Source: Eubacteriales bacterium
GTDB taxonomy: Bacteria; Bacillota; Clostridia; Lachnospirales; Lachnospiraceae
Length of the DNA stretch: 64,000 nucleotides
Direction of reading: 5' to 3'
Assembly: GCA_030524715.1 (NCBI GenBank)
Contig: JAUNGB010000010.1
Location: 23,768 to 87,767 of the forward strand
The notes beneath the pieces were generated by a model that saw only the letters and a program-made list of their open reading frames with translations, searched no databases and was not told where the DNA came from. This document shows, in pieces, positions 1 through 64,000 of the stretch; position 1 is the stretch's first letter; the number at the start of each line of letters is the position of its first letter. Both the position numbers and the translations under genes were made by a program.

Positions 1-833
1 ACTCCGCCATATCGGAAATTCTTATCCGGATACGCGCTCGTTGCATAACACAATTCATGATTATTCTGCGAAGAATAGATAAAATAGTATTTCGATCCGA
101 TTTTTCGAATGCTGCTTGCTTCAAAAAATCCATGTCCTTCAAATTCTGTTCCTTTTACCTTACTCGGCATAATTTTGACAGGTCCGGTTTTTACCGTAAT
201 CATATCATCTTCCAGCACACAAGTTACCGCTCCCATAACGTCTTCCATCTTCACTTCTTCCACCGGCTTGGAAAAAAGGCCGGACTCAATCTTACGGAAC
301 AGCCATCGATTCCACATATTTTCTTTATCCGCAAAGAAAAAGCATGTTCCATAATATAACCTTATTACGCCGTCGTCGTTCATGACTGCCGGATCAAACG
401 GAACAAAACGCTTTAACAATGTACCGTCTGCATATTGCACATGACCATAAAATTCATATTTTCCATCCGGCGTATCACATACCGCTACACTGATCGGTCC
501 TTGATATCCACCTTTTCCGGCATACCCTGAAAGGCAGTAATACAGATAAAACTTCCCGTCGTTCCCCTGCACCACATCCGGTGCGTACAAATATTTCCAC
601 TCTTCTGTTGCCAGCGGATCTTGTCTGCCTGAATAGTTTATCCCCTTATTGGTCCAGTCTGCAAGATTATCCACAGATGCGGAGTATATCGTATAATCTA
701 AAACACAGTAGGTATCTCCGTTTTCTTTGTCATGCGAACCGAATAAATATACTCTGTCGCCAAACACATGCGGCTCCCCATCCGGAATATACTCATGCAT
801 TGGCAGAAATGGATTGATTGCCTGCTTTTTCAT
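1..833 (-). CDS. GH43-type glycoside hydrolase, 3' end beyond window
   Basis: This is the N-terminal 277 or so residues of a five-bladed beta-propeller glycosidase of the GH43/GH32 type, probably a cytoplasmic arabinosidase or xylosidase. The reading frame opens MKKQAINPFLPMHEYIPDGE, with the early catalytic-base segment (PDGEPHVFGDRVYLFGSHD), a middle PDVVQGNDGKFYLYYC segment, and an EGHGFFEASSIR segment that would carry the general acid. It is still open at base 1. There is no signal peptide. The start at 833 is chosen because GGGAGA lies just upstream and the ATG at 838 is followed at once by a stop. It is divergent from an AraC regulator at 998, which probably controls it. The family is clear; the exact substrate is not. 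Confidence 0.85.
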   Translation of the reverse strand, partial: MKKQAINPFLPMHEYIPDGEPHVFGDRVYLFGSHDKENGDTYCVLDYTIYSASVDNLADWTNKGINYSGRQDPLATEEWKYLYAPDVVQGNDGKFYLYYCLSGYAGKGGYQGPISVAVCDTPDGKYEFYGHVQYADGTLLKRFVPFDPAVMNDDGVIRLYYGTCFFFADKENMWNRWLFRKIESGLFSKPVEEVKMEDVMGAVTCVLEDDMITVKTGPVKIMPSKVKGTEFEGHGFFEASSIRKIGSKYYFIYSSQNNHELCYATSAYPDKNFRYGG

Positions 834-997
834 CTCATGTCTCCCTTTAAAAAGCTTTCTTTGACCTTGAATCTATTTTTTATTTAGATTTATTTTAATT
901 GCATTTTATCATTTTGTATTGCAATTATATGCTTTATCTTGTAATATTGTGTTTATGGAAACATTTTATGATTTCAAAAAAGCGAGGAGAAATACTT
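834..997. promoter_or_regulatory. Divergent AT-rich intergenic region between GH43 and AraC genes
   Basis: This 164-bp AT-rich gap must hold both divergent promoters. An inverted repeat AATCTA (870-875) / TAGATT (885-890) and a TTGACC (861-866) are visible, but no clean promoter pair. A regulator site is plausible but not proven. Confidence 0.35.
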
Positions 998-2197
998 ATG
1001 GATTCTATTTTCACATTTTGCCAGACACTTTACAACTGCACTTATCTTCCCATGCATTATTATAAAAATGACCAACTGGAATTAACTCTGCCCAATACAG
1101 GTTTTTCTTTCGATCTGGCAGCCCCGTATCTGCCAAAGCTGCTGGAAGAGCAGCGCCCGGTTTCTTATCTGATTACAAAGGAATTTCAGTATTTCGGACT
1201 GGTTCAAAATTCCAAAACAGGAAGCCGGGTTCTGATTGGACCGGTGATCAGCAATCAGCCCTCTTCCGCTTCTATTCGAAACCTTATGAAAGAATATGCG
1301 ATTCCTTTCGAATATAAAGAACAACTGACAGAACTTTATCAGTTTACGCCGATGTTTTCTTTCCATCAGTTCTGTCATTTTCTTGCATTGCTGTATCAGG
1401 AATTATTTGGGGAATCCATTGATATAGAAGCTTATCTCGGTCTGTACTCTGATGACGGGAGCATCCCGATCGCTTCAATCCATTCTGCAAATATATACGA
1501 AGCAAAAGAGGCGGAACGGTTTCACAACACGTATCACTATGAGCAAATGTATCTGGATTATATCCGTACAGGAAATACTGCCGGATTGAAGAAATTCTTT
1601 TCAAATGCTTTTTCTCTTCAGGAAGGACAGGTTGCAGACAACACATTACGTCAGGCAAAAAATATTCTGGTCGTATCCGTGACCCTGGCTACCCGCTGCG
1701 CAATTGAAGGCGGACTGGATATCGAATCTGCTTATCAGCTCAGCGATGTGTATATTCAGGAGGGTGAAAAACTACAGAGTGTAGATGCCCTTAACCGCCT
1801 GCAGTACAATATGCTCCTTGATTTTACCAATCGCGTGGCACAGGCACAGATTCCTTTTGATACGACTTCGGATATTTACAAATGTATCCAATACATCCAC
1901 CATTGTACAAATCAGCCGCTCTCTGTAGAAGATGTGGCAAACCATGTAGGAAAAAGCCGTTCTTACATTTCCAGAAGATTCAAAAAAGAATTGGGATTTT
2001 CTATGAATGAATTCATTACGCGTTGCAAATTAGAAGAAGCAAAGTCCCTGCTGACCTACACCGACAAATCGATCAGTGAAATCAGCAGTTACCTTTGCTT
2101 CTCAAGTCAAGCCTATTTTCAGAATGTGTTTAAGAAAAAATATGGAATCACTCCAAACGAATATCGCAAAAGACCGAAAACTGAAATTTGTTACTGA
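998..2197 (+). CDS. AraC-family transcriptional regulator
   Basis: A 399-residue regulator with a long N-terminal sensing region and a C-terminal double helix-turn-helix AraC domain (last 100 residues or so: SVEDVANHVGKSRSYISRRF, then ISEISSYLCFSSQAYFQNVF and YGITPNEYRK). The start at 998 follows a good GAGGAG site; an upstream in-frame ATG at 899 has none. It is longer than classical AraC proteins, as is common for Firmicute sugar regulators. It is divergent from the GH43 gene and is probably its regulator (inference). Confidence 0.88.
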   Translation: MDSIFTFCQTLYNCTYLPMHYYKNDQLELTLPNTGFSFDLAAPYLPKLLEEQRPVSYLITKEFQYFGLVQNSKTGSRVLIGPVISNQPSSASIRNLMKEYAIPFEYKEQLTELYQFTPMFSFHQFCHFLALLYQELFGESIDIEAYLGLYSDDGSIPIASIHSANIYEAKEAERFHNTYHYEQMYLDYIRTGNTAGLKKFFSNAFSLQEGQVADNTLRQAKNILVVSVTLATRCAIEGGLDIESAYQLSDVYIQEGEKLQSVDALNRLQYNMLLDFTNRVAQAQIPFDTTSDIYKCIQYIHHCTNQPLSVEDVANHVGKSRSYISRRFKKELGFSMNEFITRCKLEEAKSLLTYTDKSISEISSYLCFSSQAYFQNVFKKKYGITPNEYRKRPKTEICY

Positions 2198-2301
2198 CGA
2201 AAAACGTATTTTCCTTTACCGCTTCCTTATATCAGATGATCTTCCTGAATCAAAATAAGCAATACACGGGCGCATCCACCGGTTTGTTGTGATATTTACA
2301 T

Positions 2302-2430
2302 TCACCGGCAAATATCCTCATAAGAAAAAGCTACATAATTTCGGAACGCCGCCAGTAACTGATATTGTTCCACAGCCGCTTCAAAGGATCTATGTAAATC
2401 CTTTTTCTAACGAATACAATATTCTTCTCG
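2302..2430 (-). pseudogene. Out-of-frame remnant of the AAA ATPase C-terminus
   Basis: Downstream of the ATPase stop, a different frame of the same strand encodes KDLHRSFEAAVEQYQLLAAF followed by a short tail and a TGA at 2304-2302. This looks like the C-terminal helix (aromatic and Leu-rich, EAAVEQYQLL) that ends many ATPases of this type. It is interrupted by a TAG further upstream in its own frame. The reading is that the ATPase gene has decayed at its 3' end. Based on pattern only. Confidence 0.4.
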
Positions 2431-2447
2431 CGTTCCTTTAAAGGCGC

Positions 2448-3509
2448 TCAGCAGAGCGCAATCAGCTCGCCCGGCTCCAAAGACTGTATAATAAACGGCG
2501 AATGAGTAGCACATATAAACTGTACTTTTGGAAACAAATCTTTCAAAATGCGTACGATCCGTCTCTGCCATGTCGGATGCAGGCTTAAATCCAATTCATC
2601 AATAACAACCACGCCCGGAGTCTTTTTCAAAGTGTCTTTGCCCAGATACGGATTTAATATGCACATTTTAGTCGCTATATCTGTTACTATTTTAATGACA
2701 TTTCTGTAGCCATCACTTAATGCTGAAAAATTGATCACCGTACCATCCGTATTCTTCACAGCGATTTCTCCATATCTTGACGAATATAAAGCCTGCTGCC
2801 CCGGAGACAGTTCTTCTTCCAGACTATATTTTACCGCATCCATAATCACCTCATATGAAGGAAGCGGAATACCATCGTTTTCTTCCGCTGCCAAGCTACC
2901 TAATAATTTAATATACTCAAATGATGTTTGATTGCCTCTTTTCGGATCAAGGCATCTCTGATAAGCATCTGTTCTTCCCGGAATTTTATCGATCTCCCCT
3001 GTACGATTTTCATTCCACAATCTTGCAGAGCTCAAATATAGTACCAGTGGATATATTTGTCCTTCATCTGAACCGTCTGCCGCCTTTATCGCTTTTTCCC
3101 ATTCCGCAACCATTTCCCGCATAGGATTTTGACCAACAAATTTTGTCCGCCCACCTTCTTTTTCCAGTGTCCTTACGCATTCCACGGTTTTGCTATCCCA
3201 CATAATCTGACTGCTGACAGTACAGGGAAACTGTTTTACCGCTGCTGTAACAGCAACATTTTTTACTGGTTTTAATGACTTCTTTAAAACGTCATTATCT
3301 GAAATATTATGTCCGAATCTGCTTGGCACATATTCTTTAAAAGCAGTCAGATATGCGCCCAAAATAACCGTAGCAGCTTCTAAAACTGTAGTTTTCCCTG
3401 ATGCGTTCTTTCCGATAAAAATATTCATCCTGGGATTAAGTTCATATGTAGATCTGCTAAACCTTCTAAAATTCAACAGTTCTATATTTTTTAAATAAAA
3501 TCTCTCCAT
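2448..3509 (-). CDS. AAA/ABC-type P-loop ATPase (RecF/PtuA-like), probably C-terminally truncated
   Basis: A 353-residue ATPase of the RecF/SMC-like superfamily also found in Septu PtuA and retron effector modules. Visible motifs are Walker A GKNASGKT near residue 35, an ABC-like signature region FSALSDGYRN, Walker B GVVVIDELDLSLHP and the H-loop CATHSPFIIQSLEPGE. It then stops abruptly (ELIALC), whereas relatives usually continue for several dozen residues. The start at 3509 is favoured because GGAGG sits five bases upstream; the ATG at 3521 lacks a site. No HNH nuclease, reverse transcriptase or toxin partner lies next to it. It may be a decayed defence or OLD-like gene. Confidence 0.75.
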   Translation of the reverse strand: MERFYLKNIELLNFRRFSRSTYELNPRMNIFIGKNASGKTTVLEAATVILGAYLTAFKEYVPSRFGHNISDNDVLKKSLKPVKNVAVTAAVKQFPCTVSSQIMWDSKTVECVRTLEKEGGRTKFVGQNPMREMVAEWEKAIKAADGSDEGQIYPLVLYLSSARLWNENRTGEIDKIPGRTDAYQRCLDPKRGNQTSFEYIKLLGSLAAEENDGIPLPSYEVIMDAVKYSLEEELSPGQQALYSSRYGEIAVKNTDGTVINFSALSDGYRNVIKIVTDIATKMCILNPYLGKDTLKKTPGVVVIDELDLSLHPTWQRRIVRILKDLFPKVQFICATHSPFIIQSLEPGELIALC

Positions 3510-3582
3510 GGCATCCTCCATGTATCCAGACCGTTAAAAGTCCTTTTTCAATTTTGCAGCTTCACCCTTCATCTTGCTATAT

Positions 3583-3611
3583 AGTATAACCATTTACATA
3601 AATAAAATCAA
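3583..3611 (-). promoter_or_regulatory. Promoter of the AAA ATPase gene
   Basis: On the minus strand, TTGATT (3611-3606), a 17-base spacer and TATACT (3588-3583) form a near-consensus vegetative promoter about 75 bases upstream of the ATPase start. Confidence 0.6.
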
Positions 3612-3723
3612 TAATCCAAATAAATTGCCAAAGGAAAAGAAGAGGGCTATGAATACCGTATAAATAGAAATCATTCACTATAAGAAATTGCCGCGTGGGA
3701 AGAAACTTGTCTCTAAAAGAGTC

Positions 3724-3775
3724 AAAAAAAGCCCGCCAGTGTACTATGTAAAATTTACACAGTACGCCGGCGGGC
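3724..3775 (-). terminator. Rho-independent terminator of the uvrC-hprK-glcK run
   Basis: GCCCGCC (3731-3737) pairs with GGCGGGC (3769-3775), with further imperfect pairing inside, and on the minus strand the stem is followed by seven Ts. It lies about 140 bases past the glucokinase stop. Confidence 0.75.
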
Positions 3776-3854
3776 GAATGTTTCACTTACTTCTCGTATC
3801 TCTCGATTATACAGGCCGGGAGATGCGTAAGCAGCACTGGCCGGATACCTGCAA

Positions 3855-3887
3855 GTTACTGTTTGCACCGTAGATGTGAGCAGTAAC
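3855..3887. repeat. Dispersed 33-bp palindromic repeat (family R1), copy 1
   Basis: Outer arms GTTACTG and CAGTAAC enclose a TTGCACCGTAGATGTGAG core. Five further copies of the same length class occur at 14264, 41182, 43527, 46778 and 58680. Confidence 0.75.
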
Positions 3888-3918
3888 ACCTGCAATATTC
3901 TGCAATAAATTTCGAACT

Positions 3919-4854
3919 TTACAGTACCATACGTGCTGCGCCGTAAATTCCGGCATCATTTCCCAGACTTGCAAGAACGATCGGCGTATCCTTGCACAGA
4001 CTAAACGCATATTTTTTATAATATTTCTGAATAAGGTCAATTAAAGGCTGTCCTGCTTTGGAGACACCGCCTCCCACTACGATGGTTTCCGGATCGATCA
4101 CGCAGGAGAAAATCGCCAGCGCGCCGCCAAGCTGATCGCCCACTTTTTCCATAATTCTGACAGCCGCCGCATCCCCGTCTTTAAACGCATCCAGAACGTC
4201 TTTTGCGCTGATTTCTGTTTTTTCTCTTAAAACGCTGGTATCATCGGACGCCTCCAATTCCTTCTTCGCCATGCGGACGATTCCCGTAGCAGAGGCAACC
4301 TGCTCAAGACAGCCTTTATTTCCGCAGTTGCAACTTTCTGTTTCCTCATGATTTATGTTGGCATGTCCAACCTCTCCGCCTGCTCCATGATGGCCGGATA
4401 CGATTTTACCATCTACAATAATCCCGCCGCCGACGCCAGTGCCCAGAGTCACCATAACCATATTTTTAGAGCCTTCTGCCGCGCCCTTCCACGCTTCTCC
4501 AAGGGCGGCTACATTAGCGTCGTTACCAGCCTTTGCAGAAAGGCCGGTAAGCTCGCTTAATTCTTTTGCCACCGGCTTAAAGCCCCAGTAAAGGTTTACC
4601 GCACAGGCTGCGTCTCCGTTCTCATTGATGGGTCCGGGAATACCGATTCCCACGCCGTCAATATCCGCTTTATTAAGTTTGCGCTCCTGAATCTTCTCTT
4701 CGATGGTCTTTGCCACGTCCGGAAGGATATTTTCACCGCAGTTCTCCGTTCTTGTAGGGATTTCCCACTTGTCGAGCAATGTTCCGTCTGTCTGGAATAA
4801 TCCGCATTTTACTGTTGTTCCTCCTACATCGATCCCAAAGCAATATAAACCCAT
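3919..4854 (-). CDS. glcK: ROK-family glucokinase
   Basis: A 311-residue ROK sugar kinase that phosphorylates glucose with ATP in the cytoplasm. It shows the N-terminal phosphate loop (FGIDVGGTTVKCGLF), the sugar-binding GNDANVAALGE region, a second glycine-rich loop (LGTGVGGGIIVDG) and the ROK zinc motif GHANI...CNCGNKGCLE. Length and motif order match Gram-positive glucokinases. It is the last gene after uvrC and hprK on the same strand, 121 bases after hprK, so glucose phosphorylation and carbon catabolite control sit together. Other ROK hexokinases are possible, but this fits glucokinase best. Confidence 0.9.
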   Translation of the reverse strand: MGLYCFGIDVGGTTVKCGLFQTDGTLLDKWEIPTRTENCGENILPDVAKTIEEKIQERKLNKADIDGVGIGIPGPINENGDAACAVNLYWGFKPVAKELSELTGLSAKAGNDANVAALGEAWKGAAEGSKNMVMVTLGTGVGGGIIVDGKIVSGHHGAGGEVGHANINHEETESCNCGNKGCLEQVASATGIVRMAKKELEASDDTSVLREKTEISAKDVLDAFKDGDAAAVRIMEKVGDQLGGALAIFSCVIDPETIVVGGGVSKAGQPLIDLIQKYYKKYAFSLCKDTPIVLASLGNDAGIYGAARMVL

Positions 4855-4975
4855 TTTTCTTACCTCTCTTTTTCTTTATATTGTCTCTTTTATGTTTCAA
4901 GACTTTTGCCATTAATTATTTATTACTTTTGATTATTTCTTTTACTTTTATTAACTCTTTAATTGATTTTTGCTT

Positions 4976-5908
4976 TTAATTATTTCTTTTTCCGGCGATA
5001 TTTGCCTGTACGCGCTTATACAGCTCTTCCGCTGCATTGTAGCCCATCTTCTTCTGTCTGTGGTTAACCGCCGCAGATTCCACGATAACCGCAAGATTTC
5101 TGCCGGGACGGATAGGAAGCGAATGGCAGACGATCTTGTTTCCTAAATATTCCGTATACTCTTCATGAAGCCCCAGACGGTCGTATTCCTTGTCTCTGTC
5201 CCATTCCTCCAGCTTAATAACAAGGTCTATAGACTGGGTGTCCTTTACGCTTTCCACACCGAACAGGGTTTTTACGTCAATGATACCAATACCGCGAAGC
5301 TCAATAAAATGTCTGGTAATATCCGGTGCGGAACCCACCAGCGTAACATCGCTCACCTTACGAAGCTCTACCACATCATCGCTGACCAGACGGTGTCCCC
5401 TCTTGATCAGTTCCAGAGCCGCCTCACTTTTGCCGATCCCGCTCTCTCCGGTGATCAAAATGCCCTCTCCGTAAACATCCACCAGGACGCCGTGAATGGA
5501 AATGCACGGAGCAAGCTGAACGCCAAGCCAGCGGATGATTTCCGCCATAAAGCTGGAAGTAGTTCTCTCTGTTACAAAAGTCGGTACATTGTATTTCAGC
5601 GCCATCTCGATCATATCCTTGGAAGGTCTGGTCATGGTACTGAAAACAACACATGGAATCTTGCTGGAAATAAACCGTTCATATTTAAATTTCCGCTCTT
5701 CATCATTAAGCTGCATCAGATAGGTAAATTCCACATAACCAATAATCTGCACACGCTCATTGGCAAAATGCTCCAGATACCCGGTAAGCTGCAGGGCTGG
5801 ACGGTTGATCTCCGCAGTCATTACACGCATATCACTCAGGTCGATTTCAGGAGTCAAATTAGTCAGGCCAAGCTCCTGCACCATTTTAGTCAACTCTACA
5901 CCCTTCAT
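4976..5908 (-). CDS. hprK: HPr kinase/phosphorylase
   Basis: A 310-residue bifunctional enzyme that phosphorylates and dephosphorylates HPr on serine and so controls catabolite repression with CcpA. Walker A GESGIGKS is near residues 154-161, the family signature FIELRGIGIIDV near 201-212, and the SIHG histidine near 139. The start at 5908 is chosen because AAAGGAG lies nine bases upstream; an in-frame ATG at 5941 has no site and lies in the likely leader. A consensus promoter lies just upstream, overlapping the end of uvrC. Its presence fits the many sugar operons in the window. Confidence 0.95.
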   Translation of the reverse strand: MKGVELTKMVQELGLTNLTPEIDLSDMRVMTAEINRPALQLTGYLEHFANERVQIIGYVEFTYLMQLNDEERKFKYERFISSKIPCVVFSTMTRPSKDMIEMALKYNVPTFVTERTTSSFMAEIIRWLGVQLAPCISIHGVLVDVYGEGILITGESGIGKSEAALELIKRGHRLVSDDVVELRKVSDVTLVGSAPDITRHFIELRGIGIIDVKTLFGVESVKDTQSIDLVIKLEEWDRDKEYDRLGLHEEYTEYLGNKIVCHSLPIRPGRNLAVIVESAAVNHRQKKMGYNAAEELYKRVQANIAGKRNN

Positions 5909-5952
5909 ACGTTCGTTCTCCTTTAGGTTTCTTTTTGTCATATTTTATGGCT

Positions 5953-5982
5953 ATTATATCATAAGCCCATGCTAAACTTCAA
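5953..5982 (-). promoter_or_regulatory. Promoter of hprK
   Basis: On the minus strand, TTGAAG (5982-5977), an 18-base spacer and a perfect TATAAT (5958-5953) lie between the uvrC stop and hprK, giving hprK its own promoter. Confidence 0.7.
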
Positions 5983-5988
5983 CGAATG

Positions 5989-7848
5989 TCACATATTTTT
6001 CTGCGCCGGATGGAAAAATTCATACACCTGGCCGGCGCTTCTGGCGTTCATAGATTCTGTTTCCGCCAACTCTTCCAAAGAAGCGTCACGGATATTCTCT
6101 ATGGACTTAAACCGGCGCATTAATGCTTTTCTTCTGGTCTCCCCGATTCCCGGGATATCATCCAGAAGAGAATGCACCTGCTCCTTGCTTCTTAAGGAAC
6201 GGTGGTATTCAATGGCAAAACGGTGCGCTTCATCCTGAATCCTCGTGATCAGACGAAAACCTTCGCTGGACGTGTCAATGGGAATTTCCGTATTCTGATA
6301 GTACAGCCCTCTTGTTCTATGATGGTCATCCTTCACCATCCCGCACACAGGAATGGAAAGGCCCAGCTTATCCAGCACCTGGAGGGCAATATTCACCTGT
6401 CCTTTGCCGCCGTCCATCAAAAGAAGATCCGGCATTTTGGCAAAGCTGTCATACTCATTGCTGCTTTCATGGGTAAAGCGGCGCGTCAGAACTTCTTCCA
6501 TACTGGCGTAATCGTTAGGCCCCTGCACCCATTTAATCTTAAATTTACGGTAATCGCTGCGTTTGGGCCGGCCTTTTTCATATACCACCATAGAACCAAC
6601 AGCTTCAAAACCGCTGATATTGGAAATATCATACGCCTCCATACGCATGAGCCCGGACAGTCCAAGCCATTCTTCCACCTCACGGACAGCGCCGACGGTT
6701 CTTCCTTCCTCGCGTTTGATCCGCTCACGGTCCTTGCTCAAAACCATCCTCGCATTTTCCTCTGCCATTTCCACAAGCTTTTCCTTTGTTCCCTTTTTAG
6801 GTACCCGGATATGAACCTTTTGCTTCCGACGTCCGGTAAGCCAGTCTTCAATGACCGCAGCGTCCTCGATCTCCCTTGGAAGCATGATTTCTCCCGGGAT
6901 AAAGGGCGTTCCCGCATAAAATTGCTTTATAAAGCTGGAAAGCACCTGTTCCTTCGTATCTCCCCTGGCAACACGCAGATAAAAATGATCCCGTCCGATC
7001 ATCTTGCCATCCCGCATGAAAAACACCTGCACCACGGCGTCCTGCTCCCGCAAATCTTCGCTTTCATCCATTGCAACTGCAATAATATCCCTGTCGTCCT
7101 GCCCGTAGCCTGTAATTTTCTGGCGCTCGCCGATTTTCCGGATACTCTGGATGAGATCCCGGTATTCCATCGCTTCCTCAAACCGCATTTCCTCAGAGGC
7201 TGTCTGCATTTTTTCTGTAAGGCTGTTGATCGTATCCTGAAAATCCCCGTTCAGGAAACGAATAACCTTCTGGATATTTTTCTTATATTCCTCTGAAGTA
7301 ATGTTTCCCTGACAGGGAGCCATGCACTGCTTCATATGATAATACAGGCAGGGACGATCCTTGCCGCAGTCCCGGGGCAGATTACGGTTACAGGAGCGTA
7401 CCTTATAAAGCTTGGTAACAAGGTCGATCACATCCTTCACCGCGCCTGCGCTGGTATAAGGGCCGAAATAACGGTTTTTATCCTTTTTCATCCTATGGGC
7501 AAAAAGCACACGGGGATAGGGTTCCTGAACCGTTACCTTAATAAACGGATAGCTCTTGTCGTCTTTCAGCATGGTATTATATTTCGGACGGTGTTCTTTG
7601 ATCAGATTGCACTCAAGAACCAGAGCTTCCAGTTCGGAATCCGTAACAATATATTCAAACCGCGCAATATGCGTCACCATCTGTTCAATTTTTACGCCTT
7701 TATTGCGGCTGCTCTGGAAATATTGGCGAACGCGGTTTTTCAGGCTTACCGCCTTGCCTACGTATATAATTTCATCCTTTTCATCATGCATGATATAGAC
7801 GCCGGGCCTGGCGGGAAGCTTTTTCAATTCTTCTTCTATTTGAAACAT
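5989..7848 (-). CDS. uvrC: UvrABC system protein C (excinuclease subunit)
   Basis: A 619-residue nucleotide-excision repair nuclease subunit that cuts both sides of a lesion. It has the N-terminal GIY-YIG domain ([10 protein letters not shown]...[14 protein letters not shown]), a cysteine patch ([21 protein letters not shown] split around residue 165), a UVR motif region, the RNase H-like domain ([20 protein letters not shown]) and C-terminal helix-hairpin-helix motifs ([18 protein letters not shown]). The start at 7848 follows a GGAAGGAG site eight bases away. Full length for the family. Confidence 0.96.
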
Positions 7849-8024
7849 ATGTTCTACTCCTTCCTGACATACTCCCACTGCCTGTACAATGCATAAAGGC
7901 GGGGACTTCTGCTGCGCAAGGTTAAAGCGGACATTCGCATTCCGCCCTTACCGCATGGTCATAATCGCCATCCGGCATTCTTATAGCAATTTTTCCACCT
8001 GTGCGGTTGGAATATCAAAAATAT

Positions 8025-8064
8025 TGCAGCCGGATCCCCGGGTTTTAGGGAAATGCCGGCTGCA
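8025..8064 (-). terminator. Terminator of ftsH
   Basis: TGCAGCCGG (8025-8033) pairs with CCGGCTGCA (8056-8064); on the minus strand the stem is followed by ATATTTTTG. It lies 30 bases past the ftsH stop. Confidence 0.7.
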
Positions 8065-8093
8065 GCAAATTTACATAATCGATATTTACCTGT

Positions 8094-10163
8094 TTAGTTG
8101 ACTGAAGTTACATTATCTTCCGTTTCTGTAGCTTTTGCTTCTGGAGCCTGTGCTTCTGCATTCTTTACTTCCGGATCCTGCGTCTCTGTATTTTTTACTT
8201 CTGCATTCTGCGTTTCTGAATCTGCAGTTTCCTTTTTATCTTCCAATGCCGCCAGATCCAGTTCTTCCAGATTTTCCGGAATCGGAAGTCCTTTTTCCAC
8301 AGCGCGGAAAATCTTCATAAATTCCTTTCCGGTAATGGTTTCTTTTTTGATCAGGTATTCCGCGATCTTATCCAGCGCTTCCCGATGCCCGCTGAGCAGC
8401 CGCTTGGATTCTTCATAAGAAACATGGAGAAGCTGCATAACCTCGTGGTCGATCTCCGTAGCTGTATTATCGCCGCAGTTTAAAACTGCACGGCCGCTGA
8501 GGTATTGGTTTTCCTGAGTGGCAAGTCCCATCAGCCCGAACTTCTTGGACATACCATACTGAGTGACCATCGCCCTCGCTACCTTGGTGGCCTGCTCAAT
8601 ATCGTTGGCTGCGCCTGTAGTGACCGTATCAAAAACGATCTCTTCCGCGGCGCGGCCTCCCAGATAGCCTACCAGCATAGCCTCCAGTTCCTTCTGGGTA
8701 TTAAGGTATTTCTCTTCTTCCGGCACCTGCATGACATAGCCCAAGGCTCCCATGGTACGGGGCACGATCGTAATCTTCTGGACAGGCTCCGCATCCTTCT
8801 GCAATGCACTGACAAGGGCATGGCCCACCTCGTGATAGGATACGATACGGCGCTCCTGCGCGCTTAATATACGGTCTTTTTTCTCTTTGCCTACTAGAAC
8901 CACCTCCACGGATTCCAGAAGATCCTTCTGGCTGACGGCTGTCCTTCCGTTCTTTACAGCAAGAATAGCAGCTTCATTGATCATATTTGCCAGATCAGAG
9001 CCCACGGCGCCCGAGGTTGCCAGTGCGATCCCCTCAAAGTCAACGGTTTCATCCAGAAGCACATCCTTGGCATGAACCTTAAGAATATCGATACGTCCCT
9101 TTAAATCCGGACGATCTACGATCACACGTCTGTCAAATCGTCCCGGACGCAGCAAAGCCGGGTCCAGAACTTCAGGACGGTTGGTTGCAGCCAGGATCAG
9201 AAGTCCCTTTGACGTATCAAAACCATCCATTTCCGCCAGAAGCTGGTTCAGGGTCTGTTCACGCTCGTCGTTGCCTCCACCGTAATGGGAATCACGGCTT
9301 TTGCCGATGGCATCGATCTCATCGATAAATACAATACAGGGCGCGTTCTTCTTGGCTTCCTCAAACAGGTCGCGGACACGGGAAGCGCCCACGCCTACAA
9401 ACATTTCCACAAATTCTGAACCTGACAGGGAAAAGAAAGGAACATGGGCTTCTCCTGCTACTGCTTTTGCAAGCAGGGTTTTTCCTGTTCCGGGAGGGCC
9501 TACAAGAAGGGCTCCTTTTGGCAGCTTCGCTCCAATTGTCGTATATTTGCCGGGATTGTGCAGAAAATCCACAACCTCCTGCAAAGATTCCTTCGCTTCA
9601 TCCTGTCCCGCCACATCTTTGAAGGTAATTCCTGTTTCCTTCTGAACGTATGCTTTCGCGCGGCTTTTGCCCACGCCCATCATTCCTCCGCCCTTGTTCA
9701 TACGGCGCATAAAAAACATCAGCATTGCAAATAAAAGCACTGTAGGGAGCAGTACACTCAGCATCATCGCCAGAAATTCCGACATGGCGTCCGGTTCCTC
9801 TGCCTTAAAGACAATATCCTTACCGGAAAGGCGTTCTGTCAGGGCATCCTCTGACTCCATCTGCCTGGTGTAGTAAGTCATATCCTGATATGCGGATAAC
9901 TGTGTCCTTGGCTCGATCGTCAGTGTTCCGGACTGCAGGGTAACTGATTTCACCTGATCCTTTTCTACCATATCGATAAATTTGTCATAGGTGATCTCAC
10001 TGGAATTATCCTGCAGCATATTAGTAAACAGGCTGAAGCACACCAAGGTAACCAAAAGGCAGATCAAAAAGGCCAGTATTGACTGATGATTCTTATTCGG
10101 TCCCTGATTCTTGGGGTTATTACGATCCGGTCTGTTTCCGTTCGGTTTGTTGTCATTATCCAT
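8094..10163 (-). CDS. ftsH: ATP-dependent zinc metalloprotease FtsH
   Basis: A 689-residue membrane-anchored AAA protease that degrades misfolded membrane and regulatory proteins. The first membrane segment is near residues 29-47 and the second near 128-150, with the AAA module after them (Walker A GPPGTGKT 222-229, Walker [13 protein letters not shown], and the arginine-rich [10 protein letters not shown]) and the zinc site HEVGH 444-448. The tail after residue 640 or so is an unusual acidic stretch of degenerate [17 protein letters not shown]-type repeats. The start at 10163 follows GAGGAGGAAC. It has its own promoter and a leader palindrome. Confidence 0.96.
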
Positions 10164-10176
10164 TCTGTTCCTCCTC

Positions 10177-10193
10177 TTGTGTGTAACACACAA
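10177..10193 (-). promoter_or_regulatory. Palindrome in the ftsH leader
   Basis: TTGTGTG and CACACAA (7-bp perfect arms, 3-base loop) lie between the ftsH promoter and its ribosome site, near +4 to +20. It could be an operator or an RNA hairpin beside the Shine-Dalgarno sequence. Confidence 0.45.
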
Positions 10194-10202
10194 CTATTTC
10201 TT

Positions 10203-10231
10203 ATTATAAAGAGATTCCGTGGAGAAATCAA
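10203..10231 (-). promoter_or_regulatory. Promoter of ftsH
   Basis: Minus strand TTGATT (10231-10226), 17-base spacer, perfect TATAAT (10208-10203), about 40 bases before the start codon. Confidence 0.65.
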
Positions 10232-10373
10232 CCGGGATATGTGAAATTCCTTTGAATTATTATCGTTCTATACTTTTCTTTGCCCTGCTTAAAGCTGATC
10301 AGCACAGTAAGGACAACGTGAAACTTAGCAAAACTTAAAATTTACTATAAATTCGTATTCTACGTACAAAAAG

Positions 10374-10417
10374 AAGCACTGAAAACCTCTTTTTGCTGAT
10401 TTTCGGCGCTTTTTTTG
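10374..10417. terminator. Bidirectional terminator-like hairpin
   Basis: AAGCACTGAAAA (10374-10385) pairs, with one mismatch and a G-U, with TTTTCGGCGCTT (10400-10411), followed by a seven-T run on the plus strand and CTTCTTTTTG on the minus strand. It would end the DUF134-NifX transcript on the minus strand. Confidence 0.6.
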
Positions 10418-10523
10418 TCTATTATTCTATTTTACTTTTTTGTAAATTCGCTACAGTGAAACTTAGCGAAATTTAAAATTTACTATGAATTCACTCTCTA
10501 TATACAGTAATTACATCACATTA

Positions 10524-11306
10524 TCAGTCATGGTCGCCGCAGTGATGTTCGCCACAACCATGCTCGCCGCAAGTGTGGCCCTCACCGTGATGCTCTTGGT
10601 GGTGATTGCAGCGGACATCGGGATTGAAGTCCAGATTTCCTGCAGCAAAAGCCGCAGCCGCCTCGTCTGCATTGCCAGACACGCCGCCGTACAGCTTAAT
10701 ATTAGCTGCCGCTAAAGCTGCCTGTGCGCCGCCTCCAATACCTCCGCAAATCAGCACATCTGCGTTCAACGCAGTCAGCACACCGGCTAATGCGCCGTGA
10801 CCGCTGCCGTTGGTATCTACAACCTCCGTGGAAATGATCCTGCCGTCCTCTACATCATAGATTTTGAACTGTTCGGTGTGACCGAAATGCTGGAAGATTT
10901 CTCCGTTTTCATAGGTAACTGCAATTCTCATAATATGATCTCCTTTTTCAATTTTGTATTGTTCATAGTAGGCCTGCTTGTAGCATCCGTCATATCCGCA
11001 ATTTGTACTTTGCCCGTTGCAGAGCCAAAAATCGCCGCCTTCAATACGAAGCGGACAGCCGTCAACGATACAGTCTGCAACTTTCTTCCTTGCGCTTTCG
11101 TAAATGCGCTGTACCGTTGTTCTGGCGATCTGCATGAATGCCGCACACTTTTCTTGTCCGTAGCCTTCTTTGTCAATCAGACGAAGGGTTTCATATTCGT
11201 CCACGGTCAGGATGATCGGCTCTTTGTCTGTGGAAGAATCCATTGGGGTAAATAATATGGTTTGAGGATAATGGCAGACTTTCCTGCATTTTATTGGTCT
11301 TGACAT
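10524..11306 (-). CDS. DUF134 (UPF0251) - NifX/NifB dinitrogenase cofactor-type fusion with His/Cys-rich tail
   Basis: A 260-residue two-domain protein. Residues 1-105 or so match the DUF134 DNA-binding family (MSRPIKCRKVC start, LTVDEYETLRLIDKEGYGQE, then a helix-turn-helix region with ARTTVQRIYESARKK and a cysteine cluster). Residues 125-235 are a dinitrogenase iron-molybdenum cofactor-binding (NifX/NafY-type) domain (MRIAVTYENGEIFQHFGHTE, ICGGIGGGAQAAL). The last 25 residues or so are a His/Cys tail (HHQEHHGEGHTCGEHGCGEH), suggesting metal binding. No nitrogenase is present, so a metal or Fe-S sensing or trafficking role is more likely. The start has a clear AAGGAGG site. It is divergent from a Crp/Fnr gene with which it shares a symmetrical promoter. 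Confidence 0.85.
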   Translation of the reverse strand: MSRPIKCRKVCHYPQTILFTPMDSSTDKEPIILTVDEYETLRLIDKEGYGQEKCAAFMQIARTTVQRIYESARKKVADCIVDGCPLRIEGGDFWLCNGQSTNCGYDGCYKQAYYEQYKIEKGDHIMRIAVTYENGEIFQHFGHTEQFKIYDVEDGRIISTEVVDTNGSGHGALAGVLTALNADVLICGGIGGGAQAALAAANIKLYGGVSGNADEAAAAFAAGNLDFNPDVRCNHHQEHHGEGHTCGEHGCGEHHCGDHD

Positions 11307-11336
11307 AAGACGCCTCCTTAATACAGCCTTTTTTGT

Positions 11337-11365
11337 ATTATACTTTGTTTTCGGGCATATGTCAA
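11337..11365 (-). promoter_or_regulatory. Promoter of the DUF134-NifX gene
   Basis: Minus strand TTGACA (11365-11360), exactly 17 bases, TATAAT (11342-11337). Both hexamers are perfect consensus, and the -35 lies within the left arm of the palindrome at 11349-11390. Confidence 0.85.
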
Positions 11366-11390
11366 TAACATAATTGACATATGCCCGAAA
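11349..11390. promoter_or_regulatory. 42-bp palindromic operator shared by two divergent promoters
   Basis: Perfect 18-bp arms TTTCGGGCATATGTCAAT (11349-11366) and its complement (11373-11390) around a 6-base centre. Each arm carries the TTGACA -35 box of one of the two divergent genes, so anything bound here would shut or tune both. Candidate binders are the DUF134 helix-turn-helix domain or the Crp/Fnr protein encoded on either side. Confidence 0.8.
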
Positions 11391-11402
11391 CAGCAGTATA
11401 AT
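11374..11402 (+). promoter_or_regulatory. Promoter of the Crp/Fnr gene
   Basis: TTGACA (11374-11379), 17 bases, TATAAT (11397-11402): perfect consensus, and a mirror image of the divergent promoter. Confidence 0.85.
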
Positions 11403-11425
11403 TAGAAAATACAGGAGGACAATCT

Positions 11426-12082
11426 ATGGAATTTGAATCTTATTTTCCCATATGGGATAAGCTAAATAAACAACAGCAGGAACGAATCAAGAACAGTCTG
11501 GCTTTCCGTCAGGTCAAAAAAGGCACAATTATACATAACGGAAATATGGACTGCACTGGCCTTCTTCTTATCAAGTCGGGACAGCTCCGTGCTTATATTC
11601 TTTCCGATGAAGGACGGGAGATCACCATCTACCGTTTGTTCGATATGGATGTGTGCTTGTTTTCCGCGTCCTGCATCATGCGCTCCATTCAGTTCGAGAT
11701 AACGATTGAAGCAGAAAAGAACACCGAACTGTGGGTAATTCCCTCCGAGATTTACAAGAGCATCATGGAAGCATCCGCGCCCGTAGCAAACTACACCAAT
11801 GAACTGATGGCCAGCCGGTTTTCCGATGTGATGTGGCTCATTGAGCAGGTCATGTGGAAGAGCCTCGATAAACGGGTAGCTGCCTTTTTGCTGGAGGAAT
11901 CCGCCATTGAGGAAACCAATGAATTGAAAATTACCCATGAAATCATAGCAAACCACCTTGGTTCTCACCGTGAAGTCATCACAAGGATGCTGCGTTATTT
12001 CCAAAACGAAGGCATGGTAAAGCTGTCCCGTGGCACTGTGCTGATTACGGATGAAGAAAAGCTCCGCGAACTGAGTAAATAA
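11426..12082 (+). CDS. Crp/Fnr-family transcriptional regulator
   Basis: A 218-residue regulator with an N-terminal cyclic-nucleotide-type beta-barrel (KKGTIIHNGNMDCTGLLLIK, AYILSDEGREITIYRLFDMD) and a C-terminal winged helix (ITHEIIANHLGSHREVITRM, then MVKLSRGTVLI). The barrel contains cysteines (DCTG, DVCLFSASCIM), but there is no classical FNR N-terminal cluster, so the effector is unknown; redox or sulfur signals are plausible given the neighbours. AGGAGGAC precedes the ATG. It converges with the CoA-disulfide reductase gene, only 15 bases away. Confidence 0.9.
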   Translation: MEFESYFPIWDKLNKQQQERIKNSLAFRQVKKGTIIHNGNMDCTGLLLIKSGQLRAYILSDEGREITIYRLFDMDVCLFSASCIMRSIQFEITIEAEKNTELWVIPSEIYKSIMEASAPVANYTNELMASRFSDVMWLIEQVMWKSLDKRVAAFLLEESAIEETNELKITHEIIANHLGSHREVITRMLRYFQNEGMVKLSRGTVLITDEEKLRELSK

Positions 12083-12097
12083 TTATTTTTCGTGTTC

Positions 12098-13789
12098 TTA
12101 TTTATCCATACCGCAGGCAAAGGACGCTTCTGCCAGCGCACGATCATTGGCAACGGCATCGTAAAAACGATATCCACCGGCGAAATTATAAGCAATCAAT
12201 CCATTTCCCTCTAAAATACGGCTGGCAATGTAGCTGCGCAGCCCGCTTTGGCAGATCACATAGACGGGCTTTGATGCATCCAGTTCACCCAGGCGTTCTC
12301 TCAACTCATCTACCGGAATATTGAGAAAACCGTCGATATGACCGCGCCGGTATTCTCCTGCGGTTCTGGTGTCAAGAAGCGTTGCGCTGCCATCTATCGG
12401 AAGATTATCCAAGTCGGAAAGATGCCATTGTTTCAGCATTCCATTTGCAATATTGTCGATCATAAATCCAGCCATATTGACCGGATCTTTTGCTGAGGAA
12501 TAGGGCGGCGCATAGGCAAGATCCAAATCTTTCAGTTCAGTTGCCTTCATTTTCGCACGAATAGCGGTTGCCAGCACATCAATCCGTTTGTCCACGCCCT
12601 CATAGCCTACAATTTGTGCACCCAGTAAGCGGTAGGTTTCCTTTTCGAAGACGATCTTCATTGTCATGACCTTGCCGCCGGGATAATATCCGGCATGGCT
12701 CATGGGGGAAAGAATAACCGTATCGACATTTAAGCCTATACGTTTTGCATGGGTTTCATTTATACCGGTAGACGCCGCAGTCAAATCAAATACCTTGATG
12801 ACAGAACTGCCCTGACTGCCTTGATAACGGCTGTCGCCGCCGCAGATATTGTCGGCAATGATGCGTCCCTGCTTATTCGCCGGTCCAGCAAGGGAGATGA
12901 GGGCATCTTCTCCCGTGACAAAATGCTTCACCTGTACTGCGTCCCCGGCGGCGTAAATATCCGGTACAGAGGTTTCCATACGGTCATTTACCACGATACT
13001 GCCCCTGACGCCAAGTTCCAATCCGGCTTCTTTGGCAAGTTTGGTGTCCGGCGTAACACCGATGGCAAGCACTGCCATATCCCCGTGAAGTTGGCTGCCA
13101 TCTGACAGAAGCACATCCACACCATTATTCTTTTCGGAAAATCCCTCCACTTTATGTCCAAATGCCAGACGGACGCCGCGCTTTCTGACCTCTGCGTGAA
13201 TGAAAGCTGCCATGTCCGCATCAAAGGGCATCATAAGCTGCTTTTGGCTTTGCACGATGGTCACATCCATGCCAAGTTCCCGAAGATTTTCCGCAAGCTC
13301 CAGGCCAATGAACCCGCCTCCGGCGATCACAGCGGATTTTGGGTGGTTCCGATTGATATAATCCTTGATTTTGAAGGTATCCTCAATGGTACGCAAGGTA
13401 AACAGCTTGTCCATCTCCATGCCGGGCAGCTTCGGCTGTGACGGCTTCGCACCGGGGGAAAGGATCAGCTTGTCGTAGCTTTCTTCAAATTCCTCCCCGG
13501 TTTGCAGATTTTTTACGGAAACGGTTTTTCTTTCCGGGTGGATTGCCGTTACTTCATGCCGTACTTTCATATCCACACGAAAACGGGAGTAGAAGCTCTC
13601 CGGTGTCTGCAGAGTCAGTTCTTCAGGATTGACGATGGTATCCCCGATATAATATGGCAGGCCGCAGTTGGCATAGGAAACATATCCGCTGCGTTCAAAG
13701 ACGATAATCTGCGCTTGTTCATTTAATCTGCGAATGCGGGCAGCAGCCGTTGCACCACCGGCTACGCCGCCAACAATAATCACTTTCAT
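12098..13789 (-). CDS. FAD-dependent CoA-disulfide reductase / NADH oxidase with C-terminal rhodanese domain
   Basis: A 563-residue flavoprotein of the CoADR-rhodanese type, which reduces CoA disulfide or persulfides with NAD(P)H. The N-terminal FAD loop is VGGVAGGATAAARIRRL, followed by the redox cysteine in SYANCGLPYYIG (near residue 43), an NAD loop AVIAGGGFIGLELAENL, the second FAD motif (DIYAAGDAVQV), and a rhodanese domain from about residue 465 with the active-site loop CQSGLRS. The start codon directly follows the thioredoxin stop (TAA then ATG), so the two are translationally coupled. Persulfide or disulfide stress is the likely context. Confidence 0.92.
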   Translation of the reverse strand: MKVIIVGGVAGGATAAARIRRLNEQAQIIVFERSGYVSYANCGLPYYIGDTIVNPEELTLQTPESFYSRFRVDMKVRHEVTAIHPERKTVSVKNLQTGEEFEESYDKLILSPGAKPSQPKLPGMEMDKLFTLRTIEDTFKIKDYINRNHPKSAVIAGGGFIGLELAENLRELGMDVTIVQSQKQLMMPFDADMAAFIHAEVRKRGVRLAFGHKVEGFSEKNNGVDVLLSDGSQLHGDMAVLAIGVTPDTKLAKEAGLELGVRGSIVVNDRMETSVPDIYAAGDAVQVKHFVTGEDALISLAGPANKQGRIIADNICGGDSRYQGSQGSSVIKVFDLTAASTGINETHAKRIGLNVDTVILSPMSHAGYYPGGKVMTMKIVFEKETYRLLGAQIVGYEGVDKRIDVLATAIRAKMKATELKDLDLAYAPPYSSAKDPVNMAGFMIDNIANGMLKQWHLSDLDNLPIDGSATLLDTRTAGEYRRGHIDGFLNIPVDELRERLGELDASKPVYVICQSGLRSYIASRILEGNGLIAYNFAGGYRFYDAVANDRALAEASFACGMDK

Positions 13790-14110
13790 TTATACTACCG
13801 CCTTTCCCAGCATTTTGAGAATGGCTTCCTTTGGTCTTGCACCCATTGCCCGATTGACGGCCTTGCCATTCTTCATAACAACGAGAGTGGGAATACTCAT
13901 CACGCCAAATTGACTTGCAAGCTCCGGCTGCTCTTCCACATTAACTTTACCGACCTTGACGTCGGAGCGTTCTTCTGCAATCTCTTCTACAATGGGAACG
14001 ACCATACGGCACGGACCGCACCAGGGCGCCCAGAAGTCCAACAGGACGGGCTTGTCCGAGTTCATCACTTCGTTATGGAAATTGGATTTATTGATATTAA
14101 TAGCAGACAT
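13790..14110 (-). CDS. trxA: Thioredoxin
   Basis: A 106-residue thioredoxin with the active site WAPWCGPCRM and the cis-proline region FGVMSIPTLVVMKNG. It reduces protein disulfides and, coupled to the following CoA-disulfide reductase-rhodanese, may serve a dedicated thiol or persulfide pathway. The ATG follows AAGGAGGAC. It is the first gene of a two-gene operon with a TATAAT at 14152-14147 and a Crp/Fnr-like palindrome upstream. Confidence 0.95.
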   Translation of the reverse strand: MSAININKSNFHNEVMNSDKPVLLDFWAPWCGPCRMVVPIVEEIAEERSDVKVGKVNVEEQPELASQFGVMSIPTLVVMKNGKAVNRAMGARPKEAILKMLGKAVV

Positions 14111-14146
14111 TTTGTAGTCCTCCTTGTTTTTTTATTTTGTGGCTTT

Positions 14147-14187
14147 ATTATAGCCGATATTTTTTGCCTTTTCTGTGATGATATCAC
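14147..14187 (-). promoter_or_regulatory. trxA promoter with Crp/Fnr-like site near -41
   Basis: TATAAT is at 14152-14147 with no good -35. A GTGAT/ATCAC inverted repeat with a 3-base centre spans 14175-14187, centred about 41 bases upstream of the predicted start. That is the class II activator position. Confidence 0.55.
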
Positions 14188-14263
14188 CTATATCTCCGAA
14201 AATTATAAAAAACAATACCACATAACCTTCATTTTGTAGTATACTAAAACCAGTAAGGCAAGA

Positions 14264-14297
14264 GTTACTGCGGACTGTGAATGCAGCGAACAGTAAC
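14264..14297. repeat. R1 palindromic repeat, copy 2
   Basis: GTTACTG (14264-14270) and CAGTAAC (14291-14297) arms around a diverged core, between thioredoxin and the DUF1846 gene. Confidence 0.6.
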
Positions 14298-14345
14298 CAC
14301 TGAGCAATCATTCAGATAATATAGTGGGAAAGGAAAAACCGACAA

Positions 14346-15824
14346 ATGAAGATAGGATTTGACAACGAAAAATACCTTAAAATGCAGTCCGAGCATATCC
14401 GGGAACGTATCAGCAAATTTGACAACAAGCTTTATCTGGAATTCGGCGGCAAATTATTCGATGATTTTCACGCATCCAGAGTCCTTCCCGGTTTTGAACC
14501 AGACAGCAAGCTCCGCATGCTTATGCAGTTGAGCGACCAGGCAGAGATCGTTATTGTTATCAGCGCCGCCGACATCGATAAAAACAAAGTGCGGCAGGAT
14601 CTTGGAATTACCTACGATATGGACGTTCTCCGTCTGATCGATGAATTTACCGACCGCGGACTTTATGTAGGCAGCGTATGTATCACACAGTACTCCGGAC
14701 AGGAGGGAGCCGATCTGTTTAAAAACCACCTGGAAAAACTTGGAATACGTGTATACACCCACTACACAATACCGGGCTATCCAAGCAATACCTCCCTGAT
14801 CGTCAGCGACGAGGGCTACGGCAAAAACGAATACATTGAAACCACACGCCCTCTGGTAGTCGTTACCGCGCCCGGTCCGGGAAGCGGCAAAATGGCCACC
14901 TGCCTCTCACAGCTATACCATGAATATAAACGCGGCATCAGCGCCGGATACGCCAAATTTGAAACCTTCCCCATCTGGAATATTCCGTTAAAGCATCCGG
15001 TAAACCTTGCCTATGAGGCAGCTACCGCAGACCTGAACGACGTAAACATGATCGACCCATTCCATCTGGAAGCTTATGGAGAAACAACGGTAAATTATAA
15101 CCGTGATGTGGAAATCTTCCCTGTCCTGCAGGCAATGTTTGAGAAGATCATCGGAAAATGCCCTTATAAATCCCCCACGGACATGGGAGTAAACATGGCG
15201 GGCAACTGCATTATTGACGATGAGGTCTGCAAAGAGGCTTCCCGTCAGGAAATCATCCGCAGATATTATAAGAGCATGGACGCCCTTGTATCCGGCACAG
15301 GCAAGGAAGAAGAGGCGTTTAAAATCGAGCTTCTTCTGAAACAGGCTCACGCAGCGGTAGAAGACCGCAGAGTCGTCCCCGCAAGCCTGGAAACAGAAAC
15401 CCGGACAGGCGCGCCTGCCGCAGCCCTGGAGCTTCCTGACGGCAGGATCGTCTACGGCAAAACCTCCGACCTTCTCGGCGCTTCCTCCGCCCTGCTTTTA
15501 AACGCATTAAAGGAGCTGGCCGGGATCGACCACGAACATCATGTCATCTCACCGGAGGCCATCCGTCCGATTCAGGAATTAAAAACAAAATATCTGGGAA
15601 GCAAAAACCCGCGGCTTCATACAGACGAAACTCTGATCGCGCTGTCCGTCAGCGCCGCAAGCAGCAGCGAAGCCCGCCTTGCCTTGGAACAGCTTCCTAA
15701 ATTAAAAGGCTGTCAGGCGCATACCTCTGTTTTGCTTTCTTCCGTGGATATCCGGGAGTTTAGAAAGCTTGGAATCGAGCTTACCTGCGAACCGAAATTT
15801 GAAAAACCGAAGACCTATAAATAA
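14346..15824 (+). CDS. DUF1846 domain-containing protein
   Basis: A 492-residue cytoplasmic protein of the DUF1846 family, common and conserved in Firmicutes but of undefined biochemistry. Recognisable features are the opening MKIGFDNEKYLKMQSEHIRE, a VVVTAPGPGSGKMATCLSQL segment resembling a nucleotide-binding loop near residue 180, and NMAGNCIIDDEVCKEASRQE. It is monocistronic and followed by a strong terminator. The family assignment is secure; no function is claimed. Confidence 0.88.
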   Translation: MKIGFDNEKYLKMQSEHIRERISKFDNKLYLEFGGKLFDDFHASRVLPGFEPDSKLRMLMQLSDQAEIVIVISAADIDKNKVRQDLGITYDMDVLRLIDEFTDRGLYVGSVCITQYSGQEGADLFKNHLEKLGIRVYTHYTIPGYPSNTSLIVSDEGYGKNEYIETTRPLVVVTAPGPGSGKMATCLSQLYHEYKRGISAGYAKFETFPIWNIPLKHPVNLAYEAATADLNDVNMIDPFHLEAYGETTVNYNRDVEIFPVLQAMFEKIIGKCPYKSPTDMGVNMAGNCIIDDEVCKEASRQEIIRRYYKSMDALVSGTGKEEEAFKIELLLKQAHAAVEDRRVVPASLETETRTGAPAAALELPDGRIVYGKTSDLLGASSALLLNALKELAGIDHEHHVISPEAIRPIQELKTKYLGSKNPRLHTDETLIALSVSAASSSEARLALEQLPKLKGCQAHTSVLLSSVDIREFRKLGIELTCEPKFEKPKTYK

Positions 15825-15833
15825 GCTTTATAC

Positions 15834-15866
15834 AAAATAGAATCCTGCAGAGCAGGATTCTATTTT
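15834..15866. terminator. Strong terminator after the DUF1846 gene
   Basis: Perfect 15-bp arms AAAATAGAATCCTGC (15834-15848) and complement (15852-15866) with a 3-base loop and a T-rich tail. It probably also ends the convergent sugar-kinase operon. Confidence 0.85.
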
Positions 15867-15906
15867 TGTTATATAATTGTTTTATGCTGTTTTATGATTG
15901 ATTGTT

Positions 15907-17010
15907 TTATTTGTATTTTTCTACAATCGCTTTCATTTCGGGAAGCTTCTCTTCCATATCCCTTACCAGCTTAAACTGTGTCCTGGTGCGGTCAAGGTTG
16001 TGGCCTTCCCTGTGAATCTTGAAATAATGATCCCCTTCCAGATAATCGGTCAGGAACCGCATTCCGCATTCAAAGGTCATCAGGATCGCTCCCATAGGAA
16101 GCATATCCAGCTCCGCCTCTGTCAGTGCGCCTGCACAGCCCTCGATAAAGCCTTTTACGTAAACCTCATATAAATGCAGATCAAAGGATACCTTTGACAG
16201 ATCCGGTTCGTCCTCCGCCCCTGTGCTGGCGCCGAAGCGGATAGAATCGCCGAAATCATTAACGGAAAGCCCCGGCATTACCGTATCCAGATCGATCACG
16301 CAGATTGCCCGTCCTGTCTCATCATCGATCATAATATTATTAAGCTTCGTATCATTGTGCGTTACGCGAAGAGGCAGTATCCCCTGCTCCTGCCGGTCGC
16401 ACAGAGTATGCGCAAGCGCCTCCCGGTCCAGTACAAACTGTACTTCTTCCTGAACGCCGGACGCCCGTCCGCAGGCGTCCAGAGCCAGCGCTTCCTTAAA
16501 TTTCCGGAAACGGTCTACCGTATTATGAAAGTTCTCAATGGTCTCATGAAGCGTTTCCGCCGGATAATCCGCCAAAAGCCGCTGGAAATGCCCGAAAGCG
16601 ACCGCGCTCTGATAAAAGTCATTATCATTCTCCACCGAATCAAAGCAGGTGGCGTTCTCTATAAAAAGATAAACTCTCCAGTATTCCCCCTCGGAATCAA
16701 CATAGTAAGGTTTTCCTTCATGACTTTCTAACAGATTCAGGGTCTCTCTTTCCACATCCCCGCCGTGCTCCTCGATCTTCCTTCTCAGCCAGGAGGTAAC
16801 GCCGCTGATGTTTTCCATTAATTCTTCCGGCTTTGTAAAAATCCGTTTATTCATTTTCTGCAGAATATAGCGCTTGATTCCGGCATCTGTACGGAAGGCA
16901 AGACGAAATGTATCGTTGATGTGTCCGCTTCCAAAGGGAATACATTCTTCCAGAGAGCCGGAAAATTCAAACTGCCCTATGACCTCTTGTATCATCCCAT
17001 TCATTTCCAA
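15907..17010 (-). CDS. N-acetylhexosamine 1-kinase-like phosphotransferase (LnpB/NahK type)
   Basis: A 367-residue kinase of the aminoglycoside-phosphotransferase fold resembling bifidobacterial NahK, which phosphorylates GlcNAc or GalNAc at C1. Motifs: ATP-binding FGSGHINDTFRLAF near the N-terminus, catalytic loop THNDTKLNNIMIDDETG and metal-binding VIDLDTVMPGLSVNDFGDSI. The likely start is a TTG at 17010, eight bases after GGGAGG and directly after the stop of the preceding gene; ATG 17004 is an alternative. It is the last gene of the lacto-N-biose operon, where it would trap the GlcNAc/GalNAc released by the GH112 phosphorylase. Confidence 0.85.
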   Translation of the reverse strand: MEMNGMIQEVIGQFEFSGSLEECIPFGSGHINDTFRLAFRTDAGIKRYILQKMNKRIFTKPEELMENISGVTSWLRRKIEEHGGDVERETLNLLESHEGKPYYVDSEGEYWRVYLFIENATCFDSVENDNDFYQSAVAFGHFQRLLADYPAETLHETIENFHNTVDRFRKFKEALALDACGRASGVQEEVQFVLDREALAHTLCDRQEQGILPLRVTHNDTKLNNIMIDDETGRAICVIDLDTVMPGLSVNDFGDSIRFGASTGAEDEPDLSKVSFDLHLYEVYVKGFIEGCAGALTEAELDMLPMGAILMTFECGMRFLTDYLEGDHYFKIHREGHNLDRTRTQFKLVRDMEEKLPEMKAIVEKYK

Positions 17011-17940
17011 TTATGCTTCCTCCCATAATTTCTGCGGGTACAGACCTTCATCCTTCAGTCTCTGGATCGCCGCAACTACCACAGGCTTATCCTCCTTGTA
17101 GGTCACGCCGTACCACTTATCCATAGATTTCAGCACCTTAACAGAAGCTTTCTTTTCCTTCAAAAGCTCATCCACTACAAAGGGCAGGAAATACTCGCAT
17201 TTCAGCGGATTTTCCCTGATGCCTGTATCCAGAAACGCGGGGAATCTCTCCTTCAGCTCATGCAGAATACTTGCGGAAAATCCCCACATATTCATGGAAA
17301 CCGTGCTTCCTTCCGGAATTTCTGTCCAGGTAGCACCGTCGTCCTCCGTGTAGGCAGCGCCGCCCTCTCTCTTTTCAATGCGGGTGCGTTCATGAATGGT
17401 GATCAGATGCTCTTCCTCGTCCGTAACGCAGATGCCGCGCGCCACGTGCCCGTTCTCAGTAAGGGTGTTTTCCAGCCTGTAGCCTACCATCATGTACTGA
17501 TATACCCCGTCTGAATCCTCTGTATTGGAAAGAAAATCATATGCCATCTGAAAGGCATGTCTTCCATAATAATCATCCGCATTAATTACGGCGAAGGGCC
17601 CGTCAACCTCATCAATACAGCTAAGAACCGCATGTCCCGTTCCCCACGGCTTCACTCTGCCCTCCGGAACCGCATAGCCCCGGGGAAGGTTATCAAGGCT
17701 CTGGAAAACATAAGCCACCTGGATCTGTCTGCTCAGGCGGTCGCCGATGGCCTTCCTGAAATCCGCCTCATTTTCCTTTTTAATAATAAATACTACTTTC
17801 TCAAATCCGGCCCTGACTGCGTCATAGATAGAAAAATCCATGATGATATGTCCTTCCTTATCTACCGGATCGATCTGCTTTAAACCGCCGTAACGGCTTC
17901 CCATTCCTGCCGCCATAACTACTAATACCGGTTTTTTCAT
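17011..17940 (-). CDS. Sugar-1-phosphate nucleotidyltransferase
   Basis: A 309-residue NTP-transferase with the signature loop VVMAAGMGSRYGGLKQIDPV, a nucleotide site PWGTGHAVLSC and a metal motif VINADDYYG. It belongs to the RmlA/GlmU-like fold, not to the GalT histidine-triad family. In the bifidobacterial LNB pathway the equivalent step uses a GalT-type uridylyltransferase, so this looks like an alternative enzyme that couples hexosamine-1-P or Gal-1-P directly to UTP. It lies between the permease and the kinase and abuts the kinase gene. The precise substrate is inferred from context. Confidence 0.85.
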   Translation of the reverse strand: MKKPVLVVMAAGMGSRYGGLKQIDPVDKEGHIIMDFSIYDAVRAGFEKVVFIIKKENEADFRKAIGDRLSRQIQVAYVFQSLDNLPRGYAVPEGRVKPWGTGHAVLSCIDEVDGPFAVINADDYYGRHAFQMAYDFLSNTEDSDGVYQYMMVGYRLENTLTENGHVARGICVTDEEEHLITIHERTRIEKREGGAAYTEDDGATWTEIPEGSTVSMNMWGFSASILHELKERFPAFLDTGIRENPLKCEYFLPFVVDELLKEKKASVKVLKSMDKWYGVTYKEDKPVVVAAIQRLKDEGLYPQKLWEEA

Positions 17941-17984
17941 GGTGATACATCCATCCCTTCTATAAATTTATCCAAAACAACGCC

Positions 17985-18863
17985 TTATCCCTTAATACCG
18001 CCGGTAACACCGCCGATGATCTTCTCAGACAGGAAAATATAGAGAATGAAGGTCGGCAGGAATACAATGATAACCGCCGCAAACATACCCGCCCAGTCGC
18101 CTGTATATTTCATGGAATTGATCATGGAATAAAGTCCCGGCGCAACAGGCTTCAGGCTGTCTGAGTTTGCAAAGATCAAAGAAAGGAAATATTCATTCCA
18201 GATATTAATAAAGTTAAAAATGGTTACTGTCACAATCCCTGACTGCGCCATCGGAAGCATGATCTTCCAGAAGGTGCGCATGGGAGGACACCCGTCGATG
18301 GCCGCCGCCTCTTCATAGGTCCTGGAAATATTGCTGAAGAATGTAAGCAGGAAGATCGTCGTATACGGTACGTTGATCCCCACATACAAAATGATCAGCA
18401 CTACTCTGGCCGCTATATTGTTATTCAGGATTCCCATACCGGAGATCAGGCTGAACAGAGGAAGCACTACCATAATGGCAGGAACCCCCATTGCAGATAC
18501 AAATCCCGTCTGGATCGCCTTATTCGCAATAAAATCAAAGCGGGAAAGCACATATGCCGCAGGCGCGCACACCAGGATCAGCGCCGTACAGGAAATAATG
18601 GAATACAACAGGGAATTTCCGAAAAATCCGGCAACTCCCGAGCCGTTCCAGGCTTTTGCGTAATTTTCAAAATGGAGCCCGCTTTCAAACTTGAGGGCTT
18701 TCCCCTGGAAGATTTCTGCGGTGGTCGAGAAGCTTGCACACAACACCCAGCCCAGAAGTACAATGGTAAAGATCACCCAGAGGATCAGGACCAGGTATCC
18801 GGGAGCAAGCTTCAGCTCTTTTTTCAGATTGAATTTTCTGCGCGGTTCTTTTTCTTTTGCCAT
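17985..18863 (-). CDS. ABC sugar transporter permease, MalG type (LNB/GNB cluster)
   Basis: A 292-residue inner-membrane permease with about six hydrophobic segments and the conserved cytoplasmic EAA loop (YEEAAAIDGCPPMRTFWKIM). It pairs with the upstream MalF-type permease; the gap to it is 12 bases. The start at 18863 is preferred because AGGAGG is eight bases away, while ATG 18869 overlaps that site. No ATPase gene is in the operon. The substrate is inferred as galactosyl-N-acetylhexosamine disaccharides. Confidence 0.88.
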   Translation of the reverse strand: MAKEKEPRRKFNLKKELKLAPGYLVLILWVIFTIVLLGWVLCASFSTTAEIFQGKALKFESGLHFENYAKAWNGSGVAGFFGNSLLYSIISCTALILVCAPAAYVLSRFDFIANKAIQTGFVSAMGVPAIMVVLPLFSLISGMGILNNNIAARVVLIILYVGINVPYTTIFLLTFFSNISRTYEEAAAIDGCPPMRTFWKIMLPMAQSGIVTVTIFNFINIWNEYFLSLIFANSDSLKPVAPGLYSMINSMKYTGDWAGMFAAVIIVFLPTFILYIFLSEKIIGGVTGGIKG

Positions 18864-18875
18864 AGCCATCCCCTC

Positions 18876-19781
18876 CTAGAATTCCAGATCGTCGTCTTTG
18901 ATCAGCTTGTTGCAGACGGTAAAGATAATTACCACACAAATGCTCAGAAGAACTCCGATGGCGGCTCCAAGCCCGGAGTTACGCTCTGTTACCGTATTGC
19001 CTCCCCCGAATATCTGCATGTACATATAAACATACGGCGTAATGGTCTGCGTATCCGCCGTAACAGTAGAAAATAGCTGCGACCATACAAAGAAGCCTAC
19101 GGAACTTACGGACCACATGGTAATGTTCGTCTTAAATACGCCCTTTAACAGAGGCAGTGTCATATATCGGAACTGCGCTACTTTATTGGCTCCGTCAATG
19201 GTGGCCGCCTCATAATATTCCGGGCTGATCCGTTCAATTCCGCTGGTCCAGATAAGCATATGGTATCCCACCATGCCAAAGCAGTAGGCAAACAGCAGCG
19301 CCATGAACTTATGGTCATTGTCCAGCCACTGGATCCTGGCAAGTTCTTCCATGTGAAGAGCCTTAAAAACGCCTGTGAGAAGTCCGTAACGGGAACTGTA
19401 TACATACTGCAGCCACATAGTCGCCAACGCGACCGCGCTTACAATGTTCGGCATATAGATCACTGCGCGGAAAAACTTTTTGAAGCGGATACCGCTGGTA
19501 AGGATAACCGCAAAAAGCAGTGACAGAGACATTACGATCAGCCCGCCGAACAGCCATATTCGGAACAGATTATAAAATGCCGTGCGGAACAGGCTTGTGT
19601 TCAGAAGCTTCACGTAATTGTCAATTCCCACAAACGTCCATAAATTCATTGCATCCGTGACGCCTTCGATCTTGAAGAAGCTCATAATGATCGTTCTGAT
19701 GATCGGATACAAAAAGATACCCACAAACAGAATAACTGCCGGCGCCAGAAATGCAACGATCATTGTTTTATTTTTTTTCAA
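18876..19781 (-). CDS. ABC sugar transporter permease, MalF type (LNB/GNB cluster)
   Basis: A 301-residue permease with an N-terminal membrane helix (MIVAFLAPAVILFVGIFLYP) and an EAA loop (YYEAATIDGANKVAQFRYMT). The start is taken as TTG at 19781, eight bases after GAGGAGG; in-frame codons further upstream have no ribosome site and lie in the hairpin region after the binding-protein gene. Confidence 0.87.
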   Translation of the reverse strand: MKKNKTMIVAFLAPAVILFVGIFLYPIIRTIIMSFFKIEGVTDAMNLWTFVGIDNYVKLLNTSLFRTAFYNLFRIWLFGGLIVMSLSLLFAVILTSGIRFKKFFRAVIYMPNIVSAVALATMWLQYVYSSRYGLLTGVFKALHMEELARIQWLDNDHKFMALLFAYCFGMVGYHMLIWTSGIERISPEYYEAATIDGANKVAQFRYMTLPLLKGVFKTNITMWSVSSVGFFVWSQLFSTVTADTQTITPYVYMYMQIFGGGNTVTERNSGLGAAIGVLLSICVVIIFTVCNKLIKDDDLEF

Positions 19782-19858
19782 TCCGGTTCCCTCCTCTTCC
19801 TGAAAATAGTTCAAAACTCTCCCGCCAGTCTTGGCGCGGGCACACTTTAAATTGAAAA

Positions 19859-19890
19859 GATGGCGGCAGCGTATAAACGATGCCACCATC
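19859..19890 (-). terminator. Intercistronic hairpin after the binding-protein gene
   Basis: GATGG...CCATC arms with a GC-rich inner stem, followed on the minus strand by TTTTCAATTT, lie between the binding-protein stop and the permease start. It is probably a leaky terminator that favours binding-protein mRNA. Confidence 0.6.
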
Positions 19891-19934
19891 CGGGTTTCTC
19901 AATTATAAAGTTCTCAGGAACTGCCCTCGGAGTG

Positions 19935-21182
19935 TCATGCAGCAGCCTGCATAGCGGCTACAAACTCGTCAGCAGTCATGGTACCTGCCATTAACTTGAT
20001 AAAGTTTTCTTTAATAACAGGAGTGATATCAACGTTAGTCTCAACGCCGCACGCCCAGGTGAAACGAGCGGTACTCTGTTCGATCACCGGTTTCGCGCAG
20101 GCTACCATTTCCGGCCATTCCGTATTGCTTGTATCAGACGGGATACCTACGGACATTTCAGCCAGCTTCTGGTCGTATTCGCCCTTGGTAAGGTATGTAA
20201 TCAACTGGAATGCTTCGCTGGAAAGCTTGGAATCCTTATTAATGCCGAATACCTGTGCGCCGAAGTTGTTTGTTTCGATTCCGTTTGCGCCGTCTTCAAG
20301 CTCCGGATATGCAAAGCAGCCCCAATTGAAGTCCGGGCCGGCCATATCCTTAACCTCGTTAGGAAGCCAGGAGCCGTTCAGATACATTGCCGCTGTTCCA
20401 AGCGCCAGTTCTGTATTCTGTCCTGCAGGCCATACGTTAGAGCCGACCATTTCGGAATAATATCCGTTGGACGCCAGTTCCTCAATATCCTGTGCCATGG
20501 TAAGGACTGCCGGGTCGTCCCATTCGCCGTTTGTTACGATCTCAACGACTCTTTCTTCTCCTACCAGTCTTGCAAGATGATATCCGATCACGCAGGTTGC
20601 GTACGCATCATCCATGGTCATTGGCGTAATACCGGCGTCTTTTAATTTCTGGCATACATCCAGAAATTCTGCCCATGTAGTCGGTTCCTCTGTGATGCCA
20701 GCCTGCTCAAACAGGTCTTTGTTATAGAAAAACGCGAACACATTCGGCTGATAAGGAATGGTCTTCAGAGTTCCGCCGCCTGCTTCTCTGCAGGCTGCCA
20801 TCAGTCCTGCATTTGCGGTGGCTTCATAGTCGTTTTCTTTTGCAAGGTCCTCCAGATCCAGAAGATATTTTGCATACATTCCGTTTACACGGTCAATATC
20901 CTCGTCAAACATGTCGATCTGCGTACCGCCGTCCAAAGCCGGCTGAAGAGCTTCACGGTTGCCGGTACGTCCCTTAAACTGAAGGTCGACCTTAATGCCT
21001 GTCTCTTCTGTAAATGCATCGACCGCTTCCTGGATCGCCTGTCCCTGGGGCTCTGTGGACTCCCACATAGACCAGTAAACCACGGTGTCGTCCGCTGCCT
21101 GCACGCTCACAGCCGGAACAACCATTGCGCCTACCATTGCCGCACACATCATTGCACTAAGAAGCTTCTTTTTCATTGCCAT
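19935..21182 (-). CDS. Extracellular sugar-binding protein of ABC transporter (LNB/GNB cluster)
   Basis: A 415-residue family 1 solute-binding protein (MalE/GL-BP type) that would bring galacto-N-biose or lacto-N-biose to the permeases. The N-terminus is a type I signal peptide ending AVSVQA before ADDTV; the usual Gram-positive lipobox cysteine is absent. The mature part opens VVYWSMWESTEPQGQAIQEA, and YLNGSWLPNEVKD is a ligand-site-type segment. AAGGAGG precedes the start by nine bases. It appears to have its own promoter region with repeated TTGCACAAT motifs. Confidence 0.9.
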   Translation of the reverse strand: MAMKKKLLSAMMCAAMVGAMVVPAVSVQAADDTVVYWSMWESTEPQGQAIQEAVDAFTEETGIKVDLQFKGRTGNREALQPALDGGTQIDMFDEDIDRVNGMYAKYLLDLEDLAKENDYEATANAGLMAACREAGGGTLKTIPYQPNVFAFFYNKDLFEQAGITEEPTTWAEFLDVCQKLKDAGITPMTMDDAYATCVIGYHLARLVGEERVVEIVTNGEWDDPAVLTMAQDIEELASNGYYSEMVGSNVWPAGQNTELALGTAAMYLNGSWLPNEVKDMAGPDFNWGCFAYPELEDGANGIETNNFGAQVFGINKDSKLSSEAFQLITYLTKGEYDQKLAEMSVGIPSDTSNTEWPEMVACAKPVIEQSTARFTWACGVETNVDITPVIKENFIKLMAGTMTADEFVAAMQAAA

Positions 21183-21282
21183 ATTGCCTTACCTCCTTAA
21201 AATGTAATTCATTGTGATATTTCAGCAGGCATTTGTCACTTTCCACCTAATCCCTGCCCTTATGTTTCTAATTTTAGCATTT

Positions 21283-21306
21283 TTGCACAATTAGTATTTG
21301 CACAAT
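21283..21306. promoter_or_regulatory. Direct repeat of TTGCACAAT upstream of the binding-protein gene
   Basis: TTGCACAAT occurs at 21283-21291 and 21298-21306 (15-bp period). The same nonamer is upstream of the phosphorylase gene (23662-23670). It is a candidate site for the neighbouring AraC regulator. Confidence 0.5.
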
Positions 21307-21356
21307 CATTCATTTCTTTTGTATAAAAAGATATTTTCCACAAATTTCCAAGGCTT

Positions 21357-23525
21357 TTATTGTGCAATTTCTTTCCAGATGATTCCTCCGGGTTCCAGGG
21401 TATATTCCTCAGTTTTTCCTTCTCCGTCATAAACTACGGTCGTCTGTTCCCGGGAGGTATTATTCAATACCGCATATTTTCCGGCTTCCGGATAGGCATG
21501 GACCTCGCAGCTTGGATTCTGTGCAAACCACAGCTTCAGCCTGTCTTCCTTTCCGGCCGCATAGTACAATGCGCGCAGAAGCAGCCTGGTATTCTCAAAG
21601 CTGTAAGGAAGGCCGGCCAGATATACTCCGCGGCCTCTGCCGTATTTATGCGCGGCGGAATGGACCTCTCCCTGTGAAAACTCCACGATCTCCGTATCCT
21701 CGCCCAGGGCATAGACATTTTTCATACTCTCCCCGAAATCATAGGCCGATATGCGGTCCTGCGCCATAAAATGGCCTTCCTGAGCCTCTGTAAAATACTT
21801 ATCCGAAGATAAACTAAAGCCCAGTTCCTTATCCACGCCCATAACATCCGCAAGCTGGAAGTATCTTCCTCCTGCATGATAAGCGCTGGGTTCGCCCACT
21901 CCCAGGAAACCGCCGCCGTTGTACACCCATCTGCGGATTTCCGCCCCAAGGGCCGGATCCGCCCATTCTTCCCCGCCGGAAAACGCGGTCATGGCGTCTC
22001 CTGCGTTAATGATCACATCCACATCTTCGGGAATCCCATGCTCCTTCACTTCACGGAAGCTTAAAAAGGATACATCCACCCCCGCGCCGCTTAAGGATTC
22101 CATCATTCCCATATAGGAATAGCATTGCTTGTACCAGAGTTCATGGGCCACCATATACGGCTGCCAGGAACGCAGAGAACCCCAGCAGTTCAGGACGGCG
22201 ACCTTCAATCCGTTATAAGGCCGGACGCCTTTTACATTATCGTAGATCAGGCGGAACTCATCTGTTACTTTCTCTATGTAATCCACAAAGGCAGGGAATT
22301 TGTATGCAAGGCTTAAATATCCCCCGTATCCGATTCTGTCCACCGGCTTACGCATAATGGCCCGTCTTGCGGTGATCCAGTTTTCCATGGCCTCTGGTAC
22401 CGGGTCGTTCCCCTCATAGAAGGTATCCGGGAAAAAGTACGGCAGGAAACGTCCCTCTGTGTACTTCACATGAGGAATCTCGGAAATCAGGCGCAGGCTC
22501 ACGCCGCCTCCCACGCTTCCCACTACGGCGTCCAGGCCGATCTCGCCGAAGTATTTCCCGTAGGGCTCCGTACCGATCCAGTTATCCCCCAGGAACATCA
22601 TGGCTTCCCGTCCCGCCTCATGGACAAGGGCTACCAGTTCCTTTGCCTTTCCTGCCACAAATCTCTGAATAAAGTCCATGTAATCCAGATAATGGGCGCT
22701 GGGTACACGGAAGGAGGAATTATAATAGCCGTTATCCACAATGTCCTCCGGGCGGAGGGCATAGCCGTATTCCTTCTCAAATTCCTCAAGGGCCTTCACC
22801 GACACGGTGGCTCCATAGCCGAACCAGTCAACATATTTTTCTTTTGCGCGGCTGTTGAAAACAAGCGTAAAATGATAGAAAAATGTAGTAAACCGTACTA
22901 CGTCCGTGGAAGGATTGTCCTTAAGCCACTGCGCCAGATATTCCTTTGCAAACTCCCAGGAAGCCTCCTGGCGCACATCAAAGGGAATCTCATGGGGCTT
23001 ATCTCCCCAGTTATTGGTAATATGATTATACATCTGAGTAGGATCCCAGATGGCATACACCAAAAAGGATACCGTATATTCATGGAACGGCTTCGCATTT
23101 TTTATCAGGATCTGATGTTTTTCCGTATCCAGCTCCCAGTCGCATACAGGGACCGTCTCCTGTGAGGAACGGTCAATGACCTCCCACCAGCGTTTCGGAT
23201 CATGAAGATAATCCGGGATCACCTGTTCCTGATAATATCCCTCCATAAAAGAAATGGAAAGCGTCGTATCCGCCGCAGTACAATGTCTGGACATCAGATA
23301 AAGCTGCTGGCACTCGTCCATGTGCTTTTCCGCGAATTCATTGTGTCCTCTTGAAACAAAATAGGTGGTATAGATCTTTGCGTCCAAAGCCTTGACCTCA
23401 TCGTCCAGCTTCGTTCCGTCGCTGTCGCGCAGCGCGTCTGCCCCCCAACGATCCAGCATTTCTCTGGTTTCATCCAGAAAGTTTGACTCGCTCGGAAGGG
23501 TTACTCTTCCTTTGGTTTTTGACAT
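21357..23525 (-). CDS. lnpA: 1,3-beta-galactosyl-N-acetylhexosamine phosphorylase (GH112)
   Basis: A 722-residue cytoplasmic phosphorylase that splits lacto-N-biose or galacto-N-biose with phosphate into Gal-1-P and GlcNAc/GalNAc. The reading frame opens KGRVTLPSESNFLDETREML, with DPTQMYNHITNNWGDKPHEI near residue 161 and the catalytic region MMFLGDNWIGTEPYGKYF, whose Asp314 lines up with the general acid Asp313 reported for the Bifidobacterium longum enzyme. The start at 23525 follows AAGGAGGAAC. GH112 also contains galactosyl-rhamnose phosphorylases; the adjacent NahK-like kinase, nucleotidyltransferase and nagB favour the hexosamine substrate. First gene of the cluster, divergent from an AraC regulator. 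Confidence 0.92.
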   Translation of the reverse strand: MSKTKGRVTLPSESNFLDETREMLDRWGADALRDSDGTKLDDEVKALDAKIYTTYFVSRGHNEFAEKHMDECQQLYLMSRHCTAADTTLSISFMEGYYQEQVIPDYLHDPKRWWEVIDRSSQETVPVCDWELDTEKHQILIKNAKPFHEYTVSFLVYAIWDPTQMYNHITNNWGDKPHEIPFDVRQEASWEFAKEYLAQWLKDNPSTDVVRFTTFFYHFTLVFNSRAKEKYVDWFGYGATVSVKALEEFEKEYGYALRPEDIVDNGYYNSSFRVPSAHYLDYMDFIQRFVAGKAKELVALVHEAGREAMMFLGDNWIGTEPYGKYFGEIGLDAVVGSVGGGVSLRLISEIPHVKYTEGRFLPYFFPDTFYEGNDPVPEAMENWITARRAIMRKPVDRIGYGGYLSLAYKFPAFVDYIEKVTDEFRLIYDNVKGVRPYNGLKVAVLNCWGSLRSWQPYMVAHELWYKQCYSYMGMMESLSGAGVDVSFLSFREVKEHGIPEDVDVIINAGDAMTAFSGGEEWADPALGAEIRRWVYNGGGFLGVGEPSAYHAGGRYFQLADVMGVDKELGFSLSSDKYFTEAQEGHFMAQDRISAYDFGESMKNVYALGEDTEIVEFSQGEVHSAAHKYGRGRGVYLAGLPYSFENTRLLLRALYYAAGKEDRLKLWFAQNPSCEVHAYPEAGKYAVLNNTSREQTTVVYDGEGKTEEYTLEPGGIIWKEIAQ

Positions 23526-23661
23526 TGCTGTTCCTCCTTCTGAAATCTTACTCTTCTCCGCCGCTGACCAGAACCCGCAGGTTCCGGACGGCAGGCCGTT
23601 TTCTTCGTTGTCCAGGAAATTCTCCTGTATCCAGTATACCCTATTTTGCCCTGTTAAGGTC

Positions 23662-23692
23662 TTGCACAATCGTAGCTTTTTTTTATACGATT
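23662..23692. promoter_or_regulatory. Candidate operator upstream of lnpA
   Basis: TTGCACAAT (23662-23670) overlaps an inverted repeat AATCGTA (23668-23674) / TACGATT (23686-23692). The site is about 140 bases from lnpA and 130 from the AraC start. Confidence 0.45.
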
Positions 23693-23818
23693 ACCGTCCT
23701 CATGTGGTCTTTCAAGAAAAATTGTTCATCATGCTCATTTTTTTTATATTTTCCGCTTTATATCTGGTTTTTTTTCACTATTTAAGCTATAATATATTCA
23801 AGGAAGGAAACGGAAACT

Positions 23819-24718
23819 ATGGCATTTGAAAGCATTTATCTGGAAGAAGATATTCATATAGAAAAAATTTATACCATCCATTATTTTGAATACAGAAACG
23901 ATTTTCATTTTGACGGAGAAAGACACGATTTCTGGGAATTTCAATGCGTGGATAAGGGTGAAGCGGAGATACGCACGGACAGCGGCGTCCACATTTTAAG
24001 CCGAGGACAGGTGATCTTTCATAAACCTAACGAATTTCACACTCTTACTGCCACGGGCAAAAACGCGCCCAACATCGTGGTGGTTTCCTTTGAGTGCAAT
24101 TCGCCCTGTATGAGCTTTTTTGAAAATAAAATATTGAATCTGTCCGACGCGGAGCGCAGCCTGATGGCTATGGTCATCGCCGAGGCCAGACGCTGTATCG
24201 CAACTCCCCTGGACGACCCTTACACAGAAAAAATGGAAAAGCGTCCGGATATCCAGTTCGGTTCCCAGCAATTGATACGCCTGTATCTGGAGCAGATGCT
24301 GATCTATATGATCCGGCGTCATACCATGCCGCAGCTCGCTGTTTCCCTGGATAAATTTGTGAATTTAAAAAACAGCTCCGCAACCTATAATAAAATTATT
24401 TTTTATCTGGAAGAACACATTCGGGAGTATGTCTCCATTGAAGATATCTGCCACGACAACCTGATCGGCCGCTCCCAGCTTCAAAAGCTGTTCCGGGAAC
24501 AGAATCACTGCGGCGTCATAGAGTTTTTCTCCCGGATGAAAATTGAATTTGCCAAGCAGCTCATCCGTGAGAACCAGATGAACTTTACCCAGATTTCGGA
24601 TTTTTTGGGGTATTCCTCTATCCACTATTTTTCCAGGCAGTTCAAGAAGATTTCAGGAATGACGCCGTCAGAATACGCCTCTTCTATCAAGGCGCTGTCT
24701 GAGCGTGATCCAAGGTGA
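23819..24718 (+). CDS. AraC-family regulator of the LNB/GNB cluster
   Basis: A 299-residue regulator with an N-terminal cupin sensor (WEFQCVDKGEAEIRTDSGVH, FHKPNEFHTL) and a C-terminal AraC DNA-binding domain (SIEDICHDNLIGRSQLQKLF, then SDFLGYSSIHYFSRQFKKIS and MTPSEYA). It is divergent from lnpA and followed by nagB after 43 bases, so it probably controls both. The effector is unknown; a sugar or hexosamine phosphate would be typical. Confidence 0.88.
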   Translation: MAFESIYLEEDIHIEKIYTIHYFEYRNDFHFDGERHDFWEFQCVDKGEAEIRTDSGVHILSRGQVIFHKPNEFHTLTATGKNAPNIVVVSFECNSPCMSFFENKILNLSDAERSLMAMVIAEARRCIATPLDDPYTEKMEKRPDIQFGSQQLIRLYLEQMLIYMIRRHTMPQLAVSLDKFVNLKNSSATYNKIIFYLEEHIREYVSIEDICHDNLIGRSQLQKLFREQNHCGVIEFFSRMKIEFAKQLIRENQMNFTQISDFLGYSSIHYFSRQFKKISGMTPSEYASSIKALSERDPR

Positions 24719-24761
24719 TTAAAAAATCTATATAAATGATAAATAAGGAGAGGAAAGAATT

Positions 24762-25493
24762 ATGAGAGTGTACAAAGTAAAAGACTATCAGGAACTCAGC
24801 CGCAAAGCAGCCAATCTTATCGCTGCGCAGGTTATCATGAAACCGGACTGCGTCCTTGGACTTGCTACCGGCTCTTCCCCCATCGGTACCTATGACAACC
24901 TTGTTGCCATGTACGAGAACGGAGATGTGGATTTCTCCGGTATTACCACGGTAAATCTGGACGAATATAAGGGACTGGACGCATCCAATGACCAGAGCTA
25001 CCGCTATTTCATGAACGAGCATTTCTTTAACCGCGTAAATGTCCCCATGGAGCGCACCCACGTTCCCAACGGCACAGAACCGGACAGCGCCAAAGCCTGC
25101 GCAGACTATAATGAGATCCTCCATCAGGCAGGAACCGTAGACCTGCAGCTTCTGGGCCTTGGGCATGACGGCCATATTGGTTTTAATGAGCCGTCAGATA
25201 CCTTTGCCGATGAGACGCATTGTGTGGATCTGGAGGAAATCACCATCCAGGCGAACAAACGCTTCTTTGCCAGCGAGGCGGACGTACCCAGGCAGGCATA
25301 TACCATGGGAATCGGTACCATCATGCGCGCGAAGACCGTGCTTGTTATCGTAAGCGGAGCGGACAAGGCCAAAATCCTGAACCAGATGATCAATGGCCCG
25401 GTCACTCCAAGGGTACCGGCCTCTATCCTTCAGTTCCATCCCAACGCGATCATCATTGCGGACGAGGCGGCTTTATCTGAAACAGAATTATAA
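24762..25493 (+). CDS. nagB: Glucosamine-6-phosphate deaminase
   Basis: A 243-residue enzyme converting GlcN-6-P to fructose-6-P and ammonia, feeding hexosamine into glycolysis. Visible: GLATGSSPIGTYDNL phosphate loop, the catalytic base region TVNLDEYKGL, GLGHDGHIGFNEPSDTF with the active-site histidine, and a short C-terminus typical of Gram-positive enzymes. AAGGAGAGG precedes the ATG. It sits behind the LNB regulator, which ties amino-sugar use to the phosphorylase cluster. nagA is not in the window. Confidence 0.95.
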   Translation: MRVYKVKDYQELSRKAANLIAAQVIMKPDCVLGLATGSSPIGTYDNLVAMYENGDVDFSGITTVNLDEYKGLDASNDQSYRYFMNEHFFNRVNVPMERTHVPNGTEPDSAKACADYNEILHQAGTVDLQLLGLGHDGHIGFNEPSDTFADETHCVDLEEITIQANKRFFASEADVPRQAYTMGIGTIMRAKTVLVIVSGADKAKILNQMINGPVTPRVPASILQFHPNAIIIADEAALSETEL

Positions 25494-25578
25494 GGCCTCT
25501 GACTGAAGGACAGATCAGCTCCCGCTGCTGATACGAATTTGTTGCTTACCGCATAAAGGCGGAAGTCATTTCACATCT

Positions 25579-25641
25579 GATCAAATCCCCTGCAGCGCAA
25601 TACGGTAAAACCGTAACGCCCCGCAGGGGATTTGATCTTTT
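25579..25641 (+). terminator. Terminator of the AraC-nagB transcript
   Basis: Perfect 15-bp outer arms GATCAAATCCCCTGC (25579-25593) and complement (25623-25637), with a nested TACGGT/ACCGTA hairpin, followed by a short T run. Confidence 0.8.
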
Positions 25642-25650
25642 ACAAAACGA

Positions 25651-25690
25651 ACATTGGCATTCCGCTTTGCTGTATGCTCATGAACGCCGG
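25651..25690 (+). repeat. Dispersed repeat family R3, copy 1
   Basis: A 40-bp unit with core GGCATTCCGCTTTGCTG and end CTCATGAACGCCGG; related copies lie at 27752, 27808 and 56891 (inverted). Confidence 0.65.
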
Positions 25691-25724
25691 TTCCAAAGCG
25701 TATCTGTCAGAATCTTCCTGCCTG

Positions 25725-26921
25725 TTATTCATTGCATTTAAGGATGTCCTCATAGAAGGCATCCATCTCTTCCTGGGATTCAAACACAGCCACATACATC
25801 TGATTTCCCATAGCGCCGGAAAGAACATCCGGGATACGCTCCATCATCTTCATCTGATGGCCGTATTTCTCCATGATATCCCCATGACTCATGGCGAAAT
25901 CCTTTCCGTCACGGCGTCCCGCAAAAGCACAGTACGCATGATCTCCCACCGCCATGGTGGAACGGTCAAAGGCGATCATATCCGCCCAGATCTTATAAAC
26001 ATCCGTGCTGTGGGCAAAATCGATCATATCCGGGGTAACGCCGCCGCTGGGGCGCATATTTACCTCCAGGGCAACCAGGTCTCCTTTCTTTCCCAGTCCC
26101 TCCTGATCCTTCAAAAGACGGAAGAACTCAAAATGTACGAAACGGCTTTTTACCCCAAAGCTCTTCACCGTCGCGCGTCCTGCGGCACGGGTATCCTCCG
26201 GCAGGTTTTTCAGGATATAAAAAATGGAGTTGTCGGAGTTATTGACAATATCCATAATGGACATAGGAGTCACGTTTCCTGTCTCGAACATAGGCTCGCC
26301 TTTGGAATCGATGATCGCGTCATAGGAATTGACCTCGCCGTTTACGTACTCTTCCATAATATATGTAGTATCCGGCCATTTCAGCTTAAAGAATTCCTTC
26401 ATAAATTCTTCGTCCGTAATCTTGAAGGTATGGGAGGCTCCCACCCCGTTGTCAGGCTTCGCCACTACCGGATAGCCTACCTTTGCGGCAAATTCCAGGC
26501 AGTTTTCCAGATTATCCACCATATGATAGCGCGCTGTGGGGATTCCGGTCTTTGCATAGTATTCCTTCATTTTGGATTTAAATTTGATCCGGGGAATATC
26601 CTCCGCCTTAAAACCGCTGTTGATATTAAAATCTGTTCTCAGCTTGGCGTCCCGTTCCAGCCAGTATTCATTGTTGGATTCCAGCCAGTCGATCCTGCCG
26701 TGCTTATAGGTAAGAAAAGCCACCGCGCGGTATACCTCGTCGCTGTTTTCCAGATTGCTGACCTTATAGTATTCGTTCAGGCTTTCCTTCAGGTCATTGC
26801 TCAGTTCGTCATAGGGCTGATCGCCGATTCCCAGCACATTCAACCCGTTTTTCTTTAATTCCCTGCAGAACATCCAGTAATTTGCAGGAAAATTCGGTGA
26901 TATAAAAATAAAATTCTTCAA
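25725..26921 (-). CDS. ATP-grasp domain protein (carboxylate-amine/thiol ligase type)
   Basis: A 398-residue ATP-grasp enzyme: N-terminal Rossmann-like part (FIFISPNFPANYWMFCREL), ATP-binding lobe (YPVVAKPDNGVGASHTFKI, YIMEEYVNGEVNSYDAII) and the metal-site region VALEVNMRPSGGVTPDMIDF. Such enzymes activate a carboxylate as acyl phosphate and join it to an amine. The start is taken as TTG 26921 after a GGGGAAGG site; codons upstream have none. It is the last gene of a four-gene run with two esterase-like hydrolases and a small membrane protein. Substrate unknown. Confidence 0.82.
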   Translation of the reverse strand: MKNFIFISPNFPANYWMFCRELKKNGLNVLGIGDQPYDELSNDLKESLNEYYKVSNLENSDEVYRAVAFLTYKHGRIDWLESNNEYWLERDAKLRTDFNINSGFKAEDIPRIKFKSKMKEYYAKTGIPTARYHMVDNLENCLEFAAKVGYPVVAKPDNGVGASHTFKITDEEFMKEFFKLKWPDTTYIMEEYVNGEVNSYDAIIDSKGEPMFETGNVTPMSIMDIVNNSDNSIFYILKNLPEDTRAAGRATVKSFGVKSRFVHFEFFRLLKDQEGLGKKGDLVALEVNMRPSGGVTPDMIDFAHSTDVYKIWADMIAFDRSTMAVGDHAYCAFAGRRDGKDFAMSHGDIMEKYGHQMKMMERIPDVLSGAMGNQMYVAVFESQEEMDAFYEDILKCNE

Positions 26922-26946
26922 GTCCTTCCCCTCTCTTCTCTCCCTT

Positions 26947-27705
26947 TTATTTCTGTCCCAGTAAAAAGGGCACAAAGTATTCTACCTGGCGGTACCACCA
27001 GTACCAGTCATGGCTGCAGTCCATGCCCCAGTAATCCACCCATGCATGGACGCCCTTGCTCTCCAGGATAGAATGCAGCTCCCTTGTGGAATCCGGAAGC
27101 TCCCAAGGCCCCTGGCCCACGCAGATGACCGCCTTTTTCAGATTATAAAGTCCGATATACGGATGATCCTTGGGCATATTTCTCAGATAATGTACCGGAG
27201 AATTATTATATACCAGATCGTCCATATAAGTTCCAAATCCATACTCCGCCGTATAGATCCCGCTTAAGGCAAGCAGTCCGTCAAACAGATCCGGGCGGCG
27301 GAAAAACAAATTAGCGGCATGGGTCGCGCCGAGGCTGCAGCCGAAGGCCATCACTCCGGGATATCCGGTCCAGCCATTGCGCTCATTGACCATCCCACGC
27401 ATAAACGGCACCATCTCATCGGTAATATACCGGATCCACTGCTCATAGCGCTCAATCCGCCACCGGGCGTCCCCGCCCTTATTGGACCAGGTTTCTCCAT
27501 CCATTGTGTCGATAGAAAAAACCATCACGTCCCCTGCCTCAATCCACGGCGCCCATACATCCGTCATATGAAAATTTTCAAAATCAAAGAAGCGTCCGTC
27601 CTGGCACGGGATAAACAAAACAGGACGCCCGGCGTGCCCGTATACCTTCCATTCCATATCCCGGCCAAGAGCCCGGCTGTATTCTTTAAAATACTGTATT
27701 TCCAT
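26947..27705 (-). CDS. Alpha/beta-hydrolase, esterase-D-like
   Basis: A 252-residue serine hydrolase. The nucleophile elbow is AFGCSLGATHAANLFF, an acidic residue lies in LLALSGIYTAEYG or later, and the terminal histidine is in GMDCSHDWYWWYRQVEYF. It resembles the YbbA/Fes/esterase-D family. The start at 27705 follows GGAGGGAGAG; in-frame ATGs further upstream fall inside an R3 repeat and are rejected. It is 25 bases from the ATP-grasp start. Substrate unknown. Confidence 0.8.
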   Translation of the reverse strand: MEIQYFKEYSRALGRDMEWKVYGHAGRPVLFIPCQDGRFFDFENFHMTDVWAPWIEAGDVMVFSIDTMDGETWSNKGGDARWRIERYEQWIRYITDEMVPFMRGMVNERNGWTGYPGVMAFGCSLGATHAANLFFRRPDLFDGLLALSGIYTAEYGFGTYMDDLVYNNSPVHYLRNMPKDHPYIGLYNLKKAVICVGQGPWELPDSTRELHSILESKGVHAWVDYWGMDCSHDWYWWYRQVEYFVPFLLGQK

Positions 27706-27751
27706 CTTCTCTCCCTCCGTTCCGTCCTTTACATAATGCGATAGTAAAGCA

Positions 27752-27792
27752 GGCGTCCGCATCTCGCTTTGCTGCACGCTCATGAATGCCGG
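27752..27792 (+). repeat. R3 repeat, copy 2
   Basis: Core CTCGCTTTGCTGCACGCTC ending ATGAATGCCGG, between the two esterase genes. Confidence 0.6.
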
Positions 27793-27807
27793 CTGCTATG
27801 CGGCCTG

Positions 27808-27844
27808 TTCATATTCCGCTTTGCAATATGCTCACGAATACAGG
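27808..27844 (+). repeat. R3 repeat, copy 3
   Basis: Core ATTCCGCTTTGCAATATGCT followed by CACGAATACAGG, 16 bases after copy 2, so the two form a near-tandem pair. Confidence 0.6.
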
Positions 27845-27847
27845 CTG

Positions 27848-28612
27848 TTACGCATGATACAGCAGCGTATTCATAAAAAAGGGAATCTGTCTCTCCCAGC
27901 TTGCCTCGCAGTGTCTTCCTCCCGGAACGATCCTGCATTCCAGCCGTACCTTCTTCTCGATCAGAAGCGCGGCCAGCTTGCCGAAATACCGCTCCATCTG
28001 CCCTCTTCCCCGCATTTCTTCCGAGCCGTAATCCATATACAGGACTGTATCGGGTCTCAGGGACGCACGGCGTATCAGCCGTTCCAGCCTGTCCGGATTA
28101 GTCCAGACAGAGGGCGACAGGGCTGCGGCTCCCCTGAAAAAGGGATTATATTCCATAAGGGCATAAAGACTCATCAATCCCCCCATGGAGCTTCCTGCGA
28201 TATAAGTATTCTCTCTGTCCGGCAAAGTGCGGAAATCCCTGTCAATACACGGCTTAAAGGTATACACAAGCCAATCCATTGTTTTTTTGCCCCATCCCTC
28301 TACCTTGCCGAATTTGGGATCCGAAAAGCTGTAGGGGGAATATTCCTTCAGCCGTCCGTTATCCGGGCTGTGATTGCATTCCACCGCCGCAATGATCATC
28401 TGTGTATTGGTATAATCCATATATTCCTTCATGCCCCAGCATTTCCCATAGGTGGCGTCACTGTCAAAAAACACATTGTGGCCGTCAAACATATACAGCA
28501 CCGGATAGCGCCTGCCCTGGTCATATTCATAGGACTCCGGAAGATATATGTAAGCGTTTCTTTCTTCGCTTCCGGTCAGCTCCGGAAGCGTGACTTTCCA
28601 TTTATGTACCAT
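27848..28612 (-). CDS. Alpha/beta-hydrolase, esterase-D/YbbA-like
   Basis: A 254-residue hydrolase of the putative esterase family (PF00756-like): RRYPVLYMFDGHNVFF strand, nucleophile elbow YIAGSSMGGLMSLYA, and a late histidine in VPGGRHCEASWERQIP. The start at 28612 has GGAGG five bases upstream; ATG 28624 has no site. It is a second member of the same fold as its downstream neighbour but of different length and sequence, so they may act on related esters. Confidence 0.82.
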   Translation of the reverse strand: MVHKWKVTLPELTGSEERNAYIYLPESYEYDQGRRYPVLYMFDGHNVFFDSDATYGKCWGMKEYMDYTNTQMIIAAVECNHSPDNGRLKEYSPYSFSDPKFGKVEGWGKKTMDWLVYTFKPCIDRDFRTLPDRENTYIAGSSMGGLMSLYALMEYNPFFRGAAALSPSVWTNPDRLERLIRRASLRPDTVLYMDYGSEEMRGRGQMERYFGKLAALLIEKKVRLECRIVPGGRHCEASWERQIPFFMNTLLYHA

Positions 28613-28628
28613 AGCCTCCTCCATTCTG

Positions 28629-28685
28629 TCTCATTCTGCACATTATATCTTGCTCTGCACATTCTGTCTTGCTCTATACATTCTG
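28629..28685. repeat. Three 19-bp tandem units
   Basis: Units at 28629, 28648 and 28667; the last two (opening TCTTGCTCT) match at 17 of 19 positions. They lie in the short gap between the membrane-protein and esterase genes. Confidence 0.55.
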
Positions 28686-28687
28686 GT

Positions 28688-29059
28688 CTATTCTTTCTTA
28701 TTCTCTTTTCTTCTCTTTCTCTGCGTTTCCTTAGGTTCTCTCTCTGTGCTTCTCTGTACGGAACGGATAATGCTGTACACGATCACGAGAAACAAAAGGG
28801 CTGCCAGCACAAACATAATATACAGAAATATTTTGATCTCTGTCAGGCTGTAGACCGTATTCATAAGAAAAGACAGCCCGATCAGAAGACATGCGGACGC
28901 CGTCAGGAAATATGCCTTCCTGGTCTGCATCCTTTTTCTCTCCGCAGGCGCGGCCACAATAAACTCCAGGGTCCATATGGGTCCTCTGCACCGAAACTGC
29001 ATCACCGCTCCGCACAGAAATATAAGTCCTACAATTCCTGATAATATCTCTCCTGCCAT
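28688..29059 (-). CDS. Small integral membrane protein
   Basis: A 123-residue protein with three predicted membrane segments (GEILSGIVGLIFLCGAVM; FLTASACLLIGLSFLMN; FLYIMFVLAALLFLVIVYSI) and a highly charged C-terminal tail (RSTEREPKETQRKRRKENKK). A GGGAGA site precedes the ATG. First gene of the esterase/ATP-grasp run. It resembles small DUF3784-like membrane proteins, but this is not certain. Confidence 0.7.
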   Translation of the reverse strand: MAGEILSGIVGLIFLCGAVMQFRCRGPIWTLEFIVAAPAERKRMQTRKAYFLTASACLLIGLSFLMNTVYSLTEIKIFLYIMFVLAALLFLVIVYSIIRSVQRSTEREPKETQRKRRKENKKE

Positions 29060-29203
29060 AACGCTTTCTCCCTCTGTAACACTATCACTGCAAAGCCATT
29101 ATATCATGAGAAAACCACCTCTGCACTATCTTTTTTAAAGAATTTGTGATATTCTGGTAATACTGGTAATACAAAGGAAATTATACATTATGGAGGTTCC
29201 CCA

Positions 29204-29977
29204 ATGAAAGAAAAACTTTACACGATTCCCCTTATGGACGCTTTCCGTTCAGGAGACGAATGTCCCTTCTGTTACATCGAACGCAGCCTTGAACAGCATG
29301 CCCTTGATTTTGTCCTTGGCCCGGGCGCCTCCTACATGGAAGAGGATATCCGTGCGGAAACCGACGCCCTTGGCTTCTGCCGCGCCCACTATAAAAAAGT
29401 CTACGACTACGGCAACCGTTTAGGCACAGGCCTGATCCTGAAGACCCATTTCCAGAAGCTGAACAAAGAGCTGGATGAGCAGATCAAAATGTTTGCCCCT
29501 TCCCACACCTCTTTCATGGGACGTTTCAAAAAGAACAAAGGCGAAGAGGCTTCCCATTCCACCTCCATTGGAGCCTGGGCCGCCTCCAAAAAAGAAAGCT
29601 GTTACATCTGCGACTATTACCGGAGCACCTATCAGCGTTATCTGGATACGTTTTTTGAAATGTACCGCAAAAACCCGGAGTTAAAAGAACTGTTTAAAAA
29701 CAGCAAGGGCTTCTGCATCCCTCACTTCGGCGAACTTGCGGACGAGGCCAACCGCGTCCTGCCGGATAAAGAGAAGCAGGAATTTTATGATATTCTTCTC
29801 CCCCTTATGAAGGAGAATATGCAGCGTATCTACGAGGATCTGGACTGGTTCTGCGACAAATTCGACTACCGGTACAAGGACGCGGACTGGAAAACCTCCA
29901 AAGACGCCCTGCCCCGGGGAATCCAGAAGGCTGCCGGAAGCTACCCTGCAGATCCGCCCTATACTCAGGACAGATAA
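29204..29977 (+). CDS. DUF6062-type protein with paired CxxC/CxxxH motifs
   Basis: A 257-residue soluble protein of unknown function. The N-terminal half has DECPFCYIERSLEQHAL and ALGFCRAHYKKVYDYG, and the C-terminal half repeats the pattern with ESCYICDYYRSTYQRY and KGFCIPHFGELADEA. This suggests an internal duplication in which CxxC plus FCxxH make two metal sites (inference). It matches the DUF6062 family of clostridia. It is monocistronic with GGAGG before the ATG and a terminator after it. Confidence 0.8.
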   Translation: MKEKLYTIPLMDAFRSGDECPFCYIERSLEQHALDFVLGPGASYMEEDIRAETDALGFCRAHYKKVYDYGNRLGTGLILKTHFQKLNKELDEQIKMFAPSHTSFMGRFKKNKGEEASHSTSIGAWAASKKESCYICDYYRSTYQRYLDTFFEMYRKNPELKELFKNSKGFCIPHFGELADEANRVLPDKEKQEFYDILLPLMKENMQRIYEDLDWFCDKFDYRYKDADWKTSKDALPRGIQKAAGSYPADPPYTQDR

Positions 29978-30059
29978 TGACAATTATACGTTATTAGCCA
30001 CACCCGGGCAGCCAGTGCAAAGCTTGGGAATGAACAGAAACCAGATAATTCCTGTGAAG

Positions 30060-30106
30060 CACAAAAACGGAGCCGGCGTCATTAAAACACCAGCTCCATT
30101 TTTGTG
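30060..30106. terminator. Bidirectional terminator between DUF6062 and phoR-like genes
   Basis: CACAAAAACGGAGC (30060-30073) pairs with GCTCCATTTTTGTG (30093-30106), with one mismatch. It overlaps the last codons of the convergent histidine kinase gene. Confidence 0.7.
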
Positions 30107-31413
30107 CCGCGCCCCGGCTCGCTGTCCATATGGATCTCCGCATGATGCAGAACCGCCCCATGCTTTACAATGGACAGCCCCAGGCCTGTCCCTCCTGTCT
30201 GGCGGGAATGGCTCTTATCCACTCTGTAAAATCTCTCAAAGACTCTTTCCTGTTCTTTTTTGGGAATCCCGATTCCGTTGTCCTCCACCCGGTAGCAGGG
30301 ACGGCCGTTCTGCCGCCCCACAAAAACCTTTACAGCGCCGCCTTCTTCTGTATATCTCACCGCATTGTCCGCAAGATTATAAAACATTTCATAAAGTACC
30401 TGACGGACTCCACGGACAGTGACCGGCTCCCCGTCCAGGGTAAGGGCGATATTCTTCTTCTCCGCCGCCGTCTGAAGCTGCGTTACCACATCCTCCGCAA
30501 GTTCCATACAGTCCACCGCCTCGAAGGGCATATCGCTGCTCTTTTCGTCCAGTCTGGAAAGCTGGATGATATCCTGCACAAGACTGCTGAGACGGCTTGC
30601 CTCATGATAGATCCTCCCGGAAAATTCCGGTATATTCTCTGCGCTTACCATTCCATTCATCATCAGCTCCGCATAGCCAGAAATAGACATCAGGGGAGTT
30701 TTCAGTTCATGGGACACATTGGCGGAAAATTCCCTCCGCACAGCCTCGGCCGCTATCAGTTCCTCCACCTGGCTGGCAATCTGGCGGTTCTGCTGATCCA
30801 CCCGCTTAAGCAGAGGCCGCAGTTCCTCATAGCAGACATTTTCCAGAGGATTCTCCAGATCAAGCTCATTGATCGGCCGGATCATATCCGTGGTCTGCTT
30901 CTGGACCAGAAAAAATTCCAGCACCAGAATGGCGATCACCAAAAGTCCCAGAAGGGTAAAGCTGGACATCATCGTCAGAAACACGCTGTCCGTTGTCTTT
31001 GCCACACGGAGAATATTCCCGTTATCCAGCCTGAGAGCGCTGTAAAAGGTCTGCCTCGACAACGTTTCGGAAAAACGGACCATTTCCCCATAGCCGGTTT
31101 GGGAAGCCTGGATAAATTCCGGCCGGTCGCTGTGGTTTTCCATTTCCTTCGGGTCTGTCTCAGAATCAAACAATACGGTTCCGTTTTTATCTGTAAGTGT
31201 GATCCTGCTTTCCGTCAGATCCCCCACCTTTTTGGTAAGGTACTTTTCCCCCACCTCATCAATGCCTGCCCGGACATATTCCGCCTCGTCTCTGACTCCC
31301 TGCTTCATATATGTATTAAATTTCCCATACATAACCACGCTGGCGGCAATAAATGTCAGCAGCACGGAAAGCACCACCAGAAAGCTTCCATGATTCATCA
31401 GACGCTGCTTCAT
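30082..31413 (-). CDS. phoR: PhoR-like sensor histidine kinase
   Basis: A 443-residue membrane kinase: membrane segments near residues 10-30 and 150-170 flank an extracytoplasmic sensor region, followed by the phospho-acceptor SANVSHELKTPLMSISGYAE and the ATPase boxes (YNLADNAVRYTEEGG, VEDNGIGIPKKEQERVFERF, GGTGLGLSIVKH). It starts two bases after the regulator stop. The adjacent Na/phosphate transporter with Pho-box-like promoter repeats supports a phosphate-starvation role. Confidence 0.88.
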   Translation of the reverse strand: MKQRLMNHGSFLVVLSVLLTFIAASVVMYGKFNTYMKQGVRDEAEYVRAGIDEVGEKYLTKKVGDLTESRITLTDKNGTVLFDSETDPKEMENHSDRPEFIQASQTGYGEMVRFSETLSRQTFYSALRLDNGNILRVAKTTDSVFLTMMSSFTLLGLLVIAILVLEFFLVQKQTTDMIRPINELDLENPLENVCYEELRPLLKRVDQQNRQIASQVEELIAAEAVRREFSANVSHELKTPLMSISGYAELMMNGMVSAENIPEFSGRIYHEASRLSSLVQDIIQLSRLDEKSSDMPFEAVDCMELAEDVVTQLQTAAEKKNIALTLDGEPVTVRGVRQVLYEMFYNLADNAVRYTEEGGAVKVFVGRQNGRPCYRVEDNGIGIPKKEQERVFERFYRVDKSHSRQTGGTGLGLSIVKHGAVLHHAEIHMDSEPGRGTKMELVF

Positions 31414-31414
31414 T

Positions 31415-32083
31415 CTATTCTCCTATCCTGTATCCTACGCCGCGCACAGTCTCGATCCTGTTTCCCGCGTCTCCCAGCTTCTGCCGCAGAGTACGCACAT
31501 GCACGTCAACGGTTCTTGTCTCTCCGTCAAAGTCATATCCCCATACATGGCACAGGATCTGGTTTCTGGTCATGACAAGCCCTCTGTTTTCCATAAGGTA
31601 CTGCAAAAGTTCAAATTCCTTACGGGTCAGCTCGATCCTCTTATCTCCGTCCTTCACCTCATGTCTGCCCAGACGCAGGGAAAGAGAACCGCATTTAAGC
31701 TCCTTATCCTCACTCTGTCTGCTGCATCTGCGCATAACGGCTTTAACCCGCGCAACAAATTCCATCATTCCAAAGGGCTTGGTTATATAATCGTCCGCTC
31801 CGCCCTCCAGGCCCTGTACCTTATCAAATTCCGCTTCCTTTGCAGTTACCATGATCACAGGTATTTCTCTTGTATCCGGATCCTCCTTAAGCTTTTTCAG
31901 GACAGAATACCCGTCCTCCCCGGGCATCATAATATCCAGAAGGATCAGATCAGGCGTTTCTTTTTTAAGGGCTGCCCACAGTTCTCTGGCATCCGCCATC
32001 CCCTTTGCCGTAAACCCGGTGGTTTCCAATGTATAAACAAGAAGCTCCCGGATATTTCGCTCATCCTCCACACAGTAGATCAT
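31415..32083 (-). CDS. phoP: PhoP/PhoB-like response regulator
   Basis: A 222-residue OmpR-family regulator: receiver domain with phosphorylated aspartate in PDLILLDIMMPGEDGY and lysine switch (DDYITKPFGMMEFVARV), then a winged helix (RKEFELLQYLMENRGLVMTR, TVDVHVRTLRQKLGDAGNRI). It is followed by phoR and lies 70 bases after the phosphate-transporter gene. Its promoter carries an 11-bp-period direct repeat, as expected of autoregulation. Confidence 0.9.
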   Translation of the reverse strand: MIYCVEDERNIRELLVYTLETTGFTAKGMADARELWAALKKETPDLILLDIMMPGEDGYSVLKKLKEDPDTREIPVIMVTAKEAEFDKVQGLEGGADDYITKPFGMMEFVARVKAVMRRCSRQSEDKELKCGSLSLRLGRHEVKDGDKRIELTRKEFELLQYLMENRGLVMTRNQILCHVWGYDFDGETRTVDVHVRTLRQKLGDAGNRIETVRGVGYRIGE

Positions 32084-32108
32084 TTTTATCGCCCCCTTTT
32101 GTTATAAC

Positions 32109-32156
32109 AGTATATCCGCTTTCCTCAGAATCCACAAGTATCTTAAGGGTATCTTA
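32109..32156 (-). promoter_or_regulatory. phoP promoter with 11-bp direct repeat
   Basis: Minus strand: TAAGATAC at 32156-32149 and again at 32145-32138 (11-bp period), then TTGTGG (32137-32132), 17 bases, TATACT (32114-32109). The repeat abuts the -35 box, the arrangement used by PhoB/PhoP-type activators. Confidence 0.6.
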
Positions 32157-33923
32157 CGGAAGCACATATTCCTTCCGCACTTCTTTAAGCTGGTTGAAAA
32201 ACGCCGTATCCGGGTCGTTCTTCATCACATCCAGATGGCTGTGAGTATCATACAGATCCTCCCTCACCTGAGTGACACAGACTCCGATATTGGAGCAATG
32301 ATCCGCGATCCTCTCCAGGCTTGTAGTAATATCAGAAAGAATGAAGCCCATCTCAATGGTACAGGCGCCTGTGCGAAGACGCTGCACATGGCGGCGCTTG
32401 AGTTCCTTGCTCAGCTCGTCGATAACCTCTTCCAAAGGTTCAATACTCTCCGCAAGCTTTACATCCTGCTTGTCAAAAACCGTATAGGCAGTCTCCACAA
32501 TGTCCTCTACGGCTCTGGAAAGCACATTCAGCTCTTCCATAGCCTTTTCCGAAAAGCTGAGTCCCTTCTCATGGAGTTCCTGGGCAGACTCCATGATGTT
32601 CACCGCGTGATCCGAAATGCGCTCAAAATCCCCGATGCAGTGAAGCATAATAGAAACGCTTCGGCTGTCCCTTTCGGAAAGATCCTTGTGGCTTAATTTC
32701 ACCAGATACGTTCCAAGCTCATCCTCATAGCGGTCAACCTTCCCTTCCATTTTTTCCACTCTGTCCGCCTGCTCCTTACTGTAATCCGCAACCAGGCCCA
32801 TAGCCAGACAAAGGGATTTGTGGGAATCCTCCGCCATACGCCTTGCCGCGTTTCTGCCCTGCTCTACCGCGAAAGCGGGCTTTTCCAGGAAGCGTGATTC
32901 CAGCATCATAAACTCCTGCTCCTCCCTGGAAGCGGCAACATCCGCCTCCGTATCCCGGATCGTAAGACAGGCAAGCTTTTCCAACAGCTTTGAAAACGGA
33001 AGAAGGATCACTGTAGCCGTGATATTAAAGGTACTGTGCAGCATGGCGATTCCCGCCGGATTAGCGGCCTGATCCATAAAATCAAAGCCTACTGCAAAAT
33101 TTATCAGATAAAACAGCGACATAAAAATAACGGTACCTATCAGGTTGAAATATAAATGCACCATAGCGGCACGTTTTGCGTTCTTATTCGCTCCGATAGC
33201 CGAAAGAAGAGCGGTTACGCACGTACCGATATTCTGCCCCATGATGATCGGAAGGGCAACACTATAATGAACGGCCCCTGTCATACAGAGCGCCTGTAAA
33301 ATACCTACCGAAGCAGAGGACGACTGGATGATCGCAGTCAATACCGTACCTGCCAGCACGCCCAGGAGCGGATTGGAGAATTTCAGAAGGATATTTGTAA
33401 ACTCCGGCACATCCGCCAGCGGCTTTACCGCGCCGCTCATGGTTTCCATTCCGTACATAAGAACGGCAAATCCTACCATAATAGTTCCGATATCTTTCTT
33501 TTTCGGACTTTTTAAAAACAACAGGAACACCACTCCGATCAACGCCAGAACAGGTGCAAAGGAAGTAGGCTTCAAAAGCCTGAGAAAAAAGTTCTCGCTC
33601 TCAATTCCCGCAAGGCTTAAGATCCATGAGGTTGCGGTGGTACCCACGTTCGCCCCCATAATAACGCCCACAGCCTGGGAAAGCTTCATGATCCCTGAGT
33701 TTACAAACCCCACGACCATAACTGTGGTCGCTGAGGAAGACTGGATCACAGCAGTTACGCCTGCTCCTAAAAGGACTGCCTTCAGCGGATTAGATGTCAG
33801 ATTTTCCAGAATCTGTTCCAGTTTACCGCCGGAGACCTTTGCCAACCCGTCTCCCATCACCTGCATTCCATACAGGAACATGGCAAGACCGCCTAATAAC
33901 GTCAGTATACTAAAGAAATCCAT
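32154..33923 (-). CDS. Na+/phosphate cotransporter family protein with PhoU-like domain
   Basis: A 589-residue NptA/PNaS-type membrane transporter. It has the paired signature repeats AVIQSSSATTVMVVGFVNSG and TAIIQSSSASVGILQAL in the membrane half (residues 1-310 or so), and a helical PhoU-like cytoplasmic half with LGTYLVKLSHKDLSERDSRS. It probably imports phosphate with sodium. It lies upstream of phoP-phoR on the same strand, and its own upstream region carries Pho-box-like hexamers. Confidence 0.9.
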   Translation of the reverse strand: MDFFSILTLLGGLAMFLYGMQVMGDGLAKVSGGKLEQILENLTSNPLKAVLLGAGVTAVIQSSSATTVMVVGFVNSGIMKLSQAVGVIMGANVGTTATSWILSLAGIESENFFLRLLKPTSFAPVLALIGVVFLLFLKSPKKKDIGTIMVGFAVLMYGMETMSGAVKPLADVPEFTNILLKFSNPLLGVLAGTVLTAIIQSSSASVGILQALCMTGAVHYSVALPIIMGQNIGTCVTALLSAIGANKNAKRAAMVHLYFNLIGTVIFMSLFYLINFAVGFDFMDQAANPAGIAMLHSTFNITATVILLPFSKLLEKLACLTIRDTEADVAASREEQEFMMLESRFLEKPAFAVEQGRNAARRMAEDSHKSLCLAMGLVADYSKEQADRVEKMEGKVDRYEDELGTYLVKLSHKDLSERDSRSVSIMLHCIGDFERISDHAVNIMESAQELHEKGLSFSEKAMEELNVLSRAVEDIVETAYTVFDKQDVKLAESIEPLEEVIDELSKELKRRHVQRLRTGACTIEMGFILSDITTSLERIADHCSNIGVCVTQVREDLYDTHSHLDVMKNDPDTAFFNQLKEVRKEYVLP

Positions 33924-33958
33924 ATTTTTTCTCCTTTACCTGTAGTTAATATGCCCTC

Positions 33959-34012
33959 ATTCTAATGTACTTATGTAAAATCTTCTCCAGCGCTATGTTA
34001 AATCTTTGTAAA
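33959..34012 (-). promoter_or_regulatory. Pho-box-like promoter of the phosphate transporter
   Basis: Minus strand hexamers TTTACA (34012-34007), TTAACA (34001-33996) and TTTACA (33979-33974) share an 11-bp phase, with a TAGAAT -10 at 33964-33959. They fall at about -60 to -22, matching the B. subtilis PhoP box (TT[ACT]ACA repeats, 11-bp period). Confidence 0.6.
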
Positions 34013-34016
34013 GAAA

Positions 34017-34060
34017 AAGGAAAAGGCACGCCTTTTATGCGTTTTTCATGCCTTTTCCTT
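34017..34060 (-). terminator. Terminator of the greA operon
   Basis: AAGGAAAAGGCA (34017-34028) pairs with TGCCTTTTCCTT (34049-34060); the minus-strand side runs into TTTTTCTTT. It follows the greA stop by about 55 bases. Confidence 0.75.
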
Positions 34061-34113
34061 TACAAAACCATTTTACAATTCAATGTAAAATATTTTACAA
34101 ATAAAGCAGATAT

Positions 34114-34614
34114 TCAGAATCCGCGGATCGCTTCTTCCTCCGAACCGGTCTTATCAATGGAACGGATGGTAAGATAATAGCTGCAGGTATCGTTCACCTT
34201 CACCAGTACACGGTCGCCCACCTTATGCCCTTTCAGTGCTTTGCCGATGGGAGATTCGATGCTTACGCGGTTTTCCAGGGAATTTCCCCGGATAGAGGTG
34301 ACAAGCTTATACTTTTCCACCTCGCCGTCCTCTTCAAAGACTACCTCAACGATATCATCCATGCCAACCTCTCCCTCCCGGGAAACGTCGGACACAATGT
34401 CTGCTGTTTTCAGTACTCTCTCCAGATAGCGGATCCGGCTCTCATTTTGATTTTTATACTGCTTGGCAGCCTTATACTCAAAATTTTCGCTGAGATCTCC
34501 GTGGGCGCGCGCTTCCTTAACAGCCTCAAGAGCCTCCTTACGGATCACAAGCTTCCGGTGTTCGATCTCACTGCGGATTTTTTCCACGTCTCCCTGCGTT
34601 AATTTCTCTCCCAT
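34114..34614 (-). CDS. greA: Transcript cleavage factor GreA-family protein
   Basis: A 166-residue GreA/GreB protein that rescues backtracked RNA polymerase. The N-terminal coiled coil carries the acidic tip motif AHGDLSENFEYKAAK, and the C-terminal FKBP-like domain has SIESPIGKALKGHKVGDRV. It is the last gene of the adenylation/GNAT/carrier operon, starting two bases after the carrier-protein stop. That is an unusual location; a second greA elsewhere would suggest specialisation. Confidence 0.9.
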   Translation of the reverse strand: MGEKLTQGDVEKIRSEIEHRKLVIRKEALEAVKEARAHGDLSENFEYKAAKQYKNQNESRIRYLERVLKTADIVSDVSREGEVGMDDIVEVVFEEDGEVEKYKLVTSIRGNSLENRVSIESPIGKALKGHKVGDRVLVKVNDTCSYYLTIRSIDKTGSEEEAIRGF

Positions 34615-34616
34615 AC

Positions 34617-34847
34617 TTATTCTTCCTGCAGCTTTGTGATCAACTGAAGCATTGCGTCAACAGAGTTGAAATTCTCCGGCTCGATGTCGTCAAAAGAAAT
34701 TTCCACATCAAAGGCGTCATTGATCTCCCCGATCAGTGAAACCATGTCAAAAGAATCCAGCACGCCGTCATCGATCAGCTGTGTTTCCATTTCAAAATCA
34801 ACCTCCGGTCTTAATTCCTCTAAAATCTCCATTAATTCTTCTCTCAT
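34617..34847 (-). CDS. Acyl/peptidyl carrier protein
   Basis: A 76-residue phosphopantetheine carrier with the attachment-site motif GVLDSFDMVSLIGEINDAFD (Ser modified by a 4'-phosphopantetheinyl transferase). It is acidic and resembles D-alanyl carrier protein DltC and stand-alone peptidyl carriers. It lies between the GNAT and greA genes, so it probably carries the amino acid activated by the adenylation enzyme. Confidence 0.9.
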   Translation of the reverse strand: MREELMEILEELRPEVDFEMETQLIDDGVLDSFDMVSLIGEINDAFDVEISFDDIEPENFNSVDAMLQLITKLQEE

Positions 34848-34877
34848 TGTCTTATATCCTTTCTTTTTTATTTTTTT

Positions 34878-35714
34878 CTATTTTTCATCCAGTTTAAACT
34901 GGCTGGATATCGTACCGTCATAAACAAAGCCCATTTTCTGGTAAATGCTGATAGCGTGTTCATTGGCCTCATCCACCCAGAAATTGACTTTGGATGCTCC
35001 CCGCTGCCCGAAGGCAGCTTCATTTGCCGCGCAAAACAGCGTTCTTCCCATTCCAAGCCCCCGGAACGCCGGACTTACTACCAGATGCTGCAGGAAACAG
35101 ACATGCCCCTTGGGAATCTGCATGATCACAGCTCCCGGCGTTCCGTCAGCCAGCCGCATTCCTATCACCTGGCCTTTCTGACAATATCCGGCAAATTCTG
35201 TTTCCTCCGGAAGCAGCGTGCTGTACACATCCAGGCTGCTCTTCCAAAGAGCCTCAACTGCGGGATAATCCTCCGGCTTCATTTCCTCCACAGGATATGC
35301 ATCCTGCTTCTGACGCTGATCCGGGGGAGGGCAGAAGCGTTCCCGCAGGCATTCCATGCGCCGGTAACGTTTATAGGGCCGGAACCCTCTTTTCTGCCAA
35401 ACGCCGCACCCCGCCCTAGCAAGAGCCTCTTCCTCATTTCCTTTAAACACATAATCCAGGATCACTGTCTGCCCCTGTTTTCCTATAACAGGCATGCTGC
35501 CGCTTTTCAGATAGTAATACAGGCGGCAGCATTCTGCTTCCTTTACCAGAAAATAAAGTCCCTCCCCGGAGCATTCCCAGTAAAGGGCGCCTCTCTTTGC
35601 CATATCGTCCACCTCGCCGGGTACAAAGAAACAATTGGACTGCACAGGCCTGTTATTCTTTTTAAATCCCTTTACCAGACTTCCAAACTGTCTGGCAGAC
35701 TCAATTCTTTCCAT
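34878..35714 (-). CDS. GNAT-family acetyltransferase
   Basis: A 278-residue protein. The C-terminal half, from about residue 145, is a GNAT domain with the acyl-CoA loop LVVSPAFRGLGMGRTLFCAA and the late IYQKMGFVYDG. The N-terminal half (QSNCFFVPGEVDDMAKRGAL, YYYLKSGSMPVIGKQ) is not recognised. Its start overlaps the 3' end of the adenylation gene by 14 bases. It could acylate the carrier-bound product, or use carrier-bound aminoacyl as donor (inference). Confidence 0.85.
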   Translation of the reverse strand: MERIESARQFGSLVKGFKKNNRPVQSNCFFVPGEVDDMAKRGALYWECSGEGLYFLVKEAECCRLYYYLKSGSMPVIGKQGQTVILDYVFKGNEEEALARAGCGVWQKRGFRPYKRYRRMECLRERFCPPPDQRQKQDAYPVEEMKPEDYPAVEALWKSSLDVYSTLLPEETEFAGYCQKGQVIGMRLADGTPGAVIMQIPKGHVCFLQHLVVSPAFRGLGMGRTLFCAANEAAFGQRGASKVNFWVDEANEHAISIYQKMGFVYDGTISSQFKLDEK

Positions 35715-37221
35715 GGCTGATATATCTCTCCTTTAAGGCGGCCCTGTCTATTTTTCCGTTTTTATTTAAAGGAAGCTGCTCCATAAACACGTATTTATTG
35801 GGGCACATATACTTGGGCAGATACACCTGAAGATCTTTGACGATCCTCCTGTCGCAGGCTTCCTCCGCCTGATAGAACATATAGATCTTTTCCCGCTGGC
35901 CGTCATAAATGCAGCAGCTTCTGGAAATGTAATCCAGGCTGTCCAGCACCGTTTCAATTTCACCCAGCTCGATCCTGTGTCCCATATGCTTGATCTGAAA
36001 ATCCCGGCGGGTCACATAATAAAGCTCTCCATCCCGGTATCTTCCCAGATCCCCGGTGCGGTAAATCAGTTCCGGATAATCCTGATTCAGCGGATTCTGG
36101 CAGAATGCCTTCTCCGTTGCCTCCGGATTTCGGTAATAACCAAGAGCCAGGGACGTTCCTCTGACACAGATTTCACCGATTTCGTTCTCCCCGGCAGGCT
36201 GGTTCTGCTCATTTAATAAGAACATCTCTGTATTGGGGAAGGCCGTTCCGATTGGCAGCGTCTCATTCAGGCCAAATTCCCGGTCAACGATATAATAGCT
36301 GCAGTTGCAGGTGATCTCCGTGGGTCCGTAGAGATTTACATACATGGCGTCCGGCAGCTTTTCCCTCCAGTAGTTCAGCACCTTCACAGGCATAACCTCT
36401 CCGGAAAACATGATCTTCTTCAGGTATTTCGGAAGATCCCGTTCCAGGCCTTTAAAGGACGCGGTCAACGCCAGGGCGGAAACTGCCCATATCACCGTGG
36501 TGATCTTCTTCTCATTCAGATAAGGGATCAGCTCCTTCGGGAAAGAGATCATCCTCTGGGTTACGATACACATGGTAGCGCCGTTTCGCAGGGTGGAATA
36601 AATATCCTTTACTGACACGTCAAAATCAAAGGGCGCCTGATTGCCGAACACTTCATTCTCGTCAAATCCAAAGCAGTCTGCAAACTGCTCTACCAGATCG
36701 ATCACGGATCTGTGGCACACCAGGACGCCTTTGGGCGTTCCGGTTGAACCGGAGGTATAGATCGCATACAAAGGATTCGTATCGATATGGCGCTTCCGGA
36801 TATCCAGAAGAAGTTCTTCGTCCGCCTCTGTTCCCACGATCTCTTCATAAAACAAAACTTCTCCGTCATAGTCAAGACTCAGGACAAACTCCCTGTCGGA
36901 CTCTCTGCACAGCAGGCAGAGAGGATGTACGCTTTTCAGGATCATGGAAATCCTTCCGGGCGGAAGCTTTTTGCCTACCGGAACATAGAAATTGTCGCTG
37001 TAAACGCTTCCCATAAACATTTCCAGACTCTCGATTTCCCGATCGATCAGGACTGCGACCGGTTTACATGTCCGGCCCATCCGCGCGATCCTGGTACCGA
37101 TGCTTCTGGCGTTCCTGATGCATTCCTTATAGGTGATCTCATGCAGCGGATCCGCAAACACTACCTTGTCAGGGTGCTTTTCTCCTGCACGCTCCAGATA
37201 ATCCAATACGTTGTATACCAT
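35701..37221 (-). CDS. Stand-alone amino acid adenylation enzyme (AMP-binding, DltA/NRPS-type)
   Basis: A 506-residue ANL-superfamily ligase. Core motifs: A3 YAIYTSGSTGTPKGV, A4 APFDFDVSVKDIY with an aspartate in the amino-group-binding position, A5 NLYGPTEITC, A7 YRTGDLGR, and A10 LPLNKNGKIDRAAL with the catalytic lysine. It activates an amino acid as aminoacyl-AMP and loads the downstream carrier protein. No dltB or dltD is present, so cell-wall D-alanylation is doubtful. First gene of the operon, with its own TTGACA promoter. Confidence 0.88.
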   Translation of the reverse strand: MVYNVLDYLERAGEKHPDKVVFADPLHEITYKECIRNARSIGTRIARMGRTCKPVAVLIDREIESLEMFMGSVYSDNFYVPVGKKLPPGRISMILKSVHPLCLLCRESDREFVLSLDYDGEVLFYEEIVGTEADEELLLDIRKRHIDTNPLYAIYTSGSTGTPKGVLVCHRSVIDLVEQFADCFGFDENEVFGNQAPFDFDVSVKDIYSTLRNGATMCIVTQRMISFPKELIPYLNEKKITTVIWAVSALALTASFKGLERDLPKYLKKIMFSGEVMPVKVLNYWREKLPDAMYVNLYGPTEITCNCSYYIVDREFGLNETLPIGTAFPNTEMFLLNEQNQPAGENEIGEICVRGTSLALGYYRNPEATEKAFCQNPLNQDYPELIYRTGDLGRYRDGELYYVTRRDFQIKHMGHRIELGEIETVLDSLDYISRSCCIYDGQREKIYMFYQAEEACDRRIVKDLQVYLPKYMCPNKYVFMEQLPLNKNGKIDRAALKERYISHGKN

Positions 37222-37269
37222 TTAGTATCCCTCATTTTCAATCTTTATGAAATATTTTCTTTGCTTTCT

Positions 37270-37298
37270 AACATAGCAGATGCGTACGGCTTTGTCAA
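37270..37298 (-). promoter_or_regulatory. Promoter of the adenylation/GNAT/carrier/greA operon
   Basis: Minus strand TTGACA (37298-37293), 17 bases, TATGTT (37275-37270), about 50 bases before the start codon. Confidence 0.65.
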
Positions 37299-37312
37299 TT
37301 CCCTTACCGAAG

Positions 37313-38725
37313 TCACTTCTTATTTTTAATAAACAGTGAAAATTCTACGCCGCCGTCCACATTCCGTACTCCCACTCCGCCTTCATGGGCAAGGGCCGCC
37401 TGTTTGACGATCGAAAGCCCGATCCCGAAGCTGTCCTCGTCTCTTGTCCTTGCCGGATTCCCCTTATAAAACACATTCCAGAGTTTTTCCTGCTCTTCCT
37501 GTGGAATAGGGTTTCCTTCATTAAACACAGAAAAATAAACCCTTTCCTCCGTCTCCCATGCTCGGATGCGGATCCGGCCGTTTTTCTTTCCGTAACGGAC
37601 CGCGTTTTTTACATAATTATAAAGCGCCCTGTGGAGCATTTCGTAATCTGCCCTTATGGTTCCCGAAATTTCATTTTGTTCCTCATTGAGTCCGGTACGC
37701 TTTGGAAATTCATTTTCGCAGCTTTTCCAGATACTGTCAAGCAGTGTCCTCACTGAAAACTCTGTTTTCTGAACAGTTTCAGCGCTGTTTTCATAGGAAG
37801 AAAACTCCAGCATCTGGCGGATCAGAGAATCCATACGCTCACACTCGTCAGAAATGACCTGGCAGTATTTTTCCAGCTTTTCCGGATGTTCTCTGGAAAT
37901 ATAGGGCATATTTTCCGCATAGCCCATGATCACGGCAGTTGGCGTTTTCAGCTCGTGGGCCATATTTCTCACAAGCGCCTTGCGAAGCTCCACGTCTTTT
38001 TTAAGGCTTTCCAGCGCTTCCTTCAGCCTGTCTGACATGGTATTTACAGATTCGGCAAGCATCCCAAGCTCATCGCTGCTTTTTACATCCACAGAATTTT
38101 CGAAATTCAGCTTTGCGATCTGGGTTGTAACCTGATTGATCTCCCGGATAGGCTGTACCATTTTGCCGGACAGATAAATAATAATGGGGATCCCGCACAG
38201 AAGAGTCACCACCGCCGCGATCACATAACAGATCTCCATTACCATCATACTGCTGTTTAAGCCTGTGATGGATTTACGGATAATAACGTAGCCGTCTCCC
38301 TTAATATAATTGATCTGAAGGAAGGACGCTTTGTTTTTGTCGTCAAAGCTGCTGAAAAAGACTTTCCCGCTCTTATTCAGCTCTTCTTTTTTGTCCCGAA
38401 GGGTTTTCATGGTTTTTTCGCCCAAAGTTCCCCGGCTGATCTCCCAGTTTCTGGTGGCCGATACAATATGAAGTTCTTCGTCCGTCACCGTAATATCTAT
38501 AGTATTGTTAAAAGCCAGATCATCCATATCCTCCCGCTCCAGGGCCCAGTCCGAATCCCCCAGCTTTTGGATAACCTCAGAGGCGACTGCATCCATCTTT
38601 TTGCTGTTCCAGTATTCTACAAGGCTTTTTTTCAAAAGGCCGGAGATTCCAAGAACAAACAGCAGAAATCCCACGATCAGAATACAGCCTGCAAAAATGT
38701 ATTTCTTTCTCAGTGAATTTTTCAT
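37313..38725 (-). CDS. Sensor histidine kinase
   Basis: A 470-residue membrane kinase: N-terminal membrane segment (YIFAGCILIVGFLLFVLGIS), an extracellular region to about residue 165, a second segment (VMEICYVIAAVVTLLCGIPI), HAMP-like linker, H-box VRNMAHELKTPTAVIMGYAE, and ATPase boxes with NYVKNAVRYGKKNG and SFGIGLSIVKQAAL. The start at 38725 has GGAGG upstream, and its ATG overlaps the regulator stop (ATGA), so the pair is coupled. Signal unknown. Confidence 0.88.
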   Translation of the reverse strand: MKNSLRKKYIFAGCILIVGFLLFVLGISGLLKKSLVEYWNSKKMDAVASEVIQKLGDSDWALEREDMDDLAFNNTIDITVTDEELHIVSATRNWEISRGTLGEKTMKTLRDKKEELNKSGKVFFSSFDDKNKASFLQINYIKGDGYVIIRKSITGLNSSMMVMEICYVIAAVVTLLCGIPIIIYLSGKMVQPIREINQVTTQIAKLNFENSVDVKSSDELGMLAESVNTMSDRLKEALESLKKDVELRKALVRNMAHELKTPTAVIMGYAENMPYISREHPEKLEKYCQVISDECERMDSLIRQMLEFSSYENSAETVQKTEFSVRTLLDSIWKSCENEFPKRTGLNEEQNEISGTIRADYEMLHRALYNYVKNAVRYGKKNGRIRIRAWETEERVYFSVFNEGNPIPQEEQEKLWNVFYKGNPARTRDEDSFGIGLSIVKQAALAHEGGVGVRNVDGGVEFSLFIKNKK

Positions 38726-39405
38726 GCAGGTTCCTCCGGCTGGAATACATATCCTGTCCCCCGGACAGTCCGGATATAACTTCCGCAATGGCCCAGATCT
38801 GTCCTGAGCATCTTGATATGGGTGTCTATGGTGCGGATATCCCCCTCGTAGTCAAAGCCCCAGATACGCTCCAGTATCTGATCTCTGGTCAGGACAATAT
38901 TCCTGTTTTCCATAAGATATAACAAAAGCTGGTATTCCTTATTGGTCAGAACAGCCTCCTTTCCCCGGACAAGCACCCTGTGTCCGTCCAGATCTATTTC
39001 CAGATCCTGAATCTTCCATTTCTCTGTTTCGGCTGCTTTTGATTTAAATGCAAGAGCCGCGCGTATCCTTGCCAGCAATACCCTTCCATGAAAAGGCTTA
39101 GCCACATAGTCGCTGGCCCCTGATTCAAAGCCCTTCAGTTCATTTACGGTATCTCCAAGGGCGGTCAGCATAATGACAGGGATCTCGCTGGTCCTTCGTA
39201 TTTCCTTTAAAACCTCCACGCCGCCTTTTCCGGGCATCATAATATCCAGAAGGATCAGATCCAGATCCGGATGCGCGGCAAAGCATTCCAGCGCCTGGTT
39301 CCCATCCTCTGCTTCTATTACCTCATAAGCCTCTTTTTCCAGAATATCTCTCAAAAGATCACGCAGCAGATAATCATCATCTGCGATCAGTATTTTTTGT
39401 CCCAC
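38722..39405 (-). CDS. OmpR-family response regulator
   Basis: A 227-residue regulator with receiver domain (ILIADDDYLLRDLLRDIL; phosphorylated Asp in LDLILLDIMMPGKGGVEV; ASDYVAKPFHGRVLLARI) and winged helix (TNKEYQLLLYLMENRNIVLT, TIDTHIKMLRTDLGHC). The start is a GTG at 39405, preceded by GGAGGTACC; longer upstream reading lies in the promoter. It is divergent from a MATE transporter gene at 39627, a possible target. Confidence 0.88.
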   Translation of the reverse strand: MGQKILIADDDYLLRDLLRDILEKEAYEVIEAEDGNQALECFAAHPDLDLILLDIMMPGKGGVEVLKEIRRTSEIPVIMLTALGDTVNELKGFESGASDYVAKPFHGRVLLARIRAALAFKSKAAETEKWKIQDLEIDLDGHRVLVRGKEAVLTNKEYQLLLYLMENRNIVLTRDQILERIWGFDYEGDIRTIDTHIKMLRTDLGHCGSYIRTVRGTGYVFQPEEPA

Positions 39406-39450
39406 TTTGGTACCTCCATCACATCGTCTGCTCTTTTTTCTGTCACACAT

Positions 39451-39479
39451 AGTATACACGATTTTGAAAGCTGAAACAA
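39451..39479 (-). promoter_or_regulatory. Promoter of the response regulator/kinase pair
   Basis: Minus strand TTGTTT (39479-39474), 17 bases, TATACT (39456-39451). A perfect palindrome ATTACGTAAT (39479-39488) lies between this promoter and the divergent MATE promoter. Confidence 0.6.
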
Positions 39480-39507
39480 TTACGTAATACATTTTCAAAA
39501 AAAATTA

Positions 39508-39537
39508 TTGACTTTTTGACAAAAAAAATAGTATGAT
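39508..39537 (+). promoter_or_regulatory. Promoter of the first MATE gene
   Basis: TTGACT (39508-39513), 18 bases, TATGAT (39532-39537). The predicted transcript starts near 39544, at the base of the leader hairpin. Confidence 0.55.
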
Positions 39538-39543
39538 ACAACT

Positions 39544-39595
39544 AAAGCGTGTGGCGTAACTGCGTAAATCCAGTTGTAACCACACGCTTTTTTTA
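39544..39595 (+). terminator. Leader hairpin with T tract upstream of MATE gene (candidate attenuator)
   Basis: Outer arms AAAGCGTGTGG (39544-39554) and CCACACGCTTT (39580-39590), inner arms AACTG and CAGTT, followed by a run of Ts. It lies wholly in the 5' leader, 32 bases before the MATE start codon. No known riboswitch class was recognised. Confidence 0.55.
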
Positions 39596-39626
39596 TTGTT
39601 ACAAAAAAGCTTTGGAGGAGTTAAAA

Positions 39627-41021
39627 ATGGAGAAAAAGTCAAATACCTTTCTTGAAACTGAACCCATTGGCACACTGATGAGAAAGTATGCGGTGCCATG
39701 TATTATTTCCCTGCTGGTAGCGGCATTGTACAATATTGTCGATCAGATCTTCATTGCCAATGCGGACTATCTCGGTTCTTATGGAAACGCTGCCAATACG
39801 GTGGTTTTCCCGCTGACCGTGGTGGCGCTTTCACTGGCGGTAATGATCGGCGACGGCTGCTGCGCCTTTGTCAGCATCAGTCTCGGCGCAAATAAAAAAC
39901 AGGATGCCCACCGCAGTATCGGAAGCGCCATCGTCCTTTGTATCATTATCAGCGTCATCCTGACCGCTGTTTACCTGATCTTTCAAGAGCCGATTCTGAC
40001 TATGTTCGGCGGACGTGTCAATGAAGATACCTTCCATCACGCAAAGGAATATTTCTTCTGGATCACTGTGGGCGTACCTTTCTATATGTTCGGACAGGCA
40101 ATGAATCCTATCATAAGATCAGACGGAAGCCCGAAATTTGCCATGATGTGCACCCTGGCCGGAGCTCTTACAAACATCATTCTGGACCCGATCTTTATTT
40201 TTATTTTTAAATGGGGAATGATGGGCGCCGCCGTTGCGACCATACTGGGCCAGATCCTGACCGCGGCCGCTTCCGTATGGTATCTGTTCCATATGAAGGC
40301 TGTGAAGCTGGAAAAGAGCAGTCTTGGGCTTCACCTGAACCTGGCGAAGAAATATCTGCCTCTTGGTATCTGCAGCTTCCTGTCACAGATCTCTCTGGTG
40401 GCGGCAATGGCGGCGATCCAGAATATGACGCTGAAGTACGGCGCGCTGGATCCGATTTTCGGGCAGGCTGAGTACGCACAGATCCCAATGGCTGTACTTG
40501 GAATCGTCATGAAATTCTTCCAGATCGTTATTTCTATTGCAGTAGGTATGTCCGCAGGATGTATCCCCATCGTAGGATATAACATCGGCGCGGGCCGCAA
40601 AGACAGGGCAGGAAAACTCTTTACCATGCTGCTGATCTGTGAAGCCGCCGTAGGCGCTGCAGCGCTGTTTATCGTGGAGGTATTCCCCCATCAGCTCATC
40701 GGTATTTTCGGAGCTGCCAATGAGAGCGTTTATTATACGGATTTCGCGGTAAAATGCTTCCGTATTTACCTTTGCATGATGCCTCTGGCGACTGTAAACA
40801 AGGCCACTTTTATTTATCTGCAGTCTCTGGGCAAAGCATTCCTTTCCACAATGCTTTCCCTGATCCGTGAGGTGGTATTCGGCGTGGGCTTCGCTTTGAT
40901 CCTGCCGATTTTCTTCGGGCTGAACGGCGTACTGTATTCCATGCCGGTATCCGACGTCCTTACATTTATCATTTCGGCAATTGTGATCGCCTACACATAT
41001 AAAACGCTAGAGCGTGTTTGA
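39627..41021 (+). CDS. MATE-family multidrug efflux transporter (MepA-like)
   Basis: A 464-residue integral membrane exporter with about twelve helices, expelling drugs or metabolites against Na+ or H+. It opens with FLETEPIGTLMRKYAVPCII and the helix AALYNIVDQIFIANADYLGS, a typical MATE start, with VGYNIGAGRKDRAGKLFTM at mid-length. The start at 39627 follows TTTGGAGGAG; upstream in-frame codons lie in the leader hairpin. The last codons (LERV plus stop) come from the terminal repeat of the element at 41008-41171, so the original C-terminus may have been replaced. Confidence 0.9.
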   Translation: MEKKSNTFLETEPIGTLMRKYAVPCIISLLVAALYNIVDQIFIANADYLGSYGNAANTVVFPLTVVALSLAVMIGDGCCAFVSISLGANKKQDAHRSIGSAIVLCIIISVILTAVYLIFQEPILTMFGGRVNEDTFHHAKEYFFWITVGVPFYMFGQAMNPIIRSDGSPKFAMMCTLAGALTNIILDPIFIFIFKWGMMGAAVATILGQILTAAASVWYLFHMKAVKLEKSSLGLHLNLAKKYLPLGICSFLSQISLVAAMAAIQNMTLKYGALDPIFGQAEYAQIPMAVLGIVMKFFQIVISIAVGMSAGCIPIVGYNIGAGRKDRAGKLFTMLLICEAAVGAAALFIVEVFPHQLIGIFGAANESVYYTDFAVKCFRIYLCMMPLATVNKATFIYLQSLGKAFLSTMLSLIREVVFGVGFALILPIFFGLNGVLYSMPVSDVLTFIISAIVIAYTYKTLERV

Positions 41022-41171
41022 AAATTGCTTTCTGCAAGATGTATTCCACAATTTGTGGGATATTTGGTTCAAATAAGGGAGGCGTAGCGGGCTACGCTGA
41101 CCGAATTTGGGACAAATAGACCGCAAAGTGGGGGATGCAGATTGCGGGAATGAATTTTCAAACACGCTCTA
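41008..41171. mobile_element. 164-bp MITE-like element with perfect 19-bp terminal inverted repeats (family R2)
   Basis: Ends are TAGAGCGTGTTTGAAAATT (41008-41026) and its exact complement (41153-41171). The interior is partly self-complementary with a central GCGTAGC/GCTACGC hairpin, and has no coding capacity. One end lies inside the MATE reading frame and provides its stop. Partial copies are at 49303, 51686, 55107 and 56978. Confidence 0.75.
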
Positions 41172-41334
41172 AAAGCCTGAAATTACTGTTTCCATCATAG
41201 GTGTGAACAGTAACCTTTTTTATATCAGTATGAAAATAGTGGCAATATCCTCGCCGGAATAGTATAATATTTCGTAAGAATCTGCGGAAGTTCAAGTACA
41301 GCCAGGAAACGAGCCGCAAAAAGGAGGAACGCCC
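41022..41334. other. Intergenic region (313 bp) between MATE and DUF3786 genes
   Basis: Half of it is the R2 element, followed directly by an R1 palindrome (41182-41214). The last 100 bases lead to the GGAGG site of the DUF3786 gene, with no clear promoter seen. Confidence 0.6.
41182..41214. repeat. R1 palindromic repeat, copy 3
   Basis: ATTACTG and CAGTAAC arms with a GTTTCCATCATAGGTGTGAA core, 11 bases after the R2 element. Confidence 0.65.
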
Positions 41335-42024
41335 ATGCGTGAAAGTTATATTACAAAACCGGAAGGAAAGCCAGTGGATAATTATGAGATGACCTGCGAA
41401 AAATGGCGGAAGCTTTTTCTGGAAATGGATCATAAAGAATTAACAGACCGCTTCCGGCTGGAAAGCGACGAAGCGGCCCTTTACATTATTTATTATGGAG
41501 AAAAATACCGTCTGGACAGGCGCAGCGGAATGATCACCCTGACAGCCGATCCGGAACGCCGTCTGGCTTTTAATACCATCATTTCTATTTATAACCTGTT
41601 TTATTATTCTAAACCGGACGCAAAGAATAAGGGAGAATTTGTTCCCTTCCGGCTGGTAAAGCGCGCCGCCCCCTTTGACCCGGCATTTCAGAGAACTATT
41701 ATAAAGCCCCTGGCAAGAACCTTCAGCGGACGCCCGGAGCAGCTTGAAAAAGCATGCCTTTCTCTAAAGGGAACTCCGGTGCGCCAGGGAGACGTGGGAT
41801 ATATCATCCACGCCTTTGACTGTATTCCGGTGATGGTTGTTTTCTGGGACGGTGATGAAGAGTTTGAGGCGCAGGCAAATATCCTGTTTGACGCTAATAT
41901 TACGGATTTCCTCCACGAGGAAACCGTGTGCTGCATTGCCTCAGATCTGGTCCGCCGCCTCGCCGAGGAGGCAGGGCTTCAAAAGGTCAGTCAGCTTTTG
42001 GGAAGCGACGTCAGGAATAAATAA
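41335..42024 (+). CDS. DUF3786 domain-containing protein
   Basis: A 229-residue soluble protein of unknown function that matches the DUF3786 family: NYEMTCEKWRKLFLEMDHKE start, YGEKYRLDRRSGMITL, IISIYNLFYYSKPDAKNKGE, and a C-terminal FDCIPVMVVFWDGDEEFEAQ segment. AAGGAGG precedes the ATG. It converges with the RHH gene, 15 bases away. Relatives are often found in anaerobes; no role is claimed. Confidence 0.82.
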   Translation: MRESYITKPEGKPVDNYEMTCEKWRKLFLEMDHKELTDRFRLESDEAALYIIYYGEKYRLDRRSGMITLTADPERRLAFNTIISIYNLFYYSKPDAKNKGEFVPFRLVKRAAPFDPAFQRTIIKPLARTFSGRPEQLEKACLSLKGTPVRQGDVGYIIHAFDCIPVMVVFWDGDEEFEAQANILFDANITDFLHEETVCCIASDLVRRLAEEAGLQKVSQLLGSDVRNK

Positions 42025-42039
42025 ACCAAACGCTGTCGG

Positions 42040-42219
42040 CTATTCATCTGTATGATTTTTCTTCCGATGCCTGACGCACTCTGTCAGGAGCCACTCTATC
42101 TGGCCGTTTATGGAGCGGAAGTCATCTTCCGCCCATTGGGCCAGTTCGTTATAAAGAGAGGCAGAAACCCTGAGCGGAATCTGCTTCTTTGCCTTTTCTT
42201 TCGCCTTAGGATCACTCAT
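42040..42219 (-). CDS. Arc-like ribbon-helix-helix DNA-binding protein
   Basis: A 59-residue basic protein with an RHH fold: strand IPLRVSASLYNELAQWAEDD followed by FRSINGQIEWLLTECVRHRK. The start at 42219 follows GGGAGGTCAGG; the in-frame extension to 42279 runs through a direct repeat and is rejected. It lies downstream of an SPFH gene on the same strand, a pairing known in clostridia. It is a candidate autoregulator of the palindrome in the SPFH promoter. Confidence 0.82.
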   Translation of the reverse strand: MSDPKAKEKAKKQIPLRVSASLYNELAQWAEDDFRSINGQIEWLLTECVRHRKKNHTDE

Positions 42220-42231
42220 TTCCTGACCTCC

Positions 42232-42330
42232 CTTTCCGTTATCGTGGATTTCGTGCGGTTGGAAGTATATGTTTACCAAACCTACAATCTTTGATGTCTT
42301 TCCGTTATCGTGGATTCCGTGCGGTTGGAA
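42232..42330. repeat. 33-bp direct repeat upstream of the RHH gene
   Basis: Two copies (42232-42264 and 42298-42330) differ at one position; each includes CCGTTATCGTGGATT and GTGCGGTTGGAA. The copy proximal to the RHH gene ends at its ribosome site. Confidence 0.75.
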
Positions 42331-42375
42331 TCCATTTATCTAATGAACAAATATCTCATGAGCACTGCTGATATT

Positions 42376-43398
42376 TTAATAAATAGAACCGCTGTTGACA
42401 ATAGGCTGCGCGTCTTTATTTCCGCAGAGAACCACCAGAAGGTTGCTGACCATGGCAGCCTTGCGTTCCTCGTCAAGCTCTACGATCTGATTCTCGCTCA
42501 ATTGCTGAAGAGCCATTTCCACCATACTGACCGCGCCTTCCACGATCTTCTGCCTTGCGTCGATAATAGCGGTCGCCTGCTGGCGCTGAAGCATAGCGGA
42601 TGCGATCTCCGGCGCATAAGCAAGATGGGTGATGCGCACGTCCAGGATCTCGATTCCGGCCTCCTGAACCTTTTTCTGCAATTCCTCCTGCATAATATCC
42701 GCAATTTCCTGACTGCTGCCTCTTAAGGTTTTCTCGTCCGCCCCGTCATTGGCGTCATAGGGATAATTTCTTGCGGCGTTTCTTGTAATGGCGTCACACT
42801 GAATGGACAAAAATTCTTTATAATTTTCCACATTTAAAACTGCTTTTGTAGCGTTTTTTACCATCCAGATAACGATTGTTCCGATCTCTACCGGATTCCC
42901 CAGCTCGTCGTTGACCTTCTGTCTCTTATTGTCCAGGGTCATGGTTTTCAGGGAGACAATCTTGGAGCCTGATGTCTGTCCCAGATTGATATTGACCGCT
43001 ACCTCTTTGCTTCCCGCCTCCTTGGGAGCTGCTTCCTTATGGCCTGCGGTGGGATTGATGGCGGTACAGAAGGGATTCACCCAGTAAAATCCGGGAGAAT
43101 ATAAGGTTCCGTAATAGTTTCCGAATAAGGTGAGGACCAGCGCCTCATTGGGATGGATCACCTTTAAACCGCAGAGCATGATGATCCCGGCAGTTTCCAG
43201 CGCCACGCACAGGATGATCGAAATAGTAAGGACCACTCCTGCCGCCGGACGGGAAGCTCCCATATAAAACCCTCCGGCAACCACAACTACCACGCCCAGC
43301 AGTATGCCAAGCAGTGATACAAACAGCATAAGCATTCCCGAAGCTGCATTCAGTATTCTTTCTTCTGTAAACTTGTCTTTTAACTTATCTTTTTCCAT
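42376..43398 (-). CDS. SPFH-domain (stomatin/prohibitin/flotillin) membrane protein
   Basis: A 340-residue protein with two N-terminal membrane segments (MLMLFVSLLGILLGVVVVVA; AAGVVLTISIILCVALETAG), then an SPFH domain (LKVIHPNEALVLTLFGNYYG, SPGFYWVNPF, KIVSLKTMTLDNKRQKVNDE) and a coiled region rich in Q/A (ASAMLQRQQATAIIDARQKI). Such proteins scaffold membrane microdomains or modulate proteases; it may act with FtsH-type proteases, which is inference. Upstream is a TTGACA promoter with a palindrome; downstream is an RHH regulator. Confidence 0.9.
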   Translation of the reverse strand: MEKDKLKDKFTEERILNAASGMLMLFVSLLGILLGVVVVVAGGFYMGASRPAAGVVLTISIILCVALETAGIIMLCGLKVIHPNEALVLTLFGNYYGTLYSPGFYWVNPFCTAINPTAGHKEAAPKEAGSKEVAVNINLGQTSGSKIVSLKTMTLDNKRQKVNDELGNPVEIGTIVIWMVKNATKAVLNVENYKEFLSIQCDAITRNAARNYPYDANDGADEKTLRGSSQEIADIMQEELQKKVQEAGIEILDVRITHLAYAPEIASAMLQRQQATAIIDARQKIVEGAVSMVEMALQQLSENQIVELDEERKAAMVSNLLVVLCGNKDAQPIVNSGSIY

Positions 43399-43440
43399 GA
43401 TGATACCCTCCTTCTTGTAATCTTGATATGATTTTTAATA

Positions 43441-43488
43441 ATATCAATTTGATATCATCATAATAGCATTATATTTCTCTCCTGTCAA
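43441..43488 (-). promoter_or_regulatory. SPFH promoter with downstream palindrome
   Basis: Minus strand TTGACA (43488-43483), 17 bases, TATTAT (43465-43460), then ATATCAA-A-TTGATAT (43455-43441), a 15-bp palindrome at the start site. This is a plausible operator for the RHH protein. Confidence 0.65.
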
Positions 43489-43526
43489 CAGGAATATGCG
43501 CAAAAACCATCTTAAGAACAAAAACA

Positions 43527-43559
43527 GTTGCTGTTTGCACCGTAGGTGTGAACGGTAAC
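43527..43559. repeat. R1 palindromic repeat, copy 4
   Basis: GTTGCTG and CGGTAAC arms with the TTTGCACCGTAGGTGTGAA core, almost identical to the copy at 3855. Confidence 0.7.
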
Positions 43560-43563
43560 CAAA

Positions 43564-43608
43564 AAACGTGCGGCGAAACCGCATTTACGGCGGTTACACT
43601 GCACGTTT
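43564..43608. repeat. Two-tier hairpin related in shape to the one at 39544
   Basis: Outer arms AAACGTGC (43564-43571) and GCACGTTT (43601-43608), inner arms AACCGC and GCGGTT. The architecture matches 39544-39590, but the paired bases differ in a compensatory way. Confidence 0.55.
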
Positions 43609-43609
43609 C

Positions 43610-43725
43610 CTGATATAGTTCATAATAACTTATGGCTTCTGATATAGTTCATGGTCACTTATGTTTCCCGATATGGTTCATAATGACTTATGTTCCCTGA
43701 TCTGCTTCACGATCACTTGTCTGTA
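43610..43725. repeat. Four-copy 29-bp tandem repeat
   Basis: Units at 43610, 43639, 43668 and 43697, each with the pattern CTGATATAGTTCATnnTnACTTATG and a variable 4-base end; the fourth is the most diverged. Confidence 0.8.
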
Positions 43726-43738
43726 AAGCGGGGAATGC

Positions 43739-44242
43739 TTATCTGCGTTCAATTCTGGCAGTAATATACTTCTCCATTTTATTTTTTGGGACGTCCAAAA
43801 GCATAGACAATTCCGAATACAGGTTCTCTTCCGCAAGCTTCAGGTAGCGCTCGTCCGTAGCCGTCGCCTTTTTGCCCTGGGCTACGCGCTCTTTTTTGCG
43901 GAGATAAATGGTCTTGATGATACGGATCATTTCCCGGCATTCACAGCTTCTGATGCATTCCTTATATTTTTCCTCCCGCTGTTTGTCATCAGTGACACCT
44001 AACACTTCAATTTCCGGAATCTCGTCGATCAGATGTTCCGCCTCTTCCTTTGACATGACCCTGCGCAGCACCTGTTTGCCGTTATCCACCGGAGTAAAGA
44101 TCTTACCCTCTGTCTGCCCGTCCGGACGGAGTATATAATACAATCTGTCCTTCGGTATTCCTGTCATATCCATGGTAGTAACGCCCATCACTTTGCAGAT
44201 TCCCGTATGTCCATACACAACATAATCTCCTGTTTCAAACAT
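43739..44242 (-). CDS. CarD/CdnL-family transcriptional regulator
   Basis: A 167-residue RNA-polymerase-binding regulator with the N-terminal Tudor-like CarD domain (MFETGDYVVYGHTGICKVMG, YYILRPDGQTEGKIFTPVDN) and a helical C-terminus (IKTIYLRKKERVAQGKKATA, DERYLKLAEENLYSELSMLL). It tunes open-complex formation at promoters. It has its own promoter and is monocistronic. Confidence 0.93.
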   Translation of the reverse strand: MFETGDYVVYGHTGICKVMGVTTMDMTGIPKDRLYYILRPDGQTEGKIFTPVDNGKQVLRRVMSKEEAEHLIDEIPEIEVLGVTDDKQREEKYKECIRSCECREMIRIIKTIYLRKKERVAQGKKATATDERYLKLAEENLYSELSMLLDVPKNKMEKYITARIERR

Positions 44243-44266
44243 TCAGCCCACATCCTTTCTATAACT

Positions 44267-44295
44267 ATTTTATCATTTTTTCAGCATTTTCGCAA
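44267..44295 (-). promoter_or_regulatory. Promoter of the CarD gene
   Basis: Minus strand TTGCGA (44295-44290), 17 bases, TAAAAT (44272-44267). Confidence 0.55.
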
Positions 44296-44439
44296 AAGTA
44301 AAGTTTGATTCGTTTACATTTTTGTGAAAAATAGTCAATCTATAGTAAGGATATATTTGTGCATTTTGTCTGATAAAAAAACAGGAACAGCGAATCTGCG
44401 GGCGAAGTGCTATAATGGATATAAAGCTTATGTAAAGCA

Positions 44440-44463
44440 AAAGCCGCAGGAATCTGCGGCTTT
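44440..44463 (-). terminator. Terminator of pcrA
   Basis: Perfect 10-bp arms AAAGCCGCAG (44440-44449) and complement (44454-44463) with a 4-base loop, ten bases past the pcrA stop on the minus strand. Confidence 0.75.
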
Positions 44464-44473
44464 CTGTATTTTG

Positions 44474-46711
44474 TCATTGCGTGATCTTCTCAAGCTTGGC
44501 AAAGCCCGCAAACATTTTTTTGGTTCCTGCCCTGTCAAACTCCACAGTTACCTCAAAATCCCTGCCGCCTTCCACGATCTCCTTTACGACTCCCACGCCG
44601 AATTTCACGTGACGTACCGTATCGCCCACCTGGTAGTCCAGAGAGTCAGCCTTGGTAACCGTAAAGTTCTTGGGCTGGAAAGCCTTAGCCTGAAACGCCA
44701 TTTTCATCTGGGCATAGGCGTTATTGACAGGCATGGTTTCTTCAAGCTTAGGCTTTTTCTCCTGAATGGTATGGCCAAGGTCAACCAGTTCACGGGGAAT
44801 CTCCCGCACAAACCGGGATACACGGTTGTGCTGGTTTTCTCCGCGTACCATACGCATCTGGGCGCTGGTCAGAGTCAGCTCCTTCATAGCGCGGGTAATT
44901 CCCACATAGCACAGGCGGCGTTCTTCCTCCATATCTGAAAGGTCATTGGAAAAAATACACATGCTGCTTGGAAAAATCCCGTCCTCCATTCCCGCAAGGT
45001 ACACACAGGGAAATTCCAGACCTTTGGCGCTGTGCAGGGTCATAAGAAGAATATAATCCTGATCAGGGTCAACCGTATCAATATCGGCAATCAAGGCGAT
45101 TTCCTCCAGAAACCCGGACAAGGTTGCAGGCTGTCCCATTTCTTTCATCGTTTCTGTATAGGTCACGGTTTTGGAGATCAGCTCGTCGATATTTTCGATA
45201 CGTGCGCGGGATTCATCCGTATCCTCCGCGTTCAGTTCATCCACATATCCTGTCAGATCGATAACCTCTTCCAAAAGCTCCGTAACCGTGTAGGTTTCAG
45301 CCTTGCTCTTTAAGGACTGGATGAAGGTCACGAAGCCATCGATCTTTGAGCGGCCTCTTCCAATAGCCGGAACCTCCTCCGCTACCCGCAGGGCGTCATA
45401 AAAGCTGATTTCCATCTTGTCCGCATAATCCTGTACCTTCCCGATGGTGGCAAGGCCGATGCCACGTTTGGGAACGTTAATGATCCTGCGGACAGCCAGA
45501 TCGTCCTGTGCATTATCAATGGTCTTTAAATAGCAGAGCAGATCCTTGATTTCCTTACGTGAATAGAAATTGATCCCGCCTACGATTTTATAAGGGATAT
45601 TTGCCAAAAGGCATTTTTCTTCAAAAAGGCGGGACTGGGCGTTGGTGCGGTAAAGAACCGCGCAGTCCCGGTAACGCAGCCTTCCCTCCCGGTGGGCGCG
45701 GGAAATCTCCCCTACTATGTATTCCGCTTCCTCAAACCCGTTCATCAACTGACGGAACCGGACTTTAGAGCCTTCCTCGTTTTCTGTCCAGAGACTTTTC
45801 GGCTTCCGTTCCGTGTTGTTGCTGATGACCTCGTTGGCGGCGTTCAGGATATTCTGTGTGGAACGGTAATTCTGTTCCAGACGGATGACCTTTGTACCGG
45901 GAAAAACACGTTCGAATCCCAGGATATTGTTGATATTGGCGCCCCGGAACTTATAAATGGACTGATCGTCGTCTCCTACCACACAGAGATTTTCGTAGCG
46001 GGATGCCAGAAGGCTGATCAGCTTGAACTGGGCGGTGTTGGTATCCTGATATTCATCCACCATAAGATAACGGAACCGTTCCTGATAGGATTCCAGAACC
46101 TGCCCGCAATTCTGAAAAAGCTCAACGGTCTTTACGATCAGGTCGTCAAAATCCAGAGCGTTATTTTTGCGAAGGGCCGCCTGATATTCCCGGTAGACCT
46201 CCGCAACCTTTTTCTGATTATAATCGCTTCCTGCGTTCATTTCCATTTCATCGGGAGTGATCAGCTCGTCCTTTGCGTGGGAGATCTGGGCGAGCAGGGA
46301 ACGTTCCTTATATACCTTTGTATCGATATTCAAACGGCGGCAGACCTCCTTCATAAGGGTCTTCTGGTCGTCGGTATCATAAATCGCGAACCTGTTATCA
46401 AAGCCCAGACGGTCTATATGACGGCGCAGGATCCGTACACAGGTGGAATGGAAAGTGGAAACCCAGACGCTCTCCGCCCCGCAGCCTACAATTTTATCTA
46501 CACGCTCCCGCATTTCCCGGGCTGCTTTATTGGTAAAGGTGATGGCAAGGATATTCCAGGGATTCACGCCTTTTTCATGGATCAGGTAAGCGATCCTGTG
46601 GGTCAGGACGCGGGTTTTGCCGGAACCGGCGCCCGCCAGGATCAGAAGCGGTCCTTCGGTACAGCAGACCGCTTCCTGCTGTTTGGAATTCAGGGTGTCA
46701 TTGATACTCAT
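44474..46711 (-). CDS. pcrA: ATP-dependent DNA helicase PcrA/UvrD
   Basis: A 745-residue superfamily 1A 3'-5' helicase for repair and plasmid replication. Motifs: Q-motif LNSKQQEAV, Walker A LAGAGSGKTRVLTHR, motif Ia ITFTNKAAREMRERV, motif II LMVDEYQDTN, motif III VVGDDDQSIYKFRGA, motif IV VIRLEQNYRS, motif V LMTLHSAKGLEFPCVYLAG, motif VI EERRLCYVGITRA. The C-terminal Tudor-like tail (DTVRHVKFGVGVVKEIVEGG) binds RNA polymerase in relatives. The start at 46711 follows AAGGAG. Confidence 0.96.
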   Translation of the reverse strand: MSINDTLNSKQQEAVCCTEGPLLILAGAGSGKTRVLTHRIAYLIHEKGVNPWNILAITFTNKAAREMRERVDKIVGCGAESVWVSTFHSTCVRILRRHIDRLGFDNRFAIYDTDDQKTLMKEVCRRLNIDTKVYKERSLLAQISHAKDELITPDEMEMNAGSDYNQKKVAEVYREYQAALRKNNALDFDDLIVKTVELFQNCGQVLESYQERFRYLMVDEYQDTNTAQFKLISLLASRYENLCVVGDDDQSIYKFRGANINNILGFERVFPGTKVIRLEQNYRSTQNILNAANEVISNNTERKPKSLWTENEEGSKVRFRQLMNGFEEAEYIVGEISRAHREGRLRYRDCAVLYRTNAQSRLFEEKCLLANIPYKIVGGINFYSRKEIKDLLCYLKTIDNAQDDLAVRRIINVPKRGIGLATIGKVQDYADKMEISFYDALRVAEEVPAIGRGRSKIDGFVTFIQSLKSKAETYTVTELLEEVIDLTGYVDELNAEDTDESRARIENIDELISKTVTYTETMKEMGQPATLSGFLEEIALIADIDTVDPDQDYILLMTLHSAKGLEFPCVYLAGMEDGIFPSSMCIFSNDLSDMEEERRLCYVGITRAMKELTLTSAQMRMVRGENQHNRVSRFVREIPRELVDLGHTIQEKKPKLEETMPVNNAYAQMKMAFQAKAFQPKNFTVTKADSLDYQVGDTVRHVKFGVGVVKEIVEGGRDFEVTVEFDRAGTKKMFAGFAKLEKITQ

Positions 46712-46777
46712 TTTTTTCTCCTTCAAATATGATTGTTCTTTTTACAAAATGATACCAGTGCCAAAAGGTCATATTGG

Positions 46778-46810
46778 GTTACTGTCTGCACCGCAGACAT
46801 GAACAGTAAC
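46778..46810. repeat. R1 palindromic repeat, copy 5
   Basis: GTTACTG and CAGTAAC arms with core TCTGCACCGCAGACATGAA, here with a more paired centre (TCTGC/GCAGA). A partial relative (GTGAACGGTAAC, GAACAGTAAC) lies near 47803-47829. Confidence 0.75.
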
Positions 46811-46821
46811 TATATTTGGCA

Positions 46822-47712
46822 TCACAGGCTCTTAAGGATAAGGTCCTTTAATGCCTGTGCCGTAAGGCTCAGTGGATAGGCCTCGTTCTCTATAAAACAG
46901 ATCTGCCGCTCCGGAATTTCTTCCACAAGGGGGATCCTGAAAACCTCTTTTTTGGCAAGGGCTTCCTCCGCCAGTATCTCCGGCAGAAATCCGATTCCCA
47001 GATCGCTGCGTATCATGGGAAGGATCTGGTCGATAGTCGCCGCCTCAAGCTCCGGCTTCAATTCAAGCTGATGCTGCCGGTAAAGGTTATTGTAAAACTC
47101 ATAGGTCATGGTATTTTCCCCCAGGCAGACCAGCGGGTATCTGGCAATCTCTGACAGTAAAACGGGCTTTTGGGCAAGAAACGCATAGGCAGGGCCGCCG
47201 ATCAGAATATCCCTGAGACTGATGATCGGAGTCTGGTGCAGCGGCTTTTCCACCTGAGCAGGGGTGGCGACCACAGCAAAATCCACAAGGCCGTTCCTGA
47301 CCGCCTGAATTGCCTGAAGGGTCAGATGGCTGGAAATGCGGATGCGGATCCTGGGATAGGATTTTTTAAACTGGCTGAGAACCGGAAGCAGGAGCATATG
47401 AAGGGCTGTTTCGCTGGCACCGATAGTGACGCTGCCTCCTTCCATTCCTTTGATATGCTCGATCTCATCTTCTGCGGCCTGCAGATGCTCTACGGCTACC
47501 GCCACATGGGCGTACAGCATTTTCCCCTCCGGCGTCAGATGGATTCCCCTGTTGGAGCGTACCAGGAGCCTGCACCCAAGCTCATGCTCCAGAAGCTTGA
47601 TGGTTCTGGATACATTTGGCTGATTGCTGCAAAGCGCTTCTGCCGCGCGGGTCAGGTTCTGATATTTTGCCGCGTAGTAAAATACCCGGTAGTATTCATA
47701 ATTAATATTCAT
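46822..47712 (-). CDS. LysR-family transcriptional regulator
   Basis: A 296-residue LTTR: N-terminal winged helix (YYRVFYYAAKYQNLTRAAEA, LCSNQPNVSRTIKLLEHELG) and a periplasmic-binding-like effector domain (GSVTIGASETALHMLLLPVL). The start at 47712 begins the canonical MNINYEYYRVF; longer readings have no ribosome site. It is divergent from a MATE transporter gene at 47952, its likely target. Confidence 0.9.
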   Translation of the reverse strand: MNINYEYYRVFYYAAKYQNLTRAAEALCSNQPNVSRTIKLLEHELGCRLLVRSNRGIHLTPEGKMLYAHVAVAVEHLQAAEDEIEHIKGMEGGSVTIGASETALHMLLLPVLSQFKKSYPRIRIRISSHLTLQAIQAVRNGLVDFAVVATPAQVEKPLHQTPIISLRDILIGGPAYAFLAQKPVLLSEIARYPLVCLGENTMTYEFYNNLYRQHQLELKPELEAATIDQILPMIRSDLGIGFLPEILAEEALAKKEVFRIPLVEEIPERQICFIENEAYPLSLTAQALKDLILKSL

Positions 47713-47951
47713 CTCAAGTCTCTTTCTGTCAACAACAACATAGCTCTCGTAACAGTTATACATTATCAGCCCATAGCTTTGCATCCAAAGCAAGGCCTTG
47801 GAGTGAACGGTAACACAGGAACAGTAACATAGCGTTCCATATCAAATCTTTATGGCTGCGATATCAACTATATATTTTACATATTTCCATGATAAAATTA
47901 TAATATATGAGGAATGAAAAAACAAGAGAAACAAGGTATGGTGATAAAAAC

Positions 47952-49316
47952 ATGAATAAGGATTTAACAGTGGGGAAGCCACAGACGGTACTCTGGCAGT
48001 TTTGTCTGCCTTTGTTCGGCAGTATTATTTTTCAGCAGCTATATAATATCGCGGACAGCCTGGTGGCGGGAAAATTCATCGGGGAGAACGCTCTGGCTGC
48101 CGTGGGGAACAGCTATGAGATCACCCTGATCTTTATAGCGTTTGCCTTCGGATGCAATATCGGGTGCTCCGTCATTGTGTCTCAGCTCTTCGGGGCAAAA
48201 AATTACAGAGATATGAAAACCTCTGTCTATACGGCAATGATCTCCAGCGCTGTATTGTGCGCGGCGCTGATGATCTTCGGAACTCTTTGCTGCGATATGC
48301 TTTTGGAGCTTATCCATACGCCAAAGGACATTCTGGCGGACTCAGCATTGTATCTGGATATTTATATCTGGGGGCTTCCGTTTTTGTTCTTCTACAACAT
48401 TGCAACCGGTATTTTTTCCGCCCTTGGAGATTCCAGGACGCCGTTTATCTTCCTGGCCGTGTCTTCAACCTCCAACATCCTGGTGGACATATTGTTTGTG
48501 TCAGCCTTTCATATGGGGGTAGCGGGCGTTGCCTGGGCCACCTTTTTATGCCAGGGCGTAAGCTGTGTGCTTGCTGTTCTGGTAATATTCCGGCGCCTCG
48601 CTTCCATCCATACGGACAAAAAAGCGGCGCTGTATTCCTGGCGGCTTTTTAAAAAAATAGCCGTCATCGCGATTCCCAGTATCCTGCAGCAGAGCTTTAT
48701 TTCCGTGGGAAACATTATTATCCAGAGCGTCATCAACGGATTCGGGGCCGGAGTCATCGCAGGGTATTCCGCTTCTGTGAAGCTGAATAATCTGGTGATC
48801 ACCTCCTTTACCACCCTCGGCAACGGAATTTCCAATTATACGGCGCAGAATCTCGGCGCCGGAATCCTGCCAAGGATCAGGGAAGGGTTTAAGGCCGGTA
48901 TAAAAATGGTCTGGATGCTCTGTATCCCCATTGTGCTCCTTTACATGACGGCAAGCGGATTCCTGGTGAATTTCTTCATGAACCAGCCGTCTGATACGGC
49001 GCTGAATACCGGAGTCCAGTTTCTCCGGATCTTAACTCCCTTCTATTTTGTCGTATCGGCCAAGCTGGTGGCCGACGGAGTTTTGCGGGGCGCGGGAATG
49101 ATGAAGGAGTTTATGGTCGGAACCTTTACCGACCTGATCCTGAGAGTCGTCCTTGCTATGGTTCTGGCTAAGCAGTTTGGCGCTGTGGGAATCTGGTGCG
49201 CATGGCCCATCGGATGGTCCACTGCCACGATCCTGTCCATGAGATTTTACAGAAACGGCCCGTGGAAAAATGCGGAAAAATCTAAAACTCATGAGCGAGA
49301 ATTAGAGCGTGTTTGA
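47952..49316 (+). CDS. MATE-family efflux transporter
   Basis: A 454-residue exporter with twelve predicted helices (opening DLTVGKPQTVLWQFCLPLFG, then IIFQQLYNIADSLVAGKFIG). It differs from the MATE protein at 39627 and belongs to the NorM/DinF-like branch. The start at 47952 is preferred over an earlier codon because the longer N-terminus is not family-like. As in the other MATE gene, the last codons LERV plus stop are the first bases of an R2 element end (49303). Confidence 0.9.
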   Translation: MNKDLTVGKPQTVLWQFCLPLFGSIIFQQLYNIADSLVAGKFIGENALAAVGNSYEITLIFIAFAFGCNIGCSVIVSQLFGAKNYRDMKTSVYTAMISSAVLCAALMIFGTLCCDMLLELIHTPKDILADSALYLDIYIWGLPFLFFYNIATGIFSALGDSRTPFIFLAVSSTSNILVDILFVSAFHMGVAGVAWATFLCQGVSCVLAVLVIFRRLASIHTDKKAALYSWRLFKKIAVIAIPSILQQSFISVGNIIIQSVINGFGAGVIAGYSASVKLNNLVITSFTTLGNGISNYTAQNLGAGILPRIREGFKAGIKMVWMLCIPIVLLYMTASGFLVNFFMNQPSDTALNTGVQFLRILTPFYFVVSAKLVADGVLRGAGMMKEFMVGTFTDLILRVVLAMVLAKQFGAVGIWCAWPIGWSTATILSMRFYRNGPWKNAEKSKTHERELERV

Positions 49317-49321
49317 AAATT
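49303..49321 (+). repeat. R2 element end at the 3' end of the second MATE gene
   Basis: TAGAGCGTGTTTGAAAATT, identical to the end at 41008; the rest of the element is missing and is replaced by an R3 fragment (ACATTCGCATTCCGCT at about 49345). Confidence 0.75.
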
Positions 49322-49376
49322 GCTCCAGCCCGGGAGTAAAGGGGACATTCGCATTCCGCTACACCGATATCAAAAT

Positions 49377-49425
49377 AAAAAAGAAAGGAGCTTTGCACAT
49401 TACGCGCAAAGCTCCTTTCTTTTTT
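49377..49425. terminator. Bidirectional terminator between MATE and alpha-galactosidase genes
   Basis: Perfect 20-bp arms (49377-49396 and 49406-49425) around AAGGAGCTTTGC, with A and T tracts at both ends, serve the two convergent genes. Confidence 0.9.
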
Positions 49426-49438
49426 ATTCAGAGGCAAC

Positions 49439-51631
49439 TCACTTTTCCATAACGAAATGGAAATTCCAGCTCTGGTACTCCTGAGAGGCTTCCGGCATAA
49501 GGAAGCCTGCGTACATCAGCGCGCCGCCAAGATAACGTTTGCCGTCCAGCAGATAGAATTTATCCGGCCGGAGTCCGCGAAGTTTGATGTAAATGGGGGC
49601 TTCGTTGGCATAAATCTTAGTGGCGACCACGCTCATGAGAGCCTCGCTGCCGTCCTCACTGGAAAATTCCCACGCGTTATATACCTGATCCACAAAGGGA
49701 TTGGTCAGGCGGTGGTAAGTACCATCCTGAATCAGATCATAGTAGCCTTTAAATGTCCGGATCTGATTACGGATCTGATCTTTTTCCTCATCTGACAGCT
49801 TCATGGGATCAAGCTCATACCCGAAGGTTCCCGCCATTGCAACGGTCGCCCTTGTCTCCAGGGGAGTGATGCGTCCTGTCTGATGGTTGGGGCAGGCAGA
49901 CACATGGGCTCCCACCGCGCTGACAGGATAAGCAAAGGAAGTACCGTACTGGATCTTTAACCTCTCGATGGCGTCCGTATCATCACTACACCAGATCTGC
50001 GGAGAATAATAAAGCATTCCCGCGTCGAAACGGCCGCCGCCGCCGCTGCATCCCTCGATCAGCATATCCGGATAGCGCCTGCCAAGGCGTTCCAGGAACT
50101 CATACAGCCCCAGAACATAGCGATGGGCAACCTCACCCTGACGGTGTGCCGGAAGAGTCGCGCAGTAGATATCGCTGATACTGCGGTTGAAATCCCATTT
50201 CAGATACTCTACCTTTGCATTGTCTAAAACCTGGCACATCTGATTGAAAATATGGTCGCGCACCTCCTGGCGGGAGAAGTCCAGGACAAGCTGGAACCTT
50301 CCCCGCATGGGCTTTCTTCCCGGAATGATAAACGCCCAGTCCGGATGCTCCCGGTACAGGTTGCTGTCCTCAGAAATACATTCCGGCTCAAACCAGATGC
50401 CGAACTTCATACCCAGCGCATGGATCCTGTCGGAAAGCTCCTTAAGAGTACAGCCAAGCTTTTTCTCGTTGACAAACCAGTCGCCCAGCCCGCTGTCGTC
50501 GGAATCTCTCTTTCCGAACCAGCCGTCGTCCATAACAAACAGCTCCACGCCCAGCTTGGAAGCCTCTTCCGCCATCTGTACCAGCTTATCGCCGGTAAAG
50601 TTGAAATAGGTTCCTTCCCAGTTGTTCATAAGGACCGGACGTCTTGCTTTTTTATACTTTCCTCTGCAGAGGTTGTTGCGGTATGCCTTATGGTAAACGT
50701 GGGACATTTTTTCAAAGCCCGCGTCACTGTAGACCATTGCCACCTCCGGCGCCCAGAATTCATCCCCGGGCATCAGCTCAAACTCAAAATTATCCGGATG
50801 GATGCCCATCAACACCCTGGTCTGATTGAACTGGTCATACTCGGCCTCCGCAAGGAAATCTCCGCTGTAGAGGAAGGAAAATCCGTAACAGTTGCCCTGT
50901 GTCTCCGTGGCGCTGCGGTCCGCCAGGATAATAAACGGATTGTAGTGGTGGCTTGAGGTTCCCCTGACGCTTCCCACAGACTGCAGGCCATGGTGGATAT
51001 GGGCGCGGGAAAGCTTTCTTTCCATCTCATGCTTCCCGTAAAAAGTCAGAAAATCATAGCTGCCGCACAACTGATCCAGACACATGGATAACGCCCGCTC
51101 CAGATAAATTGGATGCTCCGCTTTGTTTTCGATGCGCACTGCCCTGGTGATCATATCCAGATCCTCCATGACTCCGTAATACAGATGCACGTATACGCCG
51201 CCCACGTCATCCTTGAGGGTAATCACAAGAGTATCCGCCTGATTTTCTTCCTGGGCATAAACTGCCGGCAGCCCCGGAATACTGTATTTGCCCTCGATAA
51301 GCTGATGACCTACATAGCGCAGTTCCAACGCCCTTGCGCCCATATGATAACGGATCTTAAGGGCGCTGGCTCTGTAATCGCCGCTTCCGAAGCAGGAATA
51401 TTCCTGAGGAAGAGTCTCCAGAGAATAGGTCCTGTCGTTTCCCGCCTGATAAGGATTTCCCGCAAAGCCCCGGTCTTTGCAGGCGATCAGATAAGAATAA
51501 TCAACAATCTCTGTTCTTTTTCCATAATGGGTATGCAGCAGTACGCCAAGGTTATCCACCTTCATCTGATACATACTGCTTCTGGTACATAATGTAAACA
51601 AGGGTACTTTTCCGTCGATAAATATTGCCAT
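49439..51631 (-). CDS. Alpha-galactosidase (GH36)
   Basis: A 730-residue cytoplasmic enzyme releasing galactose from melibiose, raffinose and related oligosaccharides. N-terminal beta-sandwich, central barrel with VELFVMDDGWFGKRDSDDSG, nucleophile in YLKWDFNR (Asp near 470), the motif LIEGCSGGGGRFDAGML and the acid/base region IWCSDDTDAIERL (near 540). No signal peptide, so it works on imported sugars. The start at 51631 follows AAAAGGAG. It is the last gene of the ABC transporter operon starting at 56557. Confidence 0.94.
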   Translation of the reverse strand: MAIFIDGKVPLFTLCTRSSMYQMKVDNLGVLLHTHYGKRTEIVDYSYLIACKDRGFAGNPYQAGNDRTYSLETLPQEYSCFGSGDYRASALKIRYHMGARALELRYVGHQLIEGKYSIPGLPAVYAQEENQADTLVITLKDDVGGVYVHLYYGVMEDLDMITRAVRIENKAEHPIYLERALSMCLDQLCGSYDFLTFYGKHEMERKLSRAHIHHGLQSVGSVRGTSSHHYNPFIILADRSATETQGNCYGFSFLYSGDFLAEAEYDQFNQTRVLMGIHPDNFEFELMPGDEFWAPEVAMVYSDAGFEKMSHVYHKAYRNNLCRGKYKKARRPVLMNNWEGTYFNFTGDKLVQMAEEASKLGVELFVMDDGWFGKRDSDDSGLGDWFVNEKKLGCTLKELSDRIHALGMKFGIWFEPECISEDSNLYREHPDWAFIIPGRKPMRGRFQLVLDFSRQEVRDHIFNQMCQVLDNAKVEYLKWDFNRSISDIYCATLPAHRQGEVAHRYVLGLYEFLERLGRRYPDMLIEGCSGGGGRFDAGMLYYSPQIWCSDDTDAIERLKIQYGTSFAYPVSAVGAHVSACPNHQTGRITPLETRATVAMAGTFGYELDPMKLSDEEKDQIRNQIRTFKGYYDLIQDGTYHRLTNPFVDQVYNAWEFSSEDGSEALMSVVATKIYANEAPIYIKLRGLRPDKFYLLDGKRYLGGALMYAGFLMPEASQEYQSWNFHFVMEK

Positions 51632-51685
51632 AATTTTTCTCCTTTTATACACACATATCAATTATTATTGCCACGATTTAACCCG

Positions 51686-51730
51686 GAGCGTGTTTGAAAA
51701 TTCATTCCCGCAATTTTTAAACACACTCTA
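51686..51730. repeat. Short R2 derivative
   Basis: 45 bp with GAGCGTGTTTGAAAATT at the left and a decayed complement (TTTAAACACACTCTA) at the right, and almost no interior: an internally deleted R2 copy. Confidence 0.65.
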
Positions 51731-51747
51731 ATTTTCCGAATCCCCGC

Positions 51748-52500
51748 TTACATGCCCAATTTTTTCATTTCCTTCAGACGCTCCGCTTCTGTTTTTTCGT
51801 GTTTCTCAGTTTTCTCCGCAACTCCTTCCTCCGGATTTTCGATAATATCGCCGCAGGCGTCCACAGGCGGCAGATAAACCTTAAAATCCGGCAGAAGCAG
51901 CACAGATCCCAGAAGCGCGACAGCGCCGAACCCAAAAGTAGCCCAAAGAAAAGCATACAGCGGCTGCATCTGTGCGTCCGTATACGTCAGATACAAAGGA
52001 AATACATTAAAAAACAAAATCACAATTAACCGGAAGGGCTTTTTCACTGCGAAAAATACCGCATTCCGCATCAGATGCGGAATGGTATCTGCAAACGCAG
52101 CCATAGTAGGAAACAGCATCAGCGTAACGATCAGCGCCACAATGCCCAGGGCGTAGATCGCATACATGAAATATTCCCACACACCGCCCATCTGACGGCA
52201 AAAGGTTACATCCACATAGCCGAAAACAACTAATGCCAGCAGCACGACCCAGTAGATCGTCGCCTGTTTGAAATTATTTTTAAAGCCGACCCAGAACTGC
52301 TTAAAAGGATTAAGCACTCCATCTCCCCTCAAAGTTTTCAGCATCACATGATACAGCGCCACATAAGAGGCGCCGGCTGTCACCACCGGAAGGCTGAACA
52401 GGACAAACATGATATTTGCCCCGATCACGATACCGCACCTGGTCATCAGCCTGCCGAAGCTGCTGTCATTATCCAAAAATCCACGCAGCATTTCACCCAT
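51748..52500 (-). CDS. DUF624 (YesL-like) membrane protein
   Basis: A 250-residue protein with about five membrane segments (MFVLFSLPVVTAGASYVALY; YWVVLLALVVFGYVDV; ALGIVALIVTLMLFPTMAAF; LIVILFFNVFPLYLTY; FGAVALLGSVLLLPDFKVYL) and a charged tail. YesL-like proteins are commonly found in sugar ABC operons of Firmicutes; the role is unknown. The start at 52500 lies one base after the stop of the previous gene, with GAGGAGG nine bases upstream. Confidence 0.85.
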   Translation of the reverse strand: MGEMLRGFLDNDSSFGRLMTRCGIVIGANIMFVLFSLPVVTAGASYVALYHVMLKTLRGDGVLNPFKQFWVGFKNNFKQATIYWVVLLALVVFGYVDVTFCRQMGGVWEYFMYAIYALGIVALIVTLMLFPTMAAFADTIPHLMRNAVFFAVKKPFRLIVILFFNVFPLYLTYTDAQMQPLYAFLWATFGFGAVALLGSVLLLPDFKVYLPPVDACGDIIENPEEGVAEKTEKHEKTEAERLKEMKKLGM

Positions 52501-52501
52501 A

Positions 52502-53194
52502 TTATTCCGCCTCCTCAAAAATGTAATCCAAAAACTCTTCTACCGCGTCCAGATGCTGTGCATAGGCGCCGATCCCCAACGCACAGCTATCAGGATAAAT
52601 ATGGTACTTTGTCATTAAAATACTGTCGCTGATGTCAATCCCCACCGGCACCAGCCCGTCGCTGTACTCCTCGTCATAAGGCTCACAGTAAATAAGACGG
52701 TCCCCGTATTTTTCCATAATCGAAGCGCATCTTTCATCATTGAGATCGATCAGGCGGCCGCTGGCGCCCAGCGCTACCAGAGATTCCTCTTCCATGGTAA
52801 CGGCGTCCAGTGTGCCCGCTTCTACATGGGCGACAAATACCTCATAATATTCATTTCCCGACGCGTTGTCTGTTGCACAGTCAAAATAAGAAAGATTATT
52901 GAATTCCACATTCTTCACTGTAGTGTCAAAACCAGTATAATCCACATAGCCGTCCCACAGCTCCGAGCCGTTTCCAACCTCGGCATAAGTATTGGTGAAG
53001 GTAATAAAAAACCAGTTTTCCTTCAGCGCCGTGTTATAACGGTAAATAACAAAGCCGAGCACCGATACCGTAGCGACGATCCCGATGATCCAGAGATAGT
53101 AATACTGCCAGATATATTCCGCTTTTGCACGGAATGTGGGAATCCTGTCAAGTTTCTGTTTTTCTTTTGCAAAATGGGCTTTCAGTTTGTTCAT
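52502..53194 (-). CDS. Membrane-anchored protein of unknown function in sugar ABC operon
   Basis: A 230-residue protein with one membrane anchor near residues 32-52 (LWIIGIVATVSVLGFVIY) and an external acidic domain (NAYTYAEVG-like region, FEEAE end). The external part resembles a short binding-protein lobe (AGTLDAVTMEEESLVALGAS, GRLIDLND), but the family is not certain. Located between the permease and DUF624 genes; it may couple binding protein and transporter. Confidence 0.6.
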   Translation of the reverse strand: MNKLKAHFAKEKQKLDRIPTFRAKAEYIWQYYYLWIIGIVATVSVLGFVIYRYNTALKENWFFITFTNTYAEVGNGSELWDGYVDYTGFDTTVKNVEFNNLSYFDCATDNASGNEYYEVFVAHVEAGTLDAVTMEEESLVALGASGRLIDLNDERCASIMEKYGDRLIYCEPYDEEYSDGLVPVGIDISDSILMTKYHIYPDSCALGIGAYAQHLDAVEEFLDYIFEEAE

Positions 53195-53253
53195 TTTCTG
53201 AGTAGCTTCGCCTCCTGCCTGGATTTTTCATTCAAGACTCGCTTTAAGTAACA

Positions 53254-53287
53254 GGCCAGGGCCATCACGTAAGCGATGACCCTGGCC
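53254..53287. terminator. Intercistronic GC-rich hairpin after MalG-type permease gene
   Basis: GGCCAGGGCCATC (53254-53266) pairs with GATGACCCTGGCC (53275-53287), with one mismatch. It lacks a T run, so it may act in RNA stability or partial termination. Confidence 0.5.
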
Positions 53288-53325
53288 CGAAGTCACCTTA
53301 TTCAGGTGCAGTTATCAATTATCAA

Positions 53326-54168
53326 TTATAATTTACCGCCGGATGTAGCGATACCTTCCACGAACTGCTTCTGGAAGATCACGTAGATAATAACCATAGG
53401 TAAAATTGCCAGAGTAGCAGCAGCCATCATTGCCGGATAGTCGCTGGTGTACTGACCCTGCATCTTAGCAAGGGCTGCGGACAATGTAGTCGTCTCAGCC
53501 TTTGTGCAGACGATCATCGGCCACATCAGATCCTTGAACGCGAACACTGCGGTAAAGATACCCAGAGATACCATGGAGGAACGTGTCAGAGGCATCATGA
53601 TCTTCAGGAACTTCTGGCCGATATTACATCCGTCGATACCGGCAGCCTCTTCCAGATCCCTTGGAAGACCTTCATAGCCTGTCTTTAACAGATAGGTACC
53701 AAATGCAGTAACGATACCCGGGAATACCAGACCGAACTGAGTATTCAGCATACCAAGCTTGGAGATCATCAGGTACTGCGGAATGATGAAAATCTGTGCC
53801 GGAACCATCATCTGGATCAGTACCAGGGAAAACAGAGCGTTTTTGCCCGGGAATCTCAGACGTCCGAAAGCATAACCTGCCATTGTCGCCGTCAGGCAGG
53901 CGCATACAACACGGAAGAAGATCATCAGCAGAGTATTCTTGTACAAAATAATGAAGTTATAGGACTTCCATACAGTTGCAAAGTTTGACCAGTGCCAGCC
54001 ATTCTGCGGTAAAATGTAGAACGGGTTCACGGAGATAGCCTCCTGATTGGTTTTTAAAGCTGTAAGAATCATCCATGCAAAGGGGACGATCATAATAAAA
54101 GCCATAATGGTCAGAATCACATAGATCAGTATCTTATTAAGACGCTGTTTTTTTTCGTAGCTTTCCAT
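53326..54168 (-). CDS. ABC sugar transporter permease, MalG type (alpha-galactoside operon)
   Basis: A 280-residue permease with six membrane segments and the EAA loop (EEAAGIDGCNIGQKFLKIMM). It pairs with the MalF-type protein 18 bases upstream. The substrate is inferred as raffinose-family or melibiose-type sugars from the GH36 gene. Confidence 0.9.
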   Translation of the reverse strand: MESYEKKQRLNKILIYVILTIMAFIMIVPFAWMILTALKTNQEAISVNPFYILPQNGWHWSNFATVWKSYNFIILYKNTLLMIFFRVVCACLTATMAGYAFGRLRFPGKNALFSLVLIQMMVPAQIFIIPQYLMISKLGMLNTQFGLVFPGIVTAFGTYLLKTGYEGLPRDLEEAAGIDGCNIGQKFLKIMMPLTRSSMVSLGIFTAVFAFKDLMWPMIVCTKAETTTLSAALAKMQGQYTSDYPAMMAAATLAILPMVIIYVIFQKQFVEGIATSGGKL

Positions 54169-54186
54169 AAATCACATTCCCCTTTC

Positions 54187-55062
54187 CTAGTTGTGGTATA
54201 CGAATTTCTTCTCTGCCTTCTGTAAGATAACAGTAAGGATCATGATAAAGATCAGAAGTATTACGACCAATGCAGCTCCTGTACCCTTGTCGCCGTTGGT
54301 AAAGGAATACTGATAGAACAGGTAGACAACAGACTGAACCTTATTCAAAGCCTTGTTTGTCTTATCCATAACCATGAACATTAAGTCGAATACTGTCAGA
54401 GCGCCGATCACACGTGTCTGTACGATAAAGAAAGTAGTCGGGCTCAAAAGCGGGATCGTGATATGGAAGAACTGTTTGATGCCGGTTGCGCCGTCGATCA
54501 TAGCAGCCTCATAATAGTCGCCGGGAATTTCCTGAAGTCCGGAAATAAACAGAACCATGTTGTAACCAATGATGGACCATACGCCGATGATACCGATGGA
54601 GATCCATGCGATGTTCGGATTGGAGATCCATTCGATCTTCGTATGTAAAATATTGTTGATCAGACCAAACTGAGTATTGTACAGCCATTTCCATACCATG
54701 GCAACCGCTGCCGGCGCGCAGACCATTGGCAGGAAAAAGATCGTACGGTAAACAGAAGTACCTTTGAGCTTCTTATTTAAGAATACAGCCAGAACAAGAG
54801 CGATGGCAACGCCGAACGGAACCTCAATGATCGCATACTTGATGGTGTTCCAGAAAGCCTGCCAGATCGTACTGTCAGACAGCAGCTTCGTGTAGTTTCC
54901 AAGTCCGATAAAAGTATTTCCTCTTCCAAAGTCGCCGGTCTTACAGAAGGACTGATAGATCGTGTTAAAAATCGGATAGAAGTTCAGGATAATAAGTCCG
55001 ATGATTGTGGGGGCAACAAAGAGATATGCCCACTTGGCTTCATCTTTCTGAGCTTTTGTCAT
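54187..55062 (-). CDS. ABC sugar transporter permease, MalF type (alpha-galactoside operon)
   Basis: A 291-residue permease (opening WAYLFVAPTIIGLIILNFYP, EAA loop YYEAAMIDGATGIKQFFHIT). The start at 55062 follows AGGAGGGAAAG; codons upstream lie in an R2 fragment. No ATPase gene accompanies it. Confidence 0.9.
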   Translation of the reverse strand: MTKAQKDEAKWAYLFVAPTIIGLIILNFYPIFNTIYQSFCKTGDFGRGNTFIGLGNYTKLLSDSTIWQAFWNTIKYAIIEVPFGVAIALVLAVFLNKKLKGTSVYRTIFFLPMVCAPAAVAMVWKWLYNTQFGLINNILHTKIEWISNPNIAWISIGIIGVWSIIGYNMVLFISGLQEIPGDYYEAAMIDGATGIKQFFHITIPLLSPTTFFIVQTRVIGALTVFDLMFMVMDKTNKALNKVQSVVYLFYQYSFTNGDKGTGAALVVILLIFIMILTVILQKAEKKFVYHN

Positions 55063-55106
55063 TTTACTTTCCCTCCTAAAAACAAATTTGCTGAACCATC
55101 CTGCCA

Positions 55107-55150
55107 GAGTGTGTTTAAAATTCATCCCTGCAATCTGCATTCCACACTCC
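55107..55150. repeat. R2 fragment
   Basis: GAGTGTGTTTAAAATTC followed by CCTGCAATCTGCATTCCACA corresponds to the inverted right end of the element at 41008-41171. Confidence 0.6.
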
Positions 55151-55166
55151 AGGGCTACGGAATAGA

Positions 55167-55199
55167 AAAGCGGACCACACATGCGGTATGGCCCGCTTT
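55167..55199 (-). terminator. Intercistronic hairpin after the alpha-galactoside binding-protein gene
   Basis: AAAGCGG (55167-55173) pairs with CCGCTTT (55193-55199), with more pairing inside, and a TTTTCTATT tail on the minus strand. It lies between the binding protein and permease genes. Confidence 0.6.
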
Positions 55200-55246
55200 G
55201 ATCATTTCATCTCATCAAGCCCTGTCACAGGAAAATTGGGAAATCA

Positions 55247-56557
55247 TTATTCTGCCGCGATGGCATCCTCGATAATCTTCTGGGCATTGTCGCATGCAGT
55301 TGCCATCAGTTCTTCATCCTCCGGATTCTGCCACGGATCCAAGAATCCGCCTGCCTGCTGAAGAGCATCTTCCCAAACGGTAGTGTTACGTGTGTAAGGA
55401 CGGAAGTACAGAGAGCCCTCTTCCTCAATACGGGTGAATGGGGATAAATCCATGCCGTCAAATGCGGTTACAAAGTCATCAGACATATCCTTCATACCAG
55501 CCATGGTAACGCCAAGTTCAGACTGCATCTTCTGGCCTTCTTCAGAGCAGAAGAAAGAAATCAGGCTGTAAGCTGCTGCAGGATCTTCTGTGTTGTAGGA
55601 AGCTGCCCATCCTAAACCGTTGTATGCGGAGTAACGTTCGCCTTCATCACAGGTTCCGTTTCCGTTAACGTCAGCGTACGGAAGCATAGCCCATGCGTAA
55701 TCAGCGGAATTTTCGCTGTCATAGAAGGATTTCACCATCCAGGAACCCTGTGTGATCATTGCTGTCAGACCGGACTGGAACAGAGAGTCGGTACCTGTCT
55801 CAGCAACAACTGTCTGAGGCGCGGAAACTGTCAGGATCTTACGAACCATTTCCATACCTGCCTTACCTTCGTCAGAACCGATGGTAGTTCCCTTATGGTC
55901 GTCTGTGATAATCTGTCCGCCGTAATCATAAACGACATTATACCAGCCGTCCTGGTTATTGGAAGTATTCATAGCCATTCCGTAAACGCCATCGTCAGCG
56001 CCTGCCTCTGTGATGGTCTTAGCTGCTTCATATAAATCTTCCCATGTCCACTCATCTGTCGGGTAGTCAACTCCGTACTTGTCAAAAAGCGCCTTGTTGT
56101 ACAGAAGCGCGATGGTATCATGGTCCTTGGGAATTGCATAGTGAACGCCGTTGTCTGCACGTGTATACAGTTCTACAATGCCCTCATAGTAGTTAGCCAG
56201 ATCGATAGCATCGTCATTCTCGATGTACTCGTCAAGATTCAGGAGCAGGTCGTTCTCCATGTACATCTGAGCGGTGTTGGAGTGCATCCAGAATACGTCA
56301 GGCATATCTCCGCCGGAAGCGCCTGCCTCAAGCAGTGTCCAGTAGTTATCCCAGTCAACGACATTGATGTTAACCTTAACTCCGGAAGTCTCTGTCCAGG
56401 CATCTGCGATCTCCTGCAGTCCAGCCAGCTGGTTGTTATCCCAGATATTTACCTGGAGTTCGGATACGGAAAATTCCTCCGCACTTACCATGCTGCTGCT
56501 TCCTACTACCATTACAGAAGCCAGAGCCAACGCTGTGATTTTACGCATTTTCATCAT
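55247..56557 (-). CDS. Extracellular sugar-binding protein (alpha-galactoside operon)
   Basis: A 436-residue family 1 binding protein with type I signal peptide (ITALALASVMVVGSSSMVSA before EEFS); like the binding protein at 19935 it has no lipobox cysteine. The mature part opens LQVNIWDNNQLAGLQEIADA, with a typical WKDLYEAA-like TWEDLYEAAKTI segment. RBS AAGGAGG is five bases before ATG 56557 (56554 also possible). First gene of the operon ending in GH36. Confidence 0.9.
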   Translation of the reverse strand: MMKMRKITALALASVMVVGSSSMVSAEEFSVSELQVNIWDNNQLAGLQEIADAWTETSGVKVNINVVDWDNYWTLLEAGASGGDMPDVFWMHSNTAQMYMENDLLLNLDEYIENDDAIDLANYYEGIVELYTRADNGVHYAIPKDHDTIALLYNKALFDKYGVDYPTDEWTWEDLYEAAKTITEAGADDGVYGMAMNTSNNQDGWYNVVYDYGGQIITDDHKGTTIGSDEGKAGMEMVRKILTVSAPQTVVAETGTDSLFQSGLTAMITQGSWMVKSFYDSENSADYAWAMLPYADVNGNGTCDEGERYSAYNGLGWAASYNTEDPAAAYSLISFFCSEEGQKMQSELGVTMAGMKDMSDDFVTAFDGMDLSPFTRIEEEGSLYFRPYTRNTTVWEDALQQAGGFLDPWQNPEDEELMATACDNAQKIIEDAIAAE

Positions 56558-56583
56558 TTTTTCCTCCTTAAAAAAATTGATTT

Positions 56584-56627
56584 TGACACGTCCGTCAATT
56601 GATTTCGAAGAGTATTTTACCATTATA
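56584..56627 (-). promoter_or_regulatory. Promoter region of the binding-protein gene
   Basis: TATAAT on the minus strand at 56627-56622 lacks a recognisable -35, implying an activator. A TTGAC-N6-GTCAA inverted repeat (56584-56599) lies in the leader. Confidence 0.5.
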
Positions 56628-56657
56628 GAAAATAATATAAAATGGAAAAATAGACGT

Positions 56658-56825
56658 TTTATATGGAATAATGTCTCCATAAACATGTACGTTTTACATA
56701 GAAAAATCCCATTTTTTGTATTTTTTTTATCAAAAAGCGCCAAGTGTGGAACGGCTTTCCATAGAAATCCTGTGATAAATTGTAGTGTCCGGGGAAAATT
56801 TTTCATATTTATATGGAAAAATGTC
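56658..56825. promoter_or_regulatory. Two copies of an 18-bp motif, candidate AraC sites
   Basis: TTTATATGGAATAATGTC at 56658-56675 and the same sequence with one change at 56808-56825; a weaker relative (AATGGAAAAATAGAC) starts near 56641. Confidence 0.5.
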
Positions 56826-56890
56826 AACAAATAAGGTATAATTAACAGTGGTATCCGTTCCATTCATGAACACAGGCCGCTGCGTGACTT

Positions 56891-56930
56891 GCGTTCATGA
56901 ACATATGCAGCAAAGCGGAATGCGAATATC
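56891..56930 (-). repeat. R3 repeat, inverted copy
   Basis: On the minus strand: ATTCGCATTCCGCTTTGCTG then CATATGTTCATGAACGC. Confidence 0.65.
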
Positions 56931-56977
56931 CTCTTTAATATATGTAAGAAATAACTGCCCAGGGGCATGATACAATA

Positions 56978-57021
56978 TTGTGGAATACATCTTGCTGAAA
57001 GCAATTTTCAAATACACGCTA
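56978..57021 (-). repeat. R2 element left end, inverted
   Basis: On the minus strand it reads TAGCGTGTATTTGAAAATTG, then CTTTCAGCAAGATGTATTCC, matching the left end of the element at 41008 over about 44 bases. Confidence 0.65.
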
Positions 57022-57036
57022 CGAATGGAGGAAGGC

Positions 57037-57948
57037 ATGCAGAATATTAAATATACAGACTCCGCGTCTTTTCGGTGCCTTGAGCACCTGAGAGAAACAT
57101 CCCTTGATCTTTATCTCGTACACTGCGGAAAGGAACAATGCACTCCCGCGCATCTCTGCAACGATATCAGAAGGGAATACATTATCCATTTTGTTATTTC
57201 CGGCAAGGGCACTTTCTCAACTGGGGGGGGTACTGTCCATGAATTAACCGCAGGACAGATGTTCCTGATCACTCCCGGAGAAGAGAATACCTACCGGTCT
57301 GATGATGAAGATCCCTGGTATTATGCCTGGATCGGTTTTAACGGTATCAGAGTCGAAAACATTCTTCAGAACTGCGGTTTTTCTTCCCGCCATCCTGTGA
57401 GAAGCTTTTCTGATTCCGGGTTCATCTTGAAATATGTGGATAATATCCTTGATGCGCGCCGTCTTACCCTGTCCAACGATATAAAAAGGAAGTCCTATCT
57501 GATGATGCTGCTGGCGGAACTCATGGACGATACGGCCGCACAGAATACCGCCGTGCAAAACACACCCCCTCACTACGATTACGCCACCAATGTCTATCTT
57601 GAATCTGCCATTGATTTTATCAAGCGGGGCTATCAGCAGGGGATCAAGGTTTCGGACGTCACAGACTATGTGGGCATCAGCAGGACCTACCTGAACCAGG
57701 TTTTCCAGAAAGAACTGGGGCTTCCAGTCCAGACGTTCCTCATCGATTACCGCCTGCACAAGGCCGCCAGCCTGCTGCTGAGTACGCCTTTGTCAGTGGG
57801 CGAGGTATCCGACAACGTGGGCTATTCCGACGCCCTCGCCTTTTCCAAGGCATTTAAGAAAAAATTCGGCGTCAGTCCCAGGAATTACAGGACTCATATT
57901 GATACCATGGACAAGTTCAGTGAAAAACAGCCGCCGCCGGAATCCTGA
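57037..57948 (+). CDS. AraC-family regulator of the alpha-galactoside operon
   Basis: A 303-residue regulator: N-terminal cupin sensor (YIIHFVISGKGTFSTGGGTV, MFLITPGEENTYRSDDEDPW) resembling RafR/MsmR, and a C-terminal AraC domain (KVSDVTDYVGISRTYLNQVF, GEVSDNVGYSDALAFSKAF, FGVSPRNYR). The start at 57037 follows GGAGGAAGGC; the upstream ATG at 56980 lies in an R2 repeat. Divergent from the binding-protein gene, which it presumably activates in response to alpha-galactosides. Confidence 0.9.
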   Translation: MQNIKYTDSASFRCLEHLRETSLDLYLVHCGKEQCTPAHLCNDIRREYIIHFVISGKGTFSTGGGTVHELTAGQMFLITPGEENTYRSDDEDPWYYAWIGFNGIRVENILQNCGFSSRHPVRSFSDSGFILKYVDNILDARRLTLSNDIKRKSYLMMLLAELMDDTAAQNTAVQNTPPHYDYATNVYLESAIDFIKRGYQQGIKVSDVTDYVGISRTYLNQVFQKELGLPVQTFLIDYRLHKAASLLLSTPLSVGEVSDNVGYSDALAFSKAFKKKFGVSPRNYRTHIDTMDKFSEKQPPPES

Positions 57949-57970
57949 TTCCGTCCGGCGGTTATTTTAT
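57931..57970 (+). terminator. Terminator of the AraC gene
   Basis: CCGCCG and CGGAATC pair with GATTCCG and CGGCGG around a short loop, followed by TTATTTTATT; it overlaps the last codons. Confidence 0.7.
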
Positions 57971-58032
57971 TAAGAAAAATGTTTACAAGTAGTATTTAAA
58001 ACTATATAATAGAGAGCAGAGGTGATAATGAG

Positions 58033-58677
58033 ATGACAATTGATAAAAAAGACATGATAAACAGTATATTGGAAAGTGTTTCCAAAGTAGACTATATAAA
58101 ACCGGAGGATCTGCCGAATATCGATCTGTATATGGATCAGGTGACTACTTTTATGGAAGCGCAGCTTGCGTCCTCCAAGCGTTATCCTGACGACAAAATT
58201 CTCACGAAGACCATGATCAATAATTACGCCAAGAACAACCTGCTGCCCTCCCCGGAGAAAAAACGCTACTCCAAGGAGCACCTGCTTCTGCTGATTTTTA
58301 TCTACTACTTTAAAAATATCCTGTCTATCAGTGACATACAGACTCTTTTAGGCCCTATCACGGAAAAATATTTCAAATCCACCGGGGAAAAGGACCTTAC
58401 TTATATTTATAATGAAGTGTTCAGCATGGAGAAAAGCCAGATCGACCTTCTCATAAAGGATCTGCTCAGGCGGTACCATGCCGCTGAAGCCACCTTCTCA
58501 GATGCGGACGAGGAAGACCAGGACTTCCTGAAGCGTTTTTCTTTTATCTGCCTGCTGAGTTTTGACGTCTATATGAAGAAACGGCTGATCGAACAGTTGA
58601 TCGACGGAATGCGCCCGGAAGAGCCCCCTAAAAAGCATAAGAAAGAAAAAGCTCCCAGGCCCCCCAAAGAAAAATAA
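58033..58677 (+). CDS. DUF1836 domain-containing protein
   Basis: A 214-residue protein of the DUF1836 family, which has a MerR-like N-terminal helix-turn-helix (LTKTMINNYAKNNLLPSPEK, KRYSKEHLLLLIFIYYFKNI) and a helical C-terminus. The end is very basic and proline-rich (PPKKHKKEKAPRPPKEK). Probably DNA-binding; targets unknown. Downstream is an EIIC-like permease gene with its own promoter. Confidence 0.85.
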   Translation: MTIDKKDMINSILESVSKVDYIKPEDLPNIDLYMDQVTTFMEAQLASSKRYPDDKILTKTMINNYAKNNLLPSPEKKRYSKEHLLLLIFIYYFKNILSISDIQTLLGPITEKYFKSTGEKDLTYIYNEVFSMEKSQIDLLIKDLLRRYHAAEATFSDADEEDQDFLKRFSFICLLSFDVYMKKRLIEQLIDGMRPEEPPKKHKKEKAPRPPKEK

Positions 58678-58679
58678 GC

Positions 58680-58712
58680 GTTACTGCCTGCATCACAGGC
58701 GCGGACAGCAAC
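58680..58712. repeat. R1 palindromic repeat, copy 6
   Basis: GTTACTG and CAGCAAC arms with a CTGCATCACAGGCG core, starting two bases after the DUF1836 stop. Confidence 0.65.
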
Positions 58713-58749
58713 AAGTGAATGAAACAGGGTATCCTTTTGGACAGAGCTA

Positions 58750-58778
58750 TTGAATTGTTACGGAAAATATGGTACACT
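58750..58778 (+). promoter_or_regulatory. Promoter of the EIIC-like gene
   Basis: TTGAAT (58750-58755), 17 bases, TACACT (58773-58778), followed about 30 bases later by AAGGAGG. Confidence 0.55.
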
Positions 58779-58834
58779 CCCTCTAATGACAAGACAGTTG
58801 TAAATGTCATATGTCAAGGAGGGAGATTTTTGTT

Positions 58835-59899
58835 ATGGATAAACTAAAGAAACTGCTGAATCACATTTTTATCGACGGGCTGAGCGGAATGGCCCTTGGG
58901 TTGTTTTCCACCCTGATCGTCGGTACCATCATCCAGCAGATCGGGAGCTTTATTCCCGGAAGCGCCGGAACCATGATCTTTGTTCTGGGAAAGGTTGCCG
59001 CGGCTATGACAAGCACCGGGATCGCTATTGGCGTCGCTTACAAATTTAAAGAGAGTCCTCTGGTTACCTTTTCCGCCGCAACCGCAGGTATGGTTGGAGG
59101 CTTTGCAAGCAAACTTCTTGCCGGAACTGTCTTTGTGGACGGAGCCATCGTCCTTTCCGGCCCCGGCGAGCCGCTGGGAGCGTTCATTGCAGCCCTTGTG
59201 GGCATCGAGCTCGGTCATCTTGTATCCGGCAAAACAAAAGTGGACATTCTGGTAACGCCGCTGGTGACCATCCTTTCCGGCAGCGCTGTCGGCCTGATCC
59301 TGGGACCGCCCATATCCGCATTTATGACGGGGCTGGGAAATATCATCAACTGGGGAACCGAACAGCAGCCGTTCCTTATGGGAATTATTGTTTCTGTACT
59401 GATGGGCATGATCCTGACTCTTCCTATCAGTTCCGCTGCCCTCGGCATCATCCTGAACCTTTCCGGACTGGCAGCCGGAGCGGCGGTGATCGGATGCTGC
59501 TGCAATATGGTAGGCTTTGCCGTGGCAAGCTACCGTGAAAACAAGATCGGCGGACTGATCGCCCAGGGTATCGGAACCTCCATGCTTCAGGTTCCGAACA
59601 TTGTCCGAAAGCCGGTCATCTGGATTCCCGCCATCGTATCAAGCGCCGTTGTCGGCCCTCTGGGAACCATGCTTTTTAATATGCAGTGCAACGCCACCGG
59701 CTCCGGTATGGGTTCCGCAGGGTTTGTTGGACAGATCATGACATGGCAGACCATGATCGCCTACGATTCCCCCGCGGTGGTCCTGGTCAAGATCCTTCTG
59801 CTCCAGTTCCTTCTTCCGGCAGTCATCACGCTGGCAGTTTCTGAATTTATGCGAAAGAAAGGCTGGATCAAATACGGCGACATGGCGCTGGATTTATAA
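58835..59899 (+). CDS. PTS EIIC-like membrane permease (PF13303 type)
   Basis: A 354-residue integral membrane protein with about nine hydrophobic segments (GLSGMALGLFSTLIVGTII; VTPLVTILSGSAVGLILGPP; LMGIIVSVLMGMILTLPISS; IPAIVSSAVVGPLGTMLFNM). It fits the stand-alone PTS_EIIC_2 family, for which no phosphotransfer domain or partner is present here. The start at 58835 follows GGAGGGAG. Substrate unknown. Followed by a terminator shared with yerC. Confidence 0.85.
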   Translation: MDKLKKLLNHIFIDGLSGMALGLFSTLIVGTIIQQIGSFIPGSAGTMIFVLGKVAAAMTSTGIAIGVAYKFKESPLVTFSAATAGMVGGFASKLLAGTVFVDGAIVLSGPGEPLGAFIAALVGIELGHLVSGKTKVDILVTPLVTILSGSAVGLILGPPISAFMTGLGNIINWGTEQQPFLMGIIVSVLMGMILTLPISSAALGIILNLSGLAAGAAVIGCCCNMVGFAVASYRENKIGGLIAQGIGTSMLQVPNIVRKPVIWIPAIVSSAVVGPLGTMLFNMQCNATGSGMGSAGFVGQIMTWQTMIAYDSPAVVLVKILLLQFLLPAVITLAVSEFMRKKGWIKYGDMALDL

Positions 59900-60009
59900 T
59901 ACTTCCGCCAGAAAACCCACATGTATTCCGACTACAGCATGAATGGCTGCGGCTGCAATGGATATATTTTACTCACCAGAATATAACCGCCATACGGCGG
60001 ACATTAAAC

Positions 60010-60041
60010 AACCTCCCGGATTTTCTGATCTCCGGGAGGTT
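60010..60041. terminator. Terminator between EIIC-like gene and yerC
   Basis: Perfect 11-bp arms AACCTCCCGGA (60010-60020) and complement (60031-60041) between two convergent genes; T runs are short. Confidence 0.65.
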
Positions 60042-60051
60042 TTGCTACAGC

Positions 60052-60372
60052 TTATTCTTCTGTTTGTTTTTCTTTTGCCGCTTCTTTCTCACGCATTCTG
60101 GCAAATACCATTTCATATCCGTCGTTTCCGTAGTTCAGCGAACGGTTTACACGGCTGATCGTGGCCGTTGAAGCCCCGGTCTTCTCGGAAATATCAAGAT
60201 ATGTACGTTTGTCCATCAGCATTTTTGCAACCTCAAAACGCTGGGATAAAGAAAGAAGCTCATTAATTGTGCAGACGTCCTCAAAAAATGTATAGCATTC
60301 TTCCTTGTCCTTCAGGCACAGGATAGCCTCAAACAGATGATCCACTGCCTCAGTTCTAATCTTTTTACTCAT
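60052..60372 (-). CDS. YerC/YecD-type TrpR-like regulator
   Basis: A 106-residue protein with a TrpR-like helix-turn-helix (LLSLSQRFEVAKMLMDKRTY, LDISEKTGASTATISRVNRS) and the family ending LNYGNDGYEMVFARM. The C-terminal tail is charged (REKEAAKEKQTEE). It converges with the EIIC-like gene. Target genes unknown. Confidence 0.9.
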   Translation of the reverse strand: MSKKIRTEAVDHLFEAILCLKDKEECYTFFEDVCTINELLSLSQRFEVAKMLMDKRTYLDISEKTGASTATISRVNRSLNYGNDGYEMVFARMREKEAAKEKQTEE

Positions 60373-60566
60373 ATCCCTGCTCCTTTGTCACTTTATTCCC
60401 ACGGGCAATGAGCCAGGCGGACATGTGGGTATGTCCATTTGGCAACTGCCGCGAGGGCCAAATACCCCGTCGCTTGCAGCAGAGTATTCGATTTCTGCCA
60501 ACAGTGACATTTTAACACGCTACCGTGTGATAAGCAAGTCATTTTTCAAAAATTTCCAGACACGCT
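60373..60566. other. Intergenic region between yerC and mmsB
   Basis: Contains an imperfect hairpin: TTTGGC (60438-60443) pairs with GCCAAA (60458-60463), flanked by GGGTA and TACCC with a bulge. No T run. No gene. Confidence 0.35.
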
Positions 60567-61751
60567 TTATTTTTCAACAAAGGATTTTCTCTTACTTACT
60601 ACGTCAAAAATAACGGCTGCCAGAAGTACAAGGCCCTTAACAACCTTCTGCATATTCTGGTCGGTTCCCATGATACTCATACCCTGGTTGATAATACCCA
60701 TCAGAACCGCGCCTACGATAACTCCGGGAACCGTTCCGGTTCCGCCGTACGCGGAAGCGCCGCCGATGAAACAGGAGCCGATGGCATCCATTTCGTAGTT
60801 CTGGCCGTAGGTAGGCTGTGCGGAGGTCATACGCGCAACGGTCAGAAGGCCTGCAAGACCTGCAAGGAAGCCCATGTTTGTGTAAGCAATAAAGTATACG
60901 CGGTTGGTATTGATGCCGGAAAGCTTCGTCGCCTTTTCATTGCCGCCCACCGCATAGAAATAACGGCCCACCGTTGTTTTGCTGGTAATATATCCATATA
61001 TCAGAACAACGATCAGTACCCACACCAGAGAGGTAGGAATTCCTTTGTACTGGGAAAGCTTATAGCTGAGCGCAAGGATCACTGCCACGATCACGATCAT
61101 TTTTCCGTATAAAGCCCCTGCGCTTTCTGTCTCATAGCCTTTGCTCTTACGGCTCATATAGCCGCGCATGGTAACTGCCACGTAAATCACACTGGCAATA
61201 ATACCTGCTGCAAGCGCAACTCTGTTCAGGCCTTCGCCGCCGCCCAGGAAATCCGGCACATAGCAGTTAGCGCCGCCGCCGAAGAGTCTTACAAAGGTTT
61301 CGGACTTGATCGGAAGGGTCTTGCCTGCCAGAACGATATTGGACAGGCCGCGGAACATCAGCATACCCGCCAGTGTAACGATAAACGGAGGGATACGCAC
61401 ATAAGCGATCCAGAATGCCTGCCATGCGCCGATCAGGGCCGCGATCACAAGAGACAGGATGATCGCCACGCCGTCCGGCAGATTCATCTGCTCCATAAAG
61501 ATGCCGCATAAAGCGCCCACGAAGCAGACAACGGAACCTACGGAAAGGTCAATATTGCCGCCTGTCAGGATACACAACAGCATACCGGTTGCAAGAACGA
61601 ATACATATGCGTTCTGCGAGATCAGGTTGGTCAGGTTCTGGGGATAGAGAATCTTTCCCTGTGTTCCCCAGGTAAAAAACAGGGCAACCAGAACCAGAAC
61701 GATGATCATTGTATATTTTTGAATTCCAGATTTTAACTTTGATTTATCCAT
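60567..61751 (-). CDS. mmsB: Multiple-monosaccharide ABC transporter permease
   Basis: A 394-residue permease of the RbsC/XylH type with ten predicted helices: LNLISQNAYVFVLATGMLL-like region, GGNIDLSVGSVVCFVGALCG, ATGMLLCILTGGNIDLS, and ASAYGGTGTVPGVIVGAVLM late. It forms one operon with the ATPase (3 bases apart) and binding protein. It matches the MmsB/GguB family, which moves monosaccharides such as galactose, xylose or arabinose. Confidence 0.9.
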   Translation of the reverse strand: MDKSKLKSGIQKYTMIIVLVLVALFFTWGTQGKILYPQNLTNLISQNAYVFVLATGMLLCILTGGNIDLSVGSVVCFVGALCGIFMEQMNLPDGVAIILSLVIAALIGAWQAFWIAYVRIPPFIVTLAGMLMFRGLSNIVLAGKTLPIKSETFVRLFGGGANCYVPDFLGGGEGLNRVALAAGIIASVIYVAVTMRGYMSRKSKGYETESAGALYGKMIVIVAVILALSYKLSQYKGIPTSLVWVLIVVLIYGYITSKTTVGRYFYAVGGNEKATKLSGINTNRVYFIAYTNMGFLAGLAGLLTVARMTSAQPTYGQNYEMDAIGSCFIGGASAYGGTGTVPGVIVGAVLMGIINQGMSIMGTDQNMQKVVKGLVLLAAVIFDVVSKRKSFVEK

Positions 61752-61754
61752 TAT

Positions 61755-63293
61755 TTACTCTCCTTTGCCTGAATTCAGGATACATGACATAATCTTTTCC
61801 TGAGAAGCTTCCTCTGCCCGCAGCTCGCCTGCGATTCTGCCCTCGTTCATAACATAAATCCGGTCTGACATTCCCAGGACCTCCGGAAGCTCGGAAGAAA
61901 TCATAATTACGGATTTGCCTGCCGCAACAAGGTCGTTGATGATACAGTAAATCTCGTATTTGGCGCCCACGTCGATACCTCTGGTTGGTTCATCCAGGAT
62001 CAGTACGTCCGGATCCGCAAACATCCATTTTGCAAGAAGCACCTTCTGCTGGTTGCCGCCGCTTAAGTTTCCTACATTCTGTTCCACAGACGGGCATTTG
62101 GTCTTCAGTTTGTCTTTATATTCCACAGCGACCGCATATTCCTTATCCCTATCAATAACCCCTTTATTGCTGACGCCCTTAAGGTTTGCAAGAGTCGTAT
62201 TGATCTTGATCGGATTGCTTAAGATCAGTCCGTCGCCCTTCCGGTCCTCTGTTACATAGGCAAGCTTATGCTCAATGGCGTCCCTGGCATTTTTCAGATG
62301 TACCTCTTTTCCGTCCAGAAGCAGGGTTCCGCTGATGTTAGTGCCGTAGCTTTTTCCGAAAATACTCATGGCAAGCTCTGTACGTCCCGCGCCCATCAGA
62401 CCGGAGATTCCTACAACCTCACCTTTATGTACGTTGATCGATACATTATCCACAACCTTCCGCTCAGAATACAAAGGATGGTATACATTCCAGTTCTTTA
62501 CCTCCATATTGACAGCGCCGATCTTAACTCCGTGACGCTTCGGGAAACGGTCCGCGATCTCCCTGCCTACCATTCCTTTAATGATACGGTCCTCTGAGAA
62601 ATCATCCACGCCTTTTACCAGAGTTTCAATAGTGGAACCGTCGCGGATAACAGTAATCTTGTCCGCAACGTAGGCCACTTCATTTAATTTGTGGGTAATG
62701 ATAATGCAGGTCAGGCCCTCGCTCTTTAATTTCAGCATCAGATCCAGCAGCGCTTTGGAGTCAGATTCGTTCAGGGATGAGGTCGGCTCGTCCAGAATCA
62801 GAAGCTTTGCGTTTTTTGCAAGCGCCTTGGCGATTTCCACAAGCTGCTGCTTGCCCACGCCGATATCCTTGATCAATGTTCTGACAGACTCCGAAAGACC
62901 TACCTGTCTTGTATATTTCGCCGCCAGGTCATAGGTTTCCTCCCAGTTTATCGCAGCCTTTTTTCCGCGCTCGTTGCCCAGGAACATGTTCTCTCCGATT
63001 GTCATATAAGGGATCAGCGCCAGTTCCTGATGAATGATAACGATCCCTTTAGCCTCGCTGTCCTTGATATCGTGAAAATTGCAGACCTCTCCGTTGTAAA
63101 TAATGTCTCCCTCATAGGTTCCGTGAGGATACACACCGGAAAGCACGTTCATCAACGTAGATTTGCCCGCTCCGTTTTCTCCTACCAGAGCATGGATCTC
63201 CCCCTCTTCCACCTGAAGGTTTACGTTGTCGAGTGCTTTTACACCAGGGAAGGTTTTGGTGATATTCTTCATTTCCAACAGTATCTTTGCCAA
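61755..63293 (-). CDS. mmsA: Multiple-monosaccharide ABC transporter ATP-binding protein
   Basis: A 512-residue tandem ABC ATPase of the RbsA/GguA type. First domain: Walker [21 protein letters not shown], signature [18 protein letters not shown], Walker [14 protein letters not shown]. Second domain: [19 protein letters not shown] in place of a canonical Walker A, signature [17 protein letters not shown], Walker [21 protein letters not shown]. The degenerate second P-loop is normal for the family. Confidence 0.94.
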
Positions 63294-63348
63294 AATTTTT
63301 CCCTCCTAACTTTTAATCCCTTTACTTTTCATGCCTTTTCAGTAAATA

Positions 63349-63371
63349 CAGGCGGGCGAAAAGCCCGCCTG
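63349..63371 (-). terminator. Intercistronic hairpin between binding-protein and ATPase genes
   Basis: Perfect 9-bp arms CAGGCGGGC (63349-63357) and GCCCGCCTG (63363-63371), 68 bases after the binding-protein stop. It lacks a strong T run. Confidence 0.55.
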
Positions 63372-63439
63372 CAATAATAGATTGCTCAGCTTTTATTCCT
63401 GTATGGAATGACGCCGGGGATAAATTCCCCCAACTATGA

Positions 63440-64000
63440 TTACTGTAACTGATCCTCTGTGTAGTATCCGGAATCAACAAGCAGTTCTTTGTAGTTGTCT
63501 GCGGTTACGGCAACCGGCTCGCAAAGATAGGACGGGATAACGCCGGTACCGTTGTCATAGGTTTCTGTATCGTTTACAGGAGCTTCGCCGCCCTGCATGA
63601 TAGCGTCAACCATCTCAACAACCTTGGATGCAAGAGTACGTGTATCCTTGAATACGGACATTGCCTGTTTGCCGTCGATGATGTTCGGCATATTCGCGAT
63701 ATCACAGTCCTGTCCGGTGATGATCGGATATTCGCCTGTGTAGTTTGCTGCCAGTGCGTTTTCAACGCCAAGCGCTGTAGAGTCATTGGATGCCAGGACA
63801 GCGTCAAGGTTGGTTCCGTCTGCATAGTAAGAAGACAGAATGTTTTCAAATCTGGACTGTGCGGTTTCTGTCGCCCAGTTAGCAGTAGCAACTTCGTCTT
63901 TTGTCATCTGGCCGGACGGAACAACCAGCTTGCCTTCGTCGATGTACGGCTGAAGAACGTCCATAGCGCCGCCGAAGAAGAAGTTTACGTTATTGTCGCC
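63440..64000 (-). CDS. Multiple-monosaccharide ABC transporter substrate-binding protein, N-terminus beyond window
   Basis: The C-terminal 186 residues or so of a ChvE/MmsA-type periplasmic-binding protein. The frame is open at the window edge, with GDNNVNFFFGGAMDVLQPYI at the start of the visible part. LASNDSTALGVENALAANYT and PIITGQDCDIANMPNIIDGK are the ligand-site segments typical of the family. It precedes mmsA and mmsB in the operon. The signal sequence is not visible. Confidence 0.9.
   Translation of the reverse strand, partial: GDNNVNFFFGGAMDVLQPYIDEGKLVVPSGQMTKDEVATANWATETAQSRFENILSSYYADGTNLDAVLASNDSTALGVENALAANYTGEYPIITGQDCDIANMPNIIDGKQAMSVFKDTRTLASKVVEMVDAIMQGGEAPVNDTETYDNGTGVIPSYLCEPVAVTADNYKELLVDSGYYTEDQLQ

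Follow-up and report, generated by a model that had tools for sequence, protein, structure and literature searches.

The 42-bp perfect inverted repeat between the divergent genes for a DUF134-NifX fusion protein and a Crp/Fnr regulator in a Lachnospiraceae genome is probably a double operator for the adjacent DUF134-NifX protein, which would repress both its own gene and crp, and the Crp/Fnr protein would in turn act at a site of its own before a thioredoxin gene. The repeat lies at 11349-11390 of the window, i.e., the whole stretch of 64,000 nucleotides that was analysed. Its arms of 18 bp (11349-11366 and 11373-11390) are fully complementary and enclose a 6-nt centre AACATA, and a longer inverted repeat with 81% complementarity surrounds it. 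The repeat carries the -35 boxes of two divergent promoters. The minus-strand promoter of the DUF134-NifX gene (11337-11365) has the -35 TTGACA at 11365-11360 and the -10 TATAAT at 11342-11337, and the plus-strand promoter of crp (11374-11402) has these at 11374-11379 and 11397-11402; both have spacers of 17 nt and match the consensus at 12 of 12 positions. Thus, the two perfect TTGACA-17-TATAAT promoters with -35 boxes in opposite arms of an 18+6+18 bp palindrome, which a first-pass annotation had described, were confirmed, and the domain matches given below bear out its description of the flanking genes as a DUF134-NifX fusion with a His/Cys tail and a Crp/Fnr regulator.

Repeats with perfect arms of at least 18 bp and a spacer of 0-20 nt are expected by chance about 2e-5 times per window of the same composition. 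The only other repeat of this kind in the window is a terminator-like hairpin at 49374-49428, with 23-bp perfect arms, an A-run in the left arm and a T-run in the right arm, which resembles a bidirectional terminator. The own 5.28-Mb assembly contains one copy of the two 18-bp arms when any 6-bp centre is allowed. An invertible promoter was ruled out because the centre measures only 6 bp and neither of the outward promoters is disrupted. An RNA element was also ruled out, as both inferred start sites lie downstream of the repeat and the Rfam scan of the window at gathering score returned no match.

The nature of the element was investigated using the upstream DNA (at least 100 nt each) of 166 distinct DUF134 genes, gathered both within the family and by searching the whole phylum. 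In a motif-free search, the 10-mer CATATGTCAA was the most enriched word, being present upstream of 51 of the 166 genes against 0.1 in shuffles. The phylum-wide genes were collected only after the motif had been discovered in the family, and strict TTGACATATG occurred upstream of 10 of these 88 held-out genes, against 0.06 in shuffles, and of 41 of the remaining 78. When position 9 was relaxed to [AT], these counts rose to 15/88 and 42/78; the pattern TTGACATA[AT]G was broadened after the phylum loci had been inspected, and hence the held-out count uses the strict form. Of 1182 other long ORFs in these loci, some of them divergent neighbours with the same upstream DNA as DUF134, 38 had TTGACATATG upstream. 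The aligned sites gave a 20-bp near-palindrome with the consensus TTATTGACATATGTCAATAA, inside which lies the TTGACA -35 box. A -10 element followed 16-18 nt past TTGACA in 48 of 59 forward sites where about 7.5 were expected, and therefore the operator and the -35 box are one sequence. The 42-bp element of the window resolves into two such candidate operators in inverted orientation, the left one at 11349-11368 (minus strand, TTATTGACATATGCCCGAAA) holding the -35 box of the DUF134-NifX promoter and the right one at 11371-11390 (plus strand, TAATTGACATATGCCCGAAA) holding that of the crp promoter, and their CATATG centres are 22 bp apart. In both, the inner half fits the consensus and the outer half CCCGAAA deviates from TCAATAA.

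Of 200 family genomes, six including the own one contain the double form, searched as GGCATATGTCAA-N3-12-TTGACATATGCC, always directly upstream of a PF02001 gene; it had no match in 391 class genomes except the own genome. The perfect palindrome occurred at eight sites across the 200 family genomes, of which five are at DUF134 promoters and one precedes a Crp-like ORF; the remaining two, at the start codons of ilvC-like and topoisomerase-like genes (names assigned by eye), were counted as chance. The motif is missing from many of the phylum's short SRPTF-type DUF134 genes (L188-L217, L248-L307), and some of these genes have TTGACATATGTTCA and TATGAACA elements, which hint at further operator classes. 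Covariation between the recognition helix and the operator seemed compelling at first, but a helix-free tree left only one supported independent pair.

An operator pair was present in 18 of the 22 loci examined, and the centre spacing was 22 or 23 bp in each when distances of 20-25 bp were allowed. The outer arms next to the conserved CATATG vary by species (CCCGAAA, CCAAAAAA, CCCTAAAT, CCCATAAA, CCGGAAAT, CCTTTTAT), and the two arms of a locus resemble each other more (mean 6.9/12) than arms of different loci do (5.6; permutation p 0.003, 14 distinct loci); in L012, L034 and L041, the two arms differ much. This covariation and the narrow spacing, together with the strong folding of a single strand of the 42-bp repeat (z -9.7), could be taken to mean that the repeat is one unit bound by a tetramer or a looped dimer, or a structural element such as a cruciform, rather than two operators. 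We regard this as improbable, the best placed of the alternatives nonetheless, because lone operators of the same consensus stand upstream of many DUF134 genes, good folding is expected of any perfect inverted repeat, and the arm covariation fits either two sites that track a single protein or palindromes made perfect by template-switch repair. Of the single bound repressor suggested by the first-pass annotation, the joint control of both promoters is supported, but a dimer on each operator is the better reading.

The predicted repressor of both promoters is encoded at 10524-11306 on the minus strand and combines a DUF134 helix-turn-helix (HTH), a NifX/Nitro_FeMo-Co domain and a His/Cys tail. 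Its residues 2-93 matched PF02001 (DUF134) with an E value of 6.9e-20 (71.9 bits against a cut-off of 27), and PF02579 (NifX/Nitro_FeMo-Co) was matched with 75.3 bits against a curated cut-off of 26.3 and also by fold. PF04545 (sigma-70 region 4) was matched at E<=1 by 37 of 43 DUF134 relatives, the best at 5.6e-8, and the DUF134 family profile matched sigma region 4 of the own genome with a probability of 96.5. The window protein alone does not itself reach sigma region 4, its only match of this type being Sigma70_ECF at E 0.23, and the fold similarity of DUF134 to sigma-70 region 4 is modest. Taken together, these sequence comparisons indicate that the DUF134 HTH is a relative of sigma-70 region 4. 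The similarity search of solved structures returned many unrelated chains at E of about 0.01-0.3, which were regarded as chance. Sigma region 2 was not among the Pfam matches of the window protein at E<=1, and on this domain content DUF134-NifX is not a sigma factor. The NifX domain and the His/Cys tail probably form a metal or cluster sensor, and the metal or redox gating of the predicted binder is plausible.

The kinship with sigma region 4 and the presence of the -35 box within the proposed site would also suit an activator or a sigma-like recruiter in place of a repressor. Such a role appears doubtful, to a slightly greater degree than the single-unit reading of the repeat. Both promoters are already at 12/12 with 17-bp spacers, so that no activator help should be needed, and MerR-type promoters are characterised by a long spacer, which neither promoter of the window has. 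In addition, sigma region 2 is lacking from the Pfam matches of the protein, and a protein sitting on the -35 box should exclude sigma.

The question of whether the operator belongs to DUF134 or to Crp/Fnr, both of which had been named as possible binders, was addressed by comparing crp loci. Relatives of the Crp/Fnr protein matched in 78 of 200 family genomes, where DNA was taken for the 30 best places, and the best 80 of 159 from named contigs were added. Of these 110 loci, 108 remained after filtering on identity and start, and upstream DNA was sufficient in 106; leaving out one artefact row without real upstream DNA (L072) and four duplicates gave 88 distinct loci without a divergent DUF134 gene. 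Within 300 nt upstream of crp, TTGACATATG was found in 13 of 13 loci with divergent DUF134 and in 5 of 88 without (13/13 against 5/93 before L072 and the duplicates were removed). Four of the five exceptions (L003, L004, L065, L073) share a common arrangement in which other genes adjoin crp. In L159 and L165, where the whole stretch is seen, extra genes lie between crp and DUF134 and the operators are retained at both ends. A gene block beside crp or between crp and DUF134 was noticed in L159, L165, L167, L073 and L065; one gene of this inserted block has a Fer4_5 domain, and DUF134-type operators stand at its ends where both ends are seen. Conversely, no Crp relative was seen near 45 of 57 site-bearing DUF134 genes within the 1.9-5.5 kb examined at each; for two of these 45, L145 and L146, the longer stretches L159 and L165 reveal a crp gene at a distance of about 2.2 kb. 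These distributions show that the operator follows DUF134 genes and not Crp/Fnr. Orthologous loci lacking the palindrome had been named in advance as evidence against the switch; the core was present in every locus with DUF134 and was missing in most Crp loci without it. Thus, of the two candidate binders, DUF134 is retained and Crp/Fnr is not.

The Crp/Fnr gene (11426-12082, plus strand), the proposed target of the repressor, encodes a protein with a cNMP-binding fold and a Crp-type HTH (cNMP_binding and HTH_Crp_2 domains), of which 3dv8 is a close solved relative. Its sole cysteines, C43, C77 and C83, are invariant in 103 relatives, and its recognition helix is near invariant in the same set, with R182, E183, V184 and R187 invariant. 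FNR, the 4Fe-4S oxygen sensor, has four cluster cysteines, whereas this protein has three and scores 40.3 bits against the 228 of NCBIfam Fnr. The protein, encoded beside a CoA-disulfide reductase-rhodanese gene, may be a thiol or persulfide sensor. The reductase-rhodanese gene (12098-13789, minus strand) is convergent with crp and is the second gene of the operon proposed as the Crp/Fnr target, the first being a thioredoxin gene (13790-14110, minus strand). GTGAT-N3-ATCAC or close forms precede trx in 27 of 43 loci, mostly 71-79 nt from the start codon, and the site in the window, GTGATGATATCAC at 14175-14187, lies at about -41 from the inferred trx-coadr start. The own genome has six sites of the form GTGATNNNATCAC, this one among them, and elements of this type occur at varied positions in 13 of 107 crp upstream regions, the L072 row not being counted among the 13. 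It is therefore likely, as we infer, that the Crp/Fnr protein reads GTGAT-N3-ATCAC, and 14175-14187 is probably its activator site.

Could the Crp/Fnr protein instead bind the palindrome and regulate both itself and DUF134-NifX? Its gene adjoins the palindrome, the centre of which lies about 39-41 bp upstream of the inferred start sites of both genes, a usual position for Crp/Fnr. Furthermore, the core is still present in the five Crp loci without divergent DUF134, and in one genome (G026; L354:2560-2750) a perfect 20-bp operator fronts a contig-truncated ORF with an N-terminus like that of a distant Crp/Fnr protein (phmmer E 1.2e-6). However, a near-invariant recognition helix implies that the Crp target should be stable, and the motif instead varies with DUF134, the core being missing in 83 of the 88 loci. 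The frequent absence of a Crp gene near site-bearing DUF134 genes and the conservation of a different element before trx argue in the same direction. As the core tracks DUF134 and trx has a separate element, the Crp/Fnr protein was judged an unlikely reader of the palindrome, with a decidedly small probability.

The specificity of the operator for DUF134 genes was monitored in 34 genomes picked for carrying DUF134. The longer pattern TWWTTGACATATGYC gave 42 matches in 26 of them, of which 36 lie within 200 nt upstream of a DUF134 domain and one lies 407 nt off, upstream of a DUF5320-DUF134 gene pair. Three are at the far end of the inserted segment, two of these lying 59 nt from crp and one without crp after it, and the last two are both strands of the one site in G026. 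From these locations, the operator therefore appears to act at DUF134 genes and, in several genomes, at a Crp/Fnr gene as well. In the own genome, the exact core TTGACATATGYC is found solely at the two sites of the window, and a wider regulon was rejected: with up to one mismatch, 38 matches were obtained against 73 in the reversed control, and they are considered chance because the control gives more. The least credible alternative is a third regulator, encoded elsewhere, that would bind the operator and have DUF134 simply as a member of its regulon, since such a regulator would usually have further targets and the 42 matches fall to DUF134 genes or their operon (37), Crp or Crp-like genes (4) and an inserted-segment end (1), though conserved operators for unlinked regulators can occur at genes.

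Across the phylum, 192 of the 299 sampled genomes contain DUF134. The literature searched, which covers few subscription journals, yielded no DNA target for the DUF134/UPF0251 family; among the papers listed in a search for operator strings, the titles concerned other topics and the 14-mer TTGACATATGTCAA was absent. The passages on DUF134/UPF0251 in PMC7565180 and PMC5886521 report no DNA target. The family thus appears to gain a candidate operator and a proposed target gene from the present comparison.

The window protein shares the domain of the DUF134/UPF0251 family (PF02001) and differs by its fusion to NifX and the His/Cys tail and by its candidate operator. Sigma-70 region 4 reads the -35 element, and the window operator likewise contains TTGACA; the similarity in sequence extends to most DUF134 relatives and the family profile, but DUF134-NifX differs in that region 2 was not found, the predicted target is palindromic and a separate NifX domain is present. 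TetR/tetA is a divergent self-repressed switch, which the window resembles in that the operators overlap two divergent promoters and one gene encodes the proposed binder. Unlike TetR/tetA, it has a further regulator as the product of the second gene, its proposed binder is related to sigma region 4, and the -35 box is within the palindromic operator. Compared with Crp/Fnr regulators such as 3dv8, the protein of the window has the same two domains, but three cysteines are invariant among its relatives and it would be the target of the switch and not its reader. In the NifX/orange protein (ORP)/MTH1175 family, the window domain is set apart by being fused behind a DNA-binding domain. The Desulfovibrio ORP complex contains NifX relatives and, according to PMC6345978, is under a sigma-54 promoter, which differs from the control proposed here.

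In the proposed mechanism, a DUF134 dimer would read the 20-bp near-palindrome with its built-in TTGACA. The inverted operators, with centres about two helical turns apart, would take one dimer per -35 box, and the dimers would keep sigma off so that the DUF134-NifX gene (by autorepression) and crp both remain closed. A metal ion or a metal/Fe-S cluster at the NifX domain and the His/Cys tail may alter the binding, and its gain or loss would release the dimers. The Crp/Fnr protein, once made, would then act at its site before the thioredoxin/CoA-disulfide reductase genes. The operator overlaps both promoters and adjoins the same regulator gene in relatives, as in divergent autoregulated systems, and it accompanies DUF134 genes; these features of the sequence support the compact switch over both promoters that had been suggested earlier.

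We tentatively extend this to the family, at somewhat less than even confidence: DUF134 proteins may be region-4-related repressors, which as dimers read the -35 hexamer on a palindrome of two -35-like halves, with a NifX-type domain deciding the competition with sigma, and the window protein would shut both promoters and so control Crp/Fnr. If true, a repressor and a sigma factor would use homologous domains to contend for a single TTGACA, with a metal-cluster domain of the NifX type settling which of them prevails. One protein would then shut two mirror-image promoters and so control a second, cysteine-bearing regulator of the Crp/Fnr type. These findings suggest that a sigma-region-4-like domain has turned into a repressor while its target is still the -35 sequence. 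For gut anaerobes, they would connect gene control with a NifX domain of the metal-cluster type, and they would give the widespread DUF134 family a testable operator, promoter logic and target gene.
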